Shown: positions 1 through 64,000 of the stretch, piece by piece
Layout: each line of letters opens with the position of its first letter
How positions within the stretch are numbered: position 1 is the first letter of the stretch
Notes under the pieces: generated by a model
The model's input: only the letters and a program-made list of their open reading frames with translations
What the model was told of the DNA's origin: nothing
Databases searched by the model: none
Translations under genes and position numbers: made by a program
IMG/VR virus record: IMGVR_UViG_3300034031_000046
Coordinates: 64,001-128,000 of that record
Length of the DNA: 64,000 bases
Source of the DNA: a virus
Strand: one strand, 5' to 3'

Positions 1-1
1 G

Positions 2-418
2 TTTGACCAGAAGCCCGGTGGCGAAGTCGTGGGGCGGCGCATTGCGCGCTCGGTACGCGGTGTTGGCAGCATCGGCCATGTGCGCGGCGTGCGCGGCTCC
101 GTTCCCGACCGTACTGTCGTCAACGAACAAAGCGGCGAGTTCCTGCGGTCGTGGCGCTGGAACTACACGCTCAGTGCCGATGGGGCGCACCTCAATTTCT
201 GGAACACGGCAAAAACCGACCCGCGTAGTGGCAACCCGATTTCTATCGGCTGGCTGCTCAGCCACGGCACGACGCGGATGCAACCGCATGGTCCTTTTAC
301 TTATGTGGCTGCTGTTTTCGTCGGGCAGTTCAACGCCGAATGGACGCGCGTCACCCAGCGTGCTTTCGCACGCCACCAATCGCGCCAACTGTTAATGCAA
401 GCGCAGGAGCTTTTATGA
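2..418 (+). CDS. Head-tail joining protein, HK97 gp10-like (5' truncated)
   Basis: The reading frame is open from base 2, so the true start lies off the left edge; 138 residues are visible. The visible part is small and basic, with no signal peptide or membrane segment, and ends with a Gln/Arg-rich helix. Its place directly before a probable tail-terminator gene is where siphoviruses keep head-tail connector or tail-completion proteins. The function is inferred mainly from position, with weak resemblance to HK97 gp10-type proteins. It overlaps the next gene by 4 bases (ATGA), which suggests translational coupling. Confidence 0.5.
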   Translation, partial: FDQKPGGEVVGRRIARSVRGVGSIGHVRGVRGSVPDRTVVNEQSGEFLRSWRWNYTLSADGAHLNFWNTAKTDPRSGNPISIGWLLSHGTTRMQPHGPFTYVAAVFVGQFNAEWTRVTQRAFARHQSRQLLMQAQELL

Positions 419-1533
419 CACCGAATCCGACACCGTCTCAAGTACTGGCAAACCTTCCTAAATATGGTGGCCGCATCACCGCAGCATGGAACGAGATCCT
501 TTCGATTCTGGAAGAACTTTTGCCGACGACGATCGCGCGTGCGAATGCGACCTGTTGCGACTCGCGGGGCAACCCTCTCCAGGAGCCAGGCAGCAGCGGG
601 CTGCCGCACAAGTTCAGTGGCTTTTATGTGGACGGTGAGATTCAACCGGCGACATTTCCCTGCATCACCATCGCGGCAGATGTGCAAAGCGAAGAAAGCG
701 CGGATGGCATCTCCGACACCGGCAAGTGCGTACTGCACCTTCAAACTGCGCTCTGGCAGACCCGGCGCGATGTCGATATCGCTGCCGATGTCCTCTGCCT
801 GATGCGCGGTGTACTCTGGCATTATCAGGGGACCCATACGGACGGGCAGGGGAGGGTACTGTGGAACAGCCTCCAGTTCACCGGTATCAGTCTCGGACCG
901 CAGGACGACAAAAATAAGAGTGGCCTCGCCCTGCATTTCCAGATCGAGCAGACTCCGAGCGAGGAACTATGGAAGCCGGGAAGTGGAGAACCCATCGCGG
1001 CGCCGACACCCGACGAGGTTCTCGATTCTCTGCGCCTGTCGGGCGGTCGCCTCTCGCTGCTGTGGAATGAAACGCTGATCCGGTTGGAAGCGTGCCTCCC
1101 GGCTGCGCTGGAATCGGTGGAAGCCGAATTCGGTTTGCGTTTCCCCACGCCGGAGGGATATCACGTTCTCGGTGAAGTACTCCCTCCGAAGTTCCCGATG
1201 CTCGTCGTCGGCGCGACCGCCAAAACGCACATGCTCACGTTCCGCTATTATGGCGACGAAGTCAGTATGGACATTTACTGCCTGTGGCCGCGTGCCGAAC
1301 AGCGCCGCCAGATCGATGGGCCTGCCGATTATGTCATGATCGTGCGCGCCATCATGGAGCATTTCCATCAGGGGGTTATCAATGAGTCGGGCCTGCGGGT
1401 GTGGACGGAGTTGCATCCGACTGGTATGAGCTTTAACGGCAATGAGAATTTCAAGGACTTCGGCGGCTTTATCGCCCATTTCTCCGTACTGCAGGGACCG
1501 GGCGAAGAGCAGTGGCGTTTACCTGCGCCGTAA
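415..1533 (+). CDS. Putative tail terminator/joining protein with an internal duplication
   Basis: 372 aa. An upstream in-frame ATG at 340 exists, but 415 is preferred because an AGGAG sits just before it and it overlaps the previous stop. Two homologous halves are visible. Half one begins PTPSQVLANLPKYGGRI and half two (about residue 197) begins PTPDEVLDSLRLSGGRL; both end in matching LHFQIEQTP.EELW and AHFSVLQGPGEEQW segments. The gene is therefore a tandem fusion of a roughly 185-residue unit. Position between a connector and the tail genes suggests a tail terminator or neck protein; no catalytic motif is seen. Confidence 0.5.
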   Translation: MTPNPTPSQVLANLPKYGGRITAAWNEILSILEELLPTTIARANATCCDSRGNPLQEPGSSGLPHKFSGFYVDGEIQPATFPCITIAADVQSEESADGISDTGKCVLHLQTALWQTRRDVDIAADVLCLMRGVLWHYQGTHTDGQGRVLWNSLQFTGISLGPQDDKNKSGLALHFQIEQTPSEELWKPGSGEPIAAPTPDEVLDSLRLSGGRLSLLWNETLIRLEACLPAALESVEAEFGLRFPTPEGYHVLGEVLPPKFPMLVVGATAKTHMLTFRYYGDEVSMDIYCLWPRAEQRRQIDGPADYVMIVRAIMEHFHQGVINESGLRVWTELHPTGMSFNGNENFKDFGGFIAHFSVLQGPGEEQWRLPAP

Positions 1534-1548
1534 ACCAAAAGGATAAAT

Positions 1549-2166
1549 ATGAATTTGACACCTCGCCCTAAAGCGGGCACACCAGAACACATGAACTTTG
1601 ATTGGCTGGACTTCTACACCAAAGTCGCGCAGTGTCTGGCACTGCTCGCGGGCGCATATTTCGCGTATCTGAAATATGTGAAGGGACGTATGTATAAAAT
1701 CCGCATCGCGCCTCATCTCACATGGAAGATCATTCCCGGCGAGAAGGCCGACACTCTGTGTGTGTCACTGCAGATTTCCAATACCGGAACATTCGCCTCG
1801 ATAATCCCGCCGAAGGGCTTTCGTGTCGAACTGGCGGTTCCCGAGGCCACCGATGCGAACTCCGTCCGAGAAGTCTGCTGGCGTCCCATCAATGCGTTTC
1901 GTGTTTTTGTCAAACCGAATGTGATCGAGGTGGGAGAAACAGGCAGCCAGGAACTGGTGATCTCGATTCCCAAGAATACGATCAAAACGGCGCGCTTGAG
2001 GTTTGTGGTTTGGACGACCGGTATCAAGCATCCTCTCGTTGTTAAGTATCCGAAGCTGGAGAAATTCCATGACCGGCTCAATCCGTTTTTCGATCATGGC
2101 AGTGCGATGGAGATCTCGTCTATTGTGGTGTTTGAAAAAAACGGCCACAATAACGACCATGGATAA
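1549..2166 (+). CDS. Hypothetical membrane-anchored protein
   Basis: 205 aa with one probable transmembrane helix near residues 23-42 (AQCLALLAGAYFAYLKYV), followed by a beta-rich soluble part. An AGGAT before the ATG gives the ribosome site. It follows the tail terminator with a 15-bp gap and overlaps the next small gene by 8 bp. I do not recognise the family. A membrane-anchored protein between connector and tail genes is unusual and may be an accessory gene acting at the envelope rather than a virion part. Confidence 0.55.
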   Translation: MNLTPRPKAGTPEHMNFDWLDFYTKVAQCLALLAGAYFAYLKYVKGRMYKIRIAPHLTWKIIPGEKADTLCVSLQISNTGTFASIIPPKGFRVELAVPEATDANSVREVCWRPINAFRVFVKPNVIEVGETGSQELVISIPKNTIKTARLRFVVWTTGIKHPLVVKYPKLEKFHDRLNPFFDHGSAMEISSIVVFEKNGHNNDHG

Positions 2167-2422
2167 CATCGACAAAAACCTTGGTGACGAAAGTCAGTAT
2201 CGCGAGTTAGATGAGAGCACGAGTTTTGGAAAAAGCCTGTCCTTTGGAGGGGACAACACTGTGAGTCGCAGTGAGCACTTCGGAAGTGCCGCCGACCGCG
2301 AAGTTTTTCTCCAAGACATCGCGGCCCTCGATGCACTGGCTGATATGACAAGCGGAAACGTGGAACCATCGGGCGGAGAATCATACAGCCCAGAGACGCC
2401 ACAGGACAGCAGGGGAGAGTAG
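2159..2422 (+). CDS. Hypothetical acidic protein
   Basis: 87 aa, acidic and Ser/Glu-rich, probably poorly ordered. The start at 2159 lies inside the end of the previous gene and is in frame with a longer open frame (from 2003); the overlap favours translational coupling. A strong terminator hairpin follows at once, so this is the last gene of the first transcription unit. No family recognised. Confidence 0.5.
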   Translation: MDNIDKNLGDESQYRELDESTSFGKSLSFGGDNTVSRSEHFGSAADREVFLQDIAALDALADMTSGNVEPSGGESYSPETPQDSRGE

Positions 2423-2427
2423 GGTGC

Positions 2428-2462
2428 AGGAGTACGGTCAGAACGGCCGTACTCCTTTGTCC
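2428..2462 (+). terminator. Rho-independent terminator made of the dispersed repeat
   Basis: A 10-bp perfect stem AGGAGTACGG/CCGTACTCCT with a 9-base loop is followed by TTTG. The arms contain GTACGG/CCGTAC, the core of the 13-bp word scattered through the window, in inverted orientation. Confidence 0.75.
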
Positions 2463-2478
2463 CTCTCTCGAAAATCCG

Positions 2479-2487
2479 TGATAAAAT
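2479..2487 (+). promoter_or_regulatory. Extended -10 promoter, probably giving a leaderless mRNA
   Basis: TGATAAAAT ends 6 bases before the ATG at 2494, so transcription should start at or next to the start codon. No ribosome site lies between. The same geometry occurs before 51024. Confidence 0.55.
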
Positions 2488-2493
2488 AAGAGT

Positions 2494-3036
2494 ATGAAAA
2501 ATTGGCTGGCAGCCTGTTGGCTGCTGGTAGGAATTTTATTTTCAGGTTGTTCCAAGGAGACGCCCGAGCCGAAAACTCCATCGGCAACACGGCCCTCACC
2601 TACACCGCAGAACGTCGCACCCACCCCGCCCGAACCACCAGAATCGCCAATAGCATCCACGACGGACGATCAGATGACGCCCGAAGAGGAGCAATGGATG
2701 AAGTCTTTTGGCCGGGCGAATGACGCGATGAGGTTCGCGCTTAAATCAGATCTAAAAGATTCGGTATCCCGCGCAAATGCGCGAGCAACGTTAACTCAAG
2801 CAAGACTGGAGCTAGCATCCGCCCCAATGTCTGAAAGGCAGGTGCAAATAGGCATTCCAGCGGTGTCCTCCCTAATGGAGGACGCACTCTCAGAAATGCA
2901 TCTAGGAGTCAAACTCTTGGATATCGCATACGAGTTCGGTGACATGGAAACCGCAGAAAAAGCGAAGCAGCATTTTGCAAACTCCAAAAGGCTGTGGGAC
3001 AGCGCTGCAGATCGAATAAACACCCTCTCAAAATAA
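2494..3036 (+). CDS. Putative lipoprotein
   Basis: 180 aa. The N-terminus is a lipoprotein signal peptide with lipobox LFSGC (Cys at about residue 19), followed by a Pro/Thr linker of about 35 residues and a helical C-terminal domain. It would be exported and lipid-anchored. It stands alone between a terminator and the large tail gene with its own promoter, the arrangement of a moron gene expressed from the prophage. Roles such as superinfection exclusion are possible but only inferred. Confidence 0.65.
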   Translation: MKNWLAACWLLVGILFSGCSKETPEPKTPSATRPSPTPQNVAPTPPEPPESPIASTTDDQMTPEEEQWMKSFGRANDAMRFALKSDLKDSVSRANARATLTQARLELASAPMSERQVQIGIPAVSSLMEDALSEMHLGVKLLDIAYEFGDMETAEKAKQHFANSKRLWDSAADRINTLSK

Positions 3037-3054
3037 TGTCATTCTGAGGTACCG

Positions 3055-5541
3055 ATGGCACGCAGCCTTGTTGATGTAGAAGCACAAATTCTGATTTCGC
3101 CCAGCCAGGCACTCCGGCACCTTAGCCACCCTTACAGCCTCGCACTGGTTGTCGCCGATATGATGGCGAACTCTGGCGACTCCGCAGGCAATCTTGAGGA
3201 GGGCGACCAATCTGCACCCGCACAGTGGGCAGGGCAGTCGGCTTTTACTTCAATTGACGAGACACTCGAATTCATCCGACTGGGAGGTAGAGTGAGCGAG
3301 GGGGCGAAAGAAGGCACCCAGTCGGGCGCCCGAGAGGCACTGGGCTTTTTGGTGCTCAAGCCGCAGGTGCGCTACAAGAACTCGGTCGTAATCGGCGATG
3401 CGACCGGTGCGCCGAATGGCGATGCCCGCTTCGATATTATCCGCTGGAAGCCGATTCAGGGTGATTCGTGGGAGCGTGTCCTTTCGCGGCGCAAACCTGC
3501 CATCACTCGTATTAGGCATCGCGCCGAAAACCCCAATCGAGCCGTCAAGATTCAGACGGAGAATTCCTTCGTCAAGAACCAGCAGCTTTTATTCATCATC
3601 GACTGGCTGGGAATTGCGCGCGACCAGCGCGCCAACAACCCGGCAAGCTATCGCATCGCGTTCGGCGGTGGTAGCTGGTCAATTGTCTGGCGGCAGAACC
3701 AGCCGCCCTGTCTGGAGAAATGGGTCAACGGAAAATGGTCCGCCTACGCGCGCTTCGACTCCGTCCCTCCCTCCACCTACGAGGGCAGCGTGGTCGTCAA
3801 GCTGCGCCGCATCGCCGGACAACTGGTCGTGTCCTTTAACGAGAAGTCATTTGACGTTCAGGGCTTGGATTCCGTCCTCGATGCCGATGCCCCTCATTCG
3901 CCGACGGAATTCGTGATCCCTGCGGGCCGCGTCCTTGTGTCGAGCTACGGCGTGAGCGCGACGGTGGGGCTGGGCACCATCGACTATCAGACGAGCACAA
4001 AGAAGGGACTGACGGGGAAGGCGAGCGGAGAACAGGCGCACAATTTTAAAATCCCCGCTGCCACCACAAAGGGCAAGACCGGCGGCTGGGCTGCGGGCAC
4101 TGCCAATACCAAAGTCACCGCCGAATCCGACGGGCACGGCAAAATTCTCTGGGAGTGCACCCTCACCGGCAATGCCATCGACACCCCGGCTGTTTCGACC
4201 ATCTTCGCCGAATTTGAACCGACGACCGAAGAGAACCCGGTTGAGCCACTCGACATTCGCGCCGCCTGTAATTCGATCAAATGGTCGAGCGCCGAACCGG
4301 GACTACTGGCAACCAATGAAATACGCATCGACTGCAGCCGCAACCTGCTGGACAAGCTCGCGCGCGAACAGGGCATCGACTGGCAGGATTACATCCAGCC
4401 CTTTCGCCCTGTCACCATCAAAACGCGGCGGGTGTACATGGAGGACGGCGGCGGGTTTTCCTACTCCGATTGGAAGTACTGGCCGGACACGTATATCTTC
4501 ACCTACGACAAGGCGACGCCGGGCTACAATCAGCGCAAGTTCACTTTGATTTGCCGGGACGATATCGTCCGCTTGCAGCCCCCCGCCGGTTTCGTCGATG
4601 AACGCTACGCTCCTCTGGACTCCCAGTACGCTCTTGGTGGCAAAAGCCAGATCTTCGGCGTGGACGGCATCAAGTACTTCCTCAAGACGACGATTTCGCC
4701 GGACATGGCGACGAGGCTGAATGGCGGCGCGGGCCGCGAATTCGCGTACCAGTCTTCGCGTTATCCGCTGCTAGACTTTCGCACTGGACGTGTCGGAATC
4801 CTCCCCTTCCTCCAGCCCCCTTCGCAAGCGCGTTTTCAGTTGCCCATTACGTTCGGCGGAAACATCTTCAGCGAGTTTCTAAAAATGTGCGAGTACGACC
4901 ACGCCGTCTTTTATTTCGGTTTCCCTCCGGGTTTCGAGACGGAGCGAAGCTGCCCGATCTACGGTCGAATCATCGACATCGTCTCGGCCTACGGCGACAC
5001 GCCCGTGGAACTGGTCGATGGAGAATACGGTGGAATCGATGATGCCGGAAAAGGCATCCTGAGTGCGCAGTTACGATTCATGTCCGAGAAGGCGTTCAAC
5101 GTTGTGCGTACCTGGTCCGGTCGTTTGGGCGGCGTGGCGGGGCAGCTTGTTCCTGCCGTCTATCGCGGATACGACCGCTTACCAACAGGCGACCCCGGCG
5201 CACAGGAAGAATCGTGGGAGCGCGTGCTGCTCATTCAGAAGGATCTCTTTTCCCAGTTCCCGAGTCTGGTGCAGGCCATCTCCACCCTTTCCATGCGCGA
5301 GTTTGAAGGCATCGTTCTGGAAGACTCGCAATTCACGGTTCCCTACGACGAGGGGCTGCGTTGGGGAATGAAAGTCAAGCCCAAGATGAACCAGCCGATT
5401 CACTCCGACGACTCGCTGAATCTCCACGACAAAACCCTGCGGGTCAAACGGGCCGATCACACCATTGACTTCGTGCGAAAGGGCGGTCTTCCGTGGCGAA
5501 CCGAATTGACGTGCCGCCCGCTATCGGCCTCCGGTTTTTAA
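3055..5541 (+). CDS. Large tail/virion protein
   Basis: 828 aa; GAGG precedes the ATG. No signal peptide or membrane helix. The centre has beta-rich segments, a jelly-roll-like stretch at about 170-290, and the C-terminal third resembles tail hub or baseplate proteins only in general character. Phage genomes usually place tail-tip proteins after the tape measure, so its place before the major tail gene is atypical. It is followed by a 28-bp perfect palindrome and a new leader region. I cannot assign a precise virion role. Confidence 0.55.
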   Translation: MARSLVDVEAQILISPSQALRHLSHPYSLALVVADMMANSGDSAGNLEEGDQSAPAQWAGQSAFTSIDETLEFIRLGGRVSEGAKEGTQSGAREALGFLVLKPQVRYKNSVVIGDATGAPNGDARFDIIRWKPIQGDSWERVLSRRKPAITRIRHRAENPNRAVKIQTENSFVKNQQLLFIIDWLGIARDQRANNPASYRIAFGGGSWSIVWRQNQPPCLEKWVNGKWSAYARFDSVPPSTYEGSVVVKLRRIAGQLVVSFNEKSFDVQGLDSVLDADAPHSPTEFVIPAGRVLVSSYGVSATVGLGTIDYQTSTKKGLTGKASGEQAHNFKIPAATTKGKTGGWAAGTANTKVTAESDGHGKILWECTLTGNAIDTPAVSTIFAEFEPTTEENPVEPLDIRAACNSIKWSSAEPGLLATNEIRIDCSRNLLDKLAREQGIDWQDYIQPFRPVTIKTRRVYMEDGGGFSYSDWKYWPDTYIFTYDKATPGYNQRKFTLICRDDIVRLQPPAGFVDERYAPLDSQYALGGKSQIFGVDGIKYFLKTTISPDMATRLNGGAGREFAYQSSRYPLLDFRTGRVGILPFLQPPSQARFQLPITFGGNIFSEFLKMCEYDHAVFYFGFPPGFETERSCPIYGRIIDIVSAYGDTPVELVDGEYGGIDDAGKGILSAQLRFMSEKAFNVVRTWSGRLGGVAGQLVPAVYRGYDRLPTGDPGAQEESWERVLLIQKDLFSQFPSLVQAISTLSMREFEGIVLEDSQFTVPYDEGLRWGMKVKPKMNQPIHSDDSLNLHDKTLRVKRADHTIDFVRKGGLPWRTELTCRPLSASGF

Positions 5542-5566
5542 TCTGTGCACTGCAGTGCACAGATTA
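5539..5566. repeat. 28-bp perfect palindrome, operator candidate
   Basis: The sequence is fully self-complementary across 28 bases, centred on CTGCAG, with core GTGCACTGCAGTGCAC (5545-5560). It overlaps the stop of the preceding gene and covers the region where a -35 would lie for the -10-like TAAAAT at 5568-5573. Related 16-mers occur at 42414, 50605 and 60573. Confidence 0.65.
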
Positions 5567-5567
5567 G

Positions 5568-5682
5568 TAAAATAACCGAAGCCGTCCCTCCCCCTCCATT
5601 GCCCCATCGAAATCGCTATCAATTGCATATCCACAGGCCCGCTGCCGCCCGACTCATGATGAGACGGGCGGTTTTTGTTTTC
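5568..5682 (+). promoter_or_regulatory. Late-gene leader: -10-like TAAAATAA, C-rich tract, terminator
   Basis: TAAAATAA (5568-5575) is followed by a pyrimidine-rich tract and a strong hairpin: CCGCCCG (5645-5651) pairs with CGGGCGG (5665-5671), with an inner CTCAT/ATGAG stem, then TTTTTGTTTT. The hairpin lies between the possible promoter and the major tail gene, so it must be read through or act as an attenuator. Homologous units precede 13991 and 27727. Confidence 0.6.
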
Positions 5683-5710
5683 GGGCCTCGAACTCAGGAG
5701 GAGGAAATTT

Positions 5711-6673
5711 ATGCCCGGAGCAACCCCTGCCGTCTTTCGATCATCCGTTGGCGGCTACGCGAAGTTTGGAATTGAAGCCGCGCTACTCTCGTCGGTGGCA
5801 ACTGCCATTGACGTTGCACCAGCGCTCGGCCTTTGCGGTATCTGCGACCTGCCGACCATCAGCGACCCGAACAACGCCCAGGTCGTGCATACCGTCGGCT
5901 CCCGTCAGGGTGTTGATACCGTGCTTGGTGGCCGCGAGCCATCGGCCAATCTGAACCTGCGCATGGGCAGTGCCGCCTTTCTGATGCACGGCCTGCAGAG
6001 CAGCGGTCTGGGAACACTTTACGGTTTGCCGGAGCTCGCGTTTGGCGGCGGCCATATCACCGACTTCGGCGCGGGACGGGTGCTTGCGTGGCTCTTGCGC
6101 CACGGAATGATAAATAGCGTCTCCCTCCAATTCCAGGAAGGTCAACTGGTGACAGCCACGGTGGAGATCTGGGGCACGGTCCTGACCCTGAATGCGGCGA
6201 ACCAGTCGGTGACTCAATCGGAACTGGAGGCGCTACCCAAGGCGCTGACGTGGGGACACACTTATTTCACGATTGGCGGCGTGAGCTACCGCGACGTGAT
6301 TTCTTCGGTGTCGCTGCAATGGTCGAATGGATTGATTCGCGAAGGCGAGCGCAACGAGCTCGGCCATAACAACGATCTCAGTCGCACAACGTATCAAATC
6401 CTGCCAGGCGTGGAAACGGTCAACGTTTCCTACACCTTGAAACAGCAGTTACCCGACTCGCTGATTAAGTCCTCGCTCAACGCGCGCAACTGGGGACCGA
6501 TTCGTCTTTCGGCGACGGATGCGGCGATTGGTGGCACCAACGAGATGGCGGTCGATATCACCAATAACCTGCTGGGAAATCAGACGATGAACGGCGTCCA
6601 GCCCGGCCAGAAATTCAGCTTCACCGCGAACACCACATCGCGCGTGATCTCGATCTCCGATTCGCTGACGTAA
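5711..6673 (+). CDS. Major tail tube protein
   Basis: 320 aa. ATG 5711 is chosen because a strong AGGAGGAGG lies 5-13 bases upstream; in-frame ATG 5675 lacks one. There is no signal peptide, and the protein is beta-rich with a C-terminal FSFTANTTSRVISISDS strand. Identification rests on gene order: it is followed (after a two-gene insertion) by a chaperone pair with a frameshift site and then the tape measure, the standard siphovirus order. It should polymerise into the tail tube. Confidence 0.65.
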   Translation: MPGATPAVFRSSVGGYAKFGIEAALLSSVATAIDVAPALGLCGICDLPTISDPNNAQVVHTVGSRQGVDTVLGGREPSANLNLRMGSAAFLMHGLQSSGLGTLYGLPELAFGGGHITDFGAGRVLAWLLRHGMINSVSLQFQEGQLVTATVEIWGTVLTLNAANQSVTQSELEALPKALTWGHTYFTIGGVSYRDVISSVSLQWSNGLIREGERNELGHNNDLSRTTYQILPGVETVNVSYTLKQQLPDSLIKSSLNARNWGPIRLSATDAAIGGTNEMAVDITNNLLGNQTMNGVQPGQKFSFTANTTSRVISISDSLT

Positions 6674-6698
6674 TGCGCCGTGAGGGCGTGGAGTATCT

Positions 6699-6797
6699 AT
6701 GGACCCGATGGTCATCGTTATTGGGATTCCATTGTTTCTAATGGTGCTGCGCCGCTTAGTTTTGTTCCTCTGGCGCATTGTATGGGGCTACCTATGA
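6699..6797 (+). CDS. 32-residue single-span membrane protein
   Basis: A short frame encoding 32 aa, almost all hydrophobic (MVIVIGIPLFLMVL, then RR, then LVLFLW). Its stop overlaps the ATG of the amidase gene (ATGA at 6794-6797), the usual sign of translational coupling. Position directly before a peptidoglycan amidase makes a holin-like or release-type role plausible, but size and composition alone cannot prove it. The ribosome site is weak (GGAG, 5 bases away). Confidence 0.5.
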   Translation: MDPMVIVIGIPLFLMVLRRLVLFLWRIVWGYL

Positions 6798-7399
6798 TTC
6801 GACCGTACTTTCTTCGGTTTTTATTCCTCCTGTTTTTCCTCGGGGTCGCGCGTCCTGTCGCCGCCTCTGGGAAAGACGCGATTGTCGTTCACCATACGTG
6901 GAGCTTGTGGGGAACGGTGCCTGACATCACCGAGTGGCATCAGGCGCGCGGCTGGCGGACAGTGGGCTATCAAAAAGTCATTACCAACGCTCAGCCGCGC
7001 TATCTCGATTCCCTGCTGGGCACCAAGCGACCGGGATGGGATGGCCGGGTTTTTAATGCACGCATGCCCGAGACTTCTGTTGGGGCACATACGCGAGAGG
7101 GACACATGAACACCCGGTCCATCGGCGTCTGCCTTGTTGGAAACTTCGACCTCGGTCCTCCCTCGCGCAATCAGTGGACTTCCCTCGTTACCACATGCGT
7201 CACGCTGTGCCAGAGATACCGCATCGATACCAGCCGAATTTTCTACCATCGGGACTGGGCCATTGGACGGGACGGGAAGCCGTATAAATCGTGTCCGGGC
7301 TCACTCTTTCCTCAACGCAGCGTTTTGCGGCACACCGTTGGGAACCAGTTGCGTTATCTGCGGCAGCAGAATTTGCGTCGTCAGAAGCATCGCAGGTAA
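6794..7399 (+). CDS. Secreted N-acetylmuramoyl-L-alanine amidase (Amidase_2/PGRP fold)
   Basis: 201 aa. An N-terminal signal peptide (hydrophobic residues about 6-20, PVAAS cleavage region) is followed by a zinc amidase domain: VVHHT (zinc His about 34), GAHTRE, IGVCLVGNFD, YHRDW and CPG (zinc Cys). These are the conserved ligands and strands of the PGRP/Amidase_2 family, which cleaves between muramic acid and the stem peptide. It overlaps the small membrane gene before it. Lying between major tail and chaperone genes, it could be a second lysis enzyme or an exported lysin. The start codon lies inside a perfect copy of the dispersed 13-mer (6798-6810). Confidence 0.85.
   Translation: MIRPYFLRFLFLLFFLGVARPVAASGKDAIVVHHTWSLWGTVPDITEWHQARGWRTVGYQKVITNAQPRYLDSLLGTKRPGWDGRVFNARMPETSVGAHTREGHMNTRSIGVCLVGNFDLGPPSRNQWTSLVTTCVTLCQRYRIDTSRIFYHRDWAIGRDGKPYKSCPGSLFPQRSVLRHTVGNQLRYLRQQNLRRQKHRR
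6798..6810 (+). repeat. Dispersed 13-mer, exact copy
   Basis: TTCGACCGTACTT inside codons 2-6 of the amidase gene, in a reading frame different from most other coding copies. Confidence 0.7.
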
Positions 7400-7473
7400 C
7401 GCGCCGTCAATCCCCTCCAACACGCACACCTTAACACCAACGGGCAAAACCTCTCGCCCTTACGGAGAACATC

Positions 7474-8193
7474 ATGAATAAGAAGGCAAAAGCAAACGAA
7501 CAGGAAAGCACGACTGCCGTCACCGACACCGACGTGGTTGCCGATACTGCTGCGGAAGCAGAAGTCGCCACGACAGAAGTCGTCGCCACGGATACCGTAG
7601 AAACCGAAACTGTGGCAACCGAAGCTGTGGCGACGGAAGATGTGTCCGCAACCGCGACCGAAGCACCTGCAGTCGATAACCGGGTTCCGGCTCCTGTCGT
7701 TGAAACGGTTGTCCTGCCCGACGGTCAGGAGATCACGCCTGGGGAAGCAGCGGTTCTGGACAAGACACAGAAACCAGCGGGCGCGTGGTTTGTGGACGAA
7801 GATGATTTCATTACGGGAACGTATGTCATTGACGACGGCATCCATCGTCCCGAGCACATCCATTTCGTTGAACCATCGGAAACGCTGACCAATGATATCG
7901 AGGCTCTGCCCCAGTGGCTCGCAGAAAAACTCGGCATCACTCAAGAACAGGCCCGCGATCAGGAGTGGCTCAACGCCAATATCGACTTTGACAAAGCGCT
8001 GCCGGTCGCGCGCCACATGCGCGAGTTGTATCAGCGCATTCGTCACCAGACGATCAAGGGGTGGTCGTTCGAACGCGAAGTCTCGAAGGAGAACATCGAC
8101 AAACTTCCGTCTCTGGTCAAACAGCGCTTCGGCGAGCACGTTGTCAACTTCGTGCTGGGCGGTGAGGCTGACGGCAATTTTTTTCCGAAGTAG
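7474..8193 (+). CDS. Tail assembly chaperone, G-type
   Basis: 239 aa. Residues 1-75 are a low-complexity Ala/Thr/Val/Glu stretch; the rest is a compact acidic-to-basic helical domain ending NFFPK. It lies between the major tail protein and the tape measure, where siphoviruses encode the G/GT chaperone pair that coats the tape measure during assembly. A seven-T slippery site lies just before its stop codon, and the next frame is open in -1, matching the family's programmed frameshift. GGAG precedes the ATG. Confidence 0.75.
   Translation: MNKKAKANEQESTTAVTDTDVVADTAAEAEVATTEVVATDTVETETVATEAVATEDVSATATEAPAVDNRVPAPVVETVVLPDGQEITPGEAAVLDKTQKPAGAWFVDEDDFITGTYVIDDGIHRPEHIHFVEPSETLTNDIEALPQWLAEKLGITQEQARDQEWLNANIDFDKALPVARHMRELYQRIRHQTIKGWSFEREVSKENIDKLPSLVKQRFGEHVVNFVLGGEADGNFFPK
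8178..8184 (+). promoter_or_regulatory. -1 programmed ribosomal frameshift site (T TTT TTT)
   Basis: Seven T residues are positioned in the zero frame as T TTT TTT, two codons before the TAG at 8191. Slipping back one base gives TCC GAA GTA GTG and enters the 8193-8453 frame, producing a fusion of about 326 aa. Confidence 0.75.
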
Positions 8194-8453
8194 TGCCGGC
8201 GCTCTTTGCGGGCGAGGCGAAAGCGTGGGATCTGCTTTCGCCTCGCCCCGATATGGCGCACTACCTTTGGGAGTACTGGCGCAAGCGTGACTTTCCCGAT
8301 GCCTTCCCATGGGAAAAGCAAAGCCCGCGCTGGAAGCGGGCGATGCTGGTCATTTCGCCGATCATCCATCTCGAAGAACTGCGCGTGGCGGCACAGAAGA
8401 AACAGCACAGTTGCCCTTTTGGAGGTTCCGGCTTCGGAAATCCCGGCGGGTGA
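8193..8453 (+). CDS. Tail assembly chaperone T extension, read by -1 frameshift
   Basis: 86 codons from the GTG at 8193, or 89 when entered by frameshift at 8184. The frame contains conserved-looking aromatic and charged residues (HYLWEYWRKRDFP) and ends 71 bp before the tape measure. Translation most likely occurs as a G-T fusion; termination-reinitiation at TAGTG is the alternative. Family proteins bridge the growing tail tube and the tape measure. Confidence 0.7.
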   Translation: MPALFAGEAKAWDLLSPRPDMAHYLWEYWRKRDFPDAFPWEKQSPRWKRAMLVISPIIHLEELRVAAQKKQHSCPFGGSGFGNPGG

Positions 8454-8524
8454 TGAGGTAACAATCGCGGCTCCCGATTCTTGCGGTCAGCCAGTGGGGC
8501 GTAGCGGCTCTGGAGTAACCATCG

Positions 8525-11326
8525 ATGGCGTCTGAACCTATCATCCTTGGGTTGAACCCGGTCCGTGCACAGCCCGGCGATTTTGTCGCGATTCGGGGCC
8601 GCTATCTCACCGATGTTCAAGAAGTACGCATCGGTGATGTCGTTGCCCCGGTCCTCTACAACACTGCGCGAGAACTGGTCACCCAAGTGCCCGACGGTGC
8701 CAAGACGGCCCCCGTGCGCGTCACGACGGCCAGCGGCGCGGCGGTTTCGGCTCGTCCCCTGACGATCACGGTGCAGGGACCGGACATCGATGACAAAGCC
8801 GACGATTTCGATGTCGTCGGGCTGATTCAGAATTTCGCCCAGTTCGTTCCCCAGCGTCACCAGCCGGTCTTGCGGCAAGCGGCGCACATGGCGCGAGCCG
8901 CGCAGACACTCCAGTCCGCCCAGATGGCGCGGGCTACGCAAACTTCTTCGGCACCCGCCGTGTCTGCCGGTGCGTCTGCGCCTCCGGTCTTTGCTCCCCC
9001 TTCGCCAACGCCTCCTCGGCCCGCAGCTTCTCCTGCACCAACTTCTCCGGCGCGTGGCGGCCCGCTATCGATGGTGCAGGGATTCTTCGCCAGCCTGTTT
9101 TCTTCGTCGGCTCCGGCGCCCTCGGCCCCATCAACAGCGCCAACGGCACCAACGGCATCGCCTGTCTGGACATCACTCCCGTCAGCGCCCCCGGACTATG
9201 CGACACAGTCGTTGAACCCGGCGGCCACGCGGCGTCTGCCCCAGCCTCCTGTTCCTCCGTTCTGGGGGACGCCCAGCCCTACGGCCGCTCCCAATTACAC
9301 GACACAGCCTTTTCAGCCACAGTCCTACGGAACGCAGATTTTACCGACGCCCGGCGGCCCGACGAAATTTATGCCGTCTGGCTTCTCCGTTCCGTGGGGG
9401 GCGATGGCTGCTGGTGGTGCGGGCGGCTATGCGCTCGGGCAGATGGGTGGCGGCTCGGGCATTGGCGGTGCCGTCGGTGGCGCAGCAGGCGCTCTCTTGG
9501 GTCCCGTTGGCTCGGTCGTTGGTGCAGTCGTTGGCACCATCATCGATATCACCGTCGGTGCCGCCATTAAAGCTGCTCGCAAAACTGTCGGAAACATTCG
9601 GCAATCGGGCGATCTGGGTGCGGATGCCGTCACCTCAGTAACTTCCGGTATCAAGACGGCGGGCACGGCCTTGTGGGCCGCTGGCGCGAGCATCGCGGAT
9701 ACGATCGTGCAGGGTGCCCTGCGCAGCTTCGGCCCGTCGGGGGCCTCGGTGGCTCAGTTCACGGGGCAAATGACCCGCACGGTGGGAAGCCTGCTCAGCG
9801 GTGTTTTTGATCTGGCCGCTGCCGGTGCGCGTGGCGCGGGCCGCGCGGGTGGTCTGGTCGTGGGCGCAGCAGGAGCAGCGGTTGGCATCGCTGCCGCCTC
9901 GACGATGGCTCCCGCTCTCGCGCCGATGGGGCTTGCTCCACTCGGACTCCTTGCGGGCGCGCTGATCGGCAGTGCCGTCGGCGTCGCGGCGATGAAAGTC
10001 ATCAAAGTCGTCGCTGATCTGGCCGGTTCCATTGTGGGCACTCTGGGCAAAGCATTTGGCGAGCTCGGGGGCCTCGTCGCCGGTGCGATTCGGACCGTGA
10101 TGGACGTACTCGATGATGCGCGCAAGTCATTGCTCAGCTACGCGACGGCAGTGAACGGCATCTCCACTCACTCCGGCATGGGCATCGCGCAATCCGAAAA
10201 GCTGGTCCAGACACGTCAGGCGTTCGGCATGAACTCCGGGGAAACGAGTCGTGCCTATTCGGCGTTCGACCGCCTGCCGATGTTCCAGAGCGCCTTGAAA
10301 GCGGCGTGGGGAATTGGTGGCGAGATTGGGAGCGAGAAAGAGTTCCGGTCGATTCTTGACCGGGCGCGCAGTCTTCCGTTGTTGATGCGCCGCACCATGC
10401 TTCAGTCGATGCCTGAAGGCGAGGACTTCTGGCTCAGGCTGGTGGGAATGCCGCAGGGCAAGATCAACTCACAACTTGCGTTCTTCCGCAACATGGACAT
10501 GGGCAGCGGCGCCGTGAAAGCTGCTGCCGAAGACCTGACCCTGCTGCAGGACCGCTGGGGTGGATTCGTTGAATTTCTCAAGCGCACGCTGGGGCAGGCG
10601 TTTTTGCCGGTCTTCACGCGCGCGCTCACGACTTCGACCAATTATCTCAAGACACACCAGCAGGAGGTCGTGGCCTTTGTGATGGAGATTGGCCGGTGGT
10701 TTTATGTCGTGCTGCCGGAGTTGATGCTCAAAGGAGCCGTTGCCGTGATTAACACGGTCGGCTGGATGGTCAAGGGTATCGGCACGATGCTCGGCGGCAT
10801 CAAGAACAGCATCAAGCCTATCCTCGATTTTCTCGACACCCTGCTGCAGGCGTTCCGCTCGTTTGCCGCCAATGCTGCAGGTGCGCTCGCGGTCCTGGCG
10901 TTTAAGATGACGCCCGCCGGAAAAATCCCTATCGTCGGCGACGCCCTCGCATTGAACGCCGGACGGATTGCGCGCAACAGGGTTCTGGCGGCGATCCCCG
11001 AGAAAGTACTGAGCGACCAGAATTTCCTCAAGGTGCGCGGCGCGTTTGCGCGCGGTGAGAGCACCGTCAAGAATTGGGGCCGTGGTGTTGACTCGTTTGC
11101 GGCCAACTTTGAAAAGCAGGCACGAGCGGGGATTGGCAGCGAAGATGACCGTCAGAAACAGTTCGATGATTTCCGTGCGATGCGCGAGGACATCAGCACG
11201 ATTGCCCGCAACTCCGAGAAGCCGCAGAAAATCGATTTGAAGATTGCCATCGAGGAAGCCAAGGATGCGCTCTATCGAATTGCCGCCTTCATCTCCGAGG
11301 ACGCCTTCCTCGATGCCAGCAGATAA
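8525..11326 (+). CDS. Tape measure protein with N-terminal IPT/TIG domain
   Basis: 933 aa, the longest gene between major tail and tail tip, as expected of the protein that sets tail length. Residues 1-85 form an IPT/TIG-like immunoglobulin fold (LGLNPVRAQPGDFVAIRG, VPDGAKTAPVRVTT). A Pro/Ala/Ser linker (about 130-290), two Gly/Ala-rich hydrophobic zones (about 295-350 and 430-500) and a helical C-terminal half follow. Hydrophobic Gly-rich regions are typical of tape measures that enter the host membrane. The leading TIG domain is unusual. GGAG lies 8 bases before the ATG. Confidence 0.8.
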   Translation: MASEPIILGLNPVRAQPGDFVAIRGRYLTDVQEVRIGDVVAPVLYNTARELVTQVPDGAKTAPVRVTTASGAAVSARPLTITVQGPDIDDKADDFDVVGLIQNFAQFVPQRHQPVLRQAAHMARAAQTLQSAQMARATQTSSAPAVSAGASAPPVFAPPSPTPPRPAASPAPTSPARGGPLSMVQGFFASLFSSSAPAPSAPSTAPTAPTASPVWTSLPSAPPDYATQSLNPAATRRLPQPPVPPFWGTPSPTAAPNYTTQPFQPQSYGTQILPTPGGPTKFMPSGFSVPWGAMAAGGAGGYALGQMGGGSGIGGAVGGAAGALLGPVGSVVGAVVGTIIDITVGAAIKAARKTVGNIRQSGDLGADAVTSVTSGIKTAGTALWAAGASIADTIVQGALRSFGPSGASVAQFTGQMTRTVGSLLSGVFDLAAAGARGAGRAGGLVVGAAGAAVGIAAASTMAPALAPMGLAPLGLLAGALIGSAVGVAAMKVIKVVADLAGSIVGTLGKAFGELGGLVAGAIRTVMDVLDDARKSLLSYATAVNGISTHSGMGIAQSEKLVQTRQAFGMNSGETSRAYSAFDRLPMFQSALKAAWGIGGEIGSEKEFRSILDRARSLPLLMRRTMLQSMPEGEDFWLRLVGMPQGKINSQLAFFRNMDMGSGAVKAAAEDLTLLQDRWGGFVEFLKRTLGQAFLPVFTRALTTSTNYLKTHQQEVVAFVMEIGRWFYVVLPELMLKGAVAVINTVGWMVKGIGTMLGGIKNSIKPILDFLDTLLQAFRSFAANAAGALAVLAFKMTPAGKIPIVGDALALNAGRIARNRVLAAIPEKVLSDQNFLKVRGAFARGESTVKNWGRGVDSFAANFEKQARAGIGSEDDRQKQFDDFRAMREDISTIARNSEKPQKIDLKIAIEEAKDALYRIAAFISEDAFLDASR

Positions 11327-11329
11327 CTT

Positions 11330-11596
11330 ATGCAAATCATCTCCAAATACCCTTTGAAACCGGGCCTGAATGAGGCCGAGAATCGCGAGCTCGTTAGCCA
11401 GTGCGTGGGCAAACCACTGCTGGCGAACGGCGTAACTGTTGGCGAAATCGAATCCGCTTGGATTGAGAACGGCCTCATCTGGGTTTCTGCCTACATCGAT
11501 GTGGAGACGACCGCCGGTCAAACGATGCGCACTTTTGCCGAGGGGACGCACACCGAAGTCTTTCCCGCATTTTCATCAATCCAGCGGACCTCATAA
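11330..11596 (+). CDS. Small tail-associated protein, paralogue of the 55828-56898 C-terminus
   Basis: 88 aa. Residues 25-75 (KPLLANGVTVGEIESAW then ENGLIWVSAYI) match the C-terminal domain of the 356-aa protein at 55828-56898 (KPVKVNGVVVGMINKMW then EAGVLRYRAAI, both followed by a conserved F.EG). The two sit in different transcription units, so the domain has been duplicated within this genome. No enzyme motif is seen. It starts 3 bases after the tape measure stop. Confidence 0.55.
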   Translation: MQIISKYPLKPGLNEAENRELVSQCVGKPLLANGVTVGEIESAWIENGLIWVSAYIDVETTAGQTMRTFAEGTHTEVFPAFSSIQRTS

Positions 11597-11623
11597 GAGG
11601 ACCCGTTTAGAGCACTGCGAACT

Positions 11624-12817
11624 ATGCCCCAGTTCACGCCTTGGAAATCAGTCAATAGCCAGCGCGAGATCGCCGACCTTCCTGGCAGCGTGCTCAGCTA
11701 CAAGTACTCACTGTTTTTGTACGTCGCCTTCAACAGTGAGGCACTGGTTCAGGCGGGCGCATTACTGGCATTTACAGGTGGAGTCGTCCTGCCGATGATC
11801 GGTTTGAGTTCGCAGACGAAAATTCAAGAATGGATATTTCAGGTCACCCGCGGCGAAAACGAGACGGTTGTCTTCGAGGAAAAAATCCATCTGGAGTACA
11901 ACTTCGTGGCGCTGGAGGTGGGTGGGATTGGGGGCACGGGCCTGACACTTTTTACCTGGGCTATCAACGACAACAAGACAACCGCGGAAGTCACGATACC
12001 ATCGCCGCCACCCGACATCATGGCCTCACCGACCGGCATTTCCATACCGGGAGGTGGCAGTGATTCGACATCCAATTATTCGACCGTACTTGTCGATTTC
12101 TGGGCGCCGATTCGTAAGTTCCGTTTACGCAAAGGCGACCGCGTAAAAATCCCGTTTCACAATGCAGGGGGACAGTATGTCACCAAGTACGCCAATATCC
12201 AGACGCGGACCTTTAAATCCGGCGATGCGATCACGACGCTTCAGGACCCACGAACCGGTGAAACGTGGACCTTTATCGCCGAAGCGGAATCGTTGATATG
12301 CAGCCGGACCCGGCGCACCGAACGATTCAAACTCGCCGATGATGATGGCCTTGTTTTAAACCAGAGCGTGGATTTTGTGCAGGCGACGATTTCCGGTCCC
12401 GGCCTTTCCTGTGTCGCCAGTGCCAATGGCCTGCGTCTGATTTATTCCCCGGATGTCGGCTTGAACTGGGAGGAGGTGGGTGTCGTGCAATATGTAGAAG
12501 CGTTTGCCGCCGTCGATGCAGAGGACGGCGGGTTTATTGTGTTGGGAAAAGCCACTGCGTTCGAGGTGGACAGCAGCAAGCCTGAAGAGGAACAGATCAA
12601 TCAGGGCGACCAACTTGTCGTGACCATGACACGCAATGCCGACGGATCAATCTGCTATATCAAGCGAAAGTTGAAAGGCATTGAACTCCCGACCGAGGAT
12701 ATTCTGGGGCTGGAACGAGATGGCGGGACACTCACGCTCCTCGTCAAAGCGGAAGACGACGCCCGATGGTTTGAATCGACCGACATAGTGACTTGGTCAG
12801 AAAAGGTGCCTTCGTAG
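11624..12817 (+). CDS. Tail protein with an Asp-box motif
   Basis: 397 aa, beta-rich, no signal peptide. Near residue 285 the sequence SPDVGLNWEEVG fits the Asp-box (SxDxGxxW) of BNR/sialidase-type beta-propellers, which occurs in surface-binding phage proteins. Following the tape measure, it occupies the distal-tail position. An exact copy of the dispersed 13-mer lies in its coding sequence. The precise virion role is not known. Confidence 0.6.
   Translation: MPQFTPWKSVNSQREIADLPGSVLSYKYSLFLYVAFNSEALVQAGALLAFTGGVVLPMIGLSSQTKIQEWIFQVTRGENETVVFEEKIHLEYNFVALEVGGIGGTGLTLFTWAINDNKTTAEVTIPSPPPDIMASPTGISIPGGGSDSTSNYSTVLVDFWAPIRKFRLRKGDRVKIPFHNAGGQYVTKYANIQTRTFKSGDAITTLQDPRTGETWTFIAEAESLICSRTRRTERFKLADDDGLVLNQSVDFVQATISGPGLSCVASANGLRLIYSPDVGLNWEEVGVVQYVEAFAAVDAEDGGFIVLGKATAFEVDSSKPEEEQINQGDQLVVTMTRNADGSICYIKRKLKGIELPTEDILGLERDGGTLTLLVKAEDDARWFESTDIVTWSEKVPS
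12079..12091 (+). repeat. Dispersed 13-mer, exact copy
   Basis: TTCGACCGTACTT within the Asp-box tail gene, read there as S-T-V-L. Confidence 0.7.
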
Positions 12818-12969
12818 GAGTACGAGCGTGTTAACTTTCGTGCTTTTCGGGGGCACGTACTTTGCGAAGGATTGCGCCATTCATTCGAATGGGGCAGAAT
12901 GTGACATATATTCTCATAACAAGAATGCTTAACGATTAAGCATCAAGAGAATTAAAAGGAATGTTTTAT
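12818..12969. promoter_or_regulatory. AT-rich intergenic region with hairpins and a promoter candidate
   Basis: About 150 bp, clearly AT-richer than the flanks. It holds inverted repeats CCATTC/GAATGG (around 12885) and TGCTTA/TAAGCA (around 12927), plus a TATATT -10 candidate near 12911. It probably starts expression of the two following small membrane genes. Confidence 0.4.
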
Positions 12970-13281
12970 ATGCTTGCAGAACGGTCAAGGGAGGGACGAA
13001 CGACGAATCGAGTTCCACCATCCCTGGGGAAGCAACCGCCCCTGAAACACGCTCCTGTCAAACGAAAGACTTCAGAACCTCCGACTCCCCCTCATCAGCC
13101 TGCCCCAGAGCACCATGCCTCCTTTTCGGATGCAGCCAGCACAGTGGGAAGCACTGCGGGCGGAGCATTGCTCGGAACAGCCTGTGGTGGTGTCGTTGGT
13201 GCATTGCTCGGTGGCGCACTTGGCCTATTCGCTGGTATCATAACCTCCATCAGCGAACAAAGGCAGCGCCACAGGCAATGA
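12970..13281 (+). CDS. Glycine-zipper membrane protein
   Basis: 103 aa from ATG 12970, placed 11 bases after AAGGA; ATG 12961 is too close to that site. Residues 1-55 are basic and Pro-rich; residues about 60-92 are a Gly-zipper hydrophobic segment with repeated GGALLG and GGVVG spacing, able to form one or two membrane helices. Such proteins can be pore-formers or membrane anchors. It overlaps the next membrane gene by 4 bp. No specific family assigned. Confidence 0.55.
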   Translation: MLAERSREGRTTNRVPPSLGKQPPLKHAPVKRKTSEPPTPPHQPAPEHHASFSDAASTVGSTAGGALLGTACGGVVGALLGGALGLFAGIITSISEQRQRHRQ

Positions 13282-13643
13282 CACTTATTGAACTATTCTT
13301 CAAGTCGGGACAATACACCGATCCTGAAATCATCAGACTGATCGTTGCTCAAAACCGAATCGCTTCGTTTTGCGGTGCTGCTGCCTTTTTGATCTGCCTG
13401 ACGGCAAAAATACGACAAAAAACCCCGATGACATCCGCCCTCTTAGGGCCGCTGATGCAGGCCGCCCTCGCCGGAGGGGGCATTATCAAGTCATTATTCC
13501 TCTTCTTCTGCGGGTTCCGTCCAGAAATTTTTCCGAAAATTACGGAGTTGCCCGTTGCAATGGGTGTTGCCGCCTCCTGTATCGTCTTTCTGAATATCGT
13601 GAGTATCAAAACAGCCTTCGCCGTCGCTCAGACCGAAGTCTGA
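13278..13643 (+). CDS. Multi-span membrane protein, holin-like
   Basis: 121 aa with probable helices at about residues 28-45, 58-80 and 93-112 and short charged loops. The size and three-helix layout match small phage holins, but lysis genes recognisable as such lie 14 kb away, so it may instead be an accessory membrane protein. It is coupled to the glycine-zipper gene by overlap, and the pair has its own upstream promoter region. Confidence 0.55.
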   Translation: MTLIELFFKSGQYTDPEIIRLIVAQNRIASFCGAAAFLICLTAKIRQKTPMTSALLGPLMQAALAGGGIIKSLFLFFCGFRPEIFPKITELPVAMGVAASCIVFLNIVSIKTAFAVAQTEV

Positions 13644-13649
13644 GCGAGA

Positions 13650-13898
13650 GTGCTTCTTTCAGGCCACGCGCGCAATCCACGCCTGCAACGCCTCACGAGC
13701 TTTCTGCAGCATCACCGCTTCCTAGTACCAGAGCAGGGCACAGATACAATCGGAGATATCGTGCGAGTCGAAGTGAAAGAAAATTGTATCGTTGCCGAAA
13801 TCGAAGTCGATACCGCGAGCTCGTCGCGGAAATTTGTCGGTCAACTGCAGATGAGGCAGATAGGCAAACTGCACCCCAACTACGTTGTCCTTTGTTAG
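13650..13898 (+). CDS. Small hypothetical protein (start uncertain)
   Basis: The frame is open from GTG 13650 (82 aa), but GTG 13761 has the better ribosome site (GGAG 7 bases upstream) and would give 45 aa. The C-terminal 45 residues look like a small beta-barrel (VRVEVKENCIVAEIEV). It ends directly before the next leader unit. Low confidence. Confidence 0.3.
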   Translation: MLLSGHARNPRLQRLTSFLQHHRFLVPEQGTDTIGDIVRVEVKENCIVAEIEVDTASSSRKFVGQLQMRQIGKLHPNYVVLC

Positions 13899-13982
13899 AA
13901 TAAATTCAAATCCCCCCCTAGCAACTGCATATTTTCCCGGCTCGCTGCCGCCCCTTCGTTTTGAACGGGCGGTTTTTGTTTT
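13894..13982 (+). promoter_or_regulatory. Late-gene leader: extended -10, C-rich tract, terminator
   Basis: TGTTAGAAT (13893-13901) is followed by AA, a C-rich tract, CAACTGCATAT, then the hairpin CCGCCC (13948-13953)/GGGCGG (13967-13972) and TTTTTGTTTT. The layout and several words match the unit at 5568-5682. The hairpin ends 8 bases before the ATG at 13991, so the transcript must pass a terminator to express the next gene. Confidence 0.6.
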
Positions 13983-13990
13983 GCGCCACC

Positions 13991-14212
13991 ATGAGCTTGA
14001 TTCGTCAGAAAGATGTACAGCAGCAGGTTGTTCAGCAAGCTGTTGCTGAGGCTGTAACGCAGGCACTCGCCGTCCTCGATAGGGGAGGGCAGGCGTCCCG
14101 CGTTAACGCACCGACGCAACGCACCTCGGCAGGGCAATACGACAACGAGGGAAGCTGGGAAGGTTTTTATGCTGCCGGTGACCCGGTCGGCGAGGTTCCA
14201 GTCGGCCCCTGA
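13991..14212 (+). CDS. Small hypothetical virion-operon protein
   Basis: 73 aa: a Gln/Ala/Val-rich amphipathic helix (residues 8-30) that could form a coiled coil, then a Gly/Pro-rich tail. ATG 13991 comes directly after the terminator-like leader; no clear ribosome site lies between. It precedes the next tail gene by 17 bp. Function not recognised. Confidence 0.45.
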   Translation: MSLIRQKDVQQQVVQQAVAEAVTQALAVLDRGGQASRVNAPTQRTSAGQYDNEGSWEGFYAAGDPVGEVPVGP

Positions 14213-14229
14213 ATCGGGGCAACAATGCC

Positions 14230-15201
14230 ATGATTACACGCAACACTTACGGCCTGCCCCTCTCTGTCATCACCGGCCAGAAAATCGGCGGCGCTATCTT
14301 TACCCGGTTTTTCAACGTCATTAACGCGCAGCTTCAGGCAGCGCTTTCGGAACTCGGGCCGGGGGTGGTCTTCGCCCCTGACGAAACATCGTTTCAGGTT
14401 TCCAAAGTCGGCAACGGCCTGACCGTTGCTCCGGGCGTCGCCAACATCCTGCATTCGGAGTACGGGATTATCGCGGTCGAGTCAGACACAGACGAAATTC
14501 CCGAGGGTGACACTACTCTCAGTGCCACCAATTATGTTTTTGCGCAACTGATTCTCGTCGATGATCTGGTCAGTGGTGACAGCCCCGGCGATGAAGATTC
14601 GCGCGAAACCATGTCCGTCCGTTTCGTCCTGTCCGATCAAGACGAACTCGAAGGCGGGCTATTACTGGCCCAATTTCCGGTTGCCGGAGACGGCACAATC
14701 GGCACGGTCGTGGACCGCCGCGAACCGATCGTTCTTGAAAAGCTGGCACTGCGAATTCTGCAACTGGAAAGTGACGTGGGCTACGATGCTACCGAGCGCG
14801 CCAAAGGCACAGTCGCAGACCGGTTGAACGCATTGTCCGGCAGTGACACCGAACCGGGCACGATCATCTCGCTACTGGCACAACTCAAGTGGAGCGAAGA
14901 TGACGCGCGCAACGCGATTGTTGTGCTCCTTGAACTTCTGGAACAACTCGAAGCGCGGCTTATGGTCGCCATTCAAACGGGTGGACGCCGCCCCCAACAA
15001 ACTCCACTCGATCAACTGTACTTCGAGCACAGTTTGACGCGACGCACCTTGATTGGACTGGTGCCGGGACTGGGTGAGAAAACGCAGTCCGCCAACGTCG
15101 TGCCTTCGGTTGAAGGCGTGTTCGGCGACGGAACCGATGGACACCCCGATTTCATCGACACCAGCCTCACGCTCAACAGTGACGGCGTGCTCGAATTGTA
15201 A
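14230..15201 (+). CDS. Tail-tip/baseplate-region protein
   Basis: 323 aa. The N-terminal half is mixed alpha/beta; residues about 160-260 are helical with Leu-rich repeats consistent with a coiled coil, and the C-terminus is short beta. No signal or membrane helix. It belongs to the run of virion genes after the tape measure and is probably a structural component near the tail tip. No family assigned. Confidence 0.5.
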   Translation: MITRNTYGLPLSVITGQKIGGAIFTRFFNVINAQLQAALSELGPGVVFAPDETSFQVSKVGNGLTVAPGVANILHSEYGIIAVESDTDEIPEGDTTLSATNYVFAQLILVDDLVSGDSPGDEDSRETMSVRFVLSDQDELEGGLLLAQFPVAGDGTIGTVVDRREPIVLEKLALRILQLESDVGYDATERAKGTVADRLNALSGSDTEPGTIISLLAQLKWSEDDARNAIVVLLELLEQLEARLMVAIQTGGRRPQQTPLDQLYFEHSLTRRTLIGLVPGLGEKTQSANVVPSVEGVFGDGTDGHPDFIDTSLTLNSDGVLEL

Positions 15202-15216
15202 GGCCCCGGAACTTCC

Positions 15217-17745
15217 ATGCCTAAACCTCTTCTCAACTACAACCTCGTTCACACCTCGCCGCTCACGCATGGACTGGTCGCGCATCCTTTCTGGCACGCG
15301 GGCGCTGAGTATCAAGGCATCCAACCTTCGGGCTATGAGCAAAGCGAGCGCTCTTGGGATCACGGCGACCCGATATACGGTCAGGCTTCTGATACTCGGC
15401 GCGGTTTGGGTTCGTGGTTCGGGCCGGGGGCGTATCACGGCGGTCCGCACGAACTGAGCGCTACCGGCGCCACGCTTGAACCGCTGGGCCACGACAGCAT
15501 CGCGCGCATCGCATCCGGTGCGCCTCTTTCGCTGACGTGGGTTTTAGAACAAGTCGGGTTCGTGCCGGGAACCGGTGTTTTGAAGTTCACCCTGCAAAAC
15601 GCCGATGGCAGCGTGCGCGCGCAAAACGCAACGGCCGTGTTCGGCGTGGTACCGGATGGCCCTTACCTCGGGTGGGGACGGCAGGAAAACGTCGAACGGC
15701 AATGGCGCTTACCTGACGATTACCTCGAAGTGCGCGGCTTCACTTCGCTCGCAGATATCCCTGACGATTACCGCTACACCGAAAACAACGTCGAGTATGT
15801 CTGGGACTGGTTGGCCGACGTGGGAAGGCGTCCCGCAAGCGCCGCGCACCCGTATTACGCGCTCCACCTCGCTGCCAAGCTCGACGGCACGCTGATTCAT
15901 CGCGGCGCGTGGACGCAATTCATCGTTCAGGGCGGGCAAACCGAAAGTGGCCCCTATTCGGTCGTGCGAATCGTGGTCGGCGCGGGCGCGTTCTCAGTCG
16001 CACCGACTTTTCAGCCATTTCCTGGCGAGGTGCTGGAGCGGGTGGACACTCCAACCACGCGCACGCCGGTTGCCGTTGACCCGTGCGCTCTTTCGATTAC
16101 GGCTTATGATCGCATGAGCGCAGAGGCGGCGGGTGGCGAAGGCGGGCGCATCGCCGGAACGATTGCCTCGCGGTCGGGCGTGCTGACCGCTTGCTGGCGA
16201 TTCAATGACGACGAGAGCACCGAACTCATAGGCGTGAACGAGCGGAACTATCGACCGGTTTGTGAAGCGTCGCTGTATCCCTTCGTTTCCGACATTCTTG
16301 AAGTCAACCCCGGCGACGGGACGCCTAACCTCGAACTGGTCCTGACCTACTCGCACCTGCATCGCTACGACGCGGCGGCGAGCGCTGTTACCTCGGCGCT
16401 GCCAGCATTTCCGCTCGCCACCGATGGTCACCCAGGCGGGCGCTGCTTGCGCGTGGTCGGCAACGAACTCAGTTGGTTCACGGAGAACTTCGGGGCATCG
16501 CATAGCGCCGGAGAGACAGCCGATGGTATCACGTTCGGCCAGTTCTACAATACGCTCAGGACGTTGGGGCAAAGCGGTTTGGGCAGTCGCAACGGCTGTG
16601 CGTTTCACGGGCACAACTGCGCCGATGTCGCATGGGGTCAGTTGTACGGCATCGCTCAGGACAAGCCGTTCGGTGACAGCACCGCGCGGCGCTGGATTGC
16701 CTATCAGTCGAACAAGCGATGGGTCGCGAGCGACATCGAACCATTCAGTGCTGCCTCGCACACATGGCAGCGCGTCAGGGCATTTCAACTGGGCGGCACC
16801 AAGCTCATCGTGACCGGCAAAGAGACGGTGGGAGAAAACGCGATCTGGGGGGTGGCCGATGGCACGGAGTTCATAGAATATGCTCTGTCCTTTCGCGCGC
16901 GGCGCATTCACCGCGCAACCTTCCCTGATGGCGGGGAGTGCCTTTACATCGTCGGACGCTTCGTGCGTAACGGCGTGGTCGATGCCTACTGGAGCACAAT
17001 CGCCATTGGCAGCGGCTACTGCGTCGGTGACAACTGTTTCGGCGGGCCGGGCAGTCTGACGCGTGACGTTTGTTTCAACTGGGACAGCGGGAGTTCGGCC
17101 TATGTCACGCCGCGCGCCACCGCTGAAGCTGCCGGTATCATCGTCGCGAACCTCAAGCCGTATCTGTGGTGGGAAGTAGATGCCGACTATGCAGGCGGCG
17201 GGGTGTGGCTGCAAATGCCGTCTGCGCCAACGGACGGTCGCGCTTATCTTACGCGGCAAAGTTCGGTCGATGCGATTTCCTATGTGCTGACCGGCACGCC
17301 GCCGCAGCCCACCGATGTGTGGTGCGGATTTTGTGTGACCGTGCATGACGATGGCAGCGCGGGAAGTGCGGCGCTGTTGCCGGTGCCCTGCTGCGAGAAC
17401 GCCGCCTGTGTCCCCCTGCCGCCCGGCTGGGGCTACGACGTGCGAAGCTACATTGTCTCGCCGGGCGAAACGCCGGTGAACGCAATTCAGGTCAACGACG
17501 CAAGCGACATCGTTCCAGCATCGCGCCTTCGCAAACTGCGAAACCTCGCGCGCTTTTACCCGATATTGTGGGCGCGTTGCGATTCGAGCGCACCGCTGAA
17601 TGACCTGACGACCTACACGCAGCGCATCGAATTCGACCGAATTCAAACGCTGTCAGTCGAAGCACGCGAGCGTGTCGATGTGGTTGTGCTTATCGCGCCT
17701 TCGGCCCGCCCCTGCGACTGCACGGAGATACAGAAACGCTTATGA
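15217..17745 (+). CDS. Large Cys-containing tail protein
   Basis: 842 aa, beta-rich, Trp/Tyr/Gly-rich, with many cysteines concentrated after residue 460. No signal peptide. Size and position between tail-tip and fibre genes suggest a receptor-binding or baseplate component. It overlaps a tiny zinc-ribbon gene by 4 bp (ATGA). A 550-residue frame on the opposite strand across it is a shadow of its GC-rich codons. Confidence 0.5.
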   Translation: MPKPLLNYNLVHTSPLTHGLVAHPFWHAGAEYQGIQPSGYEQSERSWDHGDPIYGQASDTRRGLGSWFGPGAYHGGPHELSATGATLEPLGHDSIARIASGAPLSLTWVLEQVGFVPGTGVLKFTLQNADGSVRAQNATAVFGVVPDGPYLGWGRQENVERQWRLPDDYLEVRGFTSLADIPDDYRYTENNVEYVWDWLADVGRRPASAAHPYYALHLAAKLDGTLIHRGAWTQFIVQGGQTESGPYSVVRIVVGAGAFSVAPTFQPFPGEVLERVDTPTTRTPVAVDPCALSITAYDRMSAEAAGGEGGRIAGTIASRSGVLTACWRFNDDESTELIGVNERNYRPVCEASLYPFVSDILEVNPGDGTPNLELVLTYSHLHRYDAAASAVTSALPAFPLATDGHPGGRCLRVVGNELSWFTENFGASHSAGETADGITFGQFYNTLRTLGQSGLGSRNGCAFHGHNCADVAWGQLYGIAQDKPFGDSTARRWIAYQSNKRWVASDIEPFSAASHTWQRVRAFQLGGTKLIVTGKETVGENAIWGVADGTEFIEYALSFRARRIHRATFPDGGECLYIVGRFVRNGVVDAYWSTIAIGSGYCVGDNCFGGPGSLTRDVCFNWDSGSSAYVTPRATAEAAGIIVANLKPYLWWEVDADYAGGGVWLQMPSAPTDGRAYLTRQSSVDAISYVLTGTPPQPTDVWCGFCVTVHDDGSAGSAALLPVPCCENAACVPLPPGWGYDVRSYIVSPGETPVNAIQVNDASDIVPASRLRKLRNLARFYPILWARCDSSAPLNDLTTYTQRIEFDRIQTLSVEARERVDVVVLIAPSARPCDCTEIQKRL

Positions 17746-17903
17746 ACGTGTTGCCGGTCAGCACTCGAAACGATGCGCCGCCGAAGAAAACACCTTGGAC
17801 GTGCCGCATCTGTGGCGAACAAAACAACTGCAAGTGCCGCTACACGATGCACGACATGGTAGCCCGAACAGGCGTGTGCTTCAAATGCGACGCGAAGAAA
17901 TAG
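17742..17903 (+). CDS. 53-residue zinc-ribbon protein
   Basis: 53 aa with CRICG, NCKC and CFKC pairs (C-x2-C type), so probably a zinc-binding ribbon. It overlaps the preceding stop and ends 36 bp before the giant fibre gene. The hairpin ACGGTCG/CGACCGT that contains the dispersed 13-mer follows directly. Small zinc ribbons can be adaptors or regulators; no role can be assigned. Confidence 0.55.
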   Translation: MNVLPVSTRNDAPPKKTPWTCRICGEQNNCKCRYTMHDMVARTGVCFKCDAKK

Positions 17904-17913
17904 GACGGTCGGA

Positions 17914-17926
17914 TTCGACCGTACTT
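17914..17926 (+). repeat. Dispersed 13-mer, exact copy (intergenic)
   Basis: TTCGACCGTACTT, preceded by an inverted partial copy (ACGGTCG at 17905), forming a short hairpin between the zinc-ribbon gene and the fibre gene. Confidence 0.7.
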
Positions 17927-17939
17927 GCCGAGGAAAATA

Positions 17940-20900
17940 ATGCCTACAAAACTATCGACGTTCAACTTTATCAGTAACCCGCCGGGCATCGCCGCCCCCC
18001 TTAGTGACAACAATCCGGCGACTTATGCTGATACCGATGGTGGCTTTAACACTAGGTTTAATCCAACTGCTCCCATTACCGTAACTCACGCGAGGCTTTA
18101 TGCACGCGAGAATCCTTATGGATACTGGAATTTTTACAAGTCCGATACGCAAGGCAATTTTACTCCTGCTTACAATGCTTACATCGAGATTAAAAACCTG
18201 TGGGTTCAGGTTGCGCCAAATCTCTACTGTCTGACAATGCCGTTTGACACTCCAATGACTGTTGGGGTGTATGACGAAATAGGGGGTGAAAATGTCGCCA
18301 ATAATTATCTTATCGGTAGTGTCGGTGCCTATGACAACAATACCCCCCCTAACACTGTCCCTTTTAGAGCTTACGAAGTTCAGCTTTGGAATGGCGTACC
18401 ACCCTCTCCTACGGTGGGAATGGATACAGATAGCGATACAGTAAAGCCTACTCCTTCGTCGGCATCTGTGGGAGCCAGTGGTTTACAGCTTTCGGTAGTG
18501 TGGTCGGAAAATGTAACCGGAAATACCGGGCTTACCTTATCGGGTGCGTTGCATGGCGCTGTCACATTGTCAGATGTTTCAACGGTAGGCAACACAACGA
18601 CCGCAACCCTTTCGCGCACTTTGTTCAGTGATGAAACGGCGATTAAGCTGAATTATGCACCGGGCAATTTCGCTGATACGGCATCTTCGCCTAATGGGGC
18701 GGAGGCATTTAGCAACTTCACTGTTACGAATGGCAGCACAAAAACGAGAGTCGTGATTTCAAGCTACAATCCGAATCCGGTGGATCAACTCGCCGAACTT
18801 GTTGTTACCGGAAGTGGCTTTAATAACCTTGTCGCTGGAAACGGCCATGAACAGGGTTTAGTTATGGTCGGCAACAATGTCGTCACTTTTGTCGATTGTG
18901 ATTATGTTGTCGATAGCGATACTCAAATCACTGTTACGACTCCAACTTCTTCAACCCACGCTGGCCCTAACCTACGCATTAGAGCAATCGCCGATATTGA
19001 CGGTGCGGGAGAGACACAAACAGCCGATGGTCCTAACACTCTGACTGTATCTTGTCCGGCGGGTAGCCATTGGGATGCAGACCTTCAAAGCTGTGAGCCA
19101 AATCTTGCTTACGATATTCCATTGCCTCGCGTAAAGAATGTTTGGGGCGGCACAGGCGTCGAGAGTACTTCTGTAAAAGCAACGGCACCAAGCGATGTGC
19201 CGGTCGGCATAACGCTTCGCCTTGAAATCAAGGAGGAAAGCGACGCAGAGTGGATAGACGGTAGTGAGCCGGTGAGTGCAAACGGCGTTGCCGAATTGGT
19301 CGGAGAACGAACTCGAAAGGAGATGTATCAGGCGCGTTGGGTGGCGATCACAACCGATGGTGAGTATGCCGGAGACGTTGTTACTTTTGGATTGAATGGC
19401 CCTACGGAAGCCGGAGAGGGTTTACTTCAAGATGCGACCGTAATTAACACACTGCCTATTGAGTACAGCAATCCGATACGTTTCTTTAGCTATGAGTTTG
19501 ATTACATAGCATCGCAATCTACGGTTGTTGTTCCGACACAAATTGACGGCGATACGCCGATTACCTCCGGTTATAACCCTACTCTGGACATCGACGGCAC
19601 AGGCTATCAATTTTGTGGCGGTTGGTTTAATGAATTCCCTCAACCTCCTTTGGTAGCCGGAGAAACTCGCTACCTTGCAATTGGTGGATTGCATCGCTGG
19701 AATTGGGGAAATTCTGAATATGGCTCTGTTTACGGCCCTCCTACAAACATTGTTCTTCCTGCCTTGTTATCCGTTCCAACCCCCGAAATTCAAACTCAAA
19801 TCAACTCCACGACGGCGACTGTTGCCGCCGTTGATTTCGATGAATCATGGACGGGTCTTAAATTTCGGTATGCGACAACAACTGACACGCAAAACATCGT
19901 CACTCTGGACATGGTGGACGGACAACCTCTTGTTATCGCAAACCTAGATACCACCGAGTACAGAGGGCGCTTTGTTGCGGAAAGTGAAGATAGCGCGGGG
20001 ACATCGCAATACGCTTACTTCATGCCCTCTACATCCGGCCCTGTTCCTTCGGCACCCTCAGAAATGCGCGTTGGCCCTCGCAATGCGGCGGGCACTGCTG
20101 TCACGGTTCGGATGCCCGAACTCCCGACGGGTGCAACCTCACTCAAAATCAAAGGTAAGCTGCATGGTGGTGGCGCTTACGTCGATACGAACGTTAGCGG
20201 TGTTCTGGGCGGCGCCGATGCAACGATCACGGGTTTGACGGTTCCAGAAGATTACGACTTTGTAGCGGTTGCTGTAAATGAAAATGGCGACTCACTCAAC
20301 GGGCCGCCGTTGTGGGTCACGACCCTTGCGGGCGGCGGTGGTGGCGATGATGACATCACGGCACCGAGCACACCGGCTGCGCCGGTTGTGACAAAGAACT
20401 GCGCGGGTAGCACGCTCGTTATTGCGAATCCGGCGTGGGACGTGGACGCCGACCATCCAACCGCCTCGATATTCATTGAACGGAGTGCCGACAACGGAGT
20501 GACGTGGTCGGCGTTGCACACCTTCAATGCTGCGGGCGGGACACATAGCGATGCAACAGCCCTACCGTTTGTCGAATATAGATACCGCGCGACCGGCATT
20601 AACACTGCTGGTGCAAGCGCGGCGAGTGCTGTTACCACAATCACGTTGCAAAGCGCGGCGACGCTCGCGTGGCTCACACCTGCCGAAACCACGCTGTCAG
20701 GCAAACAAACGTTGCGCGTCCAAGTCACCGACCCGAACGAAACGAGTGATAGCTGCGGCAATGTCACGGGCAGCGGGCCATGCGCGGAAAGCGACCTCGA
20801 CTTCGTGCTGACCCTCGGTGGCGTGCCGATGGGCGTGGTGCCGGTTCTTGAATCGGGAACGCCGCGCAACGGCGTTTACGCCGTGCCGTGGGACACACGC

Positions 20901-22409
20901 GATTTCGCAGACGGTCTGCGTGATCTGCGTATTACCGTCGTCGGTGCCGACTGCTGTCGCGCGAAGCTCGACCGCAGCCTGACCCTCAACAACTCGCTCG
21001 AATTCGCCGTAACTTACGAAGTGATCGCGATTACTGCCGCGCTGCCGGAAGGTAAGCAATATATTCTTGCCGAGTGTGCTTTCCAAAAGGAACCGCTCCA
21101 TGCGAACCCGCTGCGCCACAAGTGGGTGCGGTTCGCGATTTCGACAACGGCCCCAACGGTGGACTTCAAGAGTCTTGCTATAACACCTGCCGACAAAGCC
21201 GCCGCGTTTGCCGCGATGACGCCGTTTTCGGTGGAACTCAAGCATGCGGGTGTCACGCCCGAACAGGAACAATATGCAACGCCGGAACTGGTGCCACTCG
21301 CACCGCCCGGCCAGGCGGTTTACTGGGTGATGCAAAACACCCCGGTTACAAACATCGCGGCCTACCTCACAGGTGACGACAAAGTACGGTCGATTGAGGC
21401 AGCGGTCGATGGCGATGTCAGCGGCATCGTTGGCGTGTTCTCGACGGGAGTGGGATCGGCGCATTTTCGATTGTTTGACGGCACCGCATTCACCGAAGAA
21501 TACGACCTCAGCACACATGGCGCCATTGACGCAGTTGCAGCCGCCCTCGTCGGCAATAAGATCATCGTAGCCCGTGCGAGCGAAATCTTTGCAATCGACC
21601 GCGACGCCGGACAAATCGACCTACCACTCACACCACGCGGCGAAACCCGCCCTGCGATTGGCGTCTGGAATTACGCAGGAAAGCCACTCGCGATTGTCGC
21701 CGGCAGCGGTAAAACGCGAGCCTACGACCTGACATTCGGTGCGCCTCTGCTGTTATGGGAACTGCCCGTGGTGGCGACGTTTGCGCGACTTCATAACGGG
21801 ACGCTGTTCGTCGCGGCAAATGGCGCTTATTATGGCTCCGTTTCGCCCGTGACACTTCCTGTTCTCAGTCATACCTTTACGGCGAATGTGACGGCAGCAA
21901 TGCGTGGAGAAGATTTTCTCCTTGTCGGGCTTTCCAATCGTCAGGTTTGGCGTAAGGTCGATGGCGGCGCGTGGGTCCAGGTTTCGACCGTACTGGGGGC
22001 GGGGTTCTGCAACGCAGTTGACGCGGGAGAGTGGACGCCTACGGGCACCCCGACCGAAATGGTGCGCGCTGTTGCTGGCGGCGATTCTCCGGCACTTGCG
22101 GAGGAATTGCCGGGTGGGGGATGGAGCGACGCACGAATCATCGAGCCGCCTGCGGCCATGCCGGAAACCGTGACGCAAATCACCGCCCTGCATCGCTATG
22201 AACGTGTGATAACGCCAGCGAGCGGCGTCGAGGGCGAAGAAGGGTTCGTACCTGCTGTGACCGAGATCACTCTTCTTATTGGAACTGCGCCGGACGGCGT
22301 GCTGCTGTCTCTTTCTCGGACCGATGGAACCGGCGCTCTCAAAGCATCGGCAGTATCGAGTTTGTCTTTGGAATGTCCGTATGCGACGATTCCTGCAGTT
22401 GCTGCTTAA
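17940..22409 (+). CDS. Giant tail fibre/adhesin, multi-domain
   Basis: 1489 aa from ATG 17940 (GAGGA upstream). Domain order by sequence character: a DUF4082-like N-terminal beta domain (about 1-145), an Ig-like SwmB-type domain (about 160-265), an IPT/TIG-like domain (about 275-365), fibronectin-type modules (to about 960), and a C-terminal propeller-like region (about 1130-1480). No signal peptide. Such chains form host-recognition fibres. The first 2.4 kb are visibly AT-richer than the rest, with a sharp change near 20330, which suggests module exchange. Two near-copies of the 13-mer lie at 21382 and 21982. Confidence 0.65.
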   Translation: MPTKLSTFNFISNPPGIAAPLSDNNPATYADTDGGFNTRFNPTAPITVTHARLYARENPYGYWNFYKSDTQGNFTPAYNAYIEIKNLWVQVAPNLYCLTMPFDTPMTVGVYDEIGGENVANNYLIGSVGAYDNNTPPNTVPFRAYEVQLWNGVPPSPTVGMDTDSDTVKPTPSSASVGASGLQLSVVWSENVTGNTGLTLSGALHGAVTLSDVSTVGNTTTATLSRTLFSDETAIKLNYAPGNFADTASSPNGAEAFSNFTVTNGSTKTRVVISSYNPNPVDQLAELVVTGSGFNNLVAGNGHEQGLVMVGNNVVTFVDCDYVVDSDTQITVTTPTSSTHAGPNLRIRAIADIDGAGETQTADGPNTLTVSCPAGSHWDADLQSCEPNLAYDIPLPRVKNVWGGTGVESTSVKATAPSDVPVGITLRLEIKEESDAEWIDGSEPVSANGVAELVGERTRKEMYQARWVAITTDGEYAGDVVTFGLNGPTEAGEGLLQDATVINTLPIEYSNPIRFFSYEFDYIASQSTVVVPTQIDGDTPITSGYNPTLDIDGTGYQFCGGWFNEFPQPPLVAGETRYLAIGGLHRWNWGNSEYGSVYGPPTNIVLPALLSVPTPEIQTQINSTTATVAAVDFDESWTGLKFRYATTTDTQNIVTLDMVDGQPLVIANLDTTEYRGRFVAESEDSAGTSQYAYFMPSTSGPVPSAPSEMRVGPRNAAGTAVTVRMPELPTGATSLKIKGKLHGGGAYVDTNVSGVLGGADATITGLTVPEDYDFVAVAVNENGDSLNGPPLWVTTLAGGGGGDDDITAPSTPAAPVVTKNCAGSTLVIANPAWDVDADHPTASIFIERSADNGVTWSALHTFNAAGGTHSDATALPFVEYRYRATGINTAGASAASAVTTITLQSAATLAWLTPAETTLSGKQTLRVQVTDPNETSDSCGNVTGSGPCAESDLDFVLTLGGVPMGVVPVLESGTPRNGVYAVPWDTRDFADGLRDLRITVVGADCCRAKLDRSLTLNNSLEFAVTYEVIAITAALPEGKQYILAECAFQKEPLHANPLRHKWVRFAISTTAPTVDFKSLAITPADKAAAFAAMTPFSVELKHAGVTPEQEQYATPELVPLAPPGQAVYWVMQNTPVTNIAAYLTGDDKVRSIEAAVDGDVSGIVGVFSTGVGSAHFRLFDGTAFTEEYDLSTHGAIDAVAAALVGNKIIVARASEIFAIDRDAGQIDLPLTPRGETRPAIGVWNYAGKPLAIVAGSGKTRAYDLTFGAPLLLWELPVVATFARLHNGTLFVAANGAYYGSVSPVTLPVLSHTFTANVTAAMRGEDFLLVGLSNRQVWRKVDGGAWVQVSTVLGAGFCNAVDAGEWTPTGTPTEMVRAVAGGDSPALAEELPGGGWSDARIIEPPAAMPETVTQITALHRYERVITPASGVEGEEGFVPAVTEITLLIGTAPDGVLLSLSRTDGTGALKASAVSSLSLECPYATIPAVAA

Positions 22410-22414
22410 ATACG

Positions 22415-22599
22415 TGTTACAATAATCATCACGTTCGCTCCCAGTCGTTCCCCGCTCACCAGCCTCTCCCCCAGCAACCTCTATCTCCAATAGCATCGGG
22501 ACAAGTACACACATCAACAAACGTTGCATGCCTGGGCTAATCTCCCGACTATGCGTGAGTACTGTCATTGAGTCGAAAATTTCGGAGGCATTAAAGAAC
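22415..22599 (+). promoter_or_regulatory. Extended -10 promoter and C-rich leader
   Basis: TGTTACAATAA (22415-22425) is followed by about 170 bases rich in C and T with no gene. It resembles the leader units at 5568, 13894 and 27591 but lacks their clear terminator hairpin. GGAGG at 22584-22588 leads into ATG 22600. Confidence 0.5.
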
Positions 22600-22902
22600 A
22601 TGACTACAACCCGCAAAGTCACCCTCGCCGGATTTTTTGCCTTCGTCTTGCTCTGCGGCGTTGGCTTGGCTTACGAGATCAAGACGCTCGTTGACACAAT
22701 TCCCAACAACACCATCAGCCACATCGTGGCATTGCTTACCGCCCAATACCCAACGCTCCCCTACTGGATCGTCGGTTCGTTCGGATTCTTCGTGCTGTTC
22801 TGGACGACCGTGTTTCTGCACTGGTGGAAGCCGGGATTCTGGTGGAAAGCCGCCGTATTTGTCGCACAAAAAACCAACAAGAAAGAGGACACCAAATCAT
22901 GA
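22600..22902 (+). CDS. Two-span membrane protein, holin-like
   Basis: 100 aa with helices at about residues 9-28 and 49-68, a Trp-rich patch (HWWKPGFWW) and a Lys-rich C-terminal tail, the general layout of a class II holin. ATG 22600 follows GGAGG. It overlaps a small coiled-coil gene by 4 bp and lies between two fibre genes. It may instead be an envelope accessory protein; the second holin candidate is at 27727. Confidence 0.5.
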   Translation: MTTTRKVTLAGFFAFVLLCGVGLAYEIKTLVDTIPNNTISHIVALLTAQYPTLPYWIVGSFGFFVLFWTTVFLHWWKPGFWWKAAVFVAQKTNKKEDTKS

Positions 22903-23090
22903 AAGCTGAAATCAAAGAACAAATCGACGCACTGAAAATCGCGGTCTACAACGATTCGCAGAAGCTGCAGAAACTGCAGGAAGACGTGGACGCGTACACC
23001 GAGAACGCAAAGAAGGACGGGCAGGAGATGGCCCAGTCAATCGGCGAAAAACAAGCCGCAATCAAGGCGCTCGAAAGCGCCGGAGAATAA
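22899..23090 (+). CDS. Small coiled-coil protein
   Basis: 63 aa, almost entirely helical with heptad spacing of Ile/Leu/Val (IKEQIDALKIAV, KLQKLQEDV), so probably an oligomeric coiled coil. It overlaps the membrane gene before it and ends 3 bases before the next fibre gene. It might act with either neighbour; no family recognised. Confidence 0.5.
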   Translation: MKAEIKEQIDALKIAVYNDSQKLQKLQEDVDAYTENAKKDGQEMAQSIGEKQAAIKALESAGE

Positions 23091-23093
23091 CCT

Positions 23094-26000
23094 ATGGGCG
23101 CACCGCTGCCACCAATTCTGCTCGCTTTAGGCTCGCTGTACCCGTTACTGGCGAGCGACGCCGCACCGAATACCGTCCTCGGCACGAACGAGACGGGAAC
23201 GGCGTGGGCGATGCGCCCCCTGCCGTCTGGAAAAGCGATCAGCAATGGCGGCGGCAGTGTCGCCGTGGGCAATAACGGCAGAACCGAAGTACGTCGCGCA
23301 GATGGAACACTAATGCTGCAATCGCCTCATTTTGGTGACAGCAACTATGTCGGCGTTAAAAATCTGCTGGCCGACGAAGTAATATATGCGGGAACTTATA
23401 TCCGTTCGGGTTACGCCCTTGAAGGGAAAAACCTGCATATAGCTGGCGGGCTTGAAGGTGAACCCGCTTCTAACATTCTTGGAAACGACCCAACGCAACC
23501 TGTCCAATACCTCCAAGCCGCAGTCGGGCAAACCGCGCCTTATCTCAAAGCCATAGATTCGAGCGGCGTTGAAAAGTGGTCATTCAAGGCGGGCGAAGGT
23601 AAAGTCACGCATCAGGGATGGGACTTAGTCGTCGGTGCGAATCAGGACTTCGGCGGCTACATCGGCAACACCAACACCGACACCTGCATCGCGTTTGGCT
23701 CGCCAAATCGAGTTAGCTTCGGTAAGAGATCGACCGGAGTTTTTGACAATCAGGTGAGTCTGGGGCGTGGCGACAGCCGACTCCAGGAGATTCACGCCGT
23801 GTCATTGCACGCAGGATCGCTGACGAATGGCGGCGGCGGCCTCATCTTTTCTGCAACAGATGACTCTACCCTCTACCTGCCTGCGAACAAAGGATTCTAC
23901 ATTTCACAGGCTGGCTATGGTGTCACACACACATGGAAGCGGAGCGGAAGCGGCCTCAATATCGGCTTCCCGCAAGCGCAATGGCACGTCGTCAACGAGA
24001 ACGCCGCGCAGCCCGTCCAGACTCTGCAGACAGCGGTCGGGCAGGACGCACCAACACTCGTCGGCCTGAATTCCAGCGGCACACGACGATGGTGGATCAA
24101 CGACTCGACGGTCAAAGCCCAAACGTTTACCACCGGAGACGCCGAAACCGGCAGTGAAAATCTGACACTTTCCCGAACGGGCCTCTATCACTACCTGCGC
24201 GGCTCTATTCAATTCACGGCAGACGGCGAGCTTTCCATCACCAATGCCGCAGAAACGCAGGGCGCGATGATTGCGGCGCGCGGCATTACGAATGGCGGCG
24301 GCAGTGTTGCTGTTGGCAGTGACGGGAATGTGACTGCATCAGGTTCGGCTTTCGCTCAGGGATTCATCACCAATGCCGAAAATGGATTCTTTGTCCAAAT
24401 TCCTGGCGAGAATTTTTGGCACAACGGAATTCAAGACTATCAGCATGGGATGGAAATACGAGCGAATCAGCGGGTTGCTTCGCTCAATAGATACACCGGA
24501 AACTTCGGGATTAATTGCCGCCAAGCCGCAGCCAAACTTCAAGTCGTAAACGACAACGCCGACCAGCCCGTCCAGACTCTGAAAGCCGCCGTCGGTCAAA
24601 CCACACCCACCTTCAAAATCGTCGATTCGAGCGACGTGGAGAAACTCAGCGTCGGCCTGTCTGAAGATGGGCGGCATTACGGCTTACGGGTAAACCACTA
24701 CCGAAGCTCGCCAAATCAATACAACGTCGGCGCTTATTTTTCGGCTACTGGAGCGTCCCATAACATCGCCCTCGAAACAGGAACCGGAGATATTCACTTC
24801 GGAGGCGACCTCGTGTTTAAGAACCGTCAGTCGATTATTGGAGCGGGAAACACAGCGCTTGGCGGCGCGGGAAATGCCTACTACGGAAACCTTACGGTTA
24901 GCGACACGCGACACTACAATGCCGAAGGAGTTGGTGGCTCAATAATTCTTGGTGGCGACGACAGGTTTCAGGGAACTCAAAACACCCACCCGTTTGCGTC
25001 CATTCGAGGTTTGAAAGAAAATCAGACCTACCTTAACCGCCTCGGAGCACTGGCATTCGGAACCCAAACCGATAATTTTACCGGCGACGCCCCTTCATAC
25101 CGCACGACCATCAAAGAGTGGATGTTCCTGCGCTCTGACGGCGTGCTGGAGTTGGAGAACTGCTCGGCTGCACCAACGGCGCTAAAATTCGGCGATGCGG
25201 CGATCTACGCAGACGGCGGCGCGGTAAAAGTTCTTGGAAAGTTTTCCGCATCCGAGTTCGTTTCTTCGGATGGGTACACGACGATTAAAAACGGCGGAGG
25301 CGGAGCCTCTCCATCTCTCGGCGGTGTGAACTTTCCAACGTGGCTCTATTCGTTTGGTGGGTTCATCGTTCGAACTGGCGGGACTGGTAGTTTTGCCGGT
25401 GGGAATCATGCCCTTTCGGTAAGCGCAGAAGGCTCGGTGTTTGGCACTTCCCTTTATTTGCCGCAAGCACAAGTTCATGTTGCAAATAGCAATGCTGCAC
25501 GCCCTGCTCAAATCCTACAAGCCGCAGTCGGTCAAAGCGCACCTTACATCAAAGGCGTCGATTCGAGCGACGTTGAGAAATGGAGCATCAGCAAAGACGG
25601 TCGCATCGACTGGACGACACAAACCCTCGCCTCAGTCGTAAAAACTGGCTTGGACTGGTTCGTGGCGGGAGCATGGGGCGTGCGCCTACGACCAACGACG
25701 AACGGCGATTTAGCCGCTTACAGCACGACCACCGGCGAAGAAGTCGAGATGTGGAAAGTTGACACCGACGGAAACCAGGCAATGCGTTCTGTAACGGCGA
25801 GAACCGGCCTGAGCTTGGGGACAGTCGGCATGGCCTCGCGGTTTCAGGTTCAGGGGATTCGTAATGTCGATGACAGTCAGGACGCCCTCGGCATCGCCAC
25901 GTTCGGTCTGGGCGGAAACAACATGACTGACCGCCTGATTTTTACGGGCGGCAACGGCGTGACCGACATCGGCAATGTGAAGGTGAATAAAGCGAACTTC

Positions 26001-26099
26001 TACCTCTACGACGTTGCAAACAGCAGCTACAAGCTCGTGGAAATGGGCGCAGCAGACAGCGGGGGAGCGGGCAAACGTGCCCTCGTCGTCGCAAATTAA
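23094..26099 (+). CDS. Repeat-built tail fibre
   Basis: 1001 aa. Four copies of a repeat with core QPVQ.L.AAVGQ.AP and ending SSG/D.EKWS begin near residues 125, 300, 480 and 800. A second short motif, ITNGGGSVAVG, appears at about residues 44 and 400. Gly/Asn-rich beta structure suggests a trimeric fibre. No endosialidase-type chaperone residues are evident at the end. The repeats offer sites for recombination that would change fibre length. Confidence 0.65.
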   Translation: MGAPLPPILLALGSLYPLLASDAAPNTVLGTNETGTAWAMRPLPSGKAISNGGGSVAVGNNGRTEVRRADGTLMLQSPHFGDSNYVGVKNLLADEVIYAGTYIRSGYALEGKNLHIAGGLEGEPASNILGNDPTQPVQYLQAAVGQTAPYLKAIDSSGVEKWSFKAGEGKVTHQGWDLVVGANQDFGGYIGNTNTDTCIAFGSPNRVSFGKRSTGVFDNQVSLGRGDSRLQEIHAVSLHAGSLTNGGGGLIFSATDDSTLYLPANKGFYISQAGYGVTHTWKRSGSGLNIGFPQAQWHVVNENAAQPVQTLQTAVGQDAPTLVGLNSSGTRRWWINDSTVKAQTFTTGDAETGSENLTLSRTGLYHYLRGSIQFTADGELSITNAAETQGAMIAARGITNGGGSVAVGSDGNVTASGSAFAQGFITNAENGFFVQIPGENFWHNGIQDYQHGMEIRANQRVASLNRYTGNFGINCRQAAAKLQVVNDNADQPVQTLKAAVGQTTPTFKIVDSSDVEKLSVGLSEDGRHYGLRVNHYRSSPNQYNVGAYFSATGASHNIALETGTGDIHFGGDLVFKNRQSIIGAGNTALGGAGNAYYGNLTVSDTRHYNAEGVGGSIILGGDDRFQGTQNTHPFASIRGLKENQTYLNRLGALAFGTQTDNFTGDAPSYRTTIKEWMFLRSDGVLELENCSAAPTALKFGDAAIYADGGAVKVLGKFSASEFVSSDGYTTIKNGGGGASPSLGGVNFPTWLYSFGGFIVRTGGTGSFAGGNHALSVSAEGSVFGTSLYLPQAQVHVANSNAARPAQILQAAVGQSAPYIKGVDSSDVEKWSISKDGRIDWTTQTLASVVKTGLDWFVAGAWGVRLRPTTNGDLAAYSTTTGEEVEMWKVDTDGNQAMRSVTARTGLSLGTVGMASRFQVQGIRNVDDSQDALGIATFGLGGNNMTDRLIFTGGNGVTDIGNVKVNKANFYLYDVANSSYKLVEMGAADSGGAGKRALVVAN

Positions 26100-26117
26100 C
26101 ACGGAGAACACTTACTT

Positions 26118-26594
26118 ATGGCAATCAAACAAGCATTCGAAGCACTAGACGGGCGGCAGATCGATAACTGCTACTGGACACAAGGCCAGATCAACATCGG
26201 CGTCCTCGACGAAACGGGCCAGATCACGATGGTCGGCCACGCAGACGGCGCCGCGCGTGCGGCGGGCAAAGCCCCTGTCGCCGGAGCGATGCGACCGTAC
26301 CCGTTCTCCCGTGAGCAGTTCTACGCCGCACAACTAACCGACATCGCCGAGTTTTATCCTGAATGGGAAACCCTCACGCTCGCCGATATTTTCCCAGACC
26401 AAGACCTCGGCGCGGCGGGTTCGATCACCATCAAGCAGATCGCAGACTTGCTGCCTCACTTCAAGTTGTACGACGTACTCGCACGATTCGGATACCGCGA
26501 GGTCAAGATGCGCAAGGACGTGGACACCGGCGAGAAGGACGAGGACGGCAAACCGATTATGGTGAGCTTCTTCGCCGAAGCGGAGGACGTGTAA
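26118..26594 (+). CDS. Fibre-associated hypothetical protein
   Basis: 158 aa, acidic, mixed alpha/beta, no signal or membrane segment. It lies between a fibre gene and an Ig-like gene with ribosome site GGAG and is probably part of the adsorption apparatus or a fibre assembly factor. No family recognised. Confidence 0.45.
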   Translation: MAIKQAFEALDGRQIDNCYWTQGQINIGVLDETGQITMVGHADGAARAAGKAPVAGAMRPYPFSREQFYAAQLTDIAEFYPEWETLTLADIFPDQDLGAAGSITIKQIADLLPHFKLYDVLARFGYREVKMRKDVDTGEKDEDGKPIMVSFFAEAEDV

Positions 26595-27533
26595 ATGCTG
26601 ATCGCCCCAGGCCCCAGCGGGCAGGCGCTCGACTTTTTCGCCTACAACGCCGCCAACCAAGTCTGGAACGGCGAGGCTTACGTCGCATGGGCAAACGCTG
26701 CCTATGCGACGTACCGCATTCCAGCAGTCGAAACCGGCGCGAGCGGAGCGTTCACCGCCACCGCGCCCGCCGGAATGACACGCTTCGAGTTGCGGCTGCG
26801 TGGCGCGAGTCTGGCGGCTTCGCCGATCGTGTGGACGGAATCCGTGCTCGATGTGGTTGCTGCCCTTACGGCGTATGATGTGGCGAAAGTGAGCGACGTG
26901 CGGATGCCATCGTCTTCGGGGACGGGCAACGAAGCATTTAACCCGCGCATCGTCAATGACAACGGCGACCCAGTTGTCAACGCTTCGGTTACTGTCAAAC
27001 TCGGCACGACAACCATGGCGCGCGGATTAACCGATGCGACTGGCCGCGTGCGTTTTGGCGAAAGCTACGGCTTCGCGCTTCCCGGTGGAACCTACCAGGT
27101 ACTCATTTATGCCGGTGGGTACCAATCATCCGCTCAGCACACAGTGACGCTGCCTATCAGCGTCCCGCCCGAATACAGCCTGACGCGAAATACCGTCCCC
27201 GAGAGCCCTACTCCCGGCATGGTGTTTCTCGATGTGGCGCTGCGCAATGGCAAAAAACCCGTGGCTGGCGAAGCGGTCACGGTGTACATGACTGAGGAAG
27301 GCGATGTTGCACTCGATGGCGCTTATGAAGTGAAGAAGCAGTACAGCAATATCACCGGACCCAATGGCATCGCCCGGATCGAAATTTTCTCCAGCGAGAA
27401 ACTTAAGGCTGCGGGATATGAAGGGTTATTGCGGGTCGAAGCCACGGGCGCAAATCGCACCGTGTGGGTGTCCGAAAGTGGCGGTGTCTTGGACGAACTG
27501 CCAGAAACCGACCCCGCGCTCGAATCTCCGTAA
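26595..27533 (+). CDS. Ig-like/carboxypeptidase-regulatory-like domain tail protein
   Basis: 312 aa. An N-terminal beta domain (1-95) with APGPSGQALDFF is followed by two Ig-like units: about 110-200 (NDNGDPVVNASVTVKLG, TDATGRVRFGE, LPGGTYQVLI, as in carboxypeptidase regulatory-like folds) and about 215-300. Such domains bind cell-surface sugars or extend fibres. It is the last virion gene before a leader unit and the lysis cassette. Confidence 0.55.
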   Translation: MLIAPGPSGQALDFFAYNAANQVWNGEAYVAWANAAYATYRIPAVETGASGAFTATAPAGMTRFELRLRGASLAASPIVWTESVLDVVAALTAYDVAKVSDVRMPSSSGTGNEAFNPRIVNDNGDPVVNASVTVKLGTTTMARGLTDATGRVRFGESYGFALPGGTYQVLIYAGGYQSSAQHTVTLPISVPPEYSLTRNTVPESPTPGMVFLDVALRNGKKPVAGEAVTVYMTEEGDVALDGAYEVKKQYSNITGPNGIARIEIFSSEKLKAAGYEGLLRVEATGANRTVWVSESGGVLDELPETDPALESP

Positions 27534-27541
27534 GAGTCCTG

Positions 27542-27554
27542 AGTATGGTCGAAA
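27542..27554 (-). repeat. Dispersed 13-mer, one mismatch (intergenic)
   Basis: AGTATGGTCGAAA, one change from the consensus in reverse orientation, about 40 bases upstream of the lysis promoter. Confidence 0.45.
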
Positions 27555-27590
27555 TCAGCACCCGACTTTTGGTGTCTGGACAGAGGCCGT

Positions 27591-27715
27591 GATACAATAA
27601 AAATACAGTCGTTTCCTCTCACACCCTTTTCGTCCGGCCTTTCCTCCCGCACCTCCGACTTTTAACCGCATAAATTCAGGCACAGCCGCCCCGATGGGGC
27701 GGCTGTGTGTTTTTC
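27591..27715 (+). promoter_or_regulatory. Lysis leader: extended -10, C-rich tract, terminator
   Basis: TGATACAATAA (27590-27600) is followed by a C/T-rich tract and a 12-bp perfect hairpin, CACAGCCGCCCC (27681-27692)/GGGGCGGCTGTG (27696-27707), then TGTTTTT. The putative holin starts 12 bases later. It is the third promoter-leader-terminator unit and would hold back lysis gene expression until readthrough is allowed. Confidence 0.65.
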
Positions 27716-27726
27716 GAGGTGTTGTG

Positions 27727-28170
27727 ATGCTGCAATTCGTAGTGCAACTGTGGGTGAGTTTTGGAACGTGGTGGAGCGAGGCGTCCACCGAAGTCCGCGT
27801 TCTGGTGATCGGGCTCGTGCTGAAACTTCTGGTCGATCTAATTCGCGTATTTGCCACGCGCATTGATGGACGCTGGGTTCATCTACTCGCTGCGTTTCTC
27901 GGGTTCGGAGCGTATGTCTTCGATCAGATGGCAAGTCTGGGGATCTCAACCGGTCCTTACGGCGCCGTGTTCGACCAATTTTTTCTTTCATCGCTGGTTG
28001 CACTGGGGGTGAACGAGGTCACACGCGGACGTGGCAAGCTCGGTCCCGGCAACACTCGTCTGGCTCCCAAGCGGACCAAGGCGAAAAAGACGAGTGGCAA
28101 AAAGCCCGCGAGTTCGACTGATTCCAACGAACCCAGCCTCCCGTCGTCCCCTCCCTCGCCTCCACAGTAA
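27727..28170 (+). CDS. Putative holin
   Basis: 147 aa with two to three hydrophobic segments (about residues 18-36, 46-65 and 78-98) and a basic Lys/Ser/Pro-rich cytoplasmic-type tail. ATG 27727 is chosen because GAGGTG lies 7 bases upstream. It is the first gene of a cassette ending in a cell-wall hydrolase. The family is not recognised, so the holin call is by position and topology. Confidence 0.55.
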   Translation: MLQFVVQLWVSFGTWWSEASTEVRVLVIGLVLKLLVDLIRVFATRIDGRWVHLLAAFLGFGAYVFDQMASLGISTGPYGAVFDQFFLSSLVALGVNEVTRGRGKLGPGNTRLAPKRTKAKKTSGKKPASSTDSNEPSLPSSPPSPPQ

Positions 28171-28210
28171 GGCCCTCTCAACCACATCGTTTATTTATTG
28201 AGGTAGCCCT

Positions 28211-28753
28211 GTGGCCCAGAAGTTAATTGAACCGACCATCGCCGAAATCCTATTTGCTCTCGGCGACTTGCGCGAACGCATCGCCAAGATCGAAGGGCGA
28301 TTCGAGCTCTACGCACCCTTCGAGTGGGTGCACGAAAAGCTCACACCCGTGCGCGACTCTGTCGCAAATCTCCGCGAGTCGCTCGCTCGCATTACGACGG
28401 AGGACGAGGAGCAGGCGCGGGATATGGAAGAGTTGCGCACACGAATCGATGATGTTTTTGATTCGGTCAACAGCATCATCGAGGGACGTAGCGCAGACCG
28501 GAGCGATAGCAAAGAAATCATCGCCGCGCTGGAGAACAAGATCACCGCAGTGAACGACGAAGTCAGACGCCTGCAATCGCGCCAGTTCTGGAAACGGGTT
28601 CGTACGAAGCTGCGGCACCTGCCCGGCTTCAGCGAGCAGGGCAGCAAGGTCGTGGGCTTTGTCGCCCTGCTCATTGGTTTCTGGGCCACGGTTGGACCAT
28701 GGCTCAAACCTTTGCTGACTCAGATCATGGAGGCATTCTCTCATGCTCAATAA
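28211..28753 (+). CDS. Coiled-coil protein with C-terminal membrane helix
   Basis: 180 aa from GTG 28211 (TGAGGTAG upstream). Residues about 10-135 are helical with heptads; one membrane helix lies near residues 150-168 (VVGFVALLIGFWATVGPW). It could be a spanin-like or holin-accessory protein with its coil in the cytoplasm or periplasm. It overlaps the receiver gene by 11 bp. Confidence 0.55.
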   Translation: MAQKLIEPTIAEILFALGDLRERIAKIEGRFELYAPFEWVHEKLTPVRDSVANLRESLARITTEDEEQARDMEELRTRIDDVFDSVNSIIEGRSADRSDSKEIIAALENKITAVNDEVRRLQSRQFWKRVRTKLRHLPGFSEQGSKVVGFVALLIGFWATVGPWLKPLLTQIMEAFSHAQ

Positions 28754-29246
28754 TCCTTCATCCCCTAAGTCGTTTCGGGGTGAGGGTTTACCCCGAGTTT
28801 TGATTGCGGAAGACAACAGCGATCTGCGCGATATGATCGCGGCGAGCATCCTTCGGGACTGCCCGTTCGCCTTCGACTTTGCGGTCGATGGCGCGGATGC
28901 GCTGGCACGATATCAAGCGGCCCGCACGGAACAGTGGGCCTACGACCTGTTGGTGCTCGATAACCAGATGCCCGAGCACACCGGCATCGAAATCCTCGAA
29001 ACGGTGCGGGCGGGTGGGGACGAGAAGACGCCGGTCGCGCTTTTCACCTGCTATCTGGAGAATGCCGATCAGGAGCGTGCGCGGCGCGCGGGAATCCTCG
29101 GTGTGTGGCAGAAGCCCGACGGCATCATCGACCTGAAACAACGCATTATGCGCGCGCTGCGATTAAGCGAGCAGAGCGCAGTTTTTAATTTATCGGACTG
29201 CGTCCGCCCCTCGGTGGCCGGACGCATGGAGGGAACACTCGCATGA
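28743..29246 (+). CDS. Stand-alone response-regulator receiver domain protein
   Basis: 167 aa with all CheY-type landmarks: acidic pair E23/D24 (IAEDN), phospho-acceptor D73 (LLVLDNQMP), T102 (LFTCY) and K124 (VWQKP). A DNA-binding output domain is absent; about 30 residues follow the receiver. It overlaps both neighbours, so it is made together with the membrane coil protein and the endolysin. A phosphorylatable switch inside a lysis cassette is unusual; a timing or host-sensing role is inference. Confidence 0.8.
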   Translation: MLNNPSSPKSFRGEGLPRVLIAEDNSDLRDMIAASILRDCPFAFDFAVDGADALARYQAARTEQWAYDLLVLDNQMPEHTGIEILETVRAGGDEKTPVALFTCYLENADQERARRAGILGVWQKPDGIIDLKQRIMRALRLSEQSAVFNLSDCVRPSVAGRMEGTLA

Positions 29247-30112
29247 GAACAGAAGTTAAAACATTTTTAAAAATTCTGGGCAGCCAGGTCGGCGTTCAGG
29301 AAGAGAAGGGCAATCACGGTCCCAAGGTGGACATGTATCATCGCGCCGCGCATTTGAAGAATCCCCAGCCGCCTCGCGTCGGCGAGCCGTGGTGCATGAG
29401 CCTGATGGCGTATGGTGCACAGGAAACGGCGAAGGAGCTTGGCGTCGATGTTCCGATTATCCGCACCGCCGGCTGCGACGTGATGCTGATATGGGCGCGG
29501 CGCAACGGCATTCTCTTCGCCTCGAACTCCGAGCGCGCCGACCAATACGACGCGCAGATCTCGCTGCCCGAGCCGGGCGATATCATGCTCGTGATGGCTC
29601 ACAAATACGACGCGACGCACACGGGTGGCGTGGAAAGCGTGGTGCGCGCGGGTGTCGGCACCATTGAGGGCAACACCAACAACGATGGCGGACGAGAGGG
29701 AACTCACGTTCTGCGTAACCCACTCGGCAAGCCCCGTCCTGTTGATGGCCGCTATACGTGGGTGCGCTGGGCGAATTTACTTCCGGCAGAAAAGGAGGTG
29801 GCAGTCGTTGAATACGGGCTTCTGGTCAATGGCCGCCCGGTCATTGCGCACGGCAAGCCGGTGCTGATGCCGATGCAGGGCAACGTCCGGCTGGCACCGG
29901 CGCGGGCGCTGGGCGAAGCGCTGGGAGTCAAGGTCGGGTGGGACAAAGAGATTCACAGCGTGATTTATAACGGTCAGCCTGTGGGCGGTCAGGCCACGTC
30001 CATCAATGGTGAAAGCTGGCTGCCGGTTCGTGTTCTCGCAGCAGCGGCTGGAGTCAAACCTCGTGGCGTCCAGAACAGCGATGCACACCGCGAGGTTTCG
30101 ATCTGGCTGTAG
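29243..30112 (+). CDS. Endolysin: NlpC/P60 or CHAP-like peptidase plus copper-amine-oxidase-N domain
   Basis: 289 aa. The N-terminal domain has the Cys/His features of amidase-peptidases: GEPWC (Cys 51), ATHTGGVE (His 126) and IEGNTN. Residues about 190-289 form a copper amine oxidase N-terminal-like domain (LLVNGRPV, LAPARALGEALGVKVGWD, WLPVRVLAAAAG), typically an envelope-binding module. No signal peptide is seen, so release needs a holin. It is the last gene before a bidirectional terminator. Confidence 0.75.
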   Translation: MRTEVKTFLKILGSQVGVQEEKGNHGPKVDMYHRAAHLKNPQPPRVGEPWCMSLMAYGAQETAKELGVDVPIIRTAGCDVMLIWARRNGILFASNSERADQYDAQISLPEPGDIMLVMAHKYDATHTGGVESVVRAGVGTIEGNTNNDGGREGTHVLRNPLGKPRPVDGRYTWVRWANLLPAEKEVAVVEYGLLVNGRPVIAHGKPVLMPMQGNVRLAPARALGEALGVKVGWDKEIHSVIYNGQPVGGQATSINGESWLPVRVLAAAAGVKPRGVQNSDAHREVSIWL

Positions 30113-30153
30113 AATCGACGGGGCGATAAAAAACTGCGGGAGTTATGCAAAAA

Positions 30154-30187
30154 GGCCGCGCCATTTCTGGCGCGGCCTCGTTGTTTT
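30154..30187. terminator. Bidirectional terminator between late (+) and early (-) genes
   Basis: A 10-bp perfect stem GGCCGCGCCA/TGGCGCGGCC with a TTTC loop is followed by TCGTTGTTTT on + and by TTTTT on -. It separates the converging operons. Confidence 0.85.
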
Positions 30188-30190
30188 GTC

Positions 30191-30646
30191 TCAGGGGTCG
30201 GAACTTAGGGGAGCGGAATCCCACAGGTTTCCCATGCAGTTCTTACATCCCGTGGGCGCCGGTTCCTCCAGCGCATGCCCCAGAGAAACAAACGACGATA
30301 CTGGCCCGATAGGGGCTTCACCATTGCAGCCTTCGCAGGTGCGGAGCACATAGAGTTTATAAGCGCTTGTGTACTCGGTCGAAGACGGTGGCAATGTCTC
30401 GTCAAAAAGCGCTGCCATGCGCATATCTTCCCATGTGCAGCAAGCGCCGGGATAGGGAGATGTTCCGTTCGTGAACAATTCCATATCATTCACTTCGACG
30501 GGTTGGTGGTCATTGAGATCGGACAGCAGTTGCCCAAGGGCAACCTTGGCGCGGCTACTATTTTCTTCCCACACTTTTTTATTCTCTGTCTCTTGCCGTT
30601 CGCGTTCCTCCGCAACGGCTTTGAGCGCTCGTTCTCTTATTCCCAT
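30191..30646 (-). CDS. Hypothetical protein, paralogue of the 30687-31121 product
   Basis: 151 aa. The helical N-terminus begins MGIRERALKAVAEE and the C-terminal part has YKLYVLRTCEGC and GCKNCM, a likely zinc-binding four-Cys set. The neighbour upstream has the same layout (MGLKDRALEAAKAKEE, FKLHVLRQCECG, CPKC). The two arose by tandem duplication and lie at the end of the early operon. Function not recognised. Confidence 0.6.
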   Translation of the reverse strand: MGIRERALKAVAEERERQETENKKVWEENSSRAKVALGQLLSDLNDHQPVEVNDMELFTNGTSPYPGACCTWEDMRMAALFDETLPPSSTEYTSAYKLYVLRTCEGCNGEAPIGPVSSFVSLGHALEEPAPTGCKNCMGNLWDSAPLSSDP

Positions 30647-30686
30647 TAGAAACTCCTTATTATTAGTTGTTCGGTAAAACCACTCA

Positions 30687-31121
30687 TCAATTGTGTCCGC
30701 CGTAAGGGTTACATTTGGGGCACACGTCGAGTGGCTTCTTCTTCAGAAGGAGGCCCACTTCTTCCACAGTTTTTACCGGTTCTTCGCTTGGAACTTCGTT
30801 ACCGCATTCACACTGTCGCAAAACATGAAGTTTGAATTGATCAGCGTATTGCGGACTGCGCGAAAGCACGGCCTTGTCGGCCAAGACGATAAAGCGAATC
30901 CCGTCATAGGTGCAGGAAGCGGTTGGGAAATCCTTGTCGGTTCGCTCAGAGTACTCGACTTCCAGCGGTTGGTCTAATTCTCCCTCGTTCAGCACCGTGA
31001 GGGCACTGGTGAGAGCGACCTTGGCCCGCTCGCATCCTTCATCCCAGTTGCGTTGTGCTTTTGCTTCGTCGGCCTCTTCTTTGGCCTTGGCGGCTTCCAA
31101 TGCGCGATCTTTGAGTCCCAT
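30687..31121 (-). CDS. Hypothetical protein, tandem paralogue of the 30191-30646 product
   Basis: 144 aa with a charged N-terminal helix and a C-terminal Cys-pair module (QCECG and CPKC), probably zinc-binding. It is transcribed leftward from a likely promoter just upstream (TGTATAAG on the - strand near 31150). Similarity to the downstream gene extends over most of its length. Role unknown. Confidence 0.6.
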   Translation of the reverse strand: MGLKDRALEAAKAKEEADEAKAQRNWDEGCERAKVALTSALTVLNEGELDQPLEVEYSERTDKDFPTASCTYDGIRFIVLADKAVLSRSPQYADQFKLHVLRQCECGNEVPSEEPVKTVEEVGLLLKKKPLDVCPKCNPYGGHN

Positions 31122-31272
31122 TGCTGAATCCTTTTAAATTGTGTCTTATACAATCAGGCCCTGTAATTGGGTTCTGATTATGACAGAACTTTGCTCGACT
31201 TCCTGCGTTTTACATCAAATGTAAACAGCCCGCGCTGTGAATAAGCGCGGGCTGTCGTTTGGGTGCGATCAC
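31122..31272 (-). terminator. Intergenic region with terminator and small palindrome
   Basis: ACAGCCCGCGCT (31225-31236) pairs with AGCGCGGGCTGT (31244-31255), a 12-bp stem ending the 31273-31488 transcript on the - strand. A short palindrome TTTACAT-CAA-ATGTAAA (31209-31225) and a -10-like TATAAG at about 31148 lie beside it. Confidence 0.65.
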
Positions 31273-31488
31273 TTAACCTTCGTTCTTCTCAAAGGTTTTC
31301 CATTGACCGTCTCGGAGTTCCTGTGCATACGTCCAGTCGGTTGTCTGATTGTAAAACTCGACGGCCTTAGCGCTTGCATCATCGCGGCTTGTGGCTTCGA
31401 TGAACTGCGGTTTTGCATTGTGGGGCGGCTGGCACAGGACGCGAAACTCCGTTTGAATCGATCCTGCATTTTGCGTTGTGGCTAACAT
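31273..31488 (-). CDS. Small hypothetical protein
   Basis: 71 aa starting at the ATG at 31488, 8 bases after GGGAG; longer forms start nearer to that site. The sequence is mixed, with a phage-typical small alpha/beta look (TSRDDASAKAVEFYNQTT). It has its own promoter and terminator, so it is expressed as a single gene. No family recognised. Confidence 0.5.
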   Translation of the reverse strand: MLATTQNAGSIQTEFRVLCQPPHNAKPQFIEATSRDDASAKAVEFYNQTTDWTYAQELRDGQWKTFEKNEG

Positions 31489-31610
31489 AAGCATTTCTCC
31501 CTGCCCAAGAGCGGGCAATACCAGAGCGGTTCAATTAGAAGTACGGTCGATTGTAACAGGGAGACTAGGACAACTGTCTGTCCTAGTCTCTAATTTATCC
31601 AGTGAATTTT
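31489..31610 (-). promoter_or_regulatory. Promoter region with dispersed 13-mer and long hairpin
   Basis: On the - strand TGTTACAAT (31547-31555) forms an extended -10 that abuts CGACCGTACTTC, a 12/13 match to the dispersed word (31539-31550). Upstream is a 12-bp perfect hairpin GAGACTAGGACA/TGTCCTAGTCTC (31561-31590). The word therefore lies at the expected transcription start. Confidence 0.55.
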
Positions 31611-31886
31611 TTAGATGTGCCCCTTTGGACAAACTCTAAAAGCGTTGAAGTCTTCGAGCGTGGCGGGCCTGATGGTTACCAGTCCCGCTGCTAATTCAGC
31701 TTCTATCGGCATTGGCAAAGGACCGTCTTTCCAAGTGTGAGAGGCACCTCTTAAAATGCTTGCAGCGAGAATGCCGATGTTCGTCTGTCCTTCTTGGATA
31801 TAGCCCAGCGTGTGCTCATCGACTACAACATAGCGCGTGCCGATAGTTACGCGGTCAGCATTTACAGCATCAGATGTCTGAGACAT
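31611..31886 (-). CDS. Small hypothetical protein
   Basis: 91 aa, beta-rich (RYVVVDEHTLGYIQ), ending CPKGHI. A strong AGGGGGATCT ribosome site precedes the ATG. It is part of the leftward early gene set. No recognised domain. Confidence 0.5.
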   Translation of the reverse strand: MSQTSDAVNADRVTIGTRYVVVDEHTLGYIQEGQTNIGILAASILRGASHTWKDGPLPMPIEAELAAGLVTIRPATLEDFNAFRVCPKGHI

Positions 31887-31931
31887 AGATCCCCCTGGCT
31901 CGTTAAAAAATTTGCGCTAAAATCGACTTGT

Positions 31932-32339
31932 CTAAAAAACGGGCGTGGTTGGGTTGTTGGCAAGTCGCTCGATTTGCTCTGGCGTCACCAGCACAACCTC
32001 TTTGCCCTCCCAAGGCTCACTGGGCTGAACTTCCCCTCTGTCACGCAATGTGTAGTCGTAGAATTGCACGGCGACCGGGGCCGTCGCATACACCGAAACC
32101 ACCTCGCTGGCGTCTTTCGTCACCAGTATCTGGGGCACTGATGATACGGCAAAACGCGGAGCCATTCCATCTTCGTCCTCGTCATCGCCCGCCGTCCTGA
32201 ATGACTCTTCCTGATTCGTGAGGCACAACACTTGATCGACCGACGCGCGAAAGGAATTCGCCAGATCTTCACTGTCAGCTTCAAAAATGCAGTCTTTTTC
32301 GCCCGTCGAACGCGTCACCAAATAAACGCGGCTTATCAT
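31932..32339 (-). CDS. Hypothetical early protein
   Basis: 135 aa, acidic, starting MISRVYLVTRSTGEKD. No membrane segment or Cys motif. AGGGGGACATTT lies before the ATG. It is surrounded by similarly small early genes; function unknown. Confidence 0.5.
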   Translation of the reverse strand: MISRVYLVTRSTGEKDCIFEADSEDLANSFRASVDQVLCLTNQEESFRTAGDDEDEDGMAPRFAVSSVPQILVTKDASEVVSVYATAPVAVQFYDYTLRDRGEVQPSEPWEGKEVVLVTPEQIERLANNPTTPVF

Positions 32340-32372
32340 AAATGTCCCCCTGTTGGCTTAGGCTGCTCGATG

Positions 32373-32648
32373 CTACTCGCTGTCGTCTTCGTTATCGTCC
32401 CAGTCCCATCCGGCGTGCTTCTGGTCTTCTTGAAACTCCTCAAATTCAAGATCGACGCGGCTCTTTCCTGTCGCGCGGTCATAGGCTTCATCCAACGTTT
32501 TTTCGTCCAACTCCAACCCTTCTAAATCCTCCGTTCTGTCAGGAACATTGTCTCCCGCGAGAACCCCTTCAATCGCTTCTTCAAGAGACTCTGCTTCAAT
32601 CTCAACAAAACCTACCGACTTCACAAAAACCGGGATTTGATATTTCAT
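32373..32648 (-). CDS. Small acidic hypothetical protein
   Basis: 91 aa from the ATG at 32648 (AAGGAAA upstream). It has a beta start (YQIPVFVKSVGFVEIEA) like the small DUF-type phage proteins that begin with a single beta-alpha unit, and a very acidic C-terminus (WDWDDNEDD) resembling a DNA-mimic tail. An anti-defence role is conceivable but unsupported beyond charge. Confidence 0.5.
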   Translation of the reverse strand: MKYQIPVFVKSVGFVEIEAESLEEAIEGVLAGDNVPDRTEDLEGLELDEKTLDEAYDRATGKSRVDLEFEEFQEDQKHAGWDWDDNEDDSE

Positions 32649-32677
32649 ACTCGCGTTTCCTTGGAGTAAGACGACCT

Positions 32678-33310
32678 TTAAAATGCGCTGCGTGCTTCGG
32701 CGCTTTCGTCGCGGTGATATCCCGTCCCGCGTCGCAAACATTCATCGAAGTCCACACCGGCACGACGGCAAAAGTGCATCATGTCGCCCAGCAAGTCCGC
32801 GACAACGGTTTCCGGTTCTTCGTCGAGCGAGTCACCGGGGGCGGCCTCGCCAAATGCCAGCAGGGCCGCGCGTGCCCAGTTGGCGCGATCTCCGTTTGTC
32901 GGCTCCGTGCCACAGCGGTGCACGTCCCCGTGCATCCATTCGGGCGCGTCGTCTTCGTCGATAATATCGCTCGCCTGCACCTTCGACCATATCCAGTCGT
33001 TCGCCCCGATCTCGTAGTACTTCGCGCCGTCGATTTCGACCGCCGGAAAGGAATCGGTGTACTCGTCGTATTCAAAAGCGCCGGGAACCACGAACCGAAA
33101 TTCGTCCGATTCGGTGCAGTAGGAAGCGACGCATCCAACCAATCTATTTTGCGCGGCCACGATGTCCATGCCCTGCGCGTGCGTAAAGGCGGGAACGGCA
33201 AACCCGTTCCACTCTTTGCCGGTGTCGAAGCCGTCAAAGATGCCCAGCCCCTCAATGATGAACCGTGCGGGCACCAGCTTCTGTTCCGTCGTTTCTGTTG
33301 TTGCTTGCAT
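32678..33310 (-). CDS. Hypothetical early protein under the 27-bp element
   Basis: 210 aa from the ATG at 33310 (AAGGAG upstream), acidic overall (isoelectric point clearly low), with a Trp-rich centre (NDWIWSKVQASDIIDEDD). It is one of four genes preceded by the 27-bp repeated promoter-like element. No family recognised. Confidence 0.55.
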   Translation of the reverse strand: MQATTETTEQKLVPARFIIEGLGIFDGFDTGKEWNGFAVPAFTHAQGMDIVAAQNRLVGCVASYCTESDEFRFVVPGAFEYDEYTDSFPAVEIDGAKYYEIGANDWIWSKVQASDIIDEDDAPEWMHGDVHRCGTEPTNGDRANWARAALLAFGEAAPGDSLDEEPETVVADLLGDMMHFCRRAGVDFDECLRRGTGYHRDESAEARSAF

Positions 33311-33340
33311 AATAATCAGGCTCCTTGTTTTCTTCACTGG

Positions 33341-33367
33341 TACGTAGATGAACGGGCATTTTGACAA
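33341..33367 (-). promoter_or_regulatory. 27-bp early promoter-like element, copy 1
   Basis: Reading leftward: TTGTCA, then AAATGCCCG plus six variable bases, then TACGTA. It ends 31 bases before the ATG at 33310. The same fixed spacing occurs at 35654, 36841 and 44371. Confidence 0.6.
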
Positions 33368-33371
33368 CGGG

Positions 33372-33731
33372 TTATGACTTCGCGGACATCTGGCCCCCAC
33401 AAAGCCGTTTCCAATACTCCGCGTGTCGCTCTCCAGCAGCGCGCTGCTCGTCGCTTAGCGGCCAAACCAACGTGAATTCAAACGGATAGAGCGTCCGGCC
33501 TTCGCCTGCCAGATGAAGCCAGTGATTGATAACGTCCCGGTCGAATGGCACCGGTAAGATCCCCCTGATACCGTCAATGCCAAAGTTATGGCTATCGTCA
33601 CAAAAAACCTCTGTTGTCCCTGTTGTGGCTTGAGTCGCAACGATGATGGCACGCGAGCCGTGCTCTGCAATAAGCGCGGAAGTGATTGAAACGAGGGTGG
33701 TGTGACTGACCTTTCGTGTTTCTGTCTGCAT
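33372..33731 (-). CDS. Hypothetical early protein
   Basis: 119 aa, mixed alpha/beta, no signal or Cys motif; contains SDEQRAAGERHAEYWKR near the end. It starts 8 bp after the preceding small gene's stop and so shares its transcript. Function unknown. Confidence 0.5.
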   Translation of the reverse strand: MQTETRKVSHTTLVSITSALIAEHGSRAIIVATQATTGTTEVFCDDSHNFGIDGIRGILPVPFDRDVINHWLHLAGEGRTLYPFEFTLVWPLSDEQRAAGERHAEYWKRLCGGQMSAKS

Positions 33732-33739
33732 TTTGCCCC

Positions 33740-33967
33740 CTAGTCGTCCTGCGATGGTTCCAGCGACAGCAGATGCGCCTTCGCCAACTGCGCGGGATAT
33801 AGCAAAACCTCGACTTCGATTTCGTCTGAGTCGAGATAGGTGTCCTGGCTGGAATCAGCAAACTGGGCGATGGGCTTCCCCCGCTTCTCCGTCTTATTGG
33901 TGACCGTGCAAAAACGGCCATCGGGCAACTTCACAACACTCCAATTCGGCACGTGTTTGATTTTCAT
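33740..33967 (-). CDS. Small hypothetical early protein
   Basis: 75 aa, beta-rich (WSVVKLPDGRFCTVTNKTEKRG) with an acidic end, resembling a small SH3/KOW-type barrel in outline only. It is in the leftward operon with 9 bp to the next gene. No family assigned. Confidence 0.5.
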   Translation of the reverse strand: MKIKHVPNWSVVKLPDGRFCTVTNKTEKRGKPIAQFADSSQDTYLDSDEIEVEVLLYPAQLAKAHLLSLEPSQDD

Positions 33968-33986
33968 GAGAATTTTTCGGGCTTAT

Positions 33987-34547
33987 TCAGTGGTCGTATT
34001 TCACGTTGCGCATCATCTGTGTGCCTAAGCTCCAACAAACAACAAAGCTCACGGCATTACTGGCACCGATAAGAGAAAATCGGCCCTGTGTTCCAACGGC
34101 AAGCAAAGCTGCTTTAATACTCTCACGGCTTTTGGGAGCGGCGAAGCGTGTCCCGGTTTTCTCAGTCCAGACAATCCAGTCTTTGTGCCCGTATCTCGCC
34201 TTCTTACGCGCAGTCTCGTAAGCATCGGCTCCGGTTACCGCACCGCGAATTCCGTTAATTTCCTTGGGAGGTTTCGGAATCACGACAGGTGTGAACCCTG
34301 TGAATTCTTGAAGTGCTGCGCGCGCCTCCTTCTGCAACTTGCCCAAATTTACACCGGTGAGTTCGGTGAACATGGCTCTCTGGTAAAGGTTGAAGTCAAA
34401 TTGAAGCGTGCGCCGTAAAGGCTCGTACTCTTTGTTGTCAATTGCGTCAACAAGGCCGCGAACGAATTTCTCCGCACGCTCTTTGTTGTAAGCAGGGAGC
34501 GCCGCCAGACGGTCAATCTCACGTTGAATAATTTCCTCTCTCATCAT
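33987..34547 (-). CDS. Hypothetical early protein with C-terminal hydrophobic segment
   Basis: 186 aa from one of two adjacent ATGs (34547/34544) just after GGAG. The N-terminal half is helical and charged; a hydrophobic stretch (ASNAVSFVVCWSLG) lies near the C-terminus. The open frame continues upstream to 34892, but that part overlaps another gene and a terminator. Function not recognised. Confidence 0.5.
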   Translation of the reverse strand: MMREEIIQREIDRLAALPAYNKERAEKFVRGLVDAIDNKEYEPLRRTLQFDFNLYQRAMFTELTGVNLGKLQKEARAALQEFTGFTPVVIPKPPKEINGIRGAVTGADAYETARKKARYGHKDWIVWTEKTGTRFAAPKSRESIKAALLAVGTQGRFSLIGASNAVSFVVCWSLGTQMMRNVKYDH

Positions 34548-34565
34548 TTCTCCAATTTCAATAAA

Positions 34566-34592
34566 AACGGCAGCGAGTGATTCGCTGCCGTT
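34566..34592 (-). terminator. Leftward terminator
   Basis: AACGGCAGCGA/TCGCTGCCGTT, an 11-bp perfect stem with a 5-base loop, is followed on the - strand by TTTTTATT. It ends the 34615-34908 transcript. Confidence 0.75.
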
Positions 34593-34614
34593 CGGGTCGT
34601 TCGTGGTGATGCAT

Positions 34615-34908
34615 TCAGGCCGCGCGATGCCCGCGAGTGCGGTGCGTGGTGGCGCTGGCCGTGTAGCCTGACTGCGCCGCAGCGCGCACGATCTCGCGTT
34701 GCTGCTGATTGAGTTCGACCGGGTGCCGACGGCGCGACGGCGTGCCTGGGGCAGGGGAGTGGCGGACAGTCTGGTCGTCGGCGTTTCCGCCATGTCCGAA
34801 AAAGGGGGAGACACCACGCTCCCGACTCCACTTGATGTGGAGCTTGATGAGGAGTGCAACAGCAGCGAGATACACGACGAGAACGGCGGCAATTTTGAGG
34901 TAAATCAT
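34615..34908 (-). CDS. Small membrane protein
   Basis: 97 aa with one N-terminal membrane helix (residues 4-21, LKIAAVLVVYLAAVALLI) and a basic, His/Arg-rich cytoplasmic tail. AAAGGAC precedes the ATG. A membrane protein in the early region could serve takeover or exclusion functions; nothing more can be said. Confidence 0.5.
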   Translation of the reverse strand: MIYLKIAAVLVVYLAAVALLIKLHIKWSRERGVSPFFGHGGNADDQTVRHSPAPGTPSRRRHPVELNQQQREIVRAAAQSGYTASATTHRTRGHRAA

Positions 34909-34961
34909 GAGAGTCCTTTTTCAATTGGGTTAAGAAAATTCCGGCAACGTCACCGGGGCTT

Positions 34962-35606
34962 TTATCCCCGGTTGATTTCGTTCGTGCGCTGGCAGAAGTA
35001 ACGCTGGCCCTTGCGCTTGTCGGCTTCGGTGTAGAACGCGATGATGTGTTCCGCGCCTTCGGCGAAACCGAACTTGCAGCGGCGGCGCAGTCCATCGATG
35101 GTGACCGTGCGATTCATCCAGACCGGCGGCAAGACTTCGAGCCAGTGGAAATACATCTCTTCGTCGATTTCGACCTTCTCGCCGCTGCGCATCGCCTTGA
35201 TGAACGCTTCCCACACGGCGCCCTGCGTTGTCGCGAGAGCGCAGACACGGGGTAGCTTCACCGGAGGGGCGATGTTATATCGGCGGGCGGCAGCTTCATG
35301 CTTGGCTTTCCATGCCCGCGAGAGCATGACAGTGATGATGGGCTTGCCCAGCCGGAGCACGAGCGCGTTGCGGCTGCATTCGATGCCGTAAGAGTCGTAG
35401 CCTCTGAAATGGCAGCAGAGGTCAACCCAGCCACCAAAAAGAGAGATGCTGCGCTTGATTTCATCGTTGAACGAATAGGCGCTCCAATGCTGTTGGAACA
35501 CTGTTGAGGCGAACGACTTCAAGGCGGCTGTGGCCGTGGCCTTGAGGGTGGACAGGTGCAGTGTGGGAACGTTGGACAACCGGGTTTTGAGGCTGACGGA
35601 TTTCAT
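34962..35606 (-). CDS. Hypothetical early protein under the 27-bp element
   Basis: 214 aa from the ATG at 35606 (TTGGAG upstream). Basic, with several Cys and aromatic residues; no known motif. An in-frame ATG at 35672 lies inside the 27-bp element and would add 22 residues, but lacks a ribosome site. A GC hairpin CCGGGG/CCCCGG overlaps the stop. Confidence 0.5.
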   Translation of the reverse strand: MKSVSLKTRLSNVPTLHLSTLKATATAALKSFASTVFQQHWSAYSFNDEIKRSISLFGGWVDLCCHFRGYDSYGIECSRNALVLRLGKPIITVMLSRAWKAKHEAAARRYNIAPPVKLPRVCALATTQGAVWEAFIKAMRSGEKVEIDEEMYFHWLEVLPPVWMNRTVTIDGLRRRCKFGFAEGAEHIIAFYTEADKRKGQRYFCQRTNEINRG

Positions 35607-35653
35607 GAGCGTGACTCCAAGAGAAATTTGCAGGGCGTTTCCTGCTTCACCTG

Positions 35654-35680
35654 TACGTAGATCGGCGGGCATTTTGACAA
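35654..35680 (-). promoter_or_regulatory. 27-bp early promoter-like element, copy 2
   Basis: The copy closest to copy 1: TTGTCA, AAATGCCCG, six variable bases, TACGTA. It lies 48 bases before the ATG at 35606. Confidence 0.6.
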
Positions 35681-35714
35681 CGGAAGGGAGTGACGGACGG
35701 AATTTCGACCGTGC

Positions 35715-36125
35715 TTAAAGCGCGAGCGCGCCTTGTTCCAGTTGGGCGATGAGGTTTTGCTGCGAAACGATATCGCCGCTCAGATTCCACAGGTCAAAGG
35801 CATAATCGCCATCGTGCCCAGTCGTGGAGTTGATTGTAGACACGATGCGATACCATTCCGTCGAGCCCCACTTTCGCGACACTTCGCCTCGTCGTGCCGC
35901 TTCATATCCCTGCGCTACTTCGCCACGAAAGGCGCGCTTTTCCGCCAGATTTGAGTTAAGCCATTGCAGGACGGGAGCTTTGCACCCCGCCGCCCTGGCC
36001 TCGGCAATGCGCGGCGGAAAGATCTCCGTCTTCGCTGCCTGTTCTGCCAGAGCAATCAGTTCGCTCGCTTCCCGCCATGACGCCGGCTCGCTGTTCAACA
36101 ATTGGTACGTCGATTTCGAATCCAT
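35715..36125 (-). CDS. Hypothetical early protein
   Basis: 136 aa, helical, Ala/Glu/Gln-rich, with WGSTEWYRIVSTI near the centre. It lies upstream of a one-mismatch copy of the dispersed word (35703-35715) at its stop codon. No family recognised. Confidence 0.5.
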   Translation of the reverse strand: MDSKSTYQLLNSEPASWREASELIALAEQAAKTEIFPPRIAEARAAGCKAPVLQWLNSNLAEKRAFRGEVAQGYEAARRGEVSRKWGSTEWYRIVSTINSTTGHDGDYAFDLWNLSGDIVSQQNLIAQLEQGALAL

Positions 36126-36182
36126 GACACTCTCCCGAGCACGGCCTTGCGACCATCCTCTTTTCTCTCTGAATACTGGTTC

Positions 36183-36812
36183 TCAGCCACCAAGCAAAAC
36201 GGTCTGGCCGCTGGTTGTAATCTGATAATGCTCGCCGCGCCGCGCCTGTACTTCGGCGGCGGACTCGGTGATGCGCTGACGCAGTTCCTCCGGCATCGAC
36301 ACTTCGCTCCAACGCAGTTCAAGCGTCTCGTAGGACAGGAAAGCGAGGCGGAGATAATCGCCGTGCTCTTCCCGGCCCCGGTCAGCGTAAACCAGACCGC
36401 AGGGATATTTGCCGCAGAACAAGCGCTCGGCCATCGGCACCACAGGCTTGCGCCGCCGCGCCCGTTTCTGCGCTTCGGTGCGAATGAGCCTGCCGCTTTT
36501 GCTAATCCGTCCGGCCTCGTATCCCGCGAGGCGATTTTCCAGATGAGCGAGCTCGCGCTCCAGACGAATCGACTCAGAAGAAAGCCGGATAGTACGGTCG
36601 AGTTGGCGGTCGAGCTTACGGACATACGCGCGGCTCTGGCCCGAACGCCCCGTCACGAAACTTCCCGGCAGTGACGGCGCGGCCAGAGCCGTGGTCACCG
36701 CTTCAATTCTCTTGCGCTTGGCCTCAATGCGCTTCTTCAATTTCGAAATGTAGTTGCTGTCCAGCCCTCCAATTTCTGCGGTCGCTGTCTCTGGCTGTGT
36801 TGGTGTTGACAT
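36183..36812 (-). CDS. Coiled-coil hypothetical protein under the 27-bp element
   Basis: 209 aa from the ATG at 36812 (AAGGAGG upstream). Residues about 20-100 form a long charged coiled coil (SKLKKRIEAKRKRIEAV, LERELAHLENRLAG); then a very basic patch (KRARRRKP) that could bind DNA, and a C-terminal domain. The gene contains a near-copy of the 13-mer (36590-36602). Function unknown. Confidence 0.5.
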   Translation of the reverse strand: MSTPTQPETATAEIGGLDSNYISKLKKRIEAKRKRIEAVTTALAAPSLPGSFVTGRSGQSRAYVRKLDRQLDRTIRLSSESIRLERELAHLENRLAGYEAGRISKSGRLIRTEAQKRARRRKPVVPMAERLFCGKYPCGLVYADRGREEHGDYLRLAFLSYETLELRWSEVSMPEELRQRITESAAEVQARRGEHYQITTSGQTVLLGG

Positions 36813-36840
36813 CGTGTCCTCCTTGAATTTGGAACGGTGA

Positions 36841-36867
36841 CACGTAGCGGCGCGGGCATTTTGACAG
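36841..36867 (-). promoter_or_regulatory. 27-bp early promoter-like element, copy 3
   Basis: CTGTCAAAATGCCCG, then a variable block and CTACGTG. It lies 29 bases before the ATG at 36812, between that gene and the Rieske-type gene. Confidence 0.6.
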
Positions 36868-36883
36868 ACAGGGTCCCGCAGCC

Positions 36884-37537
36884 TCAAAAGAATCGCACGA
36901 GCTCGGGATACTTCTCAGCGAGGTCACCGAAACGCTCGCGGTCAGCCTGCTTTTCCGCCTCAGTCGCTGCGTAGCGGGGAACCAGATCTCCGCTCGCGAC
37001 GTTCCACGCCAGACCATGGCCGGGGCAGACCACGACGCCGTCCTTCACCGGCTGGCCGTTCAGCGGTATCCCCCGATGCGGGCATCGCAAGCACTCCATT
37101 TTTTTACTTTGATACGCCTCTTCAAGAGCCTCAAAGGGAGACATCCGTTCGCCCGTGGACGTGCGGTGAGGAAAGGTCGCCTGTGCTCTGAGACAGCGAC
37201 GGCGCATCCAGCGAACATCACCATCGGTCAAGCGCTGCAACAGGATAAACCCGATAAAGCGGTCCACCAGTTGCTGCTCGCTCGCGCCGTTCGCGTGTAG
37301 GGTTTCGAGCTCAGGATGAAAGAGGCGGATGAAACGCAGGGGCACAAAGCGCGTGTCGAAATGGTAATGGCGCGGCGCGAGAAAATGGTCCATATCGTCG
37401 TGCGCGCTGCCAATCACCGGAATCCACAAGGCGCCGGTTTCTGACACTCTGTAGCGAACGCACGGCACGCTGTAGAACGAGCCGATCACGGGGGCGCCAT
37501 CGATTTCGGTGACACGGGGCAAAGAGGGGCGAGGCAT
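36884..37537 (-). CDS. Rieske-type [2Fe-2S] domain protein
   Basis: 217 aa. Residues 152-154 (CPH) and 171-174 (CPGH), separated by 16 residues, form the Rieske C-x-H ... C-x2-H cluster signature; ECLRCPHRGIPLNG and VVCPGHGLAWN read like the family's two loops. The N-terminal 140 residues are of unknown fold, with His-rich LAPRHYHFD. No oxygenase iron triad is obvious. It lies between replication genes (DnaN) and a coiled-coil gene, so a nucleic-acid or redox-sensing role is possible. Rieske proteins in phages are uncommon. Confidence 0.75.
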   Translation of the reverse strand: MPRPSLPRVTEIDGAPVIGSFYSVPCVRYRVSETGALWIPVIGSAHDDMDHFLAPRHYHFDTRFVPLRFIRLFHPELETLHANGASEQQLVDRFIGFILLQRLTDGDVRWMRRRCLRAQATFPHRTSTGERMSPFEALEEAYQSKKMECLRCPHRGIPLNGQPVKDGVVVCPGHGLAWNVASGDLVPRYAATEAEKQADRERFGDLAEKYPELVRFF

Positions 37538-37602
37538 GAGAATCCTTGTGTTGAAGCGGGAAATATCTGGCGCCGCAACGTGCGGCCCCGGAAAAACCTG
37601 CT

Positions 37603-38727
37603 TTAGACCTGCATCGGCATCACGACATACAGAAAATCGCGATTGTCATCACCGGCGATGGTGATCACGCCGGGGTTGAGCGCGCCGTTGAGATTAAGTG
37701 TGATTTCCTTGCAGTCGAGCATGGTCAGGACATGAAGAAAGTAGGTTGTGTTGAAAGCGATATCGAGCGGCTCGCCGTCGATGTTCGCCCGCACTTCCTC
37801 GTAGGCTTTGCCCACGTCCTGGCTTTCGGCACGCAGGGTGACGAGATCGTCCTTGAAACCGAAAATCGTCTTCTGGGAGTTCGCTCGCGCGACGATATCC
37901 ACGCGGCTGAGCGAGTGAAGCAATGCTTCGCGCTCCATCGTGATTTTTCGCTCCGCGTTTTTGGGAATGACCTTTTCGTAATTCGGGAACTGCCCATCGA
38001 GCAGTCGCGACACGAAGGTTACATCACCGAAGTCGCACCGCACTTGCGAACTGCCGACACGGAAGCGTACATCGACTTCGTCGTCGTCTCTGAGTGTGCG
38101 CTCGATTTCAATGAGCGTTCGCGCCGGGATAATGGCCGATACCGGCGGCATCTTGACCGGCGGTGTCTTAGAGTCGAACTTGCGCCGCGACAACGCCAGC
38201 CGGTGCGTGTCGGTTGCAACGACGGTGAGACAGCCATCGCGAAAATCGAACAATGCGCCCATCAGAATGCTGCGGCTTTCCTCCTTGCTCGCGGCAAAGG
38301 CCGTCTGGCGCAGCATCGTCTTGAGCTGTCCCTGCGGCACCACGATATCCGTGCCCTCGATGTCGAAGGGTGTGACCGGAAAGTCGATTGCCTGAAGCGC
38401 GAGGATCGAATAGTCGCTTTTGCCCGAACGCAGCGTGACTCTGCCGTCGGTATCGGTAATCGTCACCGGGGCGTCGGGCAGCTTCGAAATCACGTCGTTA
38501 AGCGTCTTGGCAGGAATCGCAATCGCGCCGTTTTTATGGACCGTGACGGGAACAACCGCGCGAATCGAGGCGTCGAGGTCGGTGGCCGTCATGGTCAGCC
38601 GGTCGTCGCTGGTTTCCAGCAGCACATTGGACAGAATCGGCAGGGTGTTGCGGCTCGATATGCCGCGCGAGGTGATGCCGATGCAGGAAGCGAGGTAGCC
38701 GCGCTCGCAGGTGATTTTGAGGCCCAT
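37603..38727 (-). CDS. dnaN: DNA polymerase III beta subunit (sliding clamp)
   Basis: 374 aa, the usual length for bacterial DnaN with three clamp domains. Recognisable motifs: RNTLPILSNVLLE near the start, ATDTHRLAL in the middle, LLDGQFPNYEKVIP in domain 3 and the terminal YVVMPMQV matching the family's YLIMPMR end. It forms a dimeric ring tethering DNA polymerase and partner proteins. A phage-encoded clamp suggests redirection of host replication; a protein at 51938 ends in a clamp-binding motif. A 335-residue antisense frame is a shadow. Confidence 0.92.
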   Translation of the reverse strand: MGLKITCERGYLASCIGITSRGISSRNTLPILSNVLLETSDDRLTMTATDLDASIRAVVPVTVHKNGAIAIPAKTLNDVISKLPDAPVTITDTDGRVTLRSGKSDYSILALQAIDFPVTPFDIEGTDIVVPQGQLKTMLRQTAFAASKEESRSILMGALFDFRDGCLTVVATDTHRLALSRRKFDSKTPPVKMPPVSAIIPARTLIEIERTLRDDDEVDVRFRVGSSQVRCDFGDVTFVSRLLDGQFPNYEKVIPKNAERKITMEREALLHSLSRVDIVARANSQKTIFGFKDDLVTLRAESQDVGKAYEEVRANIDGEPLDIAFNTTYFLHVLTMLDCKEITLNLNGALNPGVITIAGDDNRDFLYVVMPMQV

Positions 38728-38956
38728 AAGAGTTTTTGAAAATAAATAAGAAAGTTCGGTCAGGAAAAGTACGGTCGAGATCGCGAACGGAAATAGCGAT
38801 GTTCGACTATCGATGTTCGAAAGATTTCGTTTGGATGTAGAGCGGCAGAAATCCGCAGAGGAACCATCCCTCGTAATGCCGGATTTGCATTTTGTCTTTG
38901 GAGACGGATCTCCAGATTTTGTGAATTATCATTGGTGCTCCCTGGCATGTTGAAGT
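38728..38956 (-). promoter_or_regulatory. Gap upstream of dnaN with dispersed 13-mer
   Basis: 229 bp without a convincing gene. It holds AAGTACGGTCGAG (38767-38779, 12/13 to the reverse consensus) about 40 bases before the dnaN start. No clear terminator or -10 is visible. Confidence 0.45.
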
Positions 38957-39547
38957 TCAAGCGGCAAACAGTTCGGGGACGGGTGGGCAGACAAACGAGG
39001 ACGCCACCGGGCGCTGTGATGAACGTTCCGGCGGTCCCGTCTGGGGCGTCCACACATGCTCTCGAACGTGGTCCAGCACTTTGAGAATACCGGCGATGGG
39101 CAGCGGCAGTACCGCTTCCTCGGCAGTCGTGAAATCCCGACCGTACTGCGCGCAGTCTTCGGCCCTTTCGGAATCAACCCGGCACGGCGCGCTGTAGGAA
39201 TGGAACGAGTAGAGTTGCCCGGCCACCTCGATTTCGTGCAGATACAAAATGCGCTGCGAGCCCACGCCGTCTGTGCAAACCAGACAGCCATACCCGTCGC
39301 AGAGTCCACAGGGCTGGCTCTCGATGCGCGCGATACGACCGCGCACCAGGTTGCCCTGATGCCGCTGGAGCCACTCTTCCTTGATCTCGTAAAAACGATG
39401 TTTCGCAGCGGGAGAGCAGCCCTTGACAAGGCGATTCGCGCACCAGACAGCATGCGCAATCGCGGCCCCATCCGAAACAAACAGAGCGCGCCACTGCCGC
39501 CACAAGTGGCGGGCGGGCAACGCGCTCCAGCGTTCAATCCGTGCCAT
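38957..39547 (-). CDS. Zinc-binding hypothetical protein of the replication operon
   Basis: 196 aa from the ATG at 39547, which overlaps the helicase-loader stop by 14 bp. Contains CGLCDGYGCLVC, a C-x2-C-x4-C-x2-C knuckle like DnaJ zinc modules, near residue 85. Overlap with the loader gene suggests a replication-linked role, but none can be named. Confidence 0.6.
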   Translation of the reverse strand: MARIERWSALPARHLWRQWRALFVSDGAAIAHAVWCANRLVKGCSPAAKHRFYEIKEEWLQRHQGNLVRGRIARIESQPCGLCDGYGCLVCTDGVGSQRILYLHEIEVAGQLYSFHSYSAPCRVDSERAEDCAQYGRDFTTAEEAVLPLPIAGILKVLDHVREHVWTPQTGPPERSSQRPVASSFVCPPVPELFAA

Positions 39548-40871
39548 CGTAATCCTCCTCAGACAGGTCCTCTGCTGGCATGTCCTCTGTGGACAAGTCC
39601 GCCACTTCCTCCGCAAAGCGTGCATCGAGATTCGACTCCGCGATGTGAGCCGCCGCGACAGGTGATGCCCCGAGAGGGGGCGCCGCGACGACGGGAGGTG
39701 ACGTTTCCAGCGTGTGCAGAATCGCGTTTTCGACATCGAGGGGAACCGACCCTACACGTGTTCCCTGCTCAATGTCGCGGCGCAGCTTTTCAAGATGTTC
39801 ACGGCCCGACACAGGCCGCGCCGGTGCGCTCTGGACCGTGCGCTCCGGTGTAATCGCTGTGAAGCCCCGCGAGGACACGCGATGGTCGCTTGGCTCACTG
39901 AGCCATACCGGAACCGGCAACGCGCGTTCAGCTTCGGGCTCCGCTGGAGGAACCGCTCCAACGCGCGCGCGCAGAATCTCCTGAATGCTGCGCGCGGTTT
40001 CACGCACTGCACCATCGCCGTTGCGTTTGGTGCTGCCACCCTGACAGATCCACGGCATGGCGTTGTGCTGGAGCCGGTCCACGATGCGCCGCCAGCCGGG
40101 CCTCTCGCTAAGTTGCTCGGCATTGAGGTTGGAAGTCACAACGTGCAGCCGCTCGTGGCAGCGCCGTGTTTCAATCAGGTCGTAGAACTTCGCGACTTTC
40201 CACTCCGCTGCATCCTCGGCGCCGGCGTCGTCGAGGAACAGAAAACGCGCGGACAGCAGCGTCGCGTAGCGCGTGCGGTCGAGCTCGTTGCGCCCGTCGT
40301 AGCGGTCGAGAAAAGGTATCAGTGACGACATGCGCCAGAATGCGAACGAGAATTCGTTGCGCGCGGCCAGACAGGTCATCATCAGGGCACAGGTCATGGT
40401 CTTACCAACGCCATAGTCGCCGGAAAAGAGAAAGCCTTTGTTCTCGGCCCGATGCCATGCAGCGACTTGCTCATAGATATCGCAGTAGGTCCACAGGCCG
40501 CGTGTGTAAAGCGTCCCGAAATCGTCCCGCTCCCAGAGCCGTTCGAGACGGGTCAATTGAAATGAACTGAGCGTTTCTTTCGGGTCCACATGGGAAAACG
40601 GGTCCACCGGTGGGTCCGTGATGGTGCGCGCATAGAACTCGTTGGCACATCGCGCGCATTTGAACTCCAGCATCGTCGGCTTGTAACTCCTCTTTCTCAT
40701 CGGCAGACCGCAGCAGTACCAGTCGTTGCCGCGCTTTTCGGGACGTTCGCCCCAGGTATGTAGGGGAATCGCCGGAGGGCGGGCCATTACGTCATGTTTA
40801 GGCAGGCGAACCGCTGACGGTTCCGGTTGCAGTGGCTCCGGTTGGTCGGAAGTTATTGGGTCTGGCTCCAT
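39534..40871 (-). CDS. DnaC-like AAA+ helicase loader with zinc finger
   Basis: 445 aa from the ATG at 40871 (AAGGAGGAG upstream, inside the initiator gene). A Cys-rich finger (CCGLPM ... CARC, about residues 45-80) precedes an AAA+ domain: Walker A SGDYGVGKT, Walker B FLFLDDAG and sensor-like VVTSN. This matches DnaC/IstB-type loaders, which place the replicative helicase on single-stranded DNA. It is coupled to the initiator gene by overlap, like lambda O-P. Confidence 0.82.
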   Translation of the reverse strand: MEPDPITSDQPEPLQPEPSAVRLPKHDVMARPPAIPLHTWGERPEKRGNDWYCCGLPMRKRSYKPTMLEFKCARCANEFYARTITDPPVDPFSHVDPKETLSSFQLTRLERLWERDDFGTLYTRGLWTYCDIYEQVAAWHRAENKGFLFSGDYGVGKTMTCALMMTCLAARNEFSFAFWRMSSLIPFLDRYDGRNELDRTRYATLLSARFLFLDDAGAEDAAEWKVAKFYDLIETRRCHERLHVVTSNLNAEQLSERPGWRRIVDRLQHNAMPWICQGGSTKRNGDGAVRETARSIQEILRARVGAVPPAEPEAERALPVPVWLSEPSDHRVSSRGFTAITPERTVQSAPARPVSGREHLEKLRRDIEQGTRVGSVPLDVENAILHTLETSPPVVAAPPLGASPVAAAHIAESNLDARFAEEVADLSTEDMPAEDLSEEDYDGTD

Positions 40872-42156
40872 GATGGGCTCCTCCTTGAGGACTGGGAACT
40901 GGCGCCGCAATGCCTGTGCTGCTTGTGGACTGGGCGGCGGAATTCGCACCGACGAAGTGCGGGTCGGCGACGTGAACGCCTTCGGGGAATCGGGTTGGCT
41001 CCGGGGTGCGACGGTAGGCGCGGGGTGCATGCGTAACATCCTTTTTGTTTTTTGAGGTCTGCACGGCTTTCATGGCCTGCAATGGTGAGGGAGGAGCAGG
41101 CAGAGCCCAGTCGTCCTTCGCCGTGCGGAAATCGTCCGCCGTAAAACCTTTCGCCTTCAGCGCGTTCGCATAGCCTGCGATGTTGATGCGCTCCCGGCGG
41201 TCGAGTTTGAGAAGCTCGGGGTCGAGGCCGCACAAATCACAGTAAGCAAAAAAGTGCTCGGTGTAAAAACGATCATCTTCGCCCCCGTTCATGTCCCACA
41301 TTTCCTCATGGGGCACCGAAGCTGTGGGAGCGGAGGCCGTTGTTTCAACAGGAACCACAGGAGCAGAAGAAGGCGTTGAAACCGGAGGTGTTGAGGGAGA
41401 GGGAGCGTACTCTCTCTCTGTACTCTTCGTACCTTCTCTACTCTTAAAAACGCGCGCGCCCGTACCTATACAATGGGGCTGTTCACTGGGTGAACGATAT
41501 TGTTCACCTAATGAACAGGGCTGTTCACTGGGTGAAAAACCGTGTTCATTAGGTGAACAGAGAGGCTGTTCACTGGGTGAACGTATATCGCCTGAAACGT
41601 CCTGTTCACTCGGTGAACACGTCGGCGCGGAACCCTCAGCGGCAACACCAACAGCAGCCCCATCGGTGTTCTCTGCGTCTCCGGCGTTCGTGCTTCCGGC
41701 GTTCGTGCCTCCACTATCCGTATTCCCCGTGTCCGGGTCCGGTGATGAACCGGCGGGCGGGACATAGACCTGAACCACAATACTTTTCAGCTTGGAGGCT
41801 TCCTGAAGGTTGATGGTGAGCCATTCGGTGTCATCGCCTTCATCGAGCTTGCGCAGCGTGAAAAGATTGGCCGCAGCCATCTTCTTAATGCACTTGTGGA
41901 TTGAGCCCACGCTCATGAATTTGAGCACCGCTTGAATATCGCGGACGCTACGGTTAATCCACATCTGACCGTCCTGATGGCGGCCTTCGGTCGCCATCCA
42001 GAATTCGGTCTGTAAAAAGAGAATCGACGAATGCAAACCGCCGATACCCATCTTCTCCATTTCAAGGGCGAGATCGGGTGAGAGGCGCGGCGCACACGGA
42101 TCGTTGATTACGAAAAGACGGTGTTGCTCAAACCGCCGTTTTTTCCGGCTACTCAT
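40798..42156 (-). CDS. Phage replication initiator (O-like) with origin repeats inside the gene
   Basis: 452 aa. The N-terminal about 110 residues look like a winged-helix initiator domain (NRSVRDIQAVLKFMSVGSIHKCIKKM). Residues about 145-275 are a low-complexity linker with repeated SPSEQ/SPNEH units, encoded by six palindromic DNA repeats. The C-terminal domain (about 310-380) is DnaD/O-like (YCDLCGLDPELLKLDRRERINIAGY). This layout equals lambda O, whose binding sites are within its own gene. The loader gene starts within its end. Confidence 0.75.
   Translation of the reverse strand: MSSRKKRRFEQHRLFVINDPCAPRLSPDLALEMEKMGIGGLHSSILFLQTEFWMATEGRHQDGQMWINRSVRDIQAVLKFMSVGSIHKCIKKMAAANLFTLRKLDEGDDTEWLTINLQEASKLKSIVVQVYVPPAGSSPDPDTGNTDSGGTNAGSTNAGDAENTDGAAVGVAAEGSAPTCSPSEQDVSGDIRSPSEQPLCSPNEHGFSPSEQPCSLGEQYRSPSEQPHCIGTGARVFKSREGTKSTEREYAPSPSTPPVSTPSSAPVVPVETTASAPTASVPHEEMWDMNGGEDDRFYTEHFFAYCDLCGLDPELLKLDRRERINIAGYANALKAKGFTADDFRTAKDDWALPAPPSPLQAMKAVQTSKNKKDVTHAPRAYRRTPEPTRFPEGVHVADPHFVGANSAAQSTSSTGIAAPVPSPQGGAHHGARPNNFRPTGATATGTVSGSPA
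41481..41618. repeat. Lytic replication origin: six palindromic iterons in the initiator gene
   Basis: Six copies of the palindrome GTTCACYnRGTGAAC begin at 41481, 41502, 41523, 41544, 41568 and 41604. The first four are spaced exactly 21 bp and the others 24 and 36, all multiples of three, so the protein frame is kept. The copies vary in the central bases only (GTTCACCTAATGAAC, GTTCATTAGGTGAAC and GTTCACTCGGTGAAC occur). Confidence 0.85.
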
Positions 42157-42281
42157 AGTTCACCGCCTGAAAAGAATGGGGGCCGCGCGGCAGCGCGACT
42201 GGGTGTCGCGAAACCGGGTGGTGTGGGTGCGAACAAACCCGAAGCCTCAGCGGCTTCGGGTGGGAAAATAAATACGAACAT
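42153..42281 (-). CDS. Short gene coupled to the initiator (42 aa)
   Basis: 42 aa, Pro/Ala/Phe-rich, starting MFVFIFPPEAAEASG. AAGGAG lies 6 bases before the ATG and the stop overlaps the initiator ATG (ATGA), two independent signs of translation. The frame contains an inverted repeat CCGAAGCC/GGCTTCGG, which might be a translational attenuator. It may be a leader peptide rather than a functional protein. Confidence 0.45.
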   Translation of the reverse strand: MFVFIFPPEAAEASGLFAPTPPGFATPSRAAARPPFFSGGEL

Positions 42282-42379
42282 GGTGACTCCTTCCGCCAGA
42301 CGGCGAACGACAGTACGGTGGGAGGGTGAGGTTGGCGGGTCATGCGACTACGTGTCCGACTGCGAGTGCCCACGCAGCG

Positions 42380-44332
42380 TCACGCGGCAGCCTTGAGCGG
42401 CGTCTCCTGTTTCGTGCACCGCAGTGCATAAGGTTGAAGCATGGTTGCAATCAGCGCCTGCGCGACATTGACCTCGACGGCGTTGCCGATCTGCTTGACC
42501 TTCTGCTCCTGCGTCCCGATGAACTTGTAATCGTCCGGGAAACCCATCGCCTTCGCGAGCTCGTGTGGCTTGAGCATGCGAAGATGGATATCCAATAGGT
42601 ACAACTCCTCGTCGGGACCGAGGTTGAACTGGTCCAGAACGTGAGGTTCGACAAGAGCGAAGCGAGCTTTGGTTGTACACGTCGGCAGCGGCTCATCGAC
42701 CGAAGTCGCGCCCGTTTCGTTGCCGTAGTACTTGAGCAGGAACGGTTGTGCCAGACCAAAGACATCCTTGGTCGTCAAGGTGTCAAAGGGCTTGTCGAGG
42801 GAACAGGAATCCGAGTTGTTTTTGAACTTGACCAAAAATGGTTCGACGAGAGCGAACTCACCGCCCTTCGCCGTCGTGATCGTCTTGAGCGGTTGCTCAA
42901 CGCTGTGCGTGATGTTACCTGATTTCGAGTGAGTTACAGGAACAATGAAAGGCTCGACAAGGGCCATCTCGCCGCGATGCGCACCGGTCACAGTTGGCAG
43001 CGGTTTGTCAAGGTCGTGAACTCGCCCCTCGCCGCCACTGTGAGTCACGGGAACGATAAAGGGTTGCACCAGTCCATAACGATTTGATGTATCAAGTGTG
43101 CCGATGGGCTTATCCAGCGACTGCGCTAATCGTTCGTTACTGTCGCGGTTTGCGTGATTACCTTGATAGCGGAGCAGAAAAGGCTCGGCCAGCATGAGAT
43201 GGCCTCCCCCGGCGCAGATTGTTGGTAACGGTTCATTGAGACTACGCCCGTCAGCATTGCGACGCAGGACAACCAGAAACGGCTGCACGAGCGAAATGGC
43301 ACCGGCAGTCGAAATGGTCGGCAGTGGCTGGTCCAGATCGCGCGGGGCGGAGCACGACTGTTGTCCCAGGACGAAGTCGAGCCCGTTGTGCTTTTTCATT
43401 CCGGCCCAGACTCGCGCCATGGTGTTGGGCCGCAGATCCTTTTTGCGACCGAAGATGCTCTGACTGGGTACGCTGAAATCGATGCACTCGCGTGCCGCAC
43501 GAAACTTTTTGGTGTTGCCGAAGAGATCGGGCGTCGGGCTGTGGGTCGGCTGCGGCCAGATGATTTTGCGCCGCTTCTTGACAGCCTGGATAAACAACCG
43601 TTCGCGCGAGGTGGCCGCCCCGAAGTACGCGGCATTAAGCCGCTGATACTGGACGGTGTAACCGAGGATGCGCAGGCCCTTGATGAAGTGCTGGAACAAC
43701 TGGCCGCGCTTGGAGGGAATCGGCCTTCCGGCTTTTTTCGGGTCGGGATGGTCGTCGGGGTAGAGCGGTCCCCACTGTTCGAATTCCGAAACGTTTTCGA
43801 TCAGGATGTTATCGATGTCAATTGCTTCGGCCCAGCGCAAGACACAGAAAGCGGTCGCGCGCGACTGGTCATTCATCGGCTTGCCGCCTCTGGCTCTAGA
43901 ATGATGAGTGCACTCTGGGGAAGCCACCAGCAAATCGAGATGCCCGCCGGGAATGGTGTTGCGCGGGTTGATGCCGCCGAGATCTGCCTGAAGGTGGCGA
44001 ATCTCGGGATGATTCAACTGGTGGGTCGCGATAGCGATATCCCAGTGATTGACGGCGAGAAGCTCGACATCGATATCGAGAGACTTGCAGGCAAGGAGCA
44101 GGGCGGAACTGAAACCACCGGCTCCGCAAAACAGGTCGGCGGCCATGATTTTCGGACGCGCTGTTTTGCGGAGCTTTGACTTAGGCTGGGGCGCCTCGGT
44201 GATAGACGAGGCGACTGTCGGGTCGTTAAGAGGATTGAAGGTTGAAGCCCCTTTGCGAGCGCGACGGCGCGGCGAAGGAGCAAGGCAGGAATTGAGTACT
44301 TCAGTTTGCAGAGAGTCAGGGAGTGTTGGCAC
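42380..44332 (-). CDS. DNA (cytosine-5) methyltransferase with seven tandem repeats
   Basis: 650 aa. Motif I DLFCGAGGF, motif IV SPECTHHS (catalytic Cys; ECT rather than the common PCQ), ENVSEF (motif VI), RERLF (motif VIII) and IGNAVEVNVA (motif X) mark a C5 methyltransferase. Between motifs VIII and X, about 300 residues hold seven repeats of the type DKPLPT.TT...ALVEPFLV, each 33-45 long, in the target-recognition position. The start is GTG 44332 (AAGGA upstream), under the fourth 27-bp element. It probably protects phage DNA from restriction. Confidence 0.88.
   Translation of the reverse strand: MPTLPDSLQTEVLNSCLAPSPRRRARKGASTFNPLNDPTVASSITEAPQPKSKLRKTARPKIMAADLFCGAGGFSSALLLACKSLDIDVELLAVNHWDIAIATHQLNHPEIRHLQADLGGINPRNTIPGGHLDLLVASPECTHHSRARGGKPMNDQSRATAFCVLRWAEAIDIDNILIENVSEFEQWGPLYPDDHPDPKKAGRPIPSKRGQLFQHFIKGLRILGYTVQYQRLNAAYFGAATSRERLFIQAVKKRRKIIWPQPTHSPTPDLFGNTKKFRAARECIDFSVPSQSIFGRKKDLRPNTMARVWAGMKKHNGLDFVLGQQSCSAPRDLDQPLPTISTAGAISLVQPFLVVLRRNADGRSLNEPLPTICAGGGHLMLAEPFLLRYQGNHANRDSNERLAQSLDKPIGTLDTSNRYGLVQPFIVPVTHSGGEGRVHDLDKPLPTVTGAHRGEMALVEPFIVPVTHSKSGNITHSVEQPLKTITTAKGGEFALVEPFLVKFKNNSDSCSLDKPFDTLTTKDVFGLAQPFLLKYYGNETGATSVDEPLPTCTTKARFALVEPHVLDQFNLGPDEELYLLDIHLRMLKPHELAKAMGFPDDYKFIGTQEQKVKQIGNAVEVNVAQALIATMLQPYALRCTKQETPLKAAA
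42414..42429. repeat. 16-bp dispersed palindrome (15/16)
   Basis: GTGCACCGCAGTGCAT in the 3' part of the methyltransferase gene; related to the core of the 28-bp palindrome at 5539-5566. Confidence 0.45.
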
Positions 44333-44370
44333 TGTTCATCGATCCTTTGGGCGCCAGTTGCGCCACGCGA

Positions 44371-44397
44371 GGCGTATCCGTGCGGGCATTTTGACAC
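44371..44397 (-). promoter_or_regulatory. 27-bp early promoter-like element, copy 4
   Basis: TGTCAAAATGCCCG is conserved, then the variable block and a diverged ATACGCC. It lies 39 bases before the methyltransferase start. Confidence 0.5.
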
Positions 44398-44411
44398 GCC
44401 GCGAAGACTTT

Positions 44412-44891
44412 TCAGGACCGGCTGGAGGGGGGCGAGAGTTGCTCCAGATCGCGAACCGATGCCGGGTAACGCACGACCGAGGAAAAATCGCGGCGCTCGG
44501 ACCGGCGGCACTCCCCTGTGCTCACACCGGGGGCGTGGGCGTGGGCAGGAGACGGCCAAGGAGTGCACGGACCAGTGGGAGAGTTCCCAGTGACGAGGCG
44601 CACCGGTCCCGTCATTGAGGGGCCGATGGGCAGAGCCTCGGAGGCACTGTCAAGGGAGACTCCGGCGCGAACCTTGGGCAGAGAGCGTCCCGGACCTTCA
44701 AGTTCGGCGTTGCGCACGGCCAGACGGCCATTGAGCACATGAAGCTCTTTATTATCCTCGGCGAGACGCGCGTTTTCTTCGGTGATATGGCTGAGGTGGC
44801 TGCGTCGGCAGAGCAGCCCTGATACCAAACCGACTACGAGAGAAACAAAACTTACACCAAGCAGCGGAATGACGGAAGCGGAAGAAATCAT
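44412..44891 (-). CDS. Membrane-anchored coiled-coil protein
   Basis: 159 aa from the ATG at 44891. One membrane helix (residues about 7-28, VIPLLGVSFVSLVVGLVSGLL), then a short coiled coil (ENARLAEDNKELHVLNGRLAVRN) and a Pro/Ser-rich basic tail. The shape resembles an inner-membrane spanin, but the place in the early operon does not. No family recognised. Confidence 0.5.
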   Translation of the reverse strand: MISSASVIPLLGVSFVSLVVGLVSGLLCRRSHLSHITEENARLAEDNKELHVLNGRLAVRNAELEGPGRSLPKVRAGVSLDSASEALPIGPSMTGPVRLVTGNSPTGPCTPWPSPAHAHAPGVSTGECRRSERRDFSSVVRYPASVRDLEQLSPPSSRS

Positions 44892-44970
44892 AATGGCCTC
44901 ACAAAACAAAAAATAGGACGGGTTTGAGGAAAGAGGCACCGGTACTCCGCCGGTGTCCATGCGCCAGTGG

Positions 44971-45402
44971 TTAGCGGGAGTGGGGAGGGCTTTCGCCGGT
45001 TGCGTCGCAGGCTGCTTCGACGAAACCGGCCTGGCTGCTTTGCGTGTTGACCGCAACTGCGTTGACCGCATTGGTCTGCGAGATTTCCAGCACGGCGCGA
45101 TGCAGATCGGCAATCGGAATATCGAGCAATCCCTCTTCAAGTTGCTGGCGCTGCGCGTTGCTCAGTCCGGGGAGCTTGCGGCGCAGGGCAATCTCGTGAG
45201 GGGCCAGCAGGGTAATGTCTTCAACGGCGATGATGGCGCTGTTGCGACTTTTCCAGTCGCGATGAAGGTTGCGCGCGAGATCGCACATGAAATCGTTAAT
45301 CGACGGTTTACCCTCACAGGCTTCAATCACATCAAGAAAAGCGCCTTTGAGTTTTCCGAGGTTGGCGTAAAGTTTGGGCTGGTTGCGGGCTACGGCTGCC
45401 AT
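44971..45402 (-). CDS. First leftward early gene, unknown function
   Basis: 143 aa from the ATG at 45402 (AAGGAG upstream). Helical throughout with LSNAQRQQLEEGLLDI; no obvious helix-turn-helix. It is the first gene of the leftward early transcript and faces the repressor across the switch, the place of Cro or an early activator. Such a role is inferred from position only. Confidence 0.5.
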   Translation of the reverse strand: MAAVARNQPKLYANLGKLKGAFLDVIEACEGKPSINDFMCDLARNLHRDWKSRNSAIIAVEDITLLAPHEIALRRKLPGLSNAQRQQLEEGLLDIPIADLHRAVLEISQTNAVNAVAVNTQSSQAGFVEAACDATGESPPHSR

Positions 45403-45685
45403 AACACTCCTTGGATGCTCCCATTCTAGCGGGGCACGAACTGTATAACACAAGTTGCCATCTAAAATAGCTATACGTTTTCAAGAATTGTAGGCAGAAC
45501 GCGTGGTCGGTGTCAAGGGGTTATTGCTTTTTTCTTGCTGTGCTGTTGACAAGTGGTATTTAAACGGATGTATATGGCAATAATATGGAGAGAAATTAGA
45601 AGGAGGGTGGCAACTTCTGCTATACTTGCTGTGTAACAAGTGTGGGTGCGGAAAGCGCCATACATCTTCAGATGCTAAGGCTCTC
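45403..45685. promoter_or_regulatory. Divergent genetic switch
   Basis: Leftward: TGTTATACA (45442-45450, - strand) is an extended -10 about 40 bases before ATG 45402. Rightward: TGCTATACT (45618-45626) is an extended -10 about 60 bases before ATG 45686, and TTGACA at 45546 may serve another promoter. Related words adjoin both -10s: CTTGTGTTATACAG on the - strand and CTTGTTACACAGCAAG (reverse of 45627-45642), the latter with ACTTG/CAAGT arms; CTTGCTGTG..GACAAGTG also occurs at 45534-45555. These are candidate repressor operators. Confidence 0.55.
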
Positions 45686-46342
45686 ATGGCAAACTTCAAA
45701 GGTGATGACGAACGGAAAACACATCCTATCCCAATACGGGTTTCTAAAACCACCTTGGGCAATTACCAAGAGCGGGTAAAAGCTCTCGCCAGTCAAACGG
45801 GGCGCAATGTCACTCTTTCGGAACCGGCGCGCCGCGGATTAGAATACTGGTATGAAACCGGTGGTCTGATGCCCGCGACCGGAGGAGTCCCGATTCTTGG
45901 CTACATACCCGCAGGGGGTGCCCAGCGTATCCAACCTTTGAACGGCGTCTTTGCCTATCCGCCCGATAGTTTCAAGCGCGGCGCCAATGACTACTTTCTT
46001 ATCGTTTCCGGGCACAGTATGCTGGCCGAAATGGTGCCCGGCAAGAAAACGCACAACATTGAAGACGGAGATCTCGCCTTGTTCTCGCGGGACATGGAGC
46101 TTTATAACGGGAACATCGTTCATATCGAATGGCCCGACGAGACTGACGGCGAGCAAATGTGCACGCTGAAAAAGTTCTACCTGGACGAAGAAAAGGGAAA
46201 GATCGTTTTGAAACCATCGAATCCCAAGTACGAAACTCTCACCTTTGATTTATCGCAGTGGAGTGAAGACCGAATCGACGGAATGCGCGTCAAGGGCGTG
46301 TACCGCAAGGTCTGGAAGCCCAACGACGAGGATGCTGAATGA
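45686..46342 (+). CDS. LexA-like (S24) repressor with ribbon-helix-helix N-terminus
   Basis: 218 aa from ATG 45686. Residues about 14-58 (PIRVSKTTLGNYQERVKALA, GRNVTLSEPARRGLEYW) fit a ribbon-helix-helix domain rather than the usual helix-turn-helix. Residues 68-218 are a LexA/S24 peptidase: cleavage pair A76-G77 in GYIPAGGA, Ser111 in VSGHSM and Lys162 in TLKKF. Self-cleavage after RecA activation should induce the prophage. It overlaps parA by 4 bp, so repressor and partition genes form one operon. Confidence 0.8.
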   Translation: MANFKGDDERKTHPIPIRVSKTTLGNYQERVKALASQTGRNVTLSEPARRGLEYWYETGGLMPATGGVPILGYIPAGGAQRIQPLNGVFAYPPDSFKRGANDYFLIVSGHSMLAEMVPGKKTHNIEDGDLALFSRDMELYNGNIVHIEWPDETDGEQMCTLKKFYLDEEKGKIVLKPSNPKYETLTFDLSQWSEDRIDGMRVKGVYRKVWKPNDEDAE

Positions 46343-47118
46343 CCGTACTTTCTCTGTGGCAAATCAAAGGTGGCGCCGGTAAATCGACACTGACCGCGCA
46401 ACTGGGAGCCACCATTTCCGCTGCGGGATACCGCACTCTACTTGTCGATTCCGACGGGCAGGCCACGCTCACTGAAAGTTTGCAAACTTCACTCAGCCGC
46501 CGCCCGACGCTGCGCGATGTCTTCGACGGGCAGGCTCCCAGTGAAGACGCTCTGGTCCCGGTGCGCGATAACCTTCACTGCATCTTCGCCGATGAACGCT
46601 TGTTCAATCTGGAGGAGGAACTTTCTTTTCGCCAGCGCGAGTACACGCTCTTCGCCGATGTGCTCGACCCGATCAGCAACCAGTTCGATATTTGCCTGAT
46701 TGACCTTCCCGCAGGACCGGCGCTGATTTCACGGTGTGGACTGCGCCGCAGCGACTGCTATATCATGCCGATTCTATGCGGAATGCCGTCCTTTCAAAGT
46801 GCCCGCAAAAGCGGGGTTCAACTCGCTCGTCATGCCGTAAAGTGTCCGCTGGGAGGTGTTGTCCTTAATATGTGGAAAGAAAGCGAGTCCGCGCATGCGG
46901 TGGCTCGCTTAGCAGAGCGTGAGTGGGCTGGCAAGGTATTTGCTCAACGAATCGCCGCCCGCGAATCCCTCCAAAAAATGGCGTTTAGGGGACGCACCGT
47001 CATTGACGGTGGCGTCCCCTCGTTACGCCAAGACTTCGCCAATCTGTCACAAGAGGTACTCCAACATGTCCAAACACTCCAACGGTGCAACGCTGCACCG
47101 CCGCCCCGCGTCACGTAG
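46339..47118 (+). CDS. parA: ParA-type partition ATPase
   Basis: 259 aa, the short (type Ib-like) ParA size without an N-terminal DNA-binding domain. Deviant Walker A KGGAGKST (K10 and K15), Walker A' DSDGQAT and Walker B-like ICLIDLPAG are clear. ParA binds nucleoid DNA and moves ParB-parS complexes to give plasmid inheritance. ATG 46339 overlaps the repressor stop, and the parB start lies inside its end. Confidence 0.88.
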   Translation: MTVLSLWQIKGGAGKSTLTAQLGATISAAGYRTLLVDSDGQATLTESLQTSLSRRPTLRDVFDGQAPSEDALVPVRDNLHCIFADERLFNLEEELSFRQREYTLFADVLDPISNQFDICLIDLPAGPALISRCGLRRSDCYIMPILCGMPSFQSARKSGVQLARHAVKCPLGGVVLNMWKESESAHAVARLAEREWAGKVFAQRIAARESLQKMAFRGRTVIDGGVPSLRQDFANLSQEVLQHVQTLQRCNAAPPPRVT

Positions 47119-48463
47119 CCTAGAGCAAGCGCTCGAAGCACGCCTGCAACAGGAAGCCGCTGAAACCGGTGCGCAGAACCCGCTTTTCCCTTCCCCTGTT
47201 CCCAACAACCAGACCGAAACATCCCATGAGGTCACCAGTGAGCCGGTTCAGTCGATAACGGCCACGGTCACTGTCGCCTCACGCGCGACCGGTGATGAGT
47301 CGGGCACAACCGCATCCGGCACTACCGAGCTCGTGCGCGTGCCTTACCGGGGACCGGAGCAGCCTGCGGATATGGAACAGCCGGTTGCGATGGGACCGGT
47401 CGTCGAAGAGGTTCGCTACGTCAACCCGTGGAAAGTTCGTCTGAGTACGGTCGGATTCCGGCAAACCTTCGACGATGAAACATGGGAAGCAATTCGAGAT
47501 CTGGCAGCAACGATGAAAATGCACGGCCCTGTCACGCCCTCGATTGTGCGTCCCATCAAATGGCAGCGCGAGAATGACGAAGAGTGGGAAGTTGTCACCG
47601 ACGACATTCCGGTTTTGGCCGCGCGCGAGGCCAATGTCCTGCTGCCCGTGATCGAGCGCAAGATGGACGACCTGCAATCGGCGTTCGCCAACCTCATCAC
47701 CACGTTCCACAATCCCGAAGTGTCGGCGATGGACAAGGGGGTCGGGCTGGACAAGCTGCAAAAGATGATGCAGGAGCAGCTTGACAAATGGCTCAAGATT
47801 GCCGAACAGCAGCAGCGTCAACTGGGCGGCGGACCAAAAAACAAAATCGTTTCTTCTGCCGCATGGGCGCAGGTCCAGCGCGAGTTCGTTAACGTCCCAA
47901 CGTGGATGGTCGATATCATTGAACGGTCCGGCCAGACGCGCAAGCCGCCCAAAGTTACCATCGACGACATGGTCGTACTCAGTGGTTTGCAGCGTCGGCA
48001 GATTTACTATTTGATGAGCATTGCCAACCTCACGGAAGACATCGACCCTGAGATTGTCAATGCCCTGTCCGGCCAGCAAACCCGACTGCTCTCCAAGATC
48101 GACGATCCCATCAAGCGCCGCAAGCTCGCCAAGGAAATGGTCAACAAGGGCCTCAAGGGCAAAAGTGCGGCTGATCGGTTCCGCCAGCTTACCGGAAAAA
48201 TTCTGGGCAACGGCGCGGCGAATGAGAGTGGGGGAGGGAAGACCACCGAGACTCCACGCGATGATGTGCAGGCCACGCAAACTGCACTCTCGACACTTGC
48301 TCTCACCGTCAACAATCTGCGCGAGGACAACAGCAAGGGCTGGGCAATGGGTGAGAGCACACGTGAAGCGCTTCTTGCCAACGCTGCGAATCTGCGCGCT
48401 CAAGCTGCTGCTCTCGAAGAAGTCGTCAACGCCGCACCGCGTGCACTCTCAGAGGAGGAGTAG
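47066..48463 (+). CDS. ParB-like partition protein
   Basis: 465 aa from ATG 47066 (AAGAGG upstream), overlapping parA. The N-terminal about 130 residues are disordered. A central part has a two-helix DNA-binding look (TIDDMVVLSGLQRRQIYYLMSIANL), then DPIKRRKLAKEMVNKGLKGKSA as in plasmid ParB C-terminal regions, and a helical end. Position after parA supports a centromere-binding role; similarity to classical ParB boxes is weak. Confidence 0.65.
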   Translation: MSKHSNGATLHRRPASRSLEQALEARLQQEAAETGAQNPLFPSPVPNNQTETSHEVTSEPVQSITATVTVASRATGDESGTTASGTTELVRVPYRGPEQPADMEQPVAMGPVVEEVRYVNPWKVRLSTVGFRQTFDDETWEAIRDLAATMKMHGPVTPSIVRPIKWQRENDEEWEVVTDDIPVLAAREANVLLPVIERKMDDLQSAFANLITTFHNPEVSAMDKGVGLDKLQKMMQEQLDKWLKIAEQQQRQLGGGPKNKIVSSAAWAQVQREFVNVPTWMVDIIERSGQTRKPPKVTIDDMVVLSGLQRRQIYYLMSIANLTEDIDPEIVNALSGQQTRLLSKIDDPIKRRKLAKEMVNKGLKGKSAADRFRQLTGKILGNGAANESGGGKTTETPRDDVQATQTALSTLALTVNNLREDNSKGWAMGESTREALLANAANLRAQAAALEEVVNAAPRALSEEE

Positions 48464-48483
48464 AAAGGGGCAGGTGCCAAATA

Positions 48484-49629
48484 ATGAAAGACAATTCCCT
48501 CTCCACCGAGCCCGTCCACGCCGACAACTACAACCTGCACACATCGCAGGAAATCGATGCGTTGGGGCGGGCGACAGCCAATGGTAAAACCTTCAATGGC
48601 TACCTGTCGAACGAGCAGGGTGGGACGGTCACTTATGAGAACGGTGCGTTGCCTCATCTGGTGCGCCTCGAATTAAGTGAAGCCGAGCGTGCCGCAGGTA
48701 TCGGGTTGGACCAACTCGAAAGCCTCGTGCGCGATCAGGACAGCGATGCTTTCATCGCGCAACTTTACATTCTGTCCGTTTTGGTGCCAGTCGGAAGTGT
48801 GGCACCGAACATGGCCCCGACCGGCTGGATTAGTTTCGACGATGTGATTTCTAAAATAGGATGGGATGCACATACAACCTCACAGCGTCGCGAGATGCAC
48901 AAGCGCATTAACGAGTTCGTGCGTTTCGGTGAGCGGGCGCAAATCATCGGAAAACGCTCCCGAGGTTACAAGGACAAATCAAGCGGTCAAGAAATTGACA
49001 CGGAAATTCATGCAGCGGCATGGCGCGTGATGGAAATTGAGAAGCCCGCGCAAGGCTCGCTGTACCCCGAGGCCGAAGTGCCGGTGAGACTGCAGATCGC
49101 CGTTTCCCCGCAACTGGCAAAACTCATAAGTTCGCCCCAGACGGCTCAGTACCTACCGATGGGCGAGGTTTTGGGCGCGATACCGGGCGGCAAGCCAGCG
49201 GGCGCGTGGGCGCGCGTCATCGGTCTTGCACTTGCGTCGTTCTGGCGCCGGCAACCACAAGCTGCACTGTCTGGTGATTTGCGCCCTACAAGACGCGAAC
49301 TCCTGACGCACTTTCCGCCTAAAGTCGCGCCTGTCGAGGAACTTCTTGAAAGTGTTCAGGCTGTGCGCGCACTAAATTACTGGCACGGTGCGCTCCGTCA
49401 TTTGGTCGAAAGTGGCCTGCTTGCCGATACAGGAGAAACACTTCAAAACCCTCAGAAAGTGCGAACACGTCTCCCGCCGCGCAACTGGCAAAACCAGTGG
49501 CTCGATGAACGTGTTTTGCTTGTTCCGGGCACAGATATGCGCGCGCATATCGAAGGGCGTGTGAAAGCACTCCCGCTACCAAAACCGAAGAACAAAGGTG
49601 GCCGTCCCCGAAAAACCCCAAAAACCTGA
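48484..49629 (+). CDS. Plasmid replication initiator (Rep)
   Basis: 381 aa. It contains likely winged-helix segments (PTGWISFDDVISKIGWDAHTT, DLRPTRRELLTHFP) and a basic C-terminus (KNKGGRPRKTPKT). It lies directly after parB and directly before four iterons, the standard layout of an iteron-controlled theta replicon, whose Rep binds the repeats. The call depends on this arrangement as much as on sequence. Confidence 0.7.
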   Translation: MKDNSLSTEPVHADNYNLHTSQEIDALGRATANGKTFNGYLSNEQGGTVTYENGALPHLVRLELSEAERAAGIGLDQLESLVRDQDSDAFIAQLYILSVLVPVGSVAPNMAPTGWISFDDVISKIGWDAHTTSQRREMHKRINEFVRFGERAQIIGKRSRGYKDKSSGQEIDTEIHAAAWRVMEIEKPAQGSLYPEAEVPVRLQIAVSPQLAKLISSPQTAQYLPMGEVLGAIPGGKPAGAWARVIGLALASFWRRQPQAALSGDLRPTRRELLTHFPPKVAPVEELLESVQAVRALNYWHGALRHLVESGLLADTGETLQNPQKVRTRLPPRNWQNQWLDERVLLVPGTDMRAHIEGRVKALPLPKPKNKGGRPRKTPKT

Positions 49630-49630
49630 A

Positions 49631-49710
49631 CGGAAAACTGTAAGAACAAGGGGGAAAACTGCGAGAACACGGCGGAAAACTGTAAGAACTGAACGGAAAA
49701 CTGTAAGAAC
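49631..49710. repeat. Plasmid origin: four 21-bp iterons
   Basis: Four direct repeats of CGGAAAACTGTAAGAAC start at 49631, 49652, 49673 and 49694, a strict 21-bp period (two helical turns). Copy two differs at three positions (GGGAAAACTGCGAGAAC). The array begins one base after the rep stop codon. Confidence 0.9.
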
Positions 49711-49752
49711 TTGAGTTCAAATCGAAAAACAGTACAAGTACAAGTACAACCG

Positions 49753-49788
49753 GAGCCGACGCGCTAACGCGCCTGGCTCATCATTTTT
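49753..49788 (+). terminator. Terminator of the repressor-par-rep operon
   Basis: GAGCC/GGCTC outer and CGCG/CGCG inner stems around CTAA are followed by ATCATTTTTA. An AAGTAC triple repeat (around 49733) precedes it. Confidence 0.6.
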
Positions 49789-49845
49789 AAATCGAGCCGT
49801 GAACGAAATCGACGATTCATTCAACCGCACTTAGCAAGGACAGTC

Positions 49846-50967
49846 ATGCGCCCCACAAATCCCCACACTTCTGTATCCCGCTCCCAGAGAATCGACGCCG
49901 CAAGCCTCGCCTCGAATCCCGCGTTGCCCGTGGTTCCCGATGTGCCACTTCCGGTTCAAGGTCTTCCGGCGCATGACAGCGACGCCGATATCGCGCTCCG
50001 CGAGGCTTTCGCCGAGTTCATGCAATTGGATGTGGCCGAGGGAGACGCGACACAGGACACCATCAATTCCTACTATCAAGCCGTTGGACAGTGGGTGTAT
50101 TGGTGCCGCCAGCGTGGGCTGGAACCATCCGACGCCCGCCGTCAGGATGTCGAGTTGTATCGTTTTGAAATGCGATCGCGTGGGCTTACTGTGGCGACTC
50201 GCAAGCAAAAGTTGTCGATCATCCGGCGCTTTTATGATGCGGCGGTCAAATACAACATTCTCGCGGTGAATCCAGCAGCAGGGGTGAAGGGCGGCAAGGA
50301 TTTGACGCCGCCCGAGGAAAAGATCAAGACGCTGACCGAAGGCTCCCTCGGGCGCGTGCTCGACAGCATACCGCGCGACACGCTCGCTGGCAAACGCGAC
50401 CGCGCGATCATCGGACTGATGGCAATTCATGGACTGCGCCGCGTCGAAATTCATCGCATGGAGCATGAGCACCTGCGGCTGGACGACGAACATCCCACGG
50501 TCGTTCTCATGGGTAAGGGACACAAGCGCCGCACTATTCATCTACGGGCGGACACCGTTCGGGCACTGCAGGAATATATTGACGCCAAGCTCCAGACTGG
50601 ATACGTGCACCACGGTGCACTCTTTGTAGCCCACGGCAACAACGCGCGAGGACAAGGTTTAAGCCGTCAGGCCATGAATGAGATCTCGGACAAGTATTTG
50701 CGTCTCACCGGCCTCAAGCGCGAGGGAGCATCCTGCCATGTGTTTCGCCACACCCACGCGACCGAAGCCATCCGCAACGGCGCCAAGCTCGAACTGGTGC
50801 AGCGCAGTCTGGGCCACGAGCAAATCAGCATGACAATGCGCTACGTGCACCTGATCGAGGATTACAAGAACAATCCGGCCAACTTCATCGGTGTCGGACT
50901 TCAGTTTGAAGAGCCAGAATCGACGATGGCTGAAACCGCTGAGAATGATGATGTTTTCGGCGATTAG
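49846..50967 (+). CDS. Tyrosine recombinase (XerC/D-like)
   Basis: 373 aa. N-terminal SAM-like core-binding domain (about 45-150), then the catalytic domain with Arg in GLRRVEI, Lys in MGKGHKRR, HVFRH (His-x2-Arg), LGH and the nucleophile Tyr in MRYVHL. All five active-site positions are present. In a phage-plasmid it most likely resolves dimers; integration into the chromosome is the alternative. The gene contains a copy of the 16-bp palindrome (50605). Confidence 0.9.
   Translation: MRPTNPHTSVSRSQRIDAASLASNPALPVVPDVPLPVQGLPAHDSDADIALREAFAEFMQLDVAEGDATQDTINSYYQAVGQWVYWCRQRGLEPSDARRQDVELYRFEMRSRGLTVATRKQKLSIIRRFYDAAVKYNILAVNPAAGVKGGKDLTPPEEKIKTLTEGSLGRVLDSIPRDTLAGKRDRAIIGLMAIHGLRRVEIHRMEHEHLRLDDEHPTVVLMGKGHKRRTIHLRADTVRALQEYIDAKLQTGYVHHGALFVAHGNNARGQGLSRQAMNEISDKYLRLTGLKREGASCHVFRHTHATEAIRNGAKLELVQRSLGHEQISMTMRYVHLIEDYKNNPANFIGVGLQFEEPESTMAETAENDDVFGD
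50605..50620. repeat. 16-bp dispersed palindrome
   Basis: GTGCACCACGGTGCAC in the recombinase gene: both GTGCAC arms and a different 4-base centre. Confidence 0.5.
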
Positions 50968-51008
50968 CAATACGGCAGCAAAACAAGGCTCAGAAGAGAG
51001 TTTTTCCG

Positions 51009-51017
51009 TGTTATCAT
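51009..51017 (+). promoter_or_regulatory. Extended -10 promoter with leaderless geometry
   Basis: TGTTATCAT ends 6 bases before ATG 51024. GGGGGA lies between but is too close to the ATG for normal ribosome pairing. Same spacing as at 2494. Confidence 0.5.
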
Positions 51018-51023
51018 GGGGGA

Positions 51024-51848
51024 ATGAACCACGGATTTCAGGCCGTTGAATTTCAAAGAGCGCTTAACTTACTCGCCGGGGGCGAAGATCAAACCGAATC
51101 TCAGATCGAACAGGACATTCAGCGTCTGTTTCATCACGCACTGGGGTACAGCAAGGACGCAGCCCGTCGTCAGGTGACCAATATCGGTTATCCCGGTAAA
51201 AGCGACATCGTACTTCAACTGGACGCCAAGACTTCGGTCGTGGTCGAGATTAAACGTCCCGATGAATTCAAGCGCACGATTCAACGTATCCGCGCCATCA
51301 GCCAGGCTGCGGATTACCTGCTTTGCGAACCAAAGCAGGAGTACGGTATTGCAACCGACGGACGCCGCTGGGTCTTCTTCCGCGTTGTGCCCTATGCCAC
51401 CTACTACCGCGCTCACTGCCTGCTTGATTTTCATATTGACGAGCACCCGCGTGTTGCACGCTGCGTCCTGCGCCGCTGCCAGCCGGGAACCCTCAAAAAC
51501 CTGCTGCGGGTTCTTGCAGCCATGCACCAGCACGCGACACCAGCAGACTTCGATGCGTTGATGAATGATTCGTGGAACGACCGCGTGGACAAGATTTGCA
51601 AAAGAGTCAAAGAACAAGGACTGCGAGTTTCGGTCGAAGATACAACAGTCATTCGAGAAATCTACAACGGGGGATACATTCCCACTCAACTCAGTGAAGC
51701 GATGCTCTCCTACGGAGCAATTTCTCTGACCAAGAAGCAACGAACCAGATCTGCCAAGCCAACGGCGAAAGTTGTAAAGCGCCAAACGAAAGCATCAGCC
51801 AGTAAAAAACCAAGGGAGAGGACAAGCCAAAAACGACAACGCGCATAA
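51024..51848 (+). CDS. HsdR N-terminal-like PD-(D/E)XK nuclease, stand-alone
   Basis: 274 aa. Residues about 20-125 match the N-terminal nuclease domain of type I restriction HsdR: ESQIEQDIQRLF, GKSDIVLQL (Asp) and VVVEIKRP (Glu-x-Lys), then YGIATDGRRWVFF. Helicase motifs are absent and the C-terminus is a basic, Lys-rich tail (KKQRTRSAKPTAKVVKR). It could be a defence nuclease kept by the prophage or a competitor of host restriction. It has its own promoter. Confidence 0.75.
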   Translation: MNHGFQAVEFQRALNLLAGGEDQTESQIEQDIQRLFHHALGYSKDAARRQVTNIGYPGKSDIVLQLDAKTSVVVEIKRPDEFKRTIQRIRAISQAADYLLCEPKQEYGIATDGRRWVFFRVVPYATYYRAHCLLDFHIDEHPRVARCVLRRCQPGTLKNLLRVLAAMHQHATPADFDALMNDSWNDRVDKICKRVKEQGLRVSVEDTTVIREIYNGGYIPTQLSEAMLSYGAISLTKKQRTRSAKPTAKVVKRQTKASASKKPRERTSQKRQRA

Positions 51849-51937
51849 ATCTTTGGCTATCCCTGTCCAAACCGGGAACCAAGGCACCTGCCCGTGCCGT
51901 CTGAGGTGCGACAATACCAGCCTTGAGGCAAACCCGT

Positions 51938-52459
51938 ATGTTTGAAGACCGCTATCTTTTGGACGTACAAGTCGAGGAACTGATTCAGTTCTGCGACCTG
52001 TCGAGCCCTTTTAACATGCACGATGATGTGATGATCGTCGATGCCTACCGTCTGGCACCGGTCGATTATCAGCTTATTTCGAAGTACATGTTTGCGGAAG
52101 GTATGATCGTTGGCAGGAGCTATCAACGCATCAAGCATTCGTGGCTCGATGTTCCGGTGGAGCGCGAAACCTATGGCAATCGACTGGTTCCAGCCGTGGC
52201 TTCACGCCTTCACATTGAGCCATTGGAAATGGCCGATAATGACCCAGATTCCATCATCAGACAGATTCTCGATGTCATGCTGACAGCGCTGCCGCCTTTT
52301 CACATCGAAGGACCGCTGGATAAGGAGAAACCGATTTCTCTTTCGACCTATGGCCGCTGTCTGTTGCCTCTGGAAGAGGGTCGTGCTTATCTGGCAAAGA
52401 AGTCTCCGACGATGGGCGCAGCCTACCGCAAGAATTCAACGCAGGCATCATTATTCTGA
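51938..52459 (+). CDS. Hypothetical protein with C-terminal clamp-binding motif
   Basis: 173 aa. The last residues are QASLF, matching the beta-clamp-binding pentapeptide (QLxLF/QxSLF type) at the extreme C-terminus, where partner proteins commonly carry it. The rest is of unknown fold. The phage encodes its own DnaN (37603-38727), so a direct partnership is likely. It overlaps the next gene by one base (TGATG). Confidence 0.6.
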   Translation: MFEDRYLLDVQVEELIQFCDLSSPFNMHDDVMIVDAYRLAPVDYQLISKYMFAEGMIVGRSYQRIKHSWLDVPVERETYGNRLVPAVASRLHIEPLEMADNDPDSIIRQILDVMLTALPPFHIEGPLDKEKPISLSTYGRCLLPLEEGRAYLAKKSPTMGAAYRKNSTQASLF

Positions 52460-52767
52460 TGAAGACAACACATGATCTCGTTGCTCTCTGGGACCAGCAA
52501 ACTAAAACAATGCCGGAGATTACGCAATACACCGATGCGTGTGGCCGTTTGCTGTCGCCGGGAATTCTGCTCCATTTCTTTTACTCCGATGTGAATCCGA
52601 ATAACCGCGTGGTCATGGTTCGCGATATTGTTGATGTTCATCACGTCGTCTTTTGCCAGTGGAGCGAGCAACGCGAAAGTTGGATTTACGAGATCCAGTC
52701 GCGCGCGTATTTTGAGTACTTCCTGAAGGTTGGCATCCTCCGAAAGTACGAGGAGGCTGTCCTGTGA
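52459..52767 (+). CDS. Hypothetical protein
   Basis: 102 aa, alpha/beta with many aromatic residues (IYEIQSRAYFEYFLKVG). No motif recognised. It is coupled by overlaps to the clamp-motif gene before and the putative glycosylase-like gene after, which suggests a shared DNA-metabolism task. Confidence 0.5.
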   Translation: MKTTHDLVALWDQQTKTMPEITQYTDACGRLLSPGILLHFFYSDVNPNNRVVMVRDIVDVHHVVFCQWSEQRESWIYEIQSRAYFEYFLKVGILRKYEEAVL

Positions 52768-53300
52768 AAATTCTCTGCTTCCTCCAAAACCAGTGGGATA
52801 CGAATGCCGAGAAGGAAAATCGGGAGTGGGCTCAACTGCGCGCGCGCGCGGGTGTCGAGATGTACCTCGAAGTCCGCAAACGCATCATCACAAACTACAT
52901 TCTGTATGGACGATCTTTCACCGCGCGTCGTATTCAAGCGGCATTCAAGGAGCATAAAAACAAATTGAATCAGGGAGAACCAATCCACGAGATTATCTTT
53001 GAAAATGCTTCACCTCTGGTTGGTGACAAAGCCAGCAGCAAGTTCCCCGCAGACCTGGTGCACATGGCCGAAGTGATCGGCTACAACGAGCCGGACTTCG
53101 TGATTGCCTTTGGTGCTGTGGCCCGCGATGGATTGCAGCGTGTCTGGCCTTCCGATCTCACCCTCGCATTGCCTCACCCTGCAGCGCGCCAATTATTAGA
53201 TGAATGGGTGCACTGGTATGCAGATTTGGAGAAATGTCTGCAAAAACTCGAAAACAGGGTCGTTTTTGAAGAAAAAGCACTCTCGGATGTGTCAACCTGA
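52764..53300 (+). CDS. Uracil-DNA-glycosylase-superfamily-like protein (tentative)
   Basis: 178 aa. The N-terminal ILCFLQNQW, the central PDFVIAFGAVARDGL and ALPHPAAR near residue 145 resemble the order of superfamily elements (a first-strand motif, a late strand followed by Gly-x-x-Ala, and an HP loop). The key residues are not certain, so this is tentative. It ends in a charged helix. The inverted repeat at 53292-53325 overlaps its stop. Confidence 0.35.
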   Translation: MKILCFLQNQWDTNAEKENREWAQLRARAGVEMYLEVRKRIITNYILYGRSFTARRIQAAFKEHKNKLNQGEPIHEIIFENASPLVGDKASSKFPADLVHMAEVIGYNEPDFVIAFGAVARDGLQRVWPSDLTLALPHPAARQLLDEWVHWYADLEKCLQKLENRVVFEEKALSDVST

Positions 53301-53325
53301 CATAACACTAATTATGTCAGGTTGA
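53292..53325. promoter_or_regulatory. 14-bp inverted repeat, operator or terminator
   Basis: TCAACCTGACATAA (53292-53305) and its exact complement (53312-53325) flank a 6-base loop. A -10-like TAGAATAA (53334) follows with no T-run, so an operator on the next promoter seems as likely as a terminator. Confidence 0.55.
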
Positions 53326-53365
53326 AAATCGGGTAGAATAAACGCGTCCGAATAGTAGGAGCGAT

Positions 53366-53542
53366 GTGAAAATTCGATATGTCAATTACAAAAAAGAGTT
53401 TCCCGCTTCTCGTGGCTGGAAGCGTCGCCTGACAGTAAGCCGATACTCGTCTGGTAAGTTGTGGAACATCGGCTTTAACGGTCGCGCCATCGTGGTTGAT
53501 TTCCGCACAGGATGGAAAGACATGATGGGAGTTGATGTGTAG
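53366..53542 (+). CDS. Small basic hypothetical protein (58 aa)
   Basis: 58 aa from GTG 53366, with AGGAG 5 bases upstream. Basic and Trp/Arg-rich (RGWKRRLTVSRYSSGKLWNIGFNG), a probable small beta protein. It has a nearby promoter (TAGAAT 53334) and stands alone before the structured RNA. No family recognised. Confidence 0.55.
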   Translation: MKIRYVNYKKEFPASRGWKRRLTVSRYSSGKLWNIGFNGRAIVVDFRTGWKDMMGVDV

Positions 53543-53565
53543 TCAGCGTCAAGAAAGAAGACAAT

Positions 53566-53703
53566 TCGTGCGGCAGCGTGGACAGTGACACGCCTAGAGC
53601 AGCAGGGGGAAAGGCATAAGGGAGTCCCCGCCACCCACTCAGTAGAAAGGGAACCATGGTCTAGCAAACTCCTGATGAGTCGGTGTAATTCCGGCCCGCA
53701 CGA
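53566..53703 (+). ncRNA. Unidentified structured RNA with tRNA-like ends, upstream of acpP
   Basis: TCGTGCGG (53566-53573) pairs with CCGCACGA (53696-53703), closing a 138-base domain. Immediately inside the 3' strand is a tRNA-like T-arm: GTCGG-TGTAATT-CCGGC (53679-53695). A further hairpin GCGTG/CACGC (53576-53593) and a CTAGA/TCTAG pairing (53594/53660) occur. It has no open frame, begins 24 bases after a stop codon and ends 44 bases before acpP. It may be a cis leader or an independent RNA; no known family fits. Confidence 0.5.
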
Positions 53704-53746
53704 TTCTTTATAGTCGGACAAACATTTCGCAGGACAAGGAGAACTG

Positions 53747-54004
53747 ATGGCTGTTGCAGACAAGGTCAAGGAAATCTTGGCAGAAGAACTGAGAGTCGAT
53801 AGCGGTGCTGTTGTGCCCGCCGCGCGTCTGGTGGAAGACCTTGGCGCCGACTCGCTGGATGTCGTGGAACTGGTGATGCGCGCCGAGGAGGAATTCGAAA
53901 TCGAAATTCCCGACGAAGACGCGGAAAGCATTTCGACCGTTGGTGAATTGGTCTGTTACATCGCCAATAAAACGGGACAGCCTGCGGGCTCGCTTAGCGA
54001 GTGA
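53747..54004 (+). CDS. acpP: Acyl carrier protein
   Basis: 85 aa, four-helix ACP with the GADSLD motif; Ser36 is the 4'-phosphopantetheine site. Acidic throughout, ending in a short flexible tail. ACP carries acyl groups in fatty-acid synthesis. AAGGAG lies 6 bases upstream. A phage ACP could redirect acyl supply or regulate host lipid enzymes; no other lipid gene is in the window. Followed by a terminator built from the dispersed repeat. Confidence 0.92.
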
Positions 54005-54015
54005 TGACCGTTCGT

Positions 54016-54045
54016 AAAGTACGGTCGAAATGACCGTACTTTTTT
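54016..54045 (+). terminator. Terminator formed by two facing copies of the 13-mer
   Basis: AAAGTACGGTC-GAAAT-GACCGTACTTT is an 11-bp perfect stem followed by TTT. The left arm with the loop gives an exact reverse copy of the dispersed word (54017-54029); the right arm is a partial copy. It separates acpP from the tRNA. Confidence 0.85.
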
Positions 54046-54115
54046 GGTGGGTAGCTTAGTGGTAAAGCACCGGACTCCAAACCCGAGCACGCAGGTTCGA
54101 TTCCTGCCTCACCAG
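54045..54115 (+). tRNA. tRNA-Trp (CCA)
   Basis: Acceptor TGGTGGG/CTCACCA (one G-T pair), D-arm GCTT-AGTGGTA-AAGC, anticodon loop CTCCAAA, variable loop GCAC and T-arm GCAGG-TTCGATT-CCTGC. The anticodon CCA reads UGG (Trp). The anticodon stem keeps only three central pairs (CGG/CCG), with A-C and C-A mismatches at its ends. The 5' end abuts the T-run of the preceding terminator. Encoded CCA is not present after the discriminator G. Confidence 0.8.
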
Positions 54116-54127
54116 TGGAGAAGACAA

Positions 54128-54478
54128 ATGTCAAACCATCTCTATCAACCAAAACCAAAACAGGTCTATCTTCTCGCCGTCTCGTTTCCCGAAATTTTGG
54201 AAGCGGCTCGCACCGGCGAGTGGGGGGATCTCCCCGATTTTGTCAAAACAGCAATCGATCAAGGTGAGATCAAAATTACTGACGACAAAGTCACCGTCGA
54301 TACGCTCCTAAACAGCATGTACGAGAATCCCGCCGACGGTCCACATCACTGGGTCATTCGGCACTGCGTTCCTACGGCGCTGATATTTTCATGCTCTGAC
54401 TACGCTTTTCAAGAGCGCTATGAAGCAGTAACGCTCAATGAAGCAAAGGACGAAGTGAGGGACCATGGCATCGTATAA
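54128..54478 (+). CDS. Hypothetical protein before ssb
   Basis: 116 aa from ATG 54128; the open frame extends upstream through the tRNA, which rules out a longer form. Alpha/beta, with a Tyr/Phe-rich start (LYQPKPKQVYLLAVSFPEIL). It overlaps ssb by 14 bp. No family recognised. Confidence 0.5.
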   Translation: MSNHLYQPKPKQVYLLAVSFPEILEAARTGEWGDLPDFVKTAIDQGEIKITDDKVTVDTLLNSMYENPADGPHHWVIRHCVPTALIFSCSDYAFQERYEAVTLNEAKDEVRDHGIV

Positions 54479-54959
54479 CAAGATCATTATCGTCGGGCGC
54501 CTGACTAAAGACCCCGAACTGCGCTACACCGCCGGTGGGCTCGCTGTTGTCAAATTCGCCGTTGCAGTTGATCGCCGGTTCAAGAATCAACAGGGCGAGC
54601 GCGTCACCGATTTCTTCGACTGCTCCGCGTTTCGTCAGACCGCTGAATTCGTCTCGAACTATGTGACTAAGGGTCGCATGGTTTTAGTCGAAGGCAGCAT
54701 CGAGTTCAACGAAGCAACCGGACAGGACGGGCAGAAGCGCCGCTACACCAATGTGATTGCGGACAGCGTGCAAACGCTTGATTCTGCGCGGGACCTTGAC
54801 AACGCCGGTGCCGCTTCTGGCTCAGCCCCACAAGGTGCAGCCAAGAGCGCGAATCCTGGTGCCAGTCCCGCCACGGGAAGCGCAGCCCGTCGTCCGGCAG
54901 TCGAGCCCGCCTATCCCGAGGACGACTTCGACGATTCCGACCCGTTCGCGGATCAGTAA
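54465..54959 (+). CDS. ssb: Single-stranded DNA-binding protein
   Basis: 164 aa. N-terminal OB fold: NKIIIVGRLTKDPELRYT, VVKFAVAVDRRF, FFDCSAFRQTAEFV and LVEGSIEFNE. A Gly/Ala/Pro/Ser linker (about 105-140) leads to an acidic tail DDFDDSDPF, the partner-docking tip, followed by ADQ. It coats single-stranded DNA during replication and repair. Confidence 0.93.
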   Translation: MASYNKIIIVGRLTKDPELRYTAGGLAVVKFAVAVDRRFKNQQGERVTDFFDCSAFRQTAEFVSNYVTKGRMVLVEGSIEFNEATGQDGQKRRYTNVIADSVQTLDSARDLDNAGAASGSAPQGAAKSANPGASPATGSAARRPAVEPAYPEDDFDDSDPFADQ

Positions 54960-54966
54960 CCTTCCC

Positions 54967-55395
54967 ATGTCACACAAACAGCATCAGGATATTTTTGGCG
55001 CGGATAACGATCCGTGCGCTGAACTTCGCCGCCGCACGGGCGTGGAGTGGCGTATTGTGGATCTACCTCGCTCGTCGCGCTCCCGAACCAACAAGGCCCA
55101 TCTGGAGATGGCAGACCCGAACGAGGAGCGCTGGATGCGCGTGGGAGATACGTTGACGGCGGTTCAAATGACACAGGTAATCGTCGGAGTTATTCTGGCG
55201 GCCCAGTATGCCGATCTCAAACGTTTGATTGAAACCAACGCCGCGATGCGCGGAGAGAACCTCAAGGGTGAGAAGCTGCTTTCCGTTTTTAAAGCGAAAT
55301 TGACTGATGATTCGACCGTACTTTCCAGCGGGGCTCGCGAATTTACCCAGCAATACATAGAGGCTCAGCGCCTTGCTCTTGGCAGTGGCACTTGA
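54967..55395 (+). CDS. Hypothetical protein after ssb
   Basis: 142 aa from ATG 54967. N-terminal half polar and Arg-rich, C-terminal half helical (QMTQVIVGVILAAQYADLKRL). It directly follows ssb and contains an exact copy of the 13-mer (55311-55323). Function not recognised. Confidence 0.5.
   Translation: MSHKQHQDIFGADNDPCAELRRRTGVEWRIVDLPRSSRSRTNKAHLEMADPNEERWMRVGDTLTAVQMTQVIVGVILAAQYADLKRLIETNAAMRGENLKGEKLLSVFKAKLTDDSTVLSSGAREFTQQYIEAQRLALGSGT
55311..55323 (+). repeat. Dispersed 13-mer, exact copy
   Basis: TTCGACCGTACTT inside a hypothetical gene, read there as S-T-V-L. Confidence 0.7.
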
Positions 55396-55420
55396 ATCTT
55401 TTCGCAAGGAGCGTCTTGTC

Positions 55421-55831
55421 ATGACATCGAACATTCACGCGATGCGAACGGATTTTAATGAGGGCATGGAACGGGTTCATCGCCTTCTCGAACAAGCTGG
55501 AGAAGCGCTGCAGAGAGTGGGTGCTTTTCTCCAAAGGATTGATATGAGCTTTAAAGCCGAGAAGAAAGAAGATGGCCTTCTTTACGCTCCTGATGGCCGA
55601 CGCGTTTACGAGTTCACCTGCCCTGGCTGCGGGCACGAAGCCGTTGCAGCCCAGTCGTTTATGATGCAGATGGGTATCAATGGAGGCTGCGGCAGTTGTT
55701 CCCAGTGCAATCTATTTCTTCATCTGGAGATAACCCCCGATCTTGACGGTGAAGCGATGGTCGCTATTCCCCACGCGGATTATCTATTGCGTGTGGAGAA
55801 AGAGGACCTTGAGCGGGAGGCCGTCTTATGA
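55421..55831 (+). CDS. Zinc-ribbon protein with coiled-coil N-terminus
   Basis: 136 aa from ATG 55421 (AAGGAG upstream). Residues 5-40 are helical with heptads; then CPGCGHE and CGSCSQC supply a probable zinc site; the end is beta. It overlaps the next gene by 4 bp. No function known. Confidence 0.55.
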   Translation: MTSNIHAMRTDFNEGMERVHRLLEQAGEALQRVGAFLQRIDMSFKAEKKEDGLLYAPDGRRVYEFTCPGCGHEAVAAQSFMMQMGINGGCGSCSQCNLFLHLEITPDLDGEAMVAIPHADYLLRVEKEDLEREAVL

Positions 55832-56898
55832 TTATCGGCGATTGCCCGTACTGCAACGCGTCCATGTCGAATCCAGTCGCGGATTTACCCTTGCCACGTT
55901 GGGAAAAACTCACGGCGGAATGCTGCCGCAAAACCGTCTGGCTCTTTCACAGCCGTGTGAATCCCAAAGCGTACACCGAAGAGGGCTTCGCCAAGGACTT
56001 CGACATCGATGAGGCCACGAAATCCATCAAGCGCCGCGTGACGGACTCTGGGCCATTGAGTGAGGAGGCCAGTCAAGAAGCGTTAAAGCATTTCAGGGGC
56101 ATCTCCATGCAAGCAGTAAAAGATTTCGACTCTGGCCCCCAGATAGAGGGGGAATGGATACCAAGCGGCATCCTCACGCAGATTCAAGCACAACACGTGG
56201 AGATTCGACGGGTGATTCCGGTGACACCAATCACCACGGCAGAGGAACACACGGAGGCACTTGCGGAAATCGAGATCTTGATGGGCCTCAACCCCATACC
56301 GGGCTCCGATCTCGCGCAACGTCTGAGCAGCCTCGCGGAAGTCGTCGAAGCCTATGAAAAGATGAAATATCCTATTGGCGAGGACAAGGAAACCACGCCG
56401 CTGACACGCAAACAAATCGTCGCAAACGCACGGCGGCAACTCGAAGAGATTAAGGAGCTTCTGGCGGACACCGAGCACTGGAACACCCACGTGCGCCAGC
56501 CTCACGAAGAACCAATCGACCCTGACCCCGATGGCGCTGTTTCGCGCATCCGGAGCGGGCTGGAATCCCTGCTCGTTTCCCATCTCGTGATGCAGTCACA
56601 CTTACCAGCACCGGAGAGAACGGGAATTCAAGTCGAAGGCGTCTTTCCAACACCAGTGCAAATCAGCGGTCGGTGTCAGGAAGAAATCATTGCTCCTTAT
56701 ATTGATAAACCAGTCAAGGTTAATGGCGTGGTTGTCGGAATGATTAACAAGATGTGGGTCGAAGCGGGAGTGTTGCGCTACAGAGCCGCCATCAGTGCCG
56801 ACACTCCCGAGGGACGGGACCTTCTCCAGAGAATAGGTGCCTTTACCGAAGGTTTTGGCTACATGCCACTAAACTGCAGCGGGCTTGAATTCCCATGA
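55828..56898 (+). CDS. Hypothetical protein carrying the duplicated 11330-type domain
   Basis: 356 aa. An N-terminal Cys pair (CPYCNASM), a central helical region (about 130-230) and a C-terminal about 70-residue domain homologous to the whole 11330-11596 protein (KPVKVNGVVVGMINKMWVEAG). The middle is unrecognised. It overlaps both neighbours, so four genes (55421 to 57041) are translationally linked. Confidence 0.5.
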   Translation: MIIGDCPYCNASMSNPVADLPLPRWEKLTAECCRKTVWLFHSRVNPKAYTEEGFAKDFDIDEATKSIKRRVTDSGPLSEEASQEALKHFRGISMQAVKDFDSGPQIEGEWIPSGILTQIQAQHVEIRRVIPVTPITTAEEHTEALAEIEILMGLNPIPGSDLAQRLSSLAEVVEAYEKMKYPIGEDKETTPLTRKQIVANARRQLEEIKELLADTEHWNTHVRQPHEEPIDPDPDGAVSRIRSGLESLLVSHLVMQSHLPAPERTGIQVEGVFPTPVQISGRCQEEIIAPYIDKPVKVNGVVVGMINKMWVEAGVLRYRAAISADTPEGRDLLQRIGAFTEGFGYMPLNCSGLEFP

Positions 56899-57041
56899 GC
56901 TATCTTTACCTCACACTGGCACTCACTGCGGCCAACTATTTCTATCAGTTCACAGGACACCTGGAGTGGAAGGTGGCATTTGAACGTTCCTTCTTTCAGG
57001 CTCTGGCCCTGCTCGCCGCTTTTCTTCTCCAGCCGCGCTAA
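56895..57041 (+). CDS. 48-residue membrane protein
   Basis: 48 aa with hydrophobic N- and C-terminal thirds (LYLTLALTAANYFYQF and FFQALALLAAFLLQ), possibly a two-helix hairpin. Its ATG overlaps the previous stop (ATGA). Function unknown. Confidence 0.5.
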   Translation: MSYLYLTLALTAANYFYQFTGHLEWKVAFERSFFQALALLAAFLLQPR

Positions 57042-57098
57042 TTGTGGCTCTCTTCCCTCAAACCCCACCATAAGGATTTCTTATATTTACCGACAACA

Positions 57099-57677
57099 AT
57101 GCAAACAACGCCCAAGCGTCCTTATGTCGAGCGAGCGCTCGATGCCCGCGAACTTTCATTCGAAAAACCGACCGGACTGCCCCATATCGTGCGCAACGAG
57201 CTCGTCAAAGGCGGCGCGCCTATTATTCAGGGCACACGTACACCCGTCAGCGCCATCGTCGAGCGCTACCGTGCCGGACTGCGCCCCGAAAAGATTCGCG
57301 AACATTACGAGCACCTGAGCGTGCCGCAGATCTACGCTGCCCTTTTGTATTACGCGGAGCACCCCAACGACATCGTCTTGTCGGTGGTCAAAGCGCAGCC
57401 CGTCGCTCTGCCTCTTCCGCCGCGCGACCGCTTACTCGAATGGGGCGTAGCCGATGTCCAGCCGGTCAAAGAGTGCTGTGCGTTGTGCCGCGAGAGGTTC
57501 GACCGTCCTATCTACCTGTTCACACGGTACGGCAGCGTGGGCTTTTATCACGTCAACCGGGGTACGGTCGAAGGACAACCGCGGCGTGTCTGGTTTAGCG
57601 GGCGTGGACTGCGTATCACCTGTGAACGCGGTCATGTGACTCACCTCTTGCCCGATGGCGCAACTCTTTGCGAGTGA
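57099..57677 (+). CDS. DUF433-family protein with zinc finger
   Basis: 192 aa. Residues about 35-90 match DUF433 (PIIQGTRTPVSAIVERYRAGLRPEKIREHYEHLSV split here as motif landmarks GTRTPV and YRAG), a helical DNA-binding domain found in antitoxin-like proteins. A CCALC pair and CERGH follow in the C-terminal half. No VapC-type toxin lies beside it, so it may act as a regulator. Confidence 0.65.
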   Translation: MQTTPKRPYVERALDARELSFEKPTGLPHIVRNELVKGGAPIIQGTRTPVSAIVERYRAGLRPEKIREHYEHLSVPQIYAALLYYAEHPNDIVLSVVKAQPVALPLPPRDRLLEWGVADVQPVKECCALCRERFDRPIYLFTRYGSVGFYHVNRGTVEGQPRRVWFSGRGLRITCERGHVTHLLPDGATLCE

Positions 57678-57710
57678 ATTACCAGGGCATTTATAAATAA
57701 GGATGGAAAG

Positions 57711-58646
57711 ATGGGCAAAAACTCAAAAATCGGATGGACCCACCACACGTGGAATTTTCTCTGGGGCTGCACCAAAGTCGATGAAGAGTGCCGCTTTTGC
57801 TACGCGGAGTCGCTGTCAAAACGCTACGGACATAATGTCTGGGGCATTCAGGCACCACGCCGGGTGATGAGCGAGAACTACTGGCGTGACCCTCTCGCTT
57901 GGAATGAGGCGGCGCGCAAGGTGGGAGAGCGGCACCGTGTCTTTTGTTCCTCGATGGCCGATGTCTTCGAAGATCACATGACCAACAATGCCGAACGCCC
58001 AAAACTCTGGGAATTGATTCGCGCCACGCCACATCTCGACTGGCTGCTTCTCACGAAACGGCCTCAGAACGTCCTCGTGATGCTGCCTGATGATTGGGGT
58101 GATGGCTACGCAAATGTGTGGCTCGGTACGAGCGTGGGGCGCAATGAGTCCATGGCTCGCGCCTACGAGCTCGCGAAGGTTCCCGCAGCGATTCGATTCC
58201 TGAGCTGCGAACCGATGATTGGGCCGATGGACCCGCCGCTCTGGTATTGCTGCAACTGCATGGGTTTCCGAGGTGCTCATCTCGTCAACAACGACAAGGA
58301 CATGGGCTGCAACGAGTGTGAGTGCTATGTCACGCGTGTGTGGGCGAACCGCACGCCCGGCCCTCCCCTTGCGCCTGACCGCCGCAGCTTCCACTGGGTG
58401 ATTTTTGGAGGTGAGTCCGGCGGCGTCAACACCGTGCGCAAGATGGACATCGAGTGGCTGCGCAGCGGCATTGACCAGTGCCGTCGTGCCGGCGTTCCCG
58501 TGTTCGTCAAGCAGATGGGAACTGTGCTGGCTAAAGAGATGGGGCTGCAACATCCCAAGGGCGAAGACCCAACCGAGTGGCCCGAGAATCTCCAGATTCA
58601 GGAATTCCCGGTCCCCGCACGCGTTTCGTGCGCCTGCTGCCCATGA
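57711..58646 (+). CDS. DUF5131 phage protein (Gp37/Gp68-like)
   Basis: 311 aa. The motif CTKVDEECRFCYAE (three cysteines in C-x7-C-x2-C form), SSMADVFED, LLLTKRP and FGGESG are hallmarks of DUF5131, a radical-SAM-like family widespread in phages and of unproven reaction. A four-Cys insertion (CCNCMGF, CNECEC) near residue 180 may bind zinc or a second cluster. It overlaps the next gene by 4 bp. Confidence 0.85.
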   Translation: MGKNSKIGWTHHTWNFLWGCTKVDEECRFCYAESLSKRYGHNVWGIQAPRRVMSENYWRDPLAWNEAARKVGERHRVFCSSMADVFEDHMTNNAERPKLWELIRATPHLDWLLLTKRPQNVLVMLPDDWGDGYANVWLGTSVGRNESMARAYELAKVPAAIRFLSCEPMIGPMDPPLWYCCNCMGFRGAHLVNNDKDMGCNECECYVTRVWANRTPGPPLAPDRRSFHWVIFGGESGGVNTVRKMDIEWLRSGIDQCRRAGVPVFVKQMGTVLAKEMGLQHPKGEDPTEWPENLQIQEFPVPARVSCACCP

Positions 58647-59284
58647 GTAAAATCGTTATTCCCAAGCGGCCCATGCCGCCCCGTGCTGTCCTCGATAATC
58701 TGGAGACACGCGACCTGTTTCTTCCCGCGCCCGATCTGGAGGAGTGGCTTCGCACCGCGTTCATCAATAGCGATGCTTCACTCGTCAATCCCAAGCACGA
58801 GCATTTGCAGGAAGCGACTATCGGCTGTATCTGGACCAACGTACCGCTGCGTCAGGGCATGCTGCCCACGGTTGCAACCGCGGAAATCCCGCAGGTGCAG
58901 GGCAACGCGTGGAAGCGTGGGCGCAACGATTACTGGCTCGAAGAATGGTTCGGCGCAGTGCCCAACTTTCTGCTGACGTTCTACGGTCCCTATGTGGCTG
59001 AGTGCAACAATATCAATTTTTGTGCGGTGTGCGAGCACGAACTGTGTCACTGCGCTCAGGAGATATCGCCCGATGGCGAGCCACGCTTTGATAAGGACGG
59101 AAACCCGAAGTTCGGCATTCGCCGCCATGATGTCGAAGAGTTCGTGACGATCCCCGACCGCTACGGTATCGATGCGTGCGCGGGGCAAACCATCGAGTTC
59201 GTGGAAGCGGCGCGGCGCAAACCCTCCATCGGGCGTGCACAGGTCGATGCTGTTTGTGGGACGTGTCTGCGACTGGCCGCTTGA
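58643..59284 (+). CDS. Hypothetical protein with Cys motifs
   Basis: 213 aa from ATG 58643, overlapping the DUF5131 stop. Contains CAVCEHELCHC near residue 132 and CGTC at the end, a likely metal site. The start MSKIVIPKRPMPP suggests a disordered N-terminus. Pairing with the DUF5131 gene suggests a linked task. Confidence 0.5.
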   Translation: MSKIVIPKRPMPPRAVLDNLETRDLFLPAPDLEEWLRTAFINSDASLVNPKHEHLQEATIGCIWTNVPLRQGMLPTVATAEIPQVQGNAWKRGRNDYWLEEWFGAVPNFLLTFYGPYVAECNNINFCAVCEHELCHCAQEISPDGEPRFDKDGNPKFGIRRHDVEEFVTIPDRYGIDACAGQTIEFVEAARRKPSIGRAQVDAVCGTCLRLAA

Positions 59285-59293
59285 AGGAGAAAT

Positions 59294-59689
59294 ATGCAAG
59301 AATTTCGATACCCCATTGTCTGTCCCAGCACTTGGACGCCCGAACAGATAGAGAACGCTTTGCGCGATCTCGAAGGTGCGGCTGGTAAACACGTGGCTAA
59401 TGCGTATCTTCTCAGCGATGGAGTGAATTTGCCTTTTGGTTTACCCGTTGACGTAATAACCCTTGGGGAAGTCGATACGACAGGCGAATACCCGGTTATC
59501 ACTCTTGTGGTGCGTTCACCGGAAAGCTATCAGATGGAAGAACAAATACAGGACTACAATCTCTGGGGAAGGCCACCACTGGGAGAGAGTGTTGCCAAGG
59601 CGATGTCGCCTGAGACATGGGATATGTGTCTGCAAATGCTAGACGATTTTCGCTTCTGTCGTCTGCTGGAGGGCGTGGATATTGAATGA
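59294..59689 (+). CDS. Hypothetical protein
   Basis: 131 aa, acidic, alpha/beta (TPEQIENALRDLEGAAGKH). AAGGAG before the ATG. It ends 5 bp before an oppositely oriented lipoprotein gene. No family recognised. Confidence 0.5.
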   Translation: MQEFRYPIVCPSTWTPEQIENALRDLEGAAGKHVANAYLLSDGVNLPFGLPVDVITLGEVDTTGEYPVITLVVRSPESYQMEEQIQDYNLWGRPPLGESVAKAMSPETWDMCLQMLDDFRFCRLLEGVDIE

Positions 59690-59694
59690 CTTCC

Positions 59695-60063
59695 CTACTC
59701 AATGCGCTCCCACTGGTGTCTGGTGCCGTCCGCGCCGATCATCACCATTACCTTGTCGTTGATTTCGAAATCAGTGGCTTCGGAGGGAAGGGCCGAGGCG
59801 CCCATCTCAGGAGGTGCGGCGTATTTTACTTGCATACGTTTGTCGGAGAGCAGTCGATAGGTTCCTTTCATTGAAAACTCGGCGCTTCCCTCGACTCCCG
59901 TCATGGTCGTGGTAACCGTGCCGCCCTTTTTAAAGGAGATCGTCATTTCAGGCATCTCGGATGATCTCCAGGTGCCGATAATGGATTGCGCGGGAGAGGT
60001 GGAAGAGGCACACCCCGTGATGAGAAGAGCAACGAGTACGAGTTGACGAAACAGCTTTTTCAA
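59695..60063 (-). CDS. Lipoprotein with lipocalin-like domain
   Basis: 122 aa from TTG 60063 (AAAGGGG upstream). Lipobox LITGCAS (Cys about 18), then a beta-rich domain (IIGTWRSSEMPEMTISF, GTYRLLSDKRMQVKY) typical of small lipocalin-like lipoproteins. It is the only leftward gene in this arm and has its own -10 (TTACAAT near 60098, - strand). The moron arrangement suggests expression during lysogeny. Confidence 0.65.
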   Translation of the reverse strand: MKKLFRQLVLVALLITGCASSTSPAQSIIGTWRSSEMPEMTISFKKGGTVTTTMTGVEGSAEFSMKGTYRLLSDKRMQVKYAAPPEMGASALPSEATDFEINDKVMVMIGADGTRHQWERIE

Positions 60064-60122
60064 TGAGCACCCCTTTTAAAGTGCGTTCATTGTAACGCGA
60101 AAACAGAGGAAGTGAAGATTTT

Positions 60123-60758
60123 ATGCAGGACGAATTACAAGAAATACAGGACACACTGACGGACAAGCAACAAAGTGATCTCAACAAACTTGCAGGAATT
60201 TTTTCTTGCGAGTTAGGGTATCCAACACCTGAAGGCTTTGAGTTTCAAAACGCGTTCGCCCCTCAACCGCGAACAGCCTATCGAATGGCTCTGGTGGCCT
60301 TTGGCTTGTTTCGTGGATGCGACACGCTGAACGAGGGCGATCACTGCCTTGAGGACAATATTGTCGATGGGGTGGTGAGAGATGAGGTTGTCTTCGGCGC
60401 CGTGCAGCAGTCGATGGCCGCACCGATGTCTCTGCCGCCAGTCGAGTCGCCCGCAGTCAACTGCCTTCCACCGTCGCCTCAGGGTGTCTCGATAGGACGG
60501 GTGGTACACTATGTTCTTGGCGCGTTTGACATTGAAAGACCTCATTTTATGTCCCACATAAGATTGGACGGTGTGCACCGCAGTGCACTGGTTGCCGCGG
60601 TCAATCAGGAGACTGGAGATGAAAAAGGCTGCGTAACTCTCACTATCTTCTTCGATGAGGGCGACACTGCCGAAAATCAGTTGATGGCCCGTCTGCGGAA
60701 TGTTCCGTATTGCGCCGCGAAATTACCGGGAACATGGCACTGGCCCGAGCGGGCATAA
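60123..60758 (+). CDS. Hypothetical protein
   Basis: 211 aa, acidic, helical start, beta-rich end. No motif recognised. It is divergent from the lipoprotein gene (60-bp gap) and contains a copy of the 16-bp palindrome (60573-60588). Confidence 0.5.
   Translation: MQDELQEIQDTLTDKQQSDLNKLAGIFSCELGYPTPEGFEFQNAFAPQPRTAYRMALVAFGLFRGCDTLNEGDHCLEDNIVDGVVRDEVVFGAVQQSMAAPMSLPPVESPAVNCLPPSPQGVSIGRVVHYVLGAFDIERPHFMSHIRLDGVHRSALVAAVNQETGDEKGCVTLTIFFDEGDTAENQLMARLRNVPYCAAKLPGTWHWPERA
60573..60588. repeat. 16-bp dispersed palindrome
   Basis: GTGCACCGCAGTGCAC in a hypothetical gene, one base from the 5545-5560 copy. Confidence 0.5.
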
Positions 60759-60764
60759 AACATC

Positions 60765-61121
60765 ATGGACACACAAGTTTCGTTACCCAAAAACATAGAC
60801 ACCTTCGAGGCGTGTGTCGAATCGTCTCCCATTACGTTCGAGAGCGGGAGTGGGAACGTCTTCGCCGATATGGGCCTCAAGAATCCAGAGACGTGCCGCT
60901 TGAAGGCACATTTTATTCTGGCAATCTCCACAGCCATAAAAGAGCGCGGCCTCACCGAAGTTGAAGCAGCACAACTGTTGCAAATCAACCGTTCGCGCTC
61001 GCAACTGGTGCAGCTTCGCCGCAAATTCGTTAATTCTTCGATTGAAACACTCCTGACGCATCTCAACCGGCTGGGCCTTGAGGTGGAGGTTCGCGAGAGG
61101 GAGAAGAGCGCGCAGGCATAA
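60765..61121 (+). CDS. XRE-type helix-turn-helix protein (HTH_37-like)
   Basis: 118 aa. Residues about 45-105 match the XRE antitoxin-like family: LKAHFILAISTAIKERGLT, EVEAAQLLQINRSRSQLV and SIETLLTHLNRLGLEVEV. Such proteins act as antitoxins of HigBA-type pairs or as repressors. No neighbouring toxin is evident, so it is more likely a phage regulator. Confidence 0.75.
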   Translation: MDTQVSLPKNIDTFEACVESSPITFESGSGNVFADMGLKNPETCRLKAHFILAISTAIKERGLTEVEAAQLLQINRSRSQLVQLRRKFVNSSIETLLTHLNRLGLEVEVREREKSAQA

Positions 61122-61127
61122 ACCATC

Positions 61128-61838
61128 ATGAACTATCGCATTCACTTCAAATCCCTGCTGGCGTTCCTTACGCTTTGGGCGTTGCGCATCCTCTTCTTTG
61201 GATTCGTCGCCTCACTGGTGATTCTTGGCGCCATAAAGTTTCTGGATGTTCGTTATATGCTGACGTGCATCGCCATCTTTGTGGGATTACTTGGTCTGGT
61301 GATGCTCTATGGCTCCGTAGAAAACGCAACATGGAGCAAGGCTGTCGAGAGAGTACGGTCGAAAACCTACATTTGCGAGAAATGCGGATTACTCGAAGAA
61401 GATGAAACGAAAATCGTCACTCGCGAGGAAACGCTGCCTGTCAAGGGTGAGAATGTCACGGTCACAGGTCAACTGCGCGCGTGCGAGTACTGCGATACCG
61501 TCCTGAATGATGAAGTGCTCGACGACGCGCAGTTGAGAGCCGCTTATGCGATCTATCGCGAACGCCACGGCCTCGCGCCAGATGAATCCATCGCGAATTT
61601 TACACCGTGCCCTTTCGATATCGGTGATCGAGTGAGAGTGAAAGCGAGTGTGACAGCCAATTCACCATACGGAGATATTGGGCGTGTCATTGAAATCTCC
61701 GTGCCCGAATATATCCGCGTTCAATATCAGAATGGCACCAATTATCCGCACAAGCCCGAGGTGCTGGAGAAAGTCCCCCTCACTGAGTTTTTTCTCTTTC
61801 GCGCTATTGAAAAACATAATGAGGGTGAGGGACCATGA
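61128..61838 (+). CDS. Membrane protein with zinc ribbon and KOW/SH3-like domain
   Basis: 236 aa. Two membrane helices (residues about 12-30 and 37-62), then a CEKCG ... CEYC zinc pair, and a C-terminal barrel-like segment (FDIGDRVRVKASVTANS, IGRVIEIS). A near-copy of the 13-mer lies at 61352-61364. It overlaps the following gene by 4 bp. Function unknown. Confidence 0.55.
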   Translation: MNYRIHFKSLLAFLTLWALRILFFGFVASLVILGAIKFLDVRYMLTCIAIFVGLLGLVMLYGSVENATWSKAVERVRSKTYICEKCGLLEEDETKIVTREETLPVKGENVTVTGQLRACEYCDTVLNDEVLDDAQLRAAYAIYRERHGLAPDESIANFTPCPFDIGDRVRVKASVTANSPYGDIGRVIEISVPEYIRVQYQNGTNYPHKPEVLEKVPLTEFFLFRAIEKHNEGEGP

Positions 61839-62350
61839 CTCAGGAACTCCTTGACGCGATTCGTCCGACCAACGGCACAAAGTTCAGCCCAAATCTGTTT
61901 CGCTGGGCATACAAGCACCAGCATCGCGATCTTCGCGTTTACATGCGCTCGGGAAAACGCGAGGGCTTGCCGGACATGCTTTACATCGGCGACTTTTACG
62001 ACGGTGATTTCATCGGCATGCACCTGATTCGTGTGCTCTGCCAGGGCATCGCGTTACAGGAACTCTGTTATCTGAGTGGCACGTTCACGGAAGTCCCCGA
62101 TTTCTGGGAGCGCTACGTGAAGATTGGCCGTTGCGCCATCGATACGAATCACCAAATGCGATGGATGCCGTTTGACTGCAACGTGCAGCGCTATGAGATC
62201 GAGGGTGATAAACGCGTGTGCCAATGGTGTGGAGCGGTCCAGATACGACGGAAGCGCAGCGAGGTCAAGACGGTGAACTGGGAAGAGTGGGAGGCGGTGC
62301 ACGCCAACTCAAACCGGGAACTGCATGAAATGTCGCGAGGGGAATGGTGA
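61835..62350 (+). CDS. Hypothetical protein with C-terminal zinc motif
   Basis: 171 aa, basic; CQWCGAV and DCN near residues 110-130 may bind metal. No membrane helix. It overlaps the following membrane gene by 7 bp. No family recognised. Confidence 0.5.
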   Translation: MTQELLDAIRPTNGTKFSPNLFRWAYKHQHRDLRVYMRSGKREGLPDMLYIGDFYDGDFIGMHLIRVLCQGIALQELCYLSGTFTEVPDFWERYVKIGRCAIDTNHQMRWMPFDCNVQRYEIEGDKRVCQWCGAVQIRRKRSEVKTVNWEEWEAVHANSNRELHEMSRGEW

Positions 62351-62667
62351 TGAAAGACCTTTTTTGGGGCGCTGTTATCGCGGCGGCGTTGGCTCTTGGC
62401 GCATCGTTCTACGTCGCCAAGATTGACGCTGATGTCGAGAAAGAAATGAAGGCTCGTGTTGCTCAGGAAATCGCTTATGTCGATGAGCCGCGCACAGCGC
62501 CAGTCGTGACGTTTACAGAAACGCAGCAGGAGAATTTTTCCATGACCGAGCGATTTATCAATAACCGCATTGAAGAAGGCTATGTATTGAGAAGCAGTAC
62601 TCCAAGCCCTGCTCTGCGTGGGCGATACACAACCCTCTACACGGTCATGGAGCGAAAACGGAGATAA
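62344..62667 (+). CDS. Single-span membrane protein
   Basis: 107 aa (start 62344 or 62350) with a helix at about residues 8-26 (WGAVIAAALALGASFYV) and a charged outer part. It belongs to a run of four small membrane genes. Function unknown. Confidence 0.5.
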   Translation: MVMKDLFWGAVIAAALALGASFYVAKIDADVEKEMKARVAQEIAYVDEPRTAPVVTFTETQQENFSMTERFINNRIEEGYVLRSSTPSPALRGRYTTLYTVMERKRR

Positions 62668-62670
62668 ATA

Positions 62671-62988
62671 GTGATGAAACTTCAATGTCTGAAATCGTTT
62701 CGCTGGGTGATCGACAATCTAGTCCCTGTGCTCGTCAGCATAGGATTTCTTTACTACGTGGCATTTCTCGTCCGGCAGTTCGGATGGGAGAGCGCGTTCA
62801 ACGAACTCGGATATCGATTGCTCCCCGTAATCGTTGGTGCCGCCGTGGTGACACTTGGCTGCGTGATCGTAACTGTGACAATCACGGCTTTGATCTCTGT
62901 CATTTGCTACGCGATGCTCACGTACTGGTGCGTCAAAGAGTGGCTCGACCGTTCCATCACGACGCTCACAGAGGAAGAAGCCGGATGA
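62671..62988 (+). CDS. Two-span membrane protein
   Basis: 105 aa (GTG 62671 or ATG 62674). Hydrophobic segments at about residues 15-33 and 46-80. It overlaps the next gene by 4 bp. No family recognised. Confidence 0.5.
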   Translation: MMKLQCLKSFRWVIDNLVPVLVSIGFLYYVAFLVRQFGWESAFNELGYRLLPVIVGAAVVTLGCVIVTVTITALISVICYAMLTYWCVKEWLDRSITTLTEEEAG

Positions 62989-63281
62989 AGACAATTACAA
63001 GACAAAACGCAAAGAAGATACTTGCCCACGTGGCCGTGAGAGTGATTCAAATCACAGCATCTGTGTTGATGGTCTGTCTTCTCAGTTGGGCACTATTTAC
63101 CGTCTATGATGCTGTGAGGGAGAATCGCTGGAATACCGGAAACGAGGAGCACAAGGTGCCGCTTGGCCTTGCATTGATCGTCTGCGCCTTTACAGTGGTT
63201 ATCGGCATCGTGTGTATTGCCCTCTTTCTCTTCGAGATCTACGACAAACTGTTGGAGATAGCCGGAATGAAACGAAATTAA
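62985..63281 (+). CDS. Two-span membrane protein
   Basis: 98 aa from ATG 62985, which overlaps the previous stop. Helices at about residues 19-43 and 60-86 (LALIVCAFTVVIGIVCIALFLF). It closes the membrane-protein run. Function unknown; exclusion of other phages is one possibility. Confidence 0.5.
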   Translation: MKTITRQNAKKILAHVAVRVIQITASVLMVCLLSWALFTVYDAVRENRWNTGNEEHKVPLGLALIVCAFTVVIGIVCIALFLFEIYDKLLEIAGMKRN

Positions 63282-63425
63282 AGCGATGATTGAGAGGGGG
63301 AGAGCGAGCGTGTCCCCCTGACCGGCATGAGCAGCCCTGTACCCTTGACCCCTTACCCCTCCAGTAAATCCCTATAAAACCTGACACCGCAAAGTGTTCT
63401 TGATTTTCTTGAGTGGTACAGACCT
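63282..63425 (+). promoter_or_regulatory. Gap before the terminase gene
   Basis: 144 bp without a gene. CCTATAAAAC (63371-63380) offers a -10; TTGACC lies 22 bases upstream, too far for a standard promoter. The region before the small terminase is also where a packaging site commonly lies, but no diagnostic repeat is seen. Confidence 0.35.
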
Positions 63426-64000
63426 ATGCCGAAGCGAATTCTTAACGACGAACAACAAATTTACGTGGTAACCGAGCTTGCACGGTTCACGACGCCGACA
63501 CAGGTACAAGGGGCTATCAAGAAAGAATGGGATGTGGAGATGTCGTTGCAGGCCATCGAGGGCTATGACCCGACGACGGTGCAGGGCGCGAAGCTGCGGC
63601 CCGAACTGCGCACGCTTTTTTATCGCGAACGAGCACTCGCCAAGAAGAACATCGATTCACTGGGCATCACTCATGTTGCGTACCGACTGCGCGAGTTGCA
63701 GGGCGTTCTCGACCGGGCCAAGAGTCGCAAGAACGACAAGATGATTATGGATGTGATGCAGCAGGCCGCGCGTGAAGTTGGCGGCTCCTTTACCAATAAG
63801 GTGCACGTCCAGAACGACACACCCGAACCCAAAGACGCGCGGCGCATTCTGGCGGATTTCCTCGGTGTGCCGCTCGCTGCCCTGCCCGTTGCCAAGGGAC
63901 ATGATGAGAGGGAGGGGGACGAGGGAGGAGGCGACAGGGACGAGCTCGCCACCGCACCGAAGAAACCCACTGGCGCCGCAAGACGCGCGAAACCTGACGC
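63426..64000 (+). CDS. DUF2280-family terminase small subunit (3' truncated)
   Basis: 191 codons to the window edge with no stop. The N-terminal about 130 residues fit DUF2280: TELARFTTPTQVQGAIKKEW, GYDPTTVQGAKLRPELRTLF and QQAAREVGGSF, a small-terminase-associated family that begins with a DNA-binding domain. The C-terminal part is basic and low-complexity. It would recognise the packaging start and recruit the large terminase, expected just beyond the edge. Confidence 0.75.
   Translation, partial: MPKRILNDEQQIYVVTELARFTTPTQVQGAIKKEWDVEMSLQAIEGYDPTTVQGAKLRPELRTLFYRERALAKKNIDSLGITHVAYRLRELQGVLDRAKSRKNDKMIMDVMQQAAREVGGSFTNKVHVQNDTPEPKDARRILADFLGVPLAALPVAKGHDEREGDEGGGDRDELATAPKKPTGAARRAKPD

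Follow-up and report, generated by a model that had tools for sequence, protein, structure and literature searches.

The locus examined here raises the question of why a phage should carry, among its genes for lysis, a receiver domain that looks capable of being phosphorylated. The DNA analysed (the window) comprises 64,000 nt, positions 64001-128000 of the 139,387-base IMG/VR record IMGVR_UViG_3300034031_000046. The record represents a real tailed phage, as it encodes TerL (PHROG 38, 5.8e-81), a major head protein (PHROG 752, 5.5e-34) and a portal protein. When the endolysin, terminase and capsid proteins were used as queries, no related phage was found among viral contigs. Genes for ParA, a ParB-like protein and an XerC/D-like tyrosine recombinase are present at window positions 46339-48463 and 49930-50967; on this basis, a plasmid lifestyle of the phage is possible. 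We also noted a gene for an acyl carrier protein (53747-54004) adjoining a tRNA-Trp gene (54044-54116), and, on the minus strand, one for a DNA polymerase III beta clamp (DnaN, 37603-38727; an equivalog-level match of 316 bits).

The receiver and the lysis unit that contains it

The open reading frame at 28743-29246 on the plus strand encodes a protein of 167 aa. Residues 19-135 matched PF00072 (Response_reg) in Pfam with an E value of 3e-14 and a score of 53.6 bits (cut-off 30.2), and the profile searches found no other family above its own cut-off in this protein. In phmmer searches, it matched solved CheY/receiver chains with E values of about 1e-9. The AlphaFold2 model displayed a (βα)5 fold, with five strands in alternation with helices, a mean pLDDT of 85 and values above 90 over most of the core, and a Foldseek comparison of the model with receivers in the PDB gave target TM-scores mostly between 0.8 and 0.9. 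Alignment showed that the five CheY-type residues are all kept (E23, D24, D73, T102 and K124). Neither the profile searches nor the AlphaFold2 model revealed an output domain, the chain beyond residue 148 being just a low-confidence tail. The codon score of the gene resembles those of its neighbours. The original prediction had described a protein with all CheY-type active residues and no output domain, and these results confirm that the frame encodes a genuine stand-alone receiver (single-domain response regulator) that looks phosphorylatable.

The protein shares its fold, its active site and the lack of an output domain with CheY and other single-domain response regulators. It differs from them in being phage-encoded, in lying in a lysis unit and in having no cognate kinase in the record, where profile searches of all 139 kb found neither a second receiver nor a histidine-kinase ATPase domain (HATPase). 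Identity to CheY-type regulators is about 28% or less over the domain, and there is a 5-residue insertion ahead of the strand that bears D73. Two other identities were considered and rejected. A PhoB/OmpR-type transcription factor would carry a C-terminal DNA-binding domain, which is missing here as well as from the stand-alone relatives of the receiver (114-161 aa). The cREC domains of jumbo phages are defined by a cyclic-phosphate Rec profile together with NAD/ADP-ribose neighbours (PMC7824862), whereas our protein matches PF00072 and no cREC model, and its neighbours are lysis genes.

Concerning these neighbours, four genes lie in one direction on the plus strand, in the order holin-like membrane protein, coil protein with a transmembrane (TM) segment, receiver and endolysin. 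The first gene (27727-28170, 147 aa) is preceded by a Shine-Dalgarno sequence, GAGG, at 27716-27719. Its product has a strong TM segment at residues 25-43, more hydrophobic stretches and a basic C-terminal tail; although its size, membrane segment and position would suit a holin, it matched no family in Pfam, PHROG or other profile searches. The second gene (28211-28753) encodes an XhlA-like protein of 180 aa with a long helical coil, a basic stretch and then a single C-terminal TM segment (147-165). Its AlphaFold2 model is all-helical, and its match to PHROG 937, 'hemolysin', is weak (E 0.088). As the basic stretch precedes the TM segment, the positive-inside rule predicts a cytoplasmic coil, on the side of the membrane at which the receiver would be located. 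The fourth gene (29243-30112) encodes a CHAP-type endolysin of 289 aa that also contains Cu_amine_oxidN1. Its match to the endolysin family PHROG 9589 (4.5e-8) identifies it as the endolysin of a lysis cassette; the Pfam CHAP match, at 20.3 bits, is below the cut-off of 26, and that to PF07833 is above cut-off.

The receiver gene shares 11 nt with the coil gene (28743-28753) and 4 nt with the endolysin gene (ATGA, 29243-29246). Each of the two overlapping starts has its own Shine-Dalgarno sequence 9 nt ahead of the ATG, GGAGG (28729-28733) for the receiver and GGAGGG (29228-29233) for the endolysin. The four genes are bracketed by two strong hairpins resembling intrinsic terminators. The upstream one (27680-27708, plus strand) consists of 13 pairs followed by GTTTTT (z -2.4), and the other closes the unit at 30153-30178 on the same strand. 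The first gene most likely starts at 27727 and not at 27694, since the latter falls inside the upstream hairpin. About 18 nt separate the end of this hairpin from the first start codon. Transcripts must therefore read through it to reach the lysis genes, and it may act as a brake on their expression, in the manner of an attenuator or Q-type leader. A search of this leader against Rfam gave no match. The position within a lysis cassette and the overlaps on both sides, as originally proposed, were thus borne out.

Receivers in the lysis regions of other phages

We searched for relatives with the same gene order. With the window receiver as query, we obtained no close relative in viral contigs, nothing below an E value of 0.01 in phage records and no plasmid match at useful identity. 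A scan of 85,000 genomes returned generic receivers only, with 25-37% identity over the best segment. A further search used receiver alignments and other phage receivers; it was blind to genomic place, and surroundings were inspected afterwards. As a result, the gene order was found in several unrelated phages.

The closest parallels are the Alteromonas phages PB15 (KX982260) and XX1924 (MN592896), in which a 3-TM protein, a coil protein with a C-terminal TM segment, the receiver, a cell-wall enzyme and a GTA_holin_3TM protein are encoded in this order. The GTA_holin match was computed on the XX1924 protein, to which the PB15 counterpart is 94% identical. The XX1924 coil protein matches PHROG 937, 'hemolysin', at 1.2e-12. 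Order and topology up to the cell-wall enzyme are those of the window, and the receiver likewise lacks an output domain; in contrast, there is no detectable protein homology past the receiver fold and the coil, a GTA_holin_3TM gene follows the enzyme, and the enzyme is Peptidase_M15_3 (PB15) or DUF5675 (XX1924) instead of CHAP.

DUF5675 (PF18925) is a family of unknown function. The XX1924 gene (L036:2438-2836) occupies exactly the place of the Peptidase_M15_3 endolysin gene of PB15 (L037:4384-4740), a related phage, flanked by the receiver and the GTA_holin_3TM-type protein, and a DUF5675 gene is also found near the lysis genes of phage V22. This shared position and the V22 location suggest that DUF5675 is a cell-wall lysis enzyme.

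Other arrangements vary the same theme. Alteromonas phage R9Y2 encodes a protein with an N-terminal TM segment and a coil, the receiver and a GH108 lysozyme, with a 4-nt overlap at each junction; the arrangement is kept in four metagenomic relatives, and homologous receivers are present in R9Y1 and R9Y3. In the autographiviruses H4/4 and R8W, the order is class II holin, TM-coil protein, receiver and 2-TM protein. The schitovirus A5 carries a coil protein, the receiver, an Rz-like spanin (PHROG 4297, 2.9e-8), a 2-TM holin-like protein and an annotated endolysin, and the myovirus V22 a parallel series of coil, receiver, spanin-like and 2-TM proteins. Among metagenomic phages, L030 displays the order tail fibre, receiver, coil-TM protein, Hydrolase_2 and Phage_holin_10. 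In L029, a TM-coil gene is followed by the gene for a fusion, TM region first and receiver second; a GH108 endolysin and a TM protein come about 1.1 kb further on.

There were also receivers in other settings. L019 carries a TM-coil/receiver pair with a 4-nt overlap and no lysis gene recognised nearby. In L017 just a 2-TM gene adjoins the receiver, and near the stand-alone receiver of L028 no lysis gene was seen. In Alteromonas phage V19, a TM-coil gene precedes a pseudo-receiver (L038:3998-4450) in which the phospho-Asp is replaced by Pro and the conserved Lys by Ile, on the strand opposite to that of the neighbours. The PB15 and XX1924 receivers have lost the proline after the lysine.

Several matches were put aside. 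Full-length regulators occur in the phage records Komp_PAO1_1 (NarL-like) and OQ658365 (RssB-like), and the match in jumbo phage LR756501 is a PAS/receiver protein, hence no lone receiver. Receiver-bearing 'phage' records that resemble bacterial DNA (Listeria LM, Acinetobacter MD-2021a, Salmonella, faecal contigs and Pseudomonas Y11) were left uncounted. In the course of the search we also encountered, in large phages, PAS-domain proteins that include a receiver and appear to be hybrid kinases (L024:2598-5753 and L047:2132-4345); the TM-coil/receiver pair on the 16-kb contig of L019 is separate from these. Sequence L003 encodes a phage protein with BCS1_N, AAA and BCS1 lid domains (L003:18268-19659), arranged as in the mitochondrial chaperone BCS1, and a protein of 1055 aa (L003:8835-12002) with a domain of the inorganic-pyrophosphatase type (PF18823, 138 bits) and weak similarity to sigma-70 region 3.

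In a tree of 23 receivers, the Alteromonas-phage sequences cluster (80/87) across myo-, sipho-, podo- and schitoviruses, and the receivers of the window (on a long branch), L029 and L030 were placed without support. As the Alteromonas receivers form one clade, there are fewer independent cases than phages, and the clade is best counted as a single acquisition that would have spread across phage families while keeping its place next to lysis genes. On a strict count of groups found regardless of position, with the window as an extra, three of six (the Alteromonas clade, L029 and L030, against L017, L019 and L028) lie in lysis regions. The probability of at least three by chance is about 0.002-0.016, assuming that 5-10% of genes are in lysis regions. 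Counting ten phage lineages apart gives 6/10 and much smaller probabilities, yet these lineages are not independent of one another. The strict count leaves out a second common feature, the recurring TM-coil partner.

The acid pair, the phospho-Asp, the Ser/Thr and the Lys are kept in every receiver examined except that of V19, with identities often below 30%. Values of dN/dS were 0.08-0.13 among the R9Y-like receivers and 0.16 between H4/4 and R8W, and these receivers are therefore under purifying selection.

A proposed lysis-timing switch and competing explanations

Taking into account the arrangement described above, we consider it about an even chance (roughly 0.5) that the receiver and the membrane coil protein form a phosphorylation-responsive switch for lysis timing, set by a host kinase or a small phosphodonor. 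The receiver would dock on the membrane-anchored product of the gene directly ahead of its own, at the cytoplasmic coil. A host histidine kinase or small phosphodonor would determine the phosphorylation state of the receiver, which would alter how the coil protein restrains or aids the holin and endolysin, either direction of effect being conceivable, so that the time of lysis would be tuned to host signalling. The same gene order in several unrelated phages lifts this idea well beyond a single oddity, and the function of the receiver in the window phage itself would be read by analogy with these phages. That the coupled receiver and coil are a phosphorylation-gated lysis clock made repeatedly, through which the two-component signalling of the host would directly fix the moment of lysis, and a mobile module passed between myo-, sipho- and podoviruses, is a broader proposal that we put forward tentatively.

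Known lysis systems offer partial precedents. In the Bacillus prophage PBSX, XhlA is needed together with the holin XhlB and XlyA (PMC5589764); XhlA is a small protein made up of a coil and a C-terminal TM segment, partner to a holin and an endolysin, and the window coil shares this layout, but PBSX has no receiver and the window coil reaches only E 0.09 against the PHROG hemolysin family. The accessory proteins RI and RIII set the time of lysis in T4 lysis inhibition, with RIII working from the cytoplasm. Proteins beside the holin also set lysis time in N4 (gp62/gp63; PMC12642591), but none of the T4 and N4 proteins is a response-regulator receiver. What the authors of that study call the 'Receiver domain' of N4 is a conserved part of the pinholin (PMC12642591), a coincidence of naming.

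Insertion of cargo genes is frequent at the site between tail fibres and lysis genes. The main rival explanation takes the receiver for late-expressed host-signalling cargo. As a decoy or mimic, it would draw phosphate away from a host kinase or play a part in a CheY, PhoB or phosphorelay pathway, with the lysis operon being just a tolerated insertion site that provides late expression. This is how the Alteromonas copies have been published: that of R8W as a 'PhoB' auxiliary metabolic gene (PMC8228385), that of V22 as a CheY-like auxiliary metabolic gene (PMC7289586), and that of A5 likewise, within a 'host recognition module' (PMC10579305). The V19 pair, which resembles a separate island among genes of the other strand, and the L028 receiver, with no lysis neighbour seen, agree with cargo. 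On the other hand, this reading gives no reason to expect a recurrent TM-coil partner, close overlaps with coil and endolysin genes, the TM fusion of L029 or the placement of the A5 receiver between the coil and the spanin, holin and endolysin genes. As a PhoB, the protein lacks the DNA-binding domain, so that this label is wrong in kind. We regard cargo as rather unlikely.

The V19 protein retains its coil partner despite the loss of the phospho-Asp and Lys, and is the sole case that favours an adaptor independent of phosphorylation, in which the receiver fold would serve chiefly to bind the coil or holin, in the role of antiholin or chaperone, with only an incidental part for phosphorylation; the proline lost in PB15 and XX1924 points the same way. 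The active site kept intact at low identity in all the other receivers argues against such an adaptor, which we consider improbable. Least probable is a passenger gene, neutral or captured recently, that does nothing for the phage. One known phage of the lineage carries the receiver, and relatives were not found, as would be expected of a passenger; against this stand an active site intact at low identity to anything found, a good Shine-Dalgarno sequence, overlaps on both sides, and the recurrence of receivers elsewhere under purifying selection.

We found no literature link between receivers and lysis among open-licence papers, and response regulators go unmentioned in a 2025 survey of viral lytic proteins (PMC12596118). 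The original prediction, that no standard lysis cassette is known to have such a gene, thus holds for textbook and searchable papers but not for deposited genomes, where the genes stand labelled as 'PhoB' or 'CheY-like AMG'. Our results correct the annotation of such genes as metabolic genes for phosphate stress or chemotaxis.

The decision of when to lyse is understood in few models, namely the holin clock and the lysis inhibition of T4 and N4. To our knowledge, there is no example of a direct input from host signal transduction to lysis time. If the switch proposed here is real, the receiver within the lysis unit would feed host signalling straight into the timing of lysis, and the question can be tested at once, as the arrangement is shared by phages cultured on laboratory Alteromonas strains. 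The recurrence of this arrangement in unrelated phages, cultured marine ones included, suggests that phosphorylation signals of the host are used by some phages to adjust the time at which the cell bursts.
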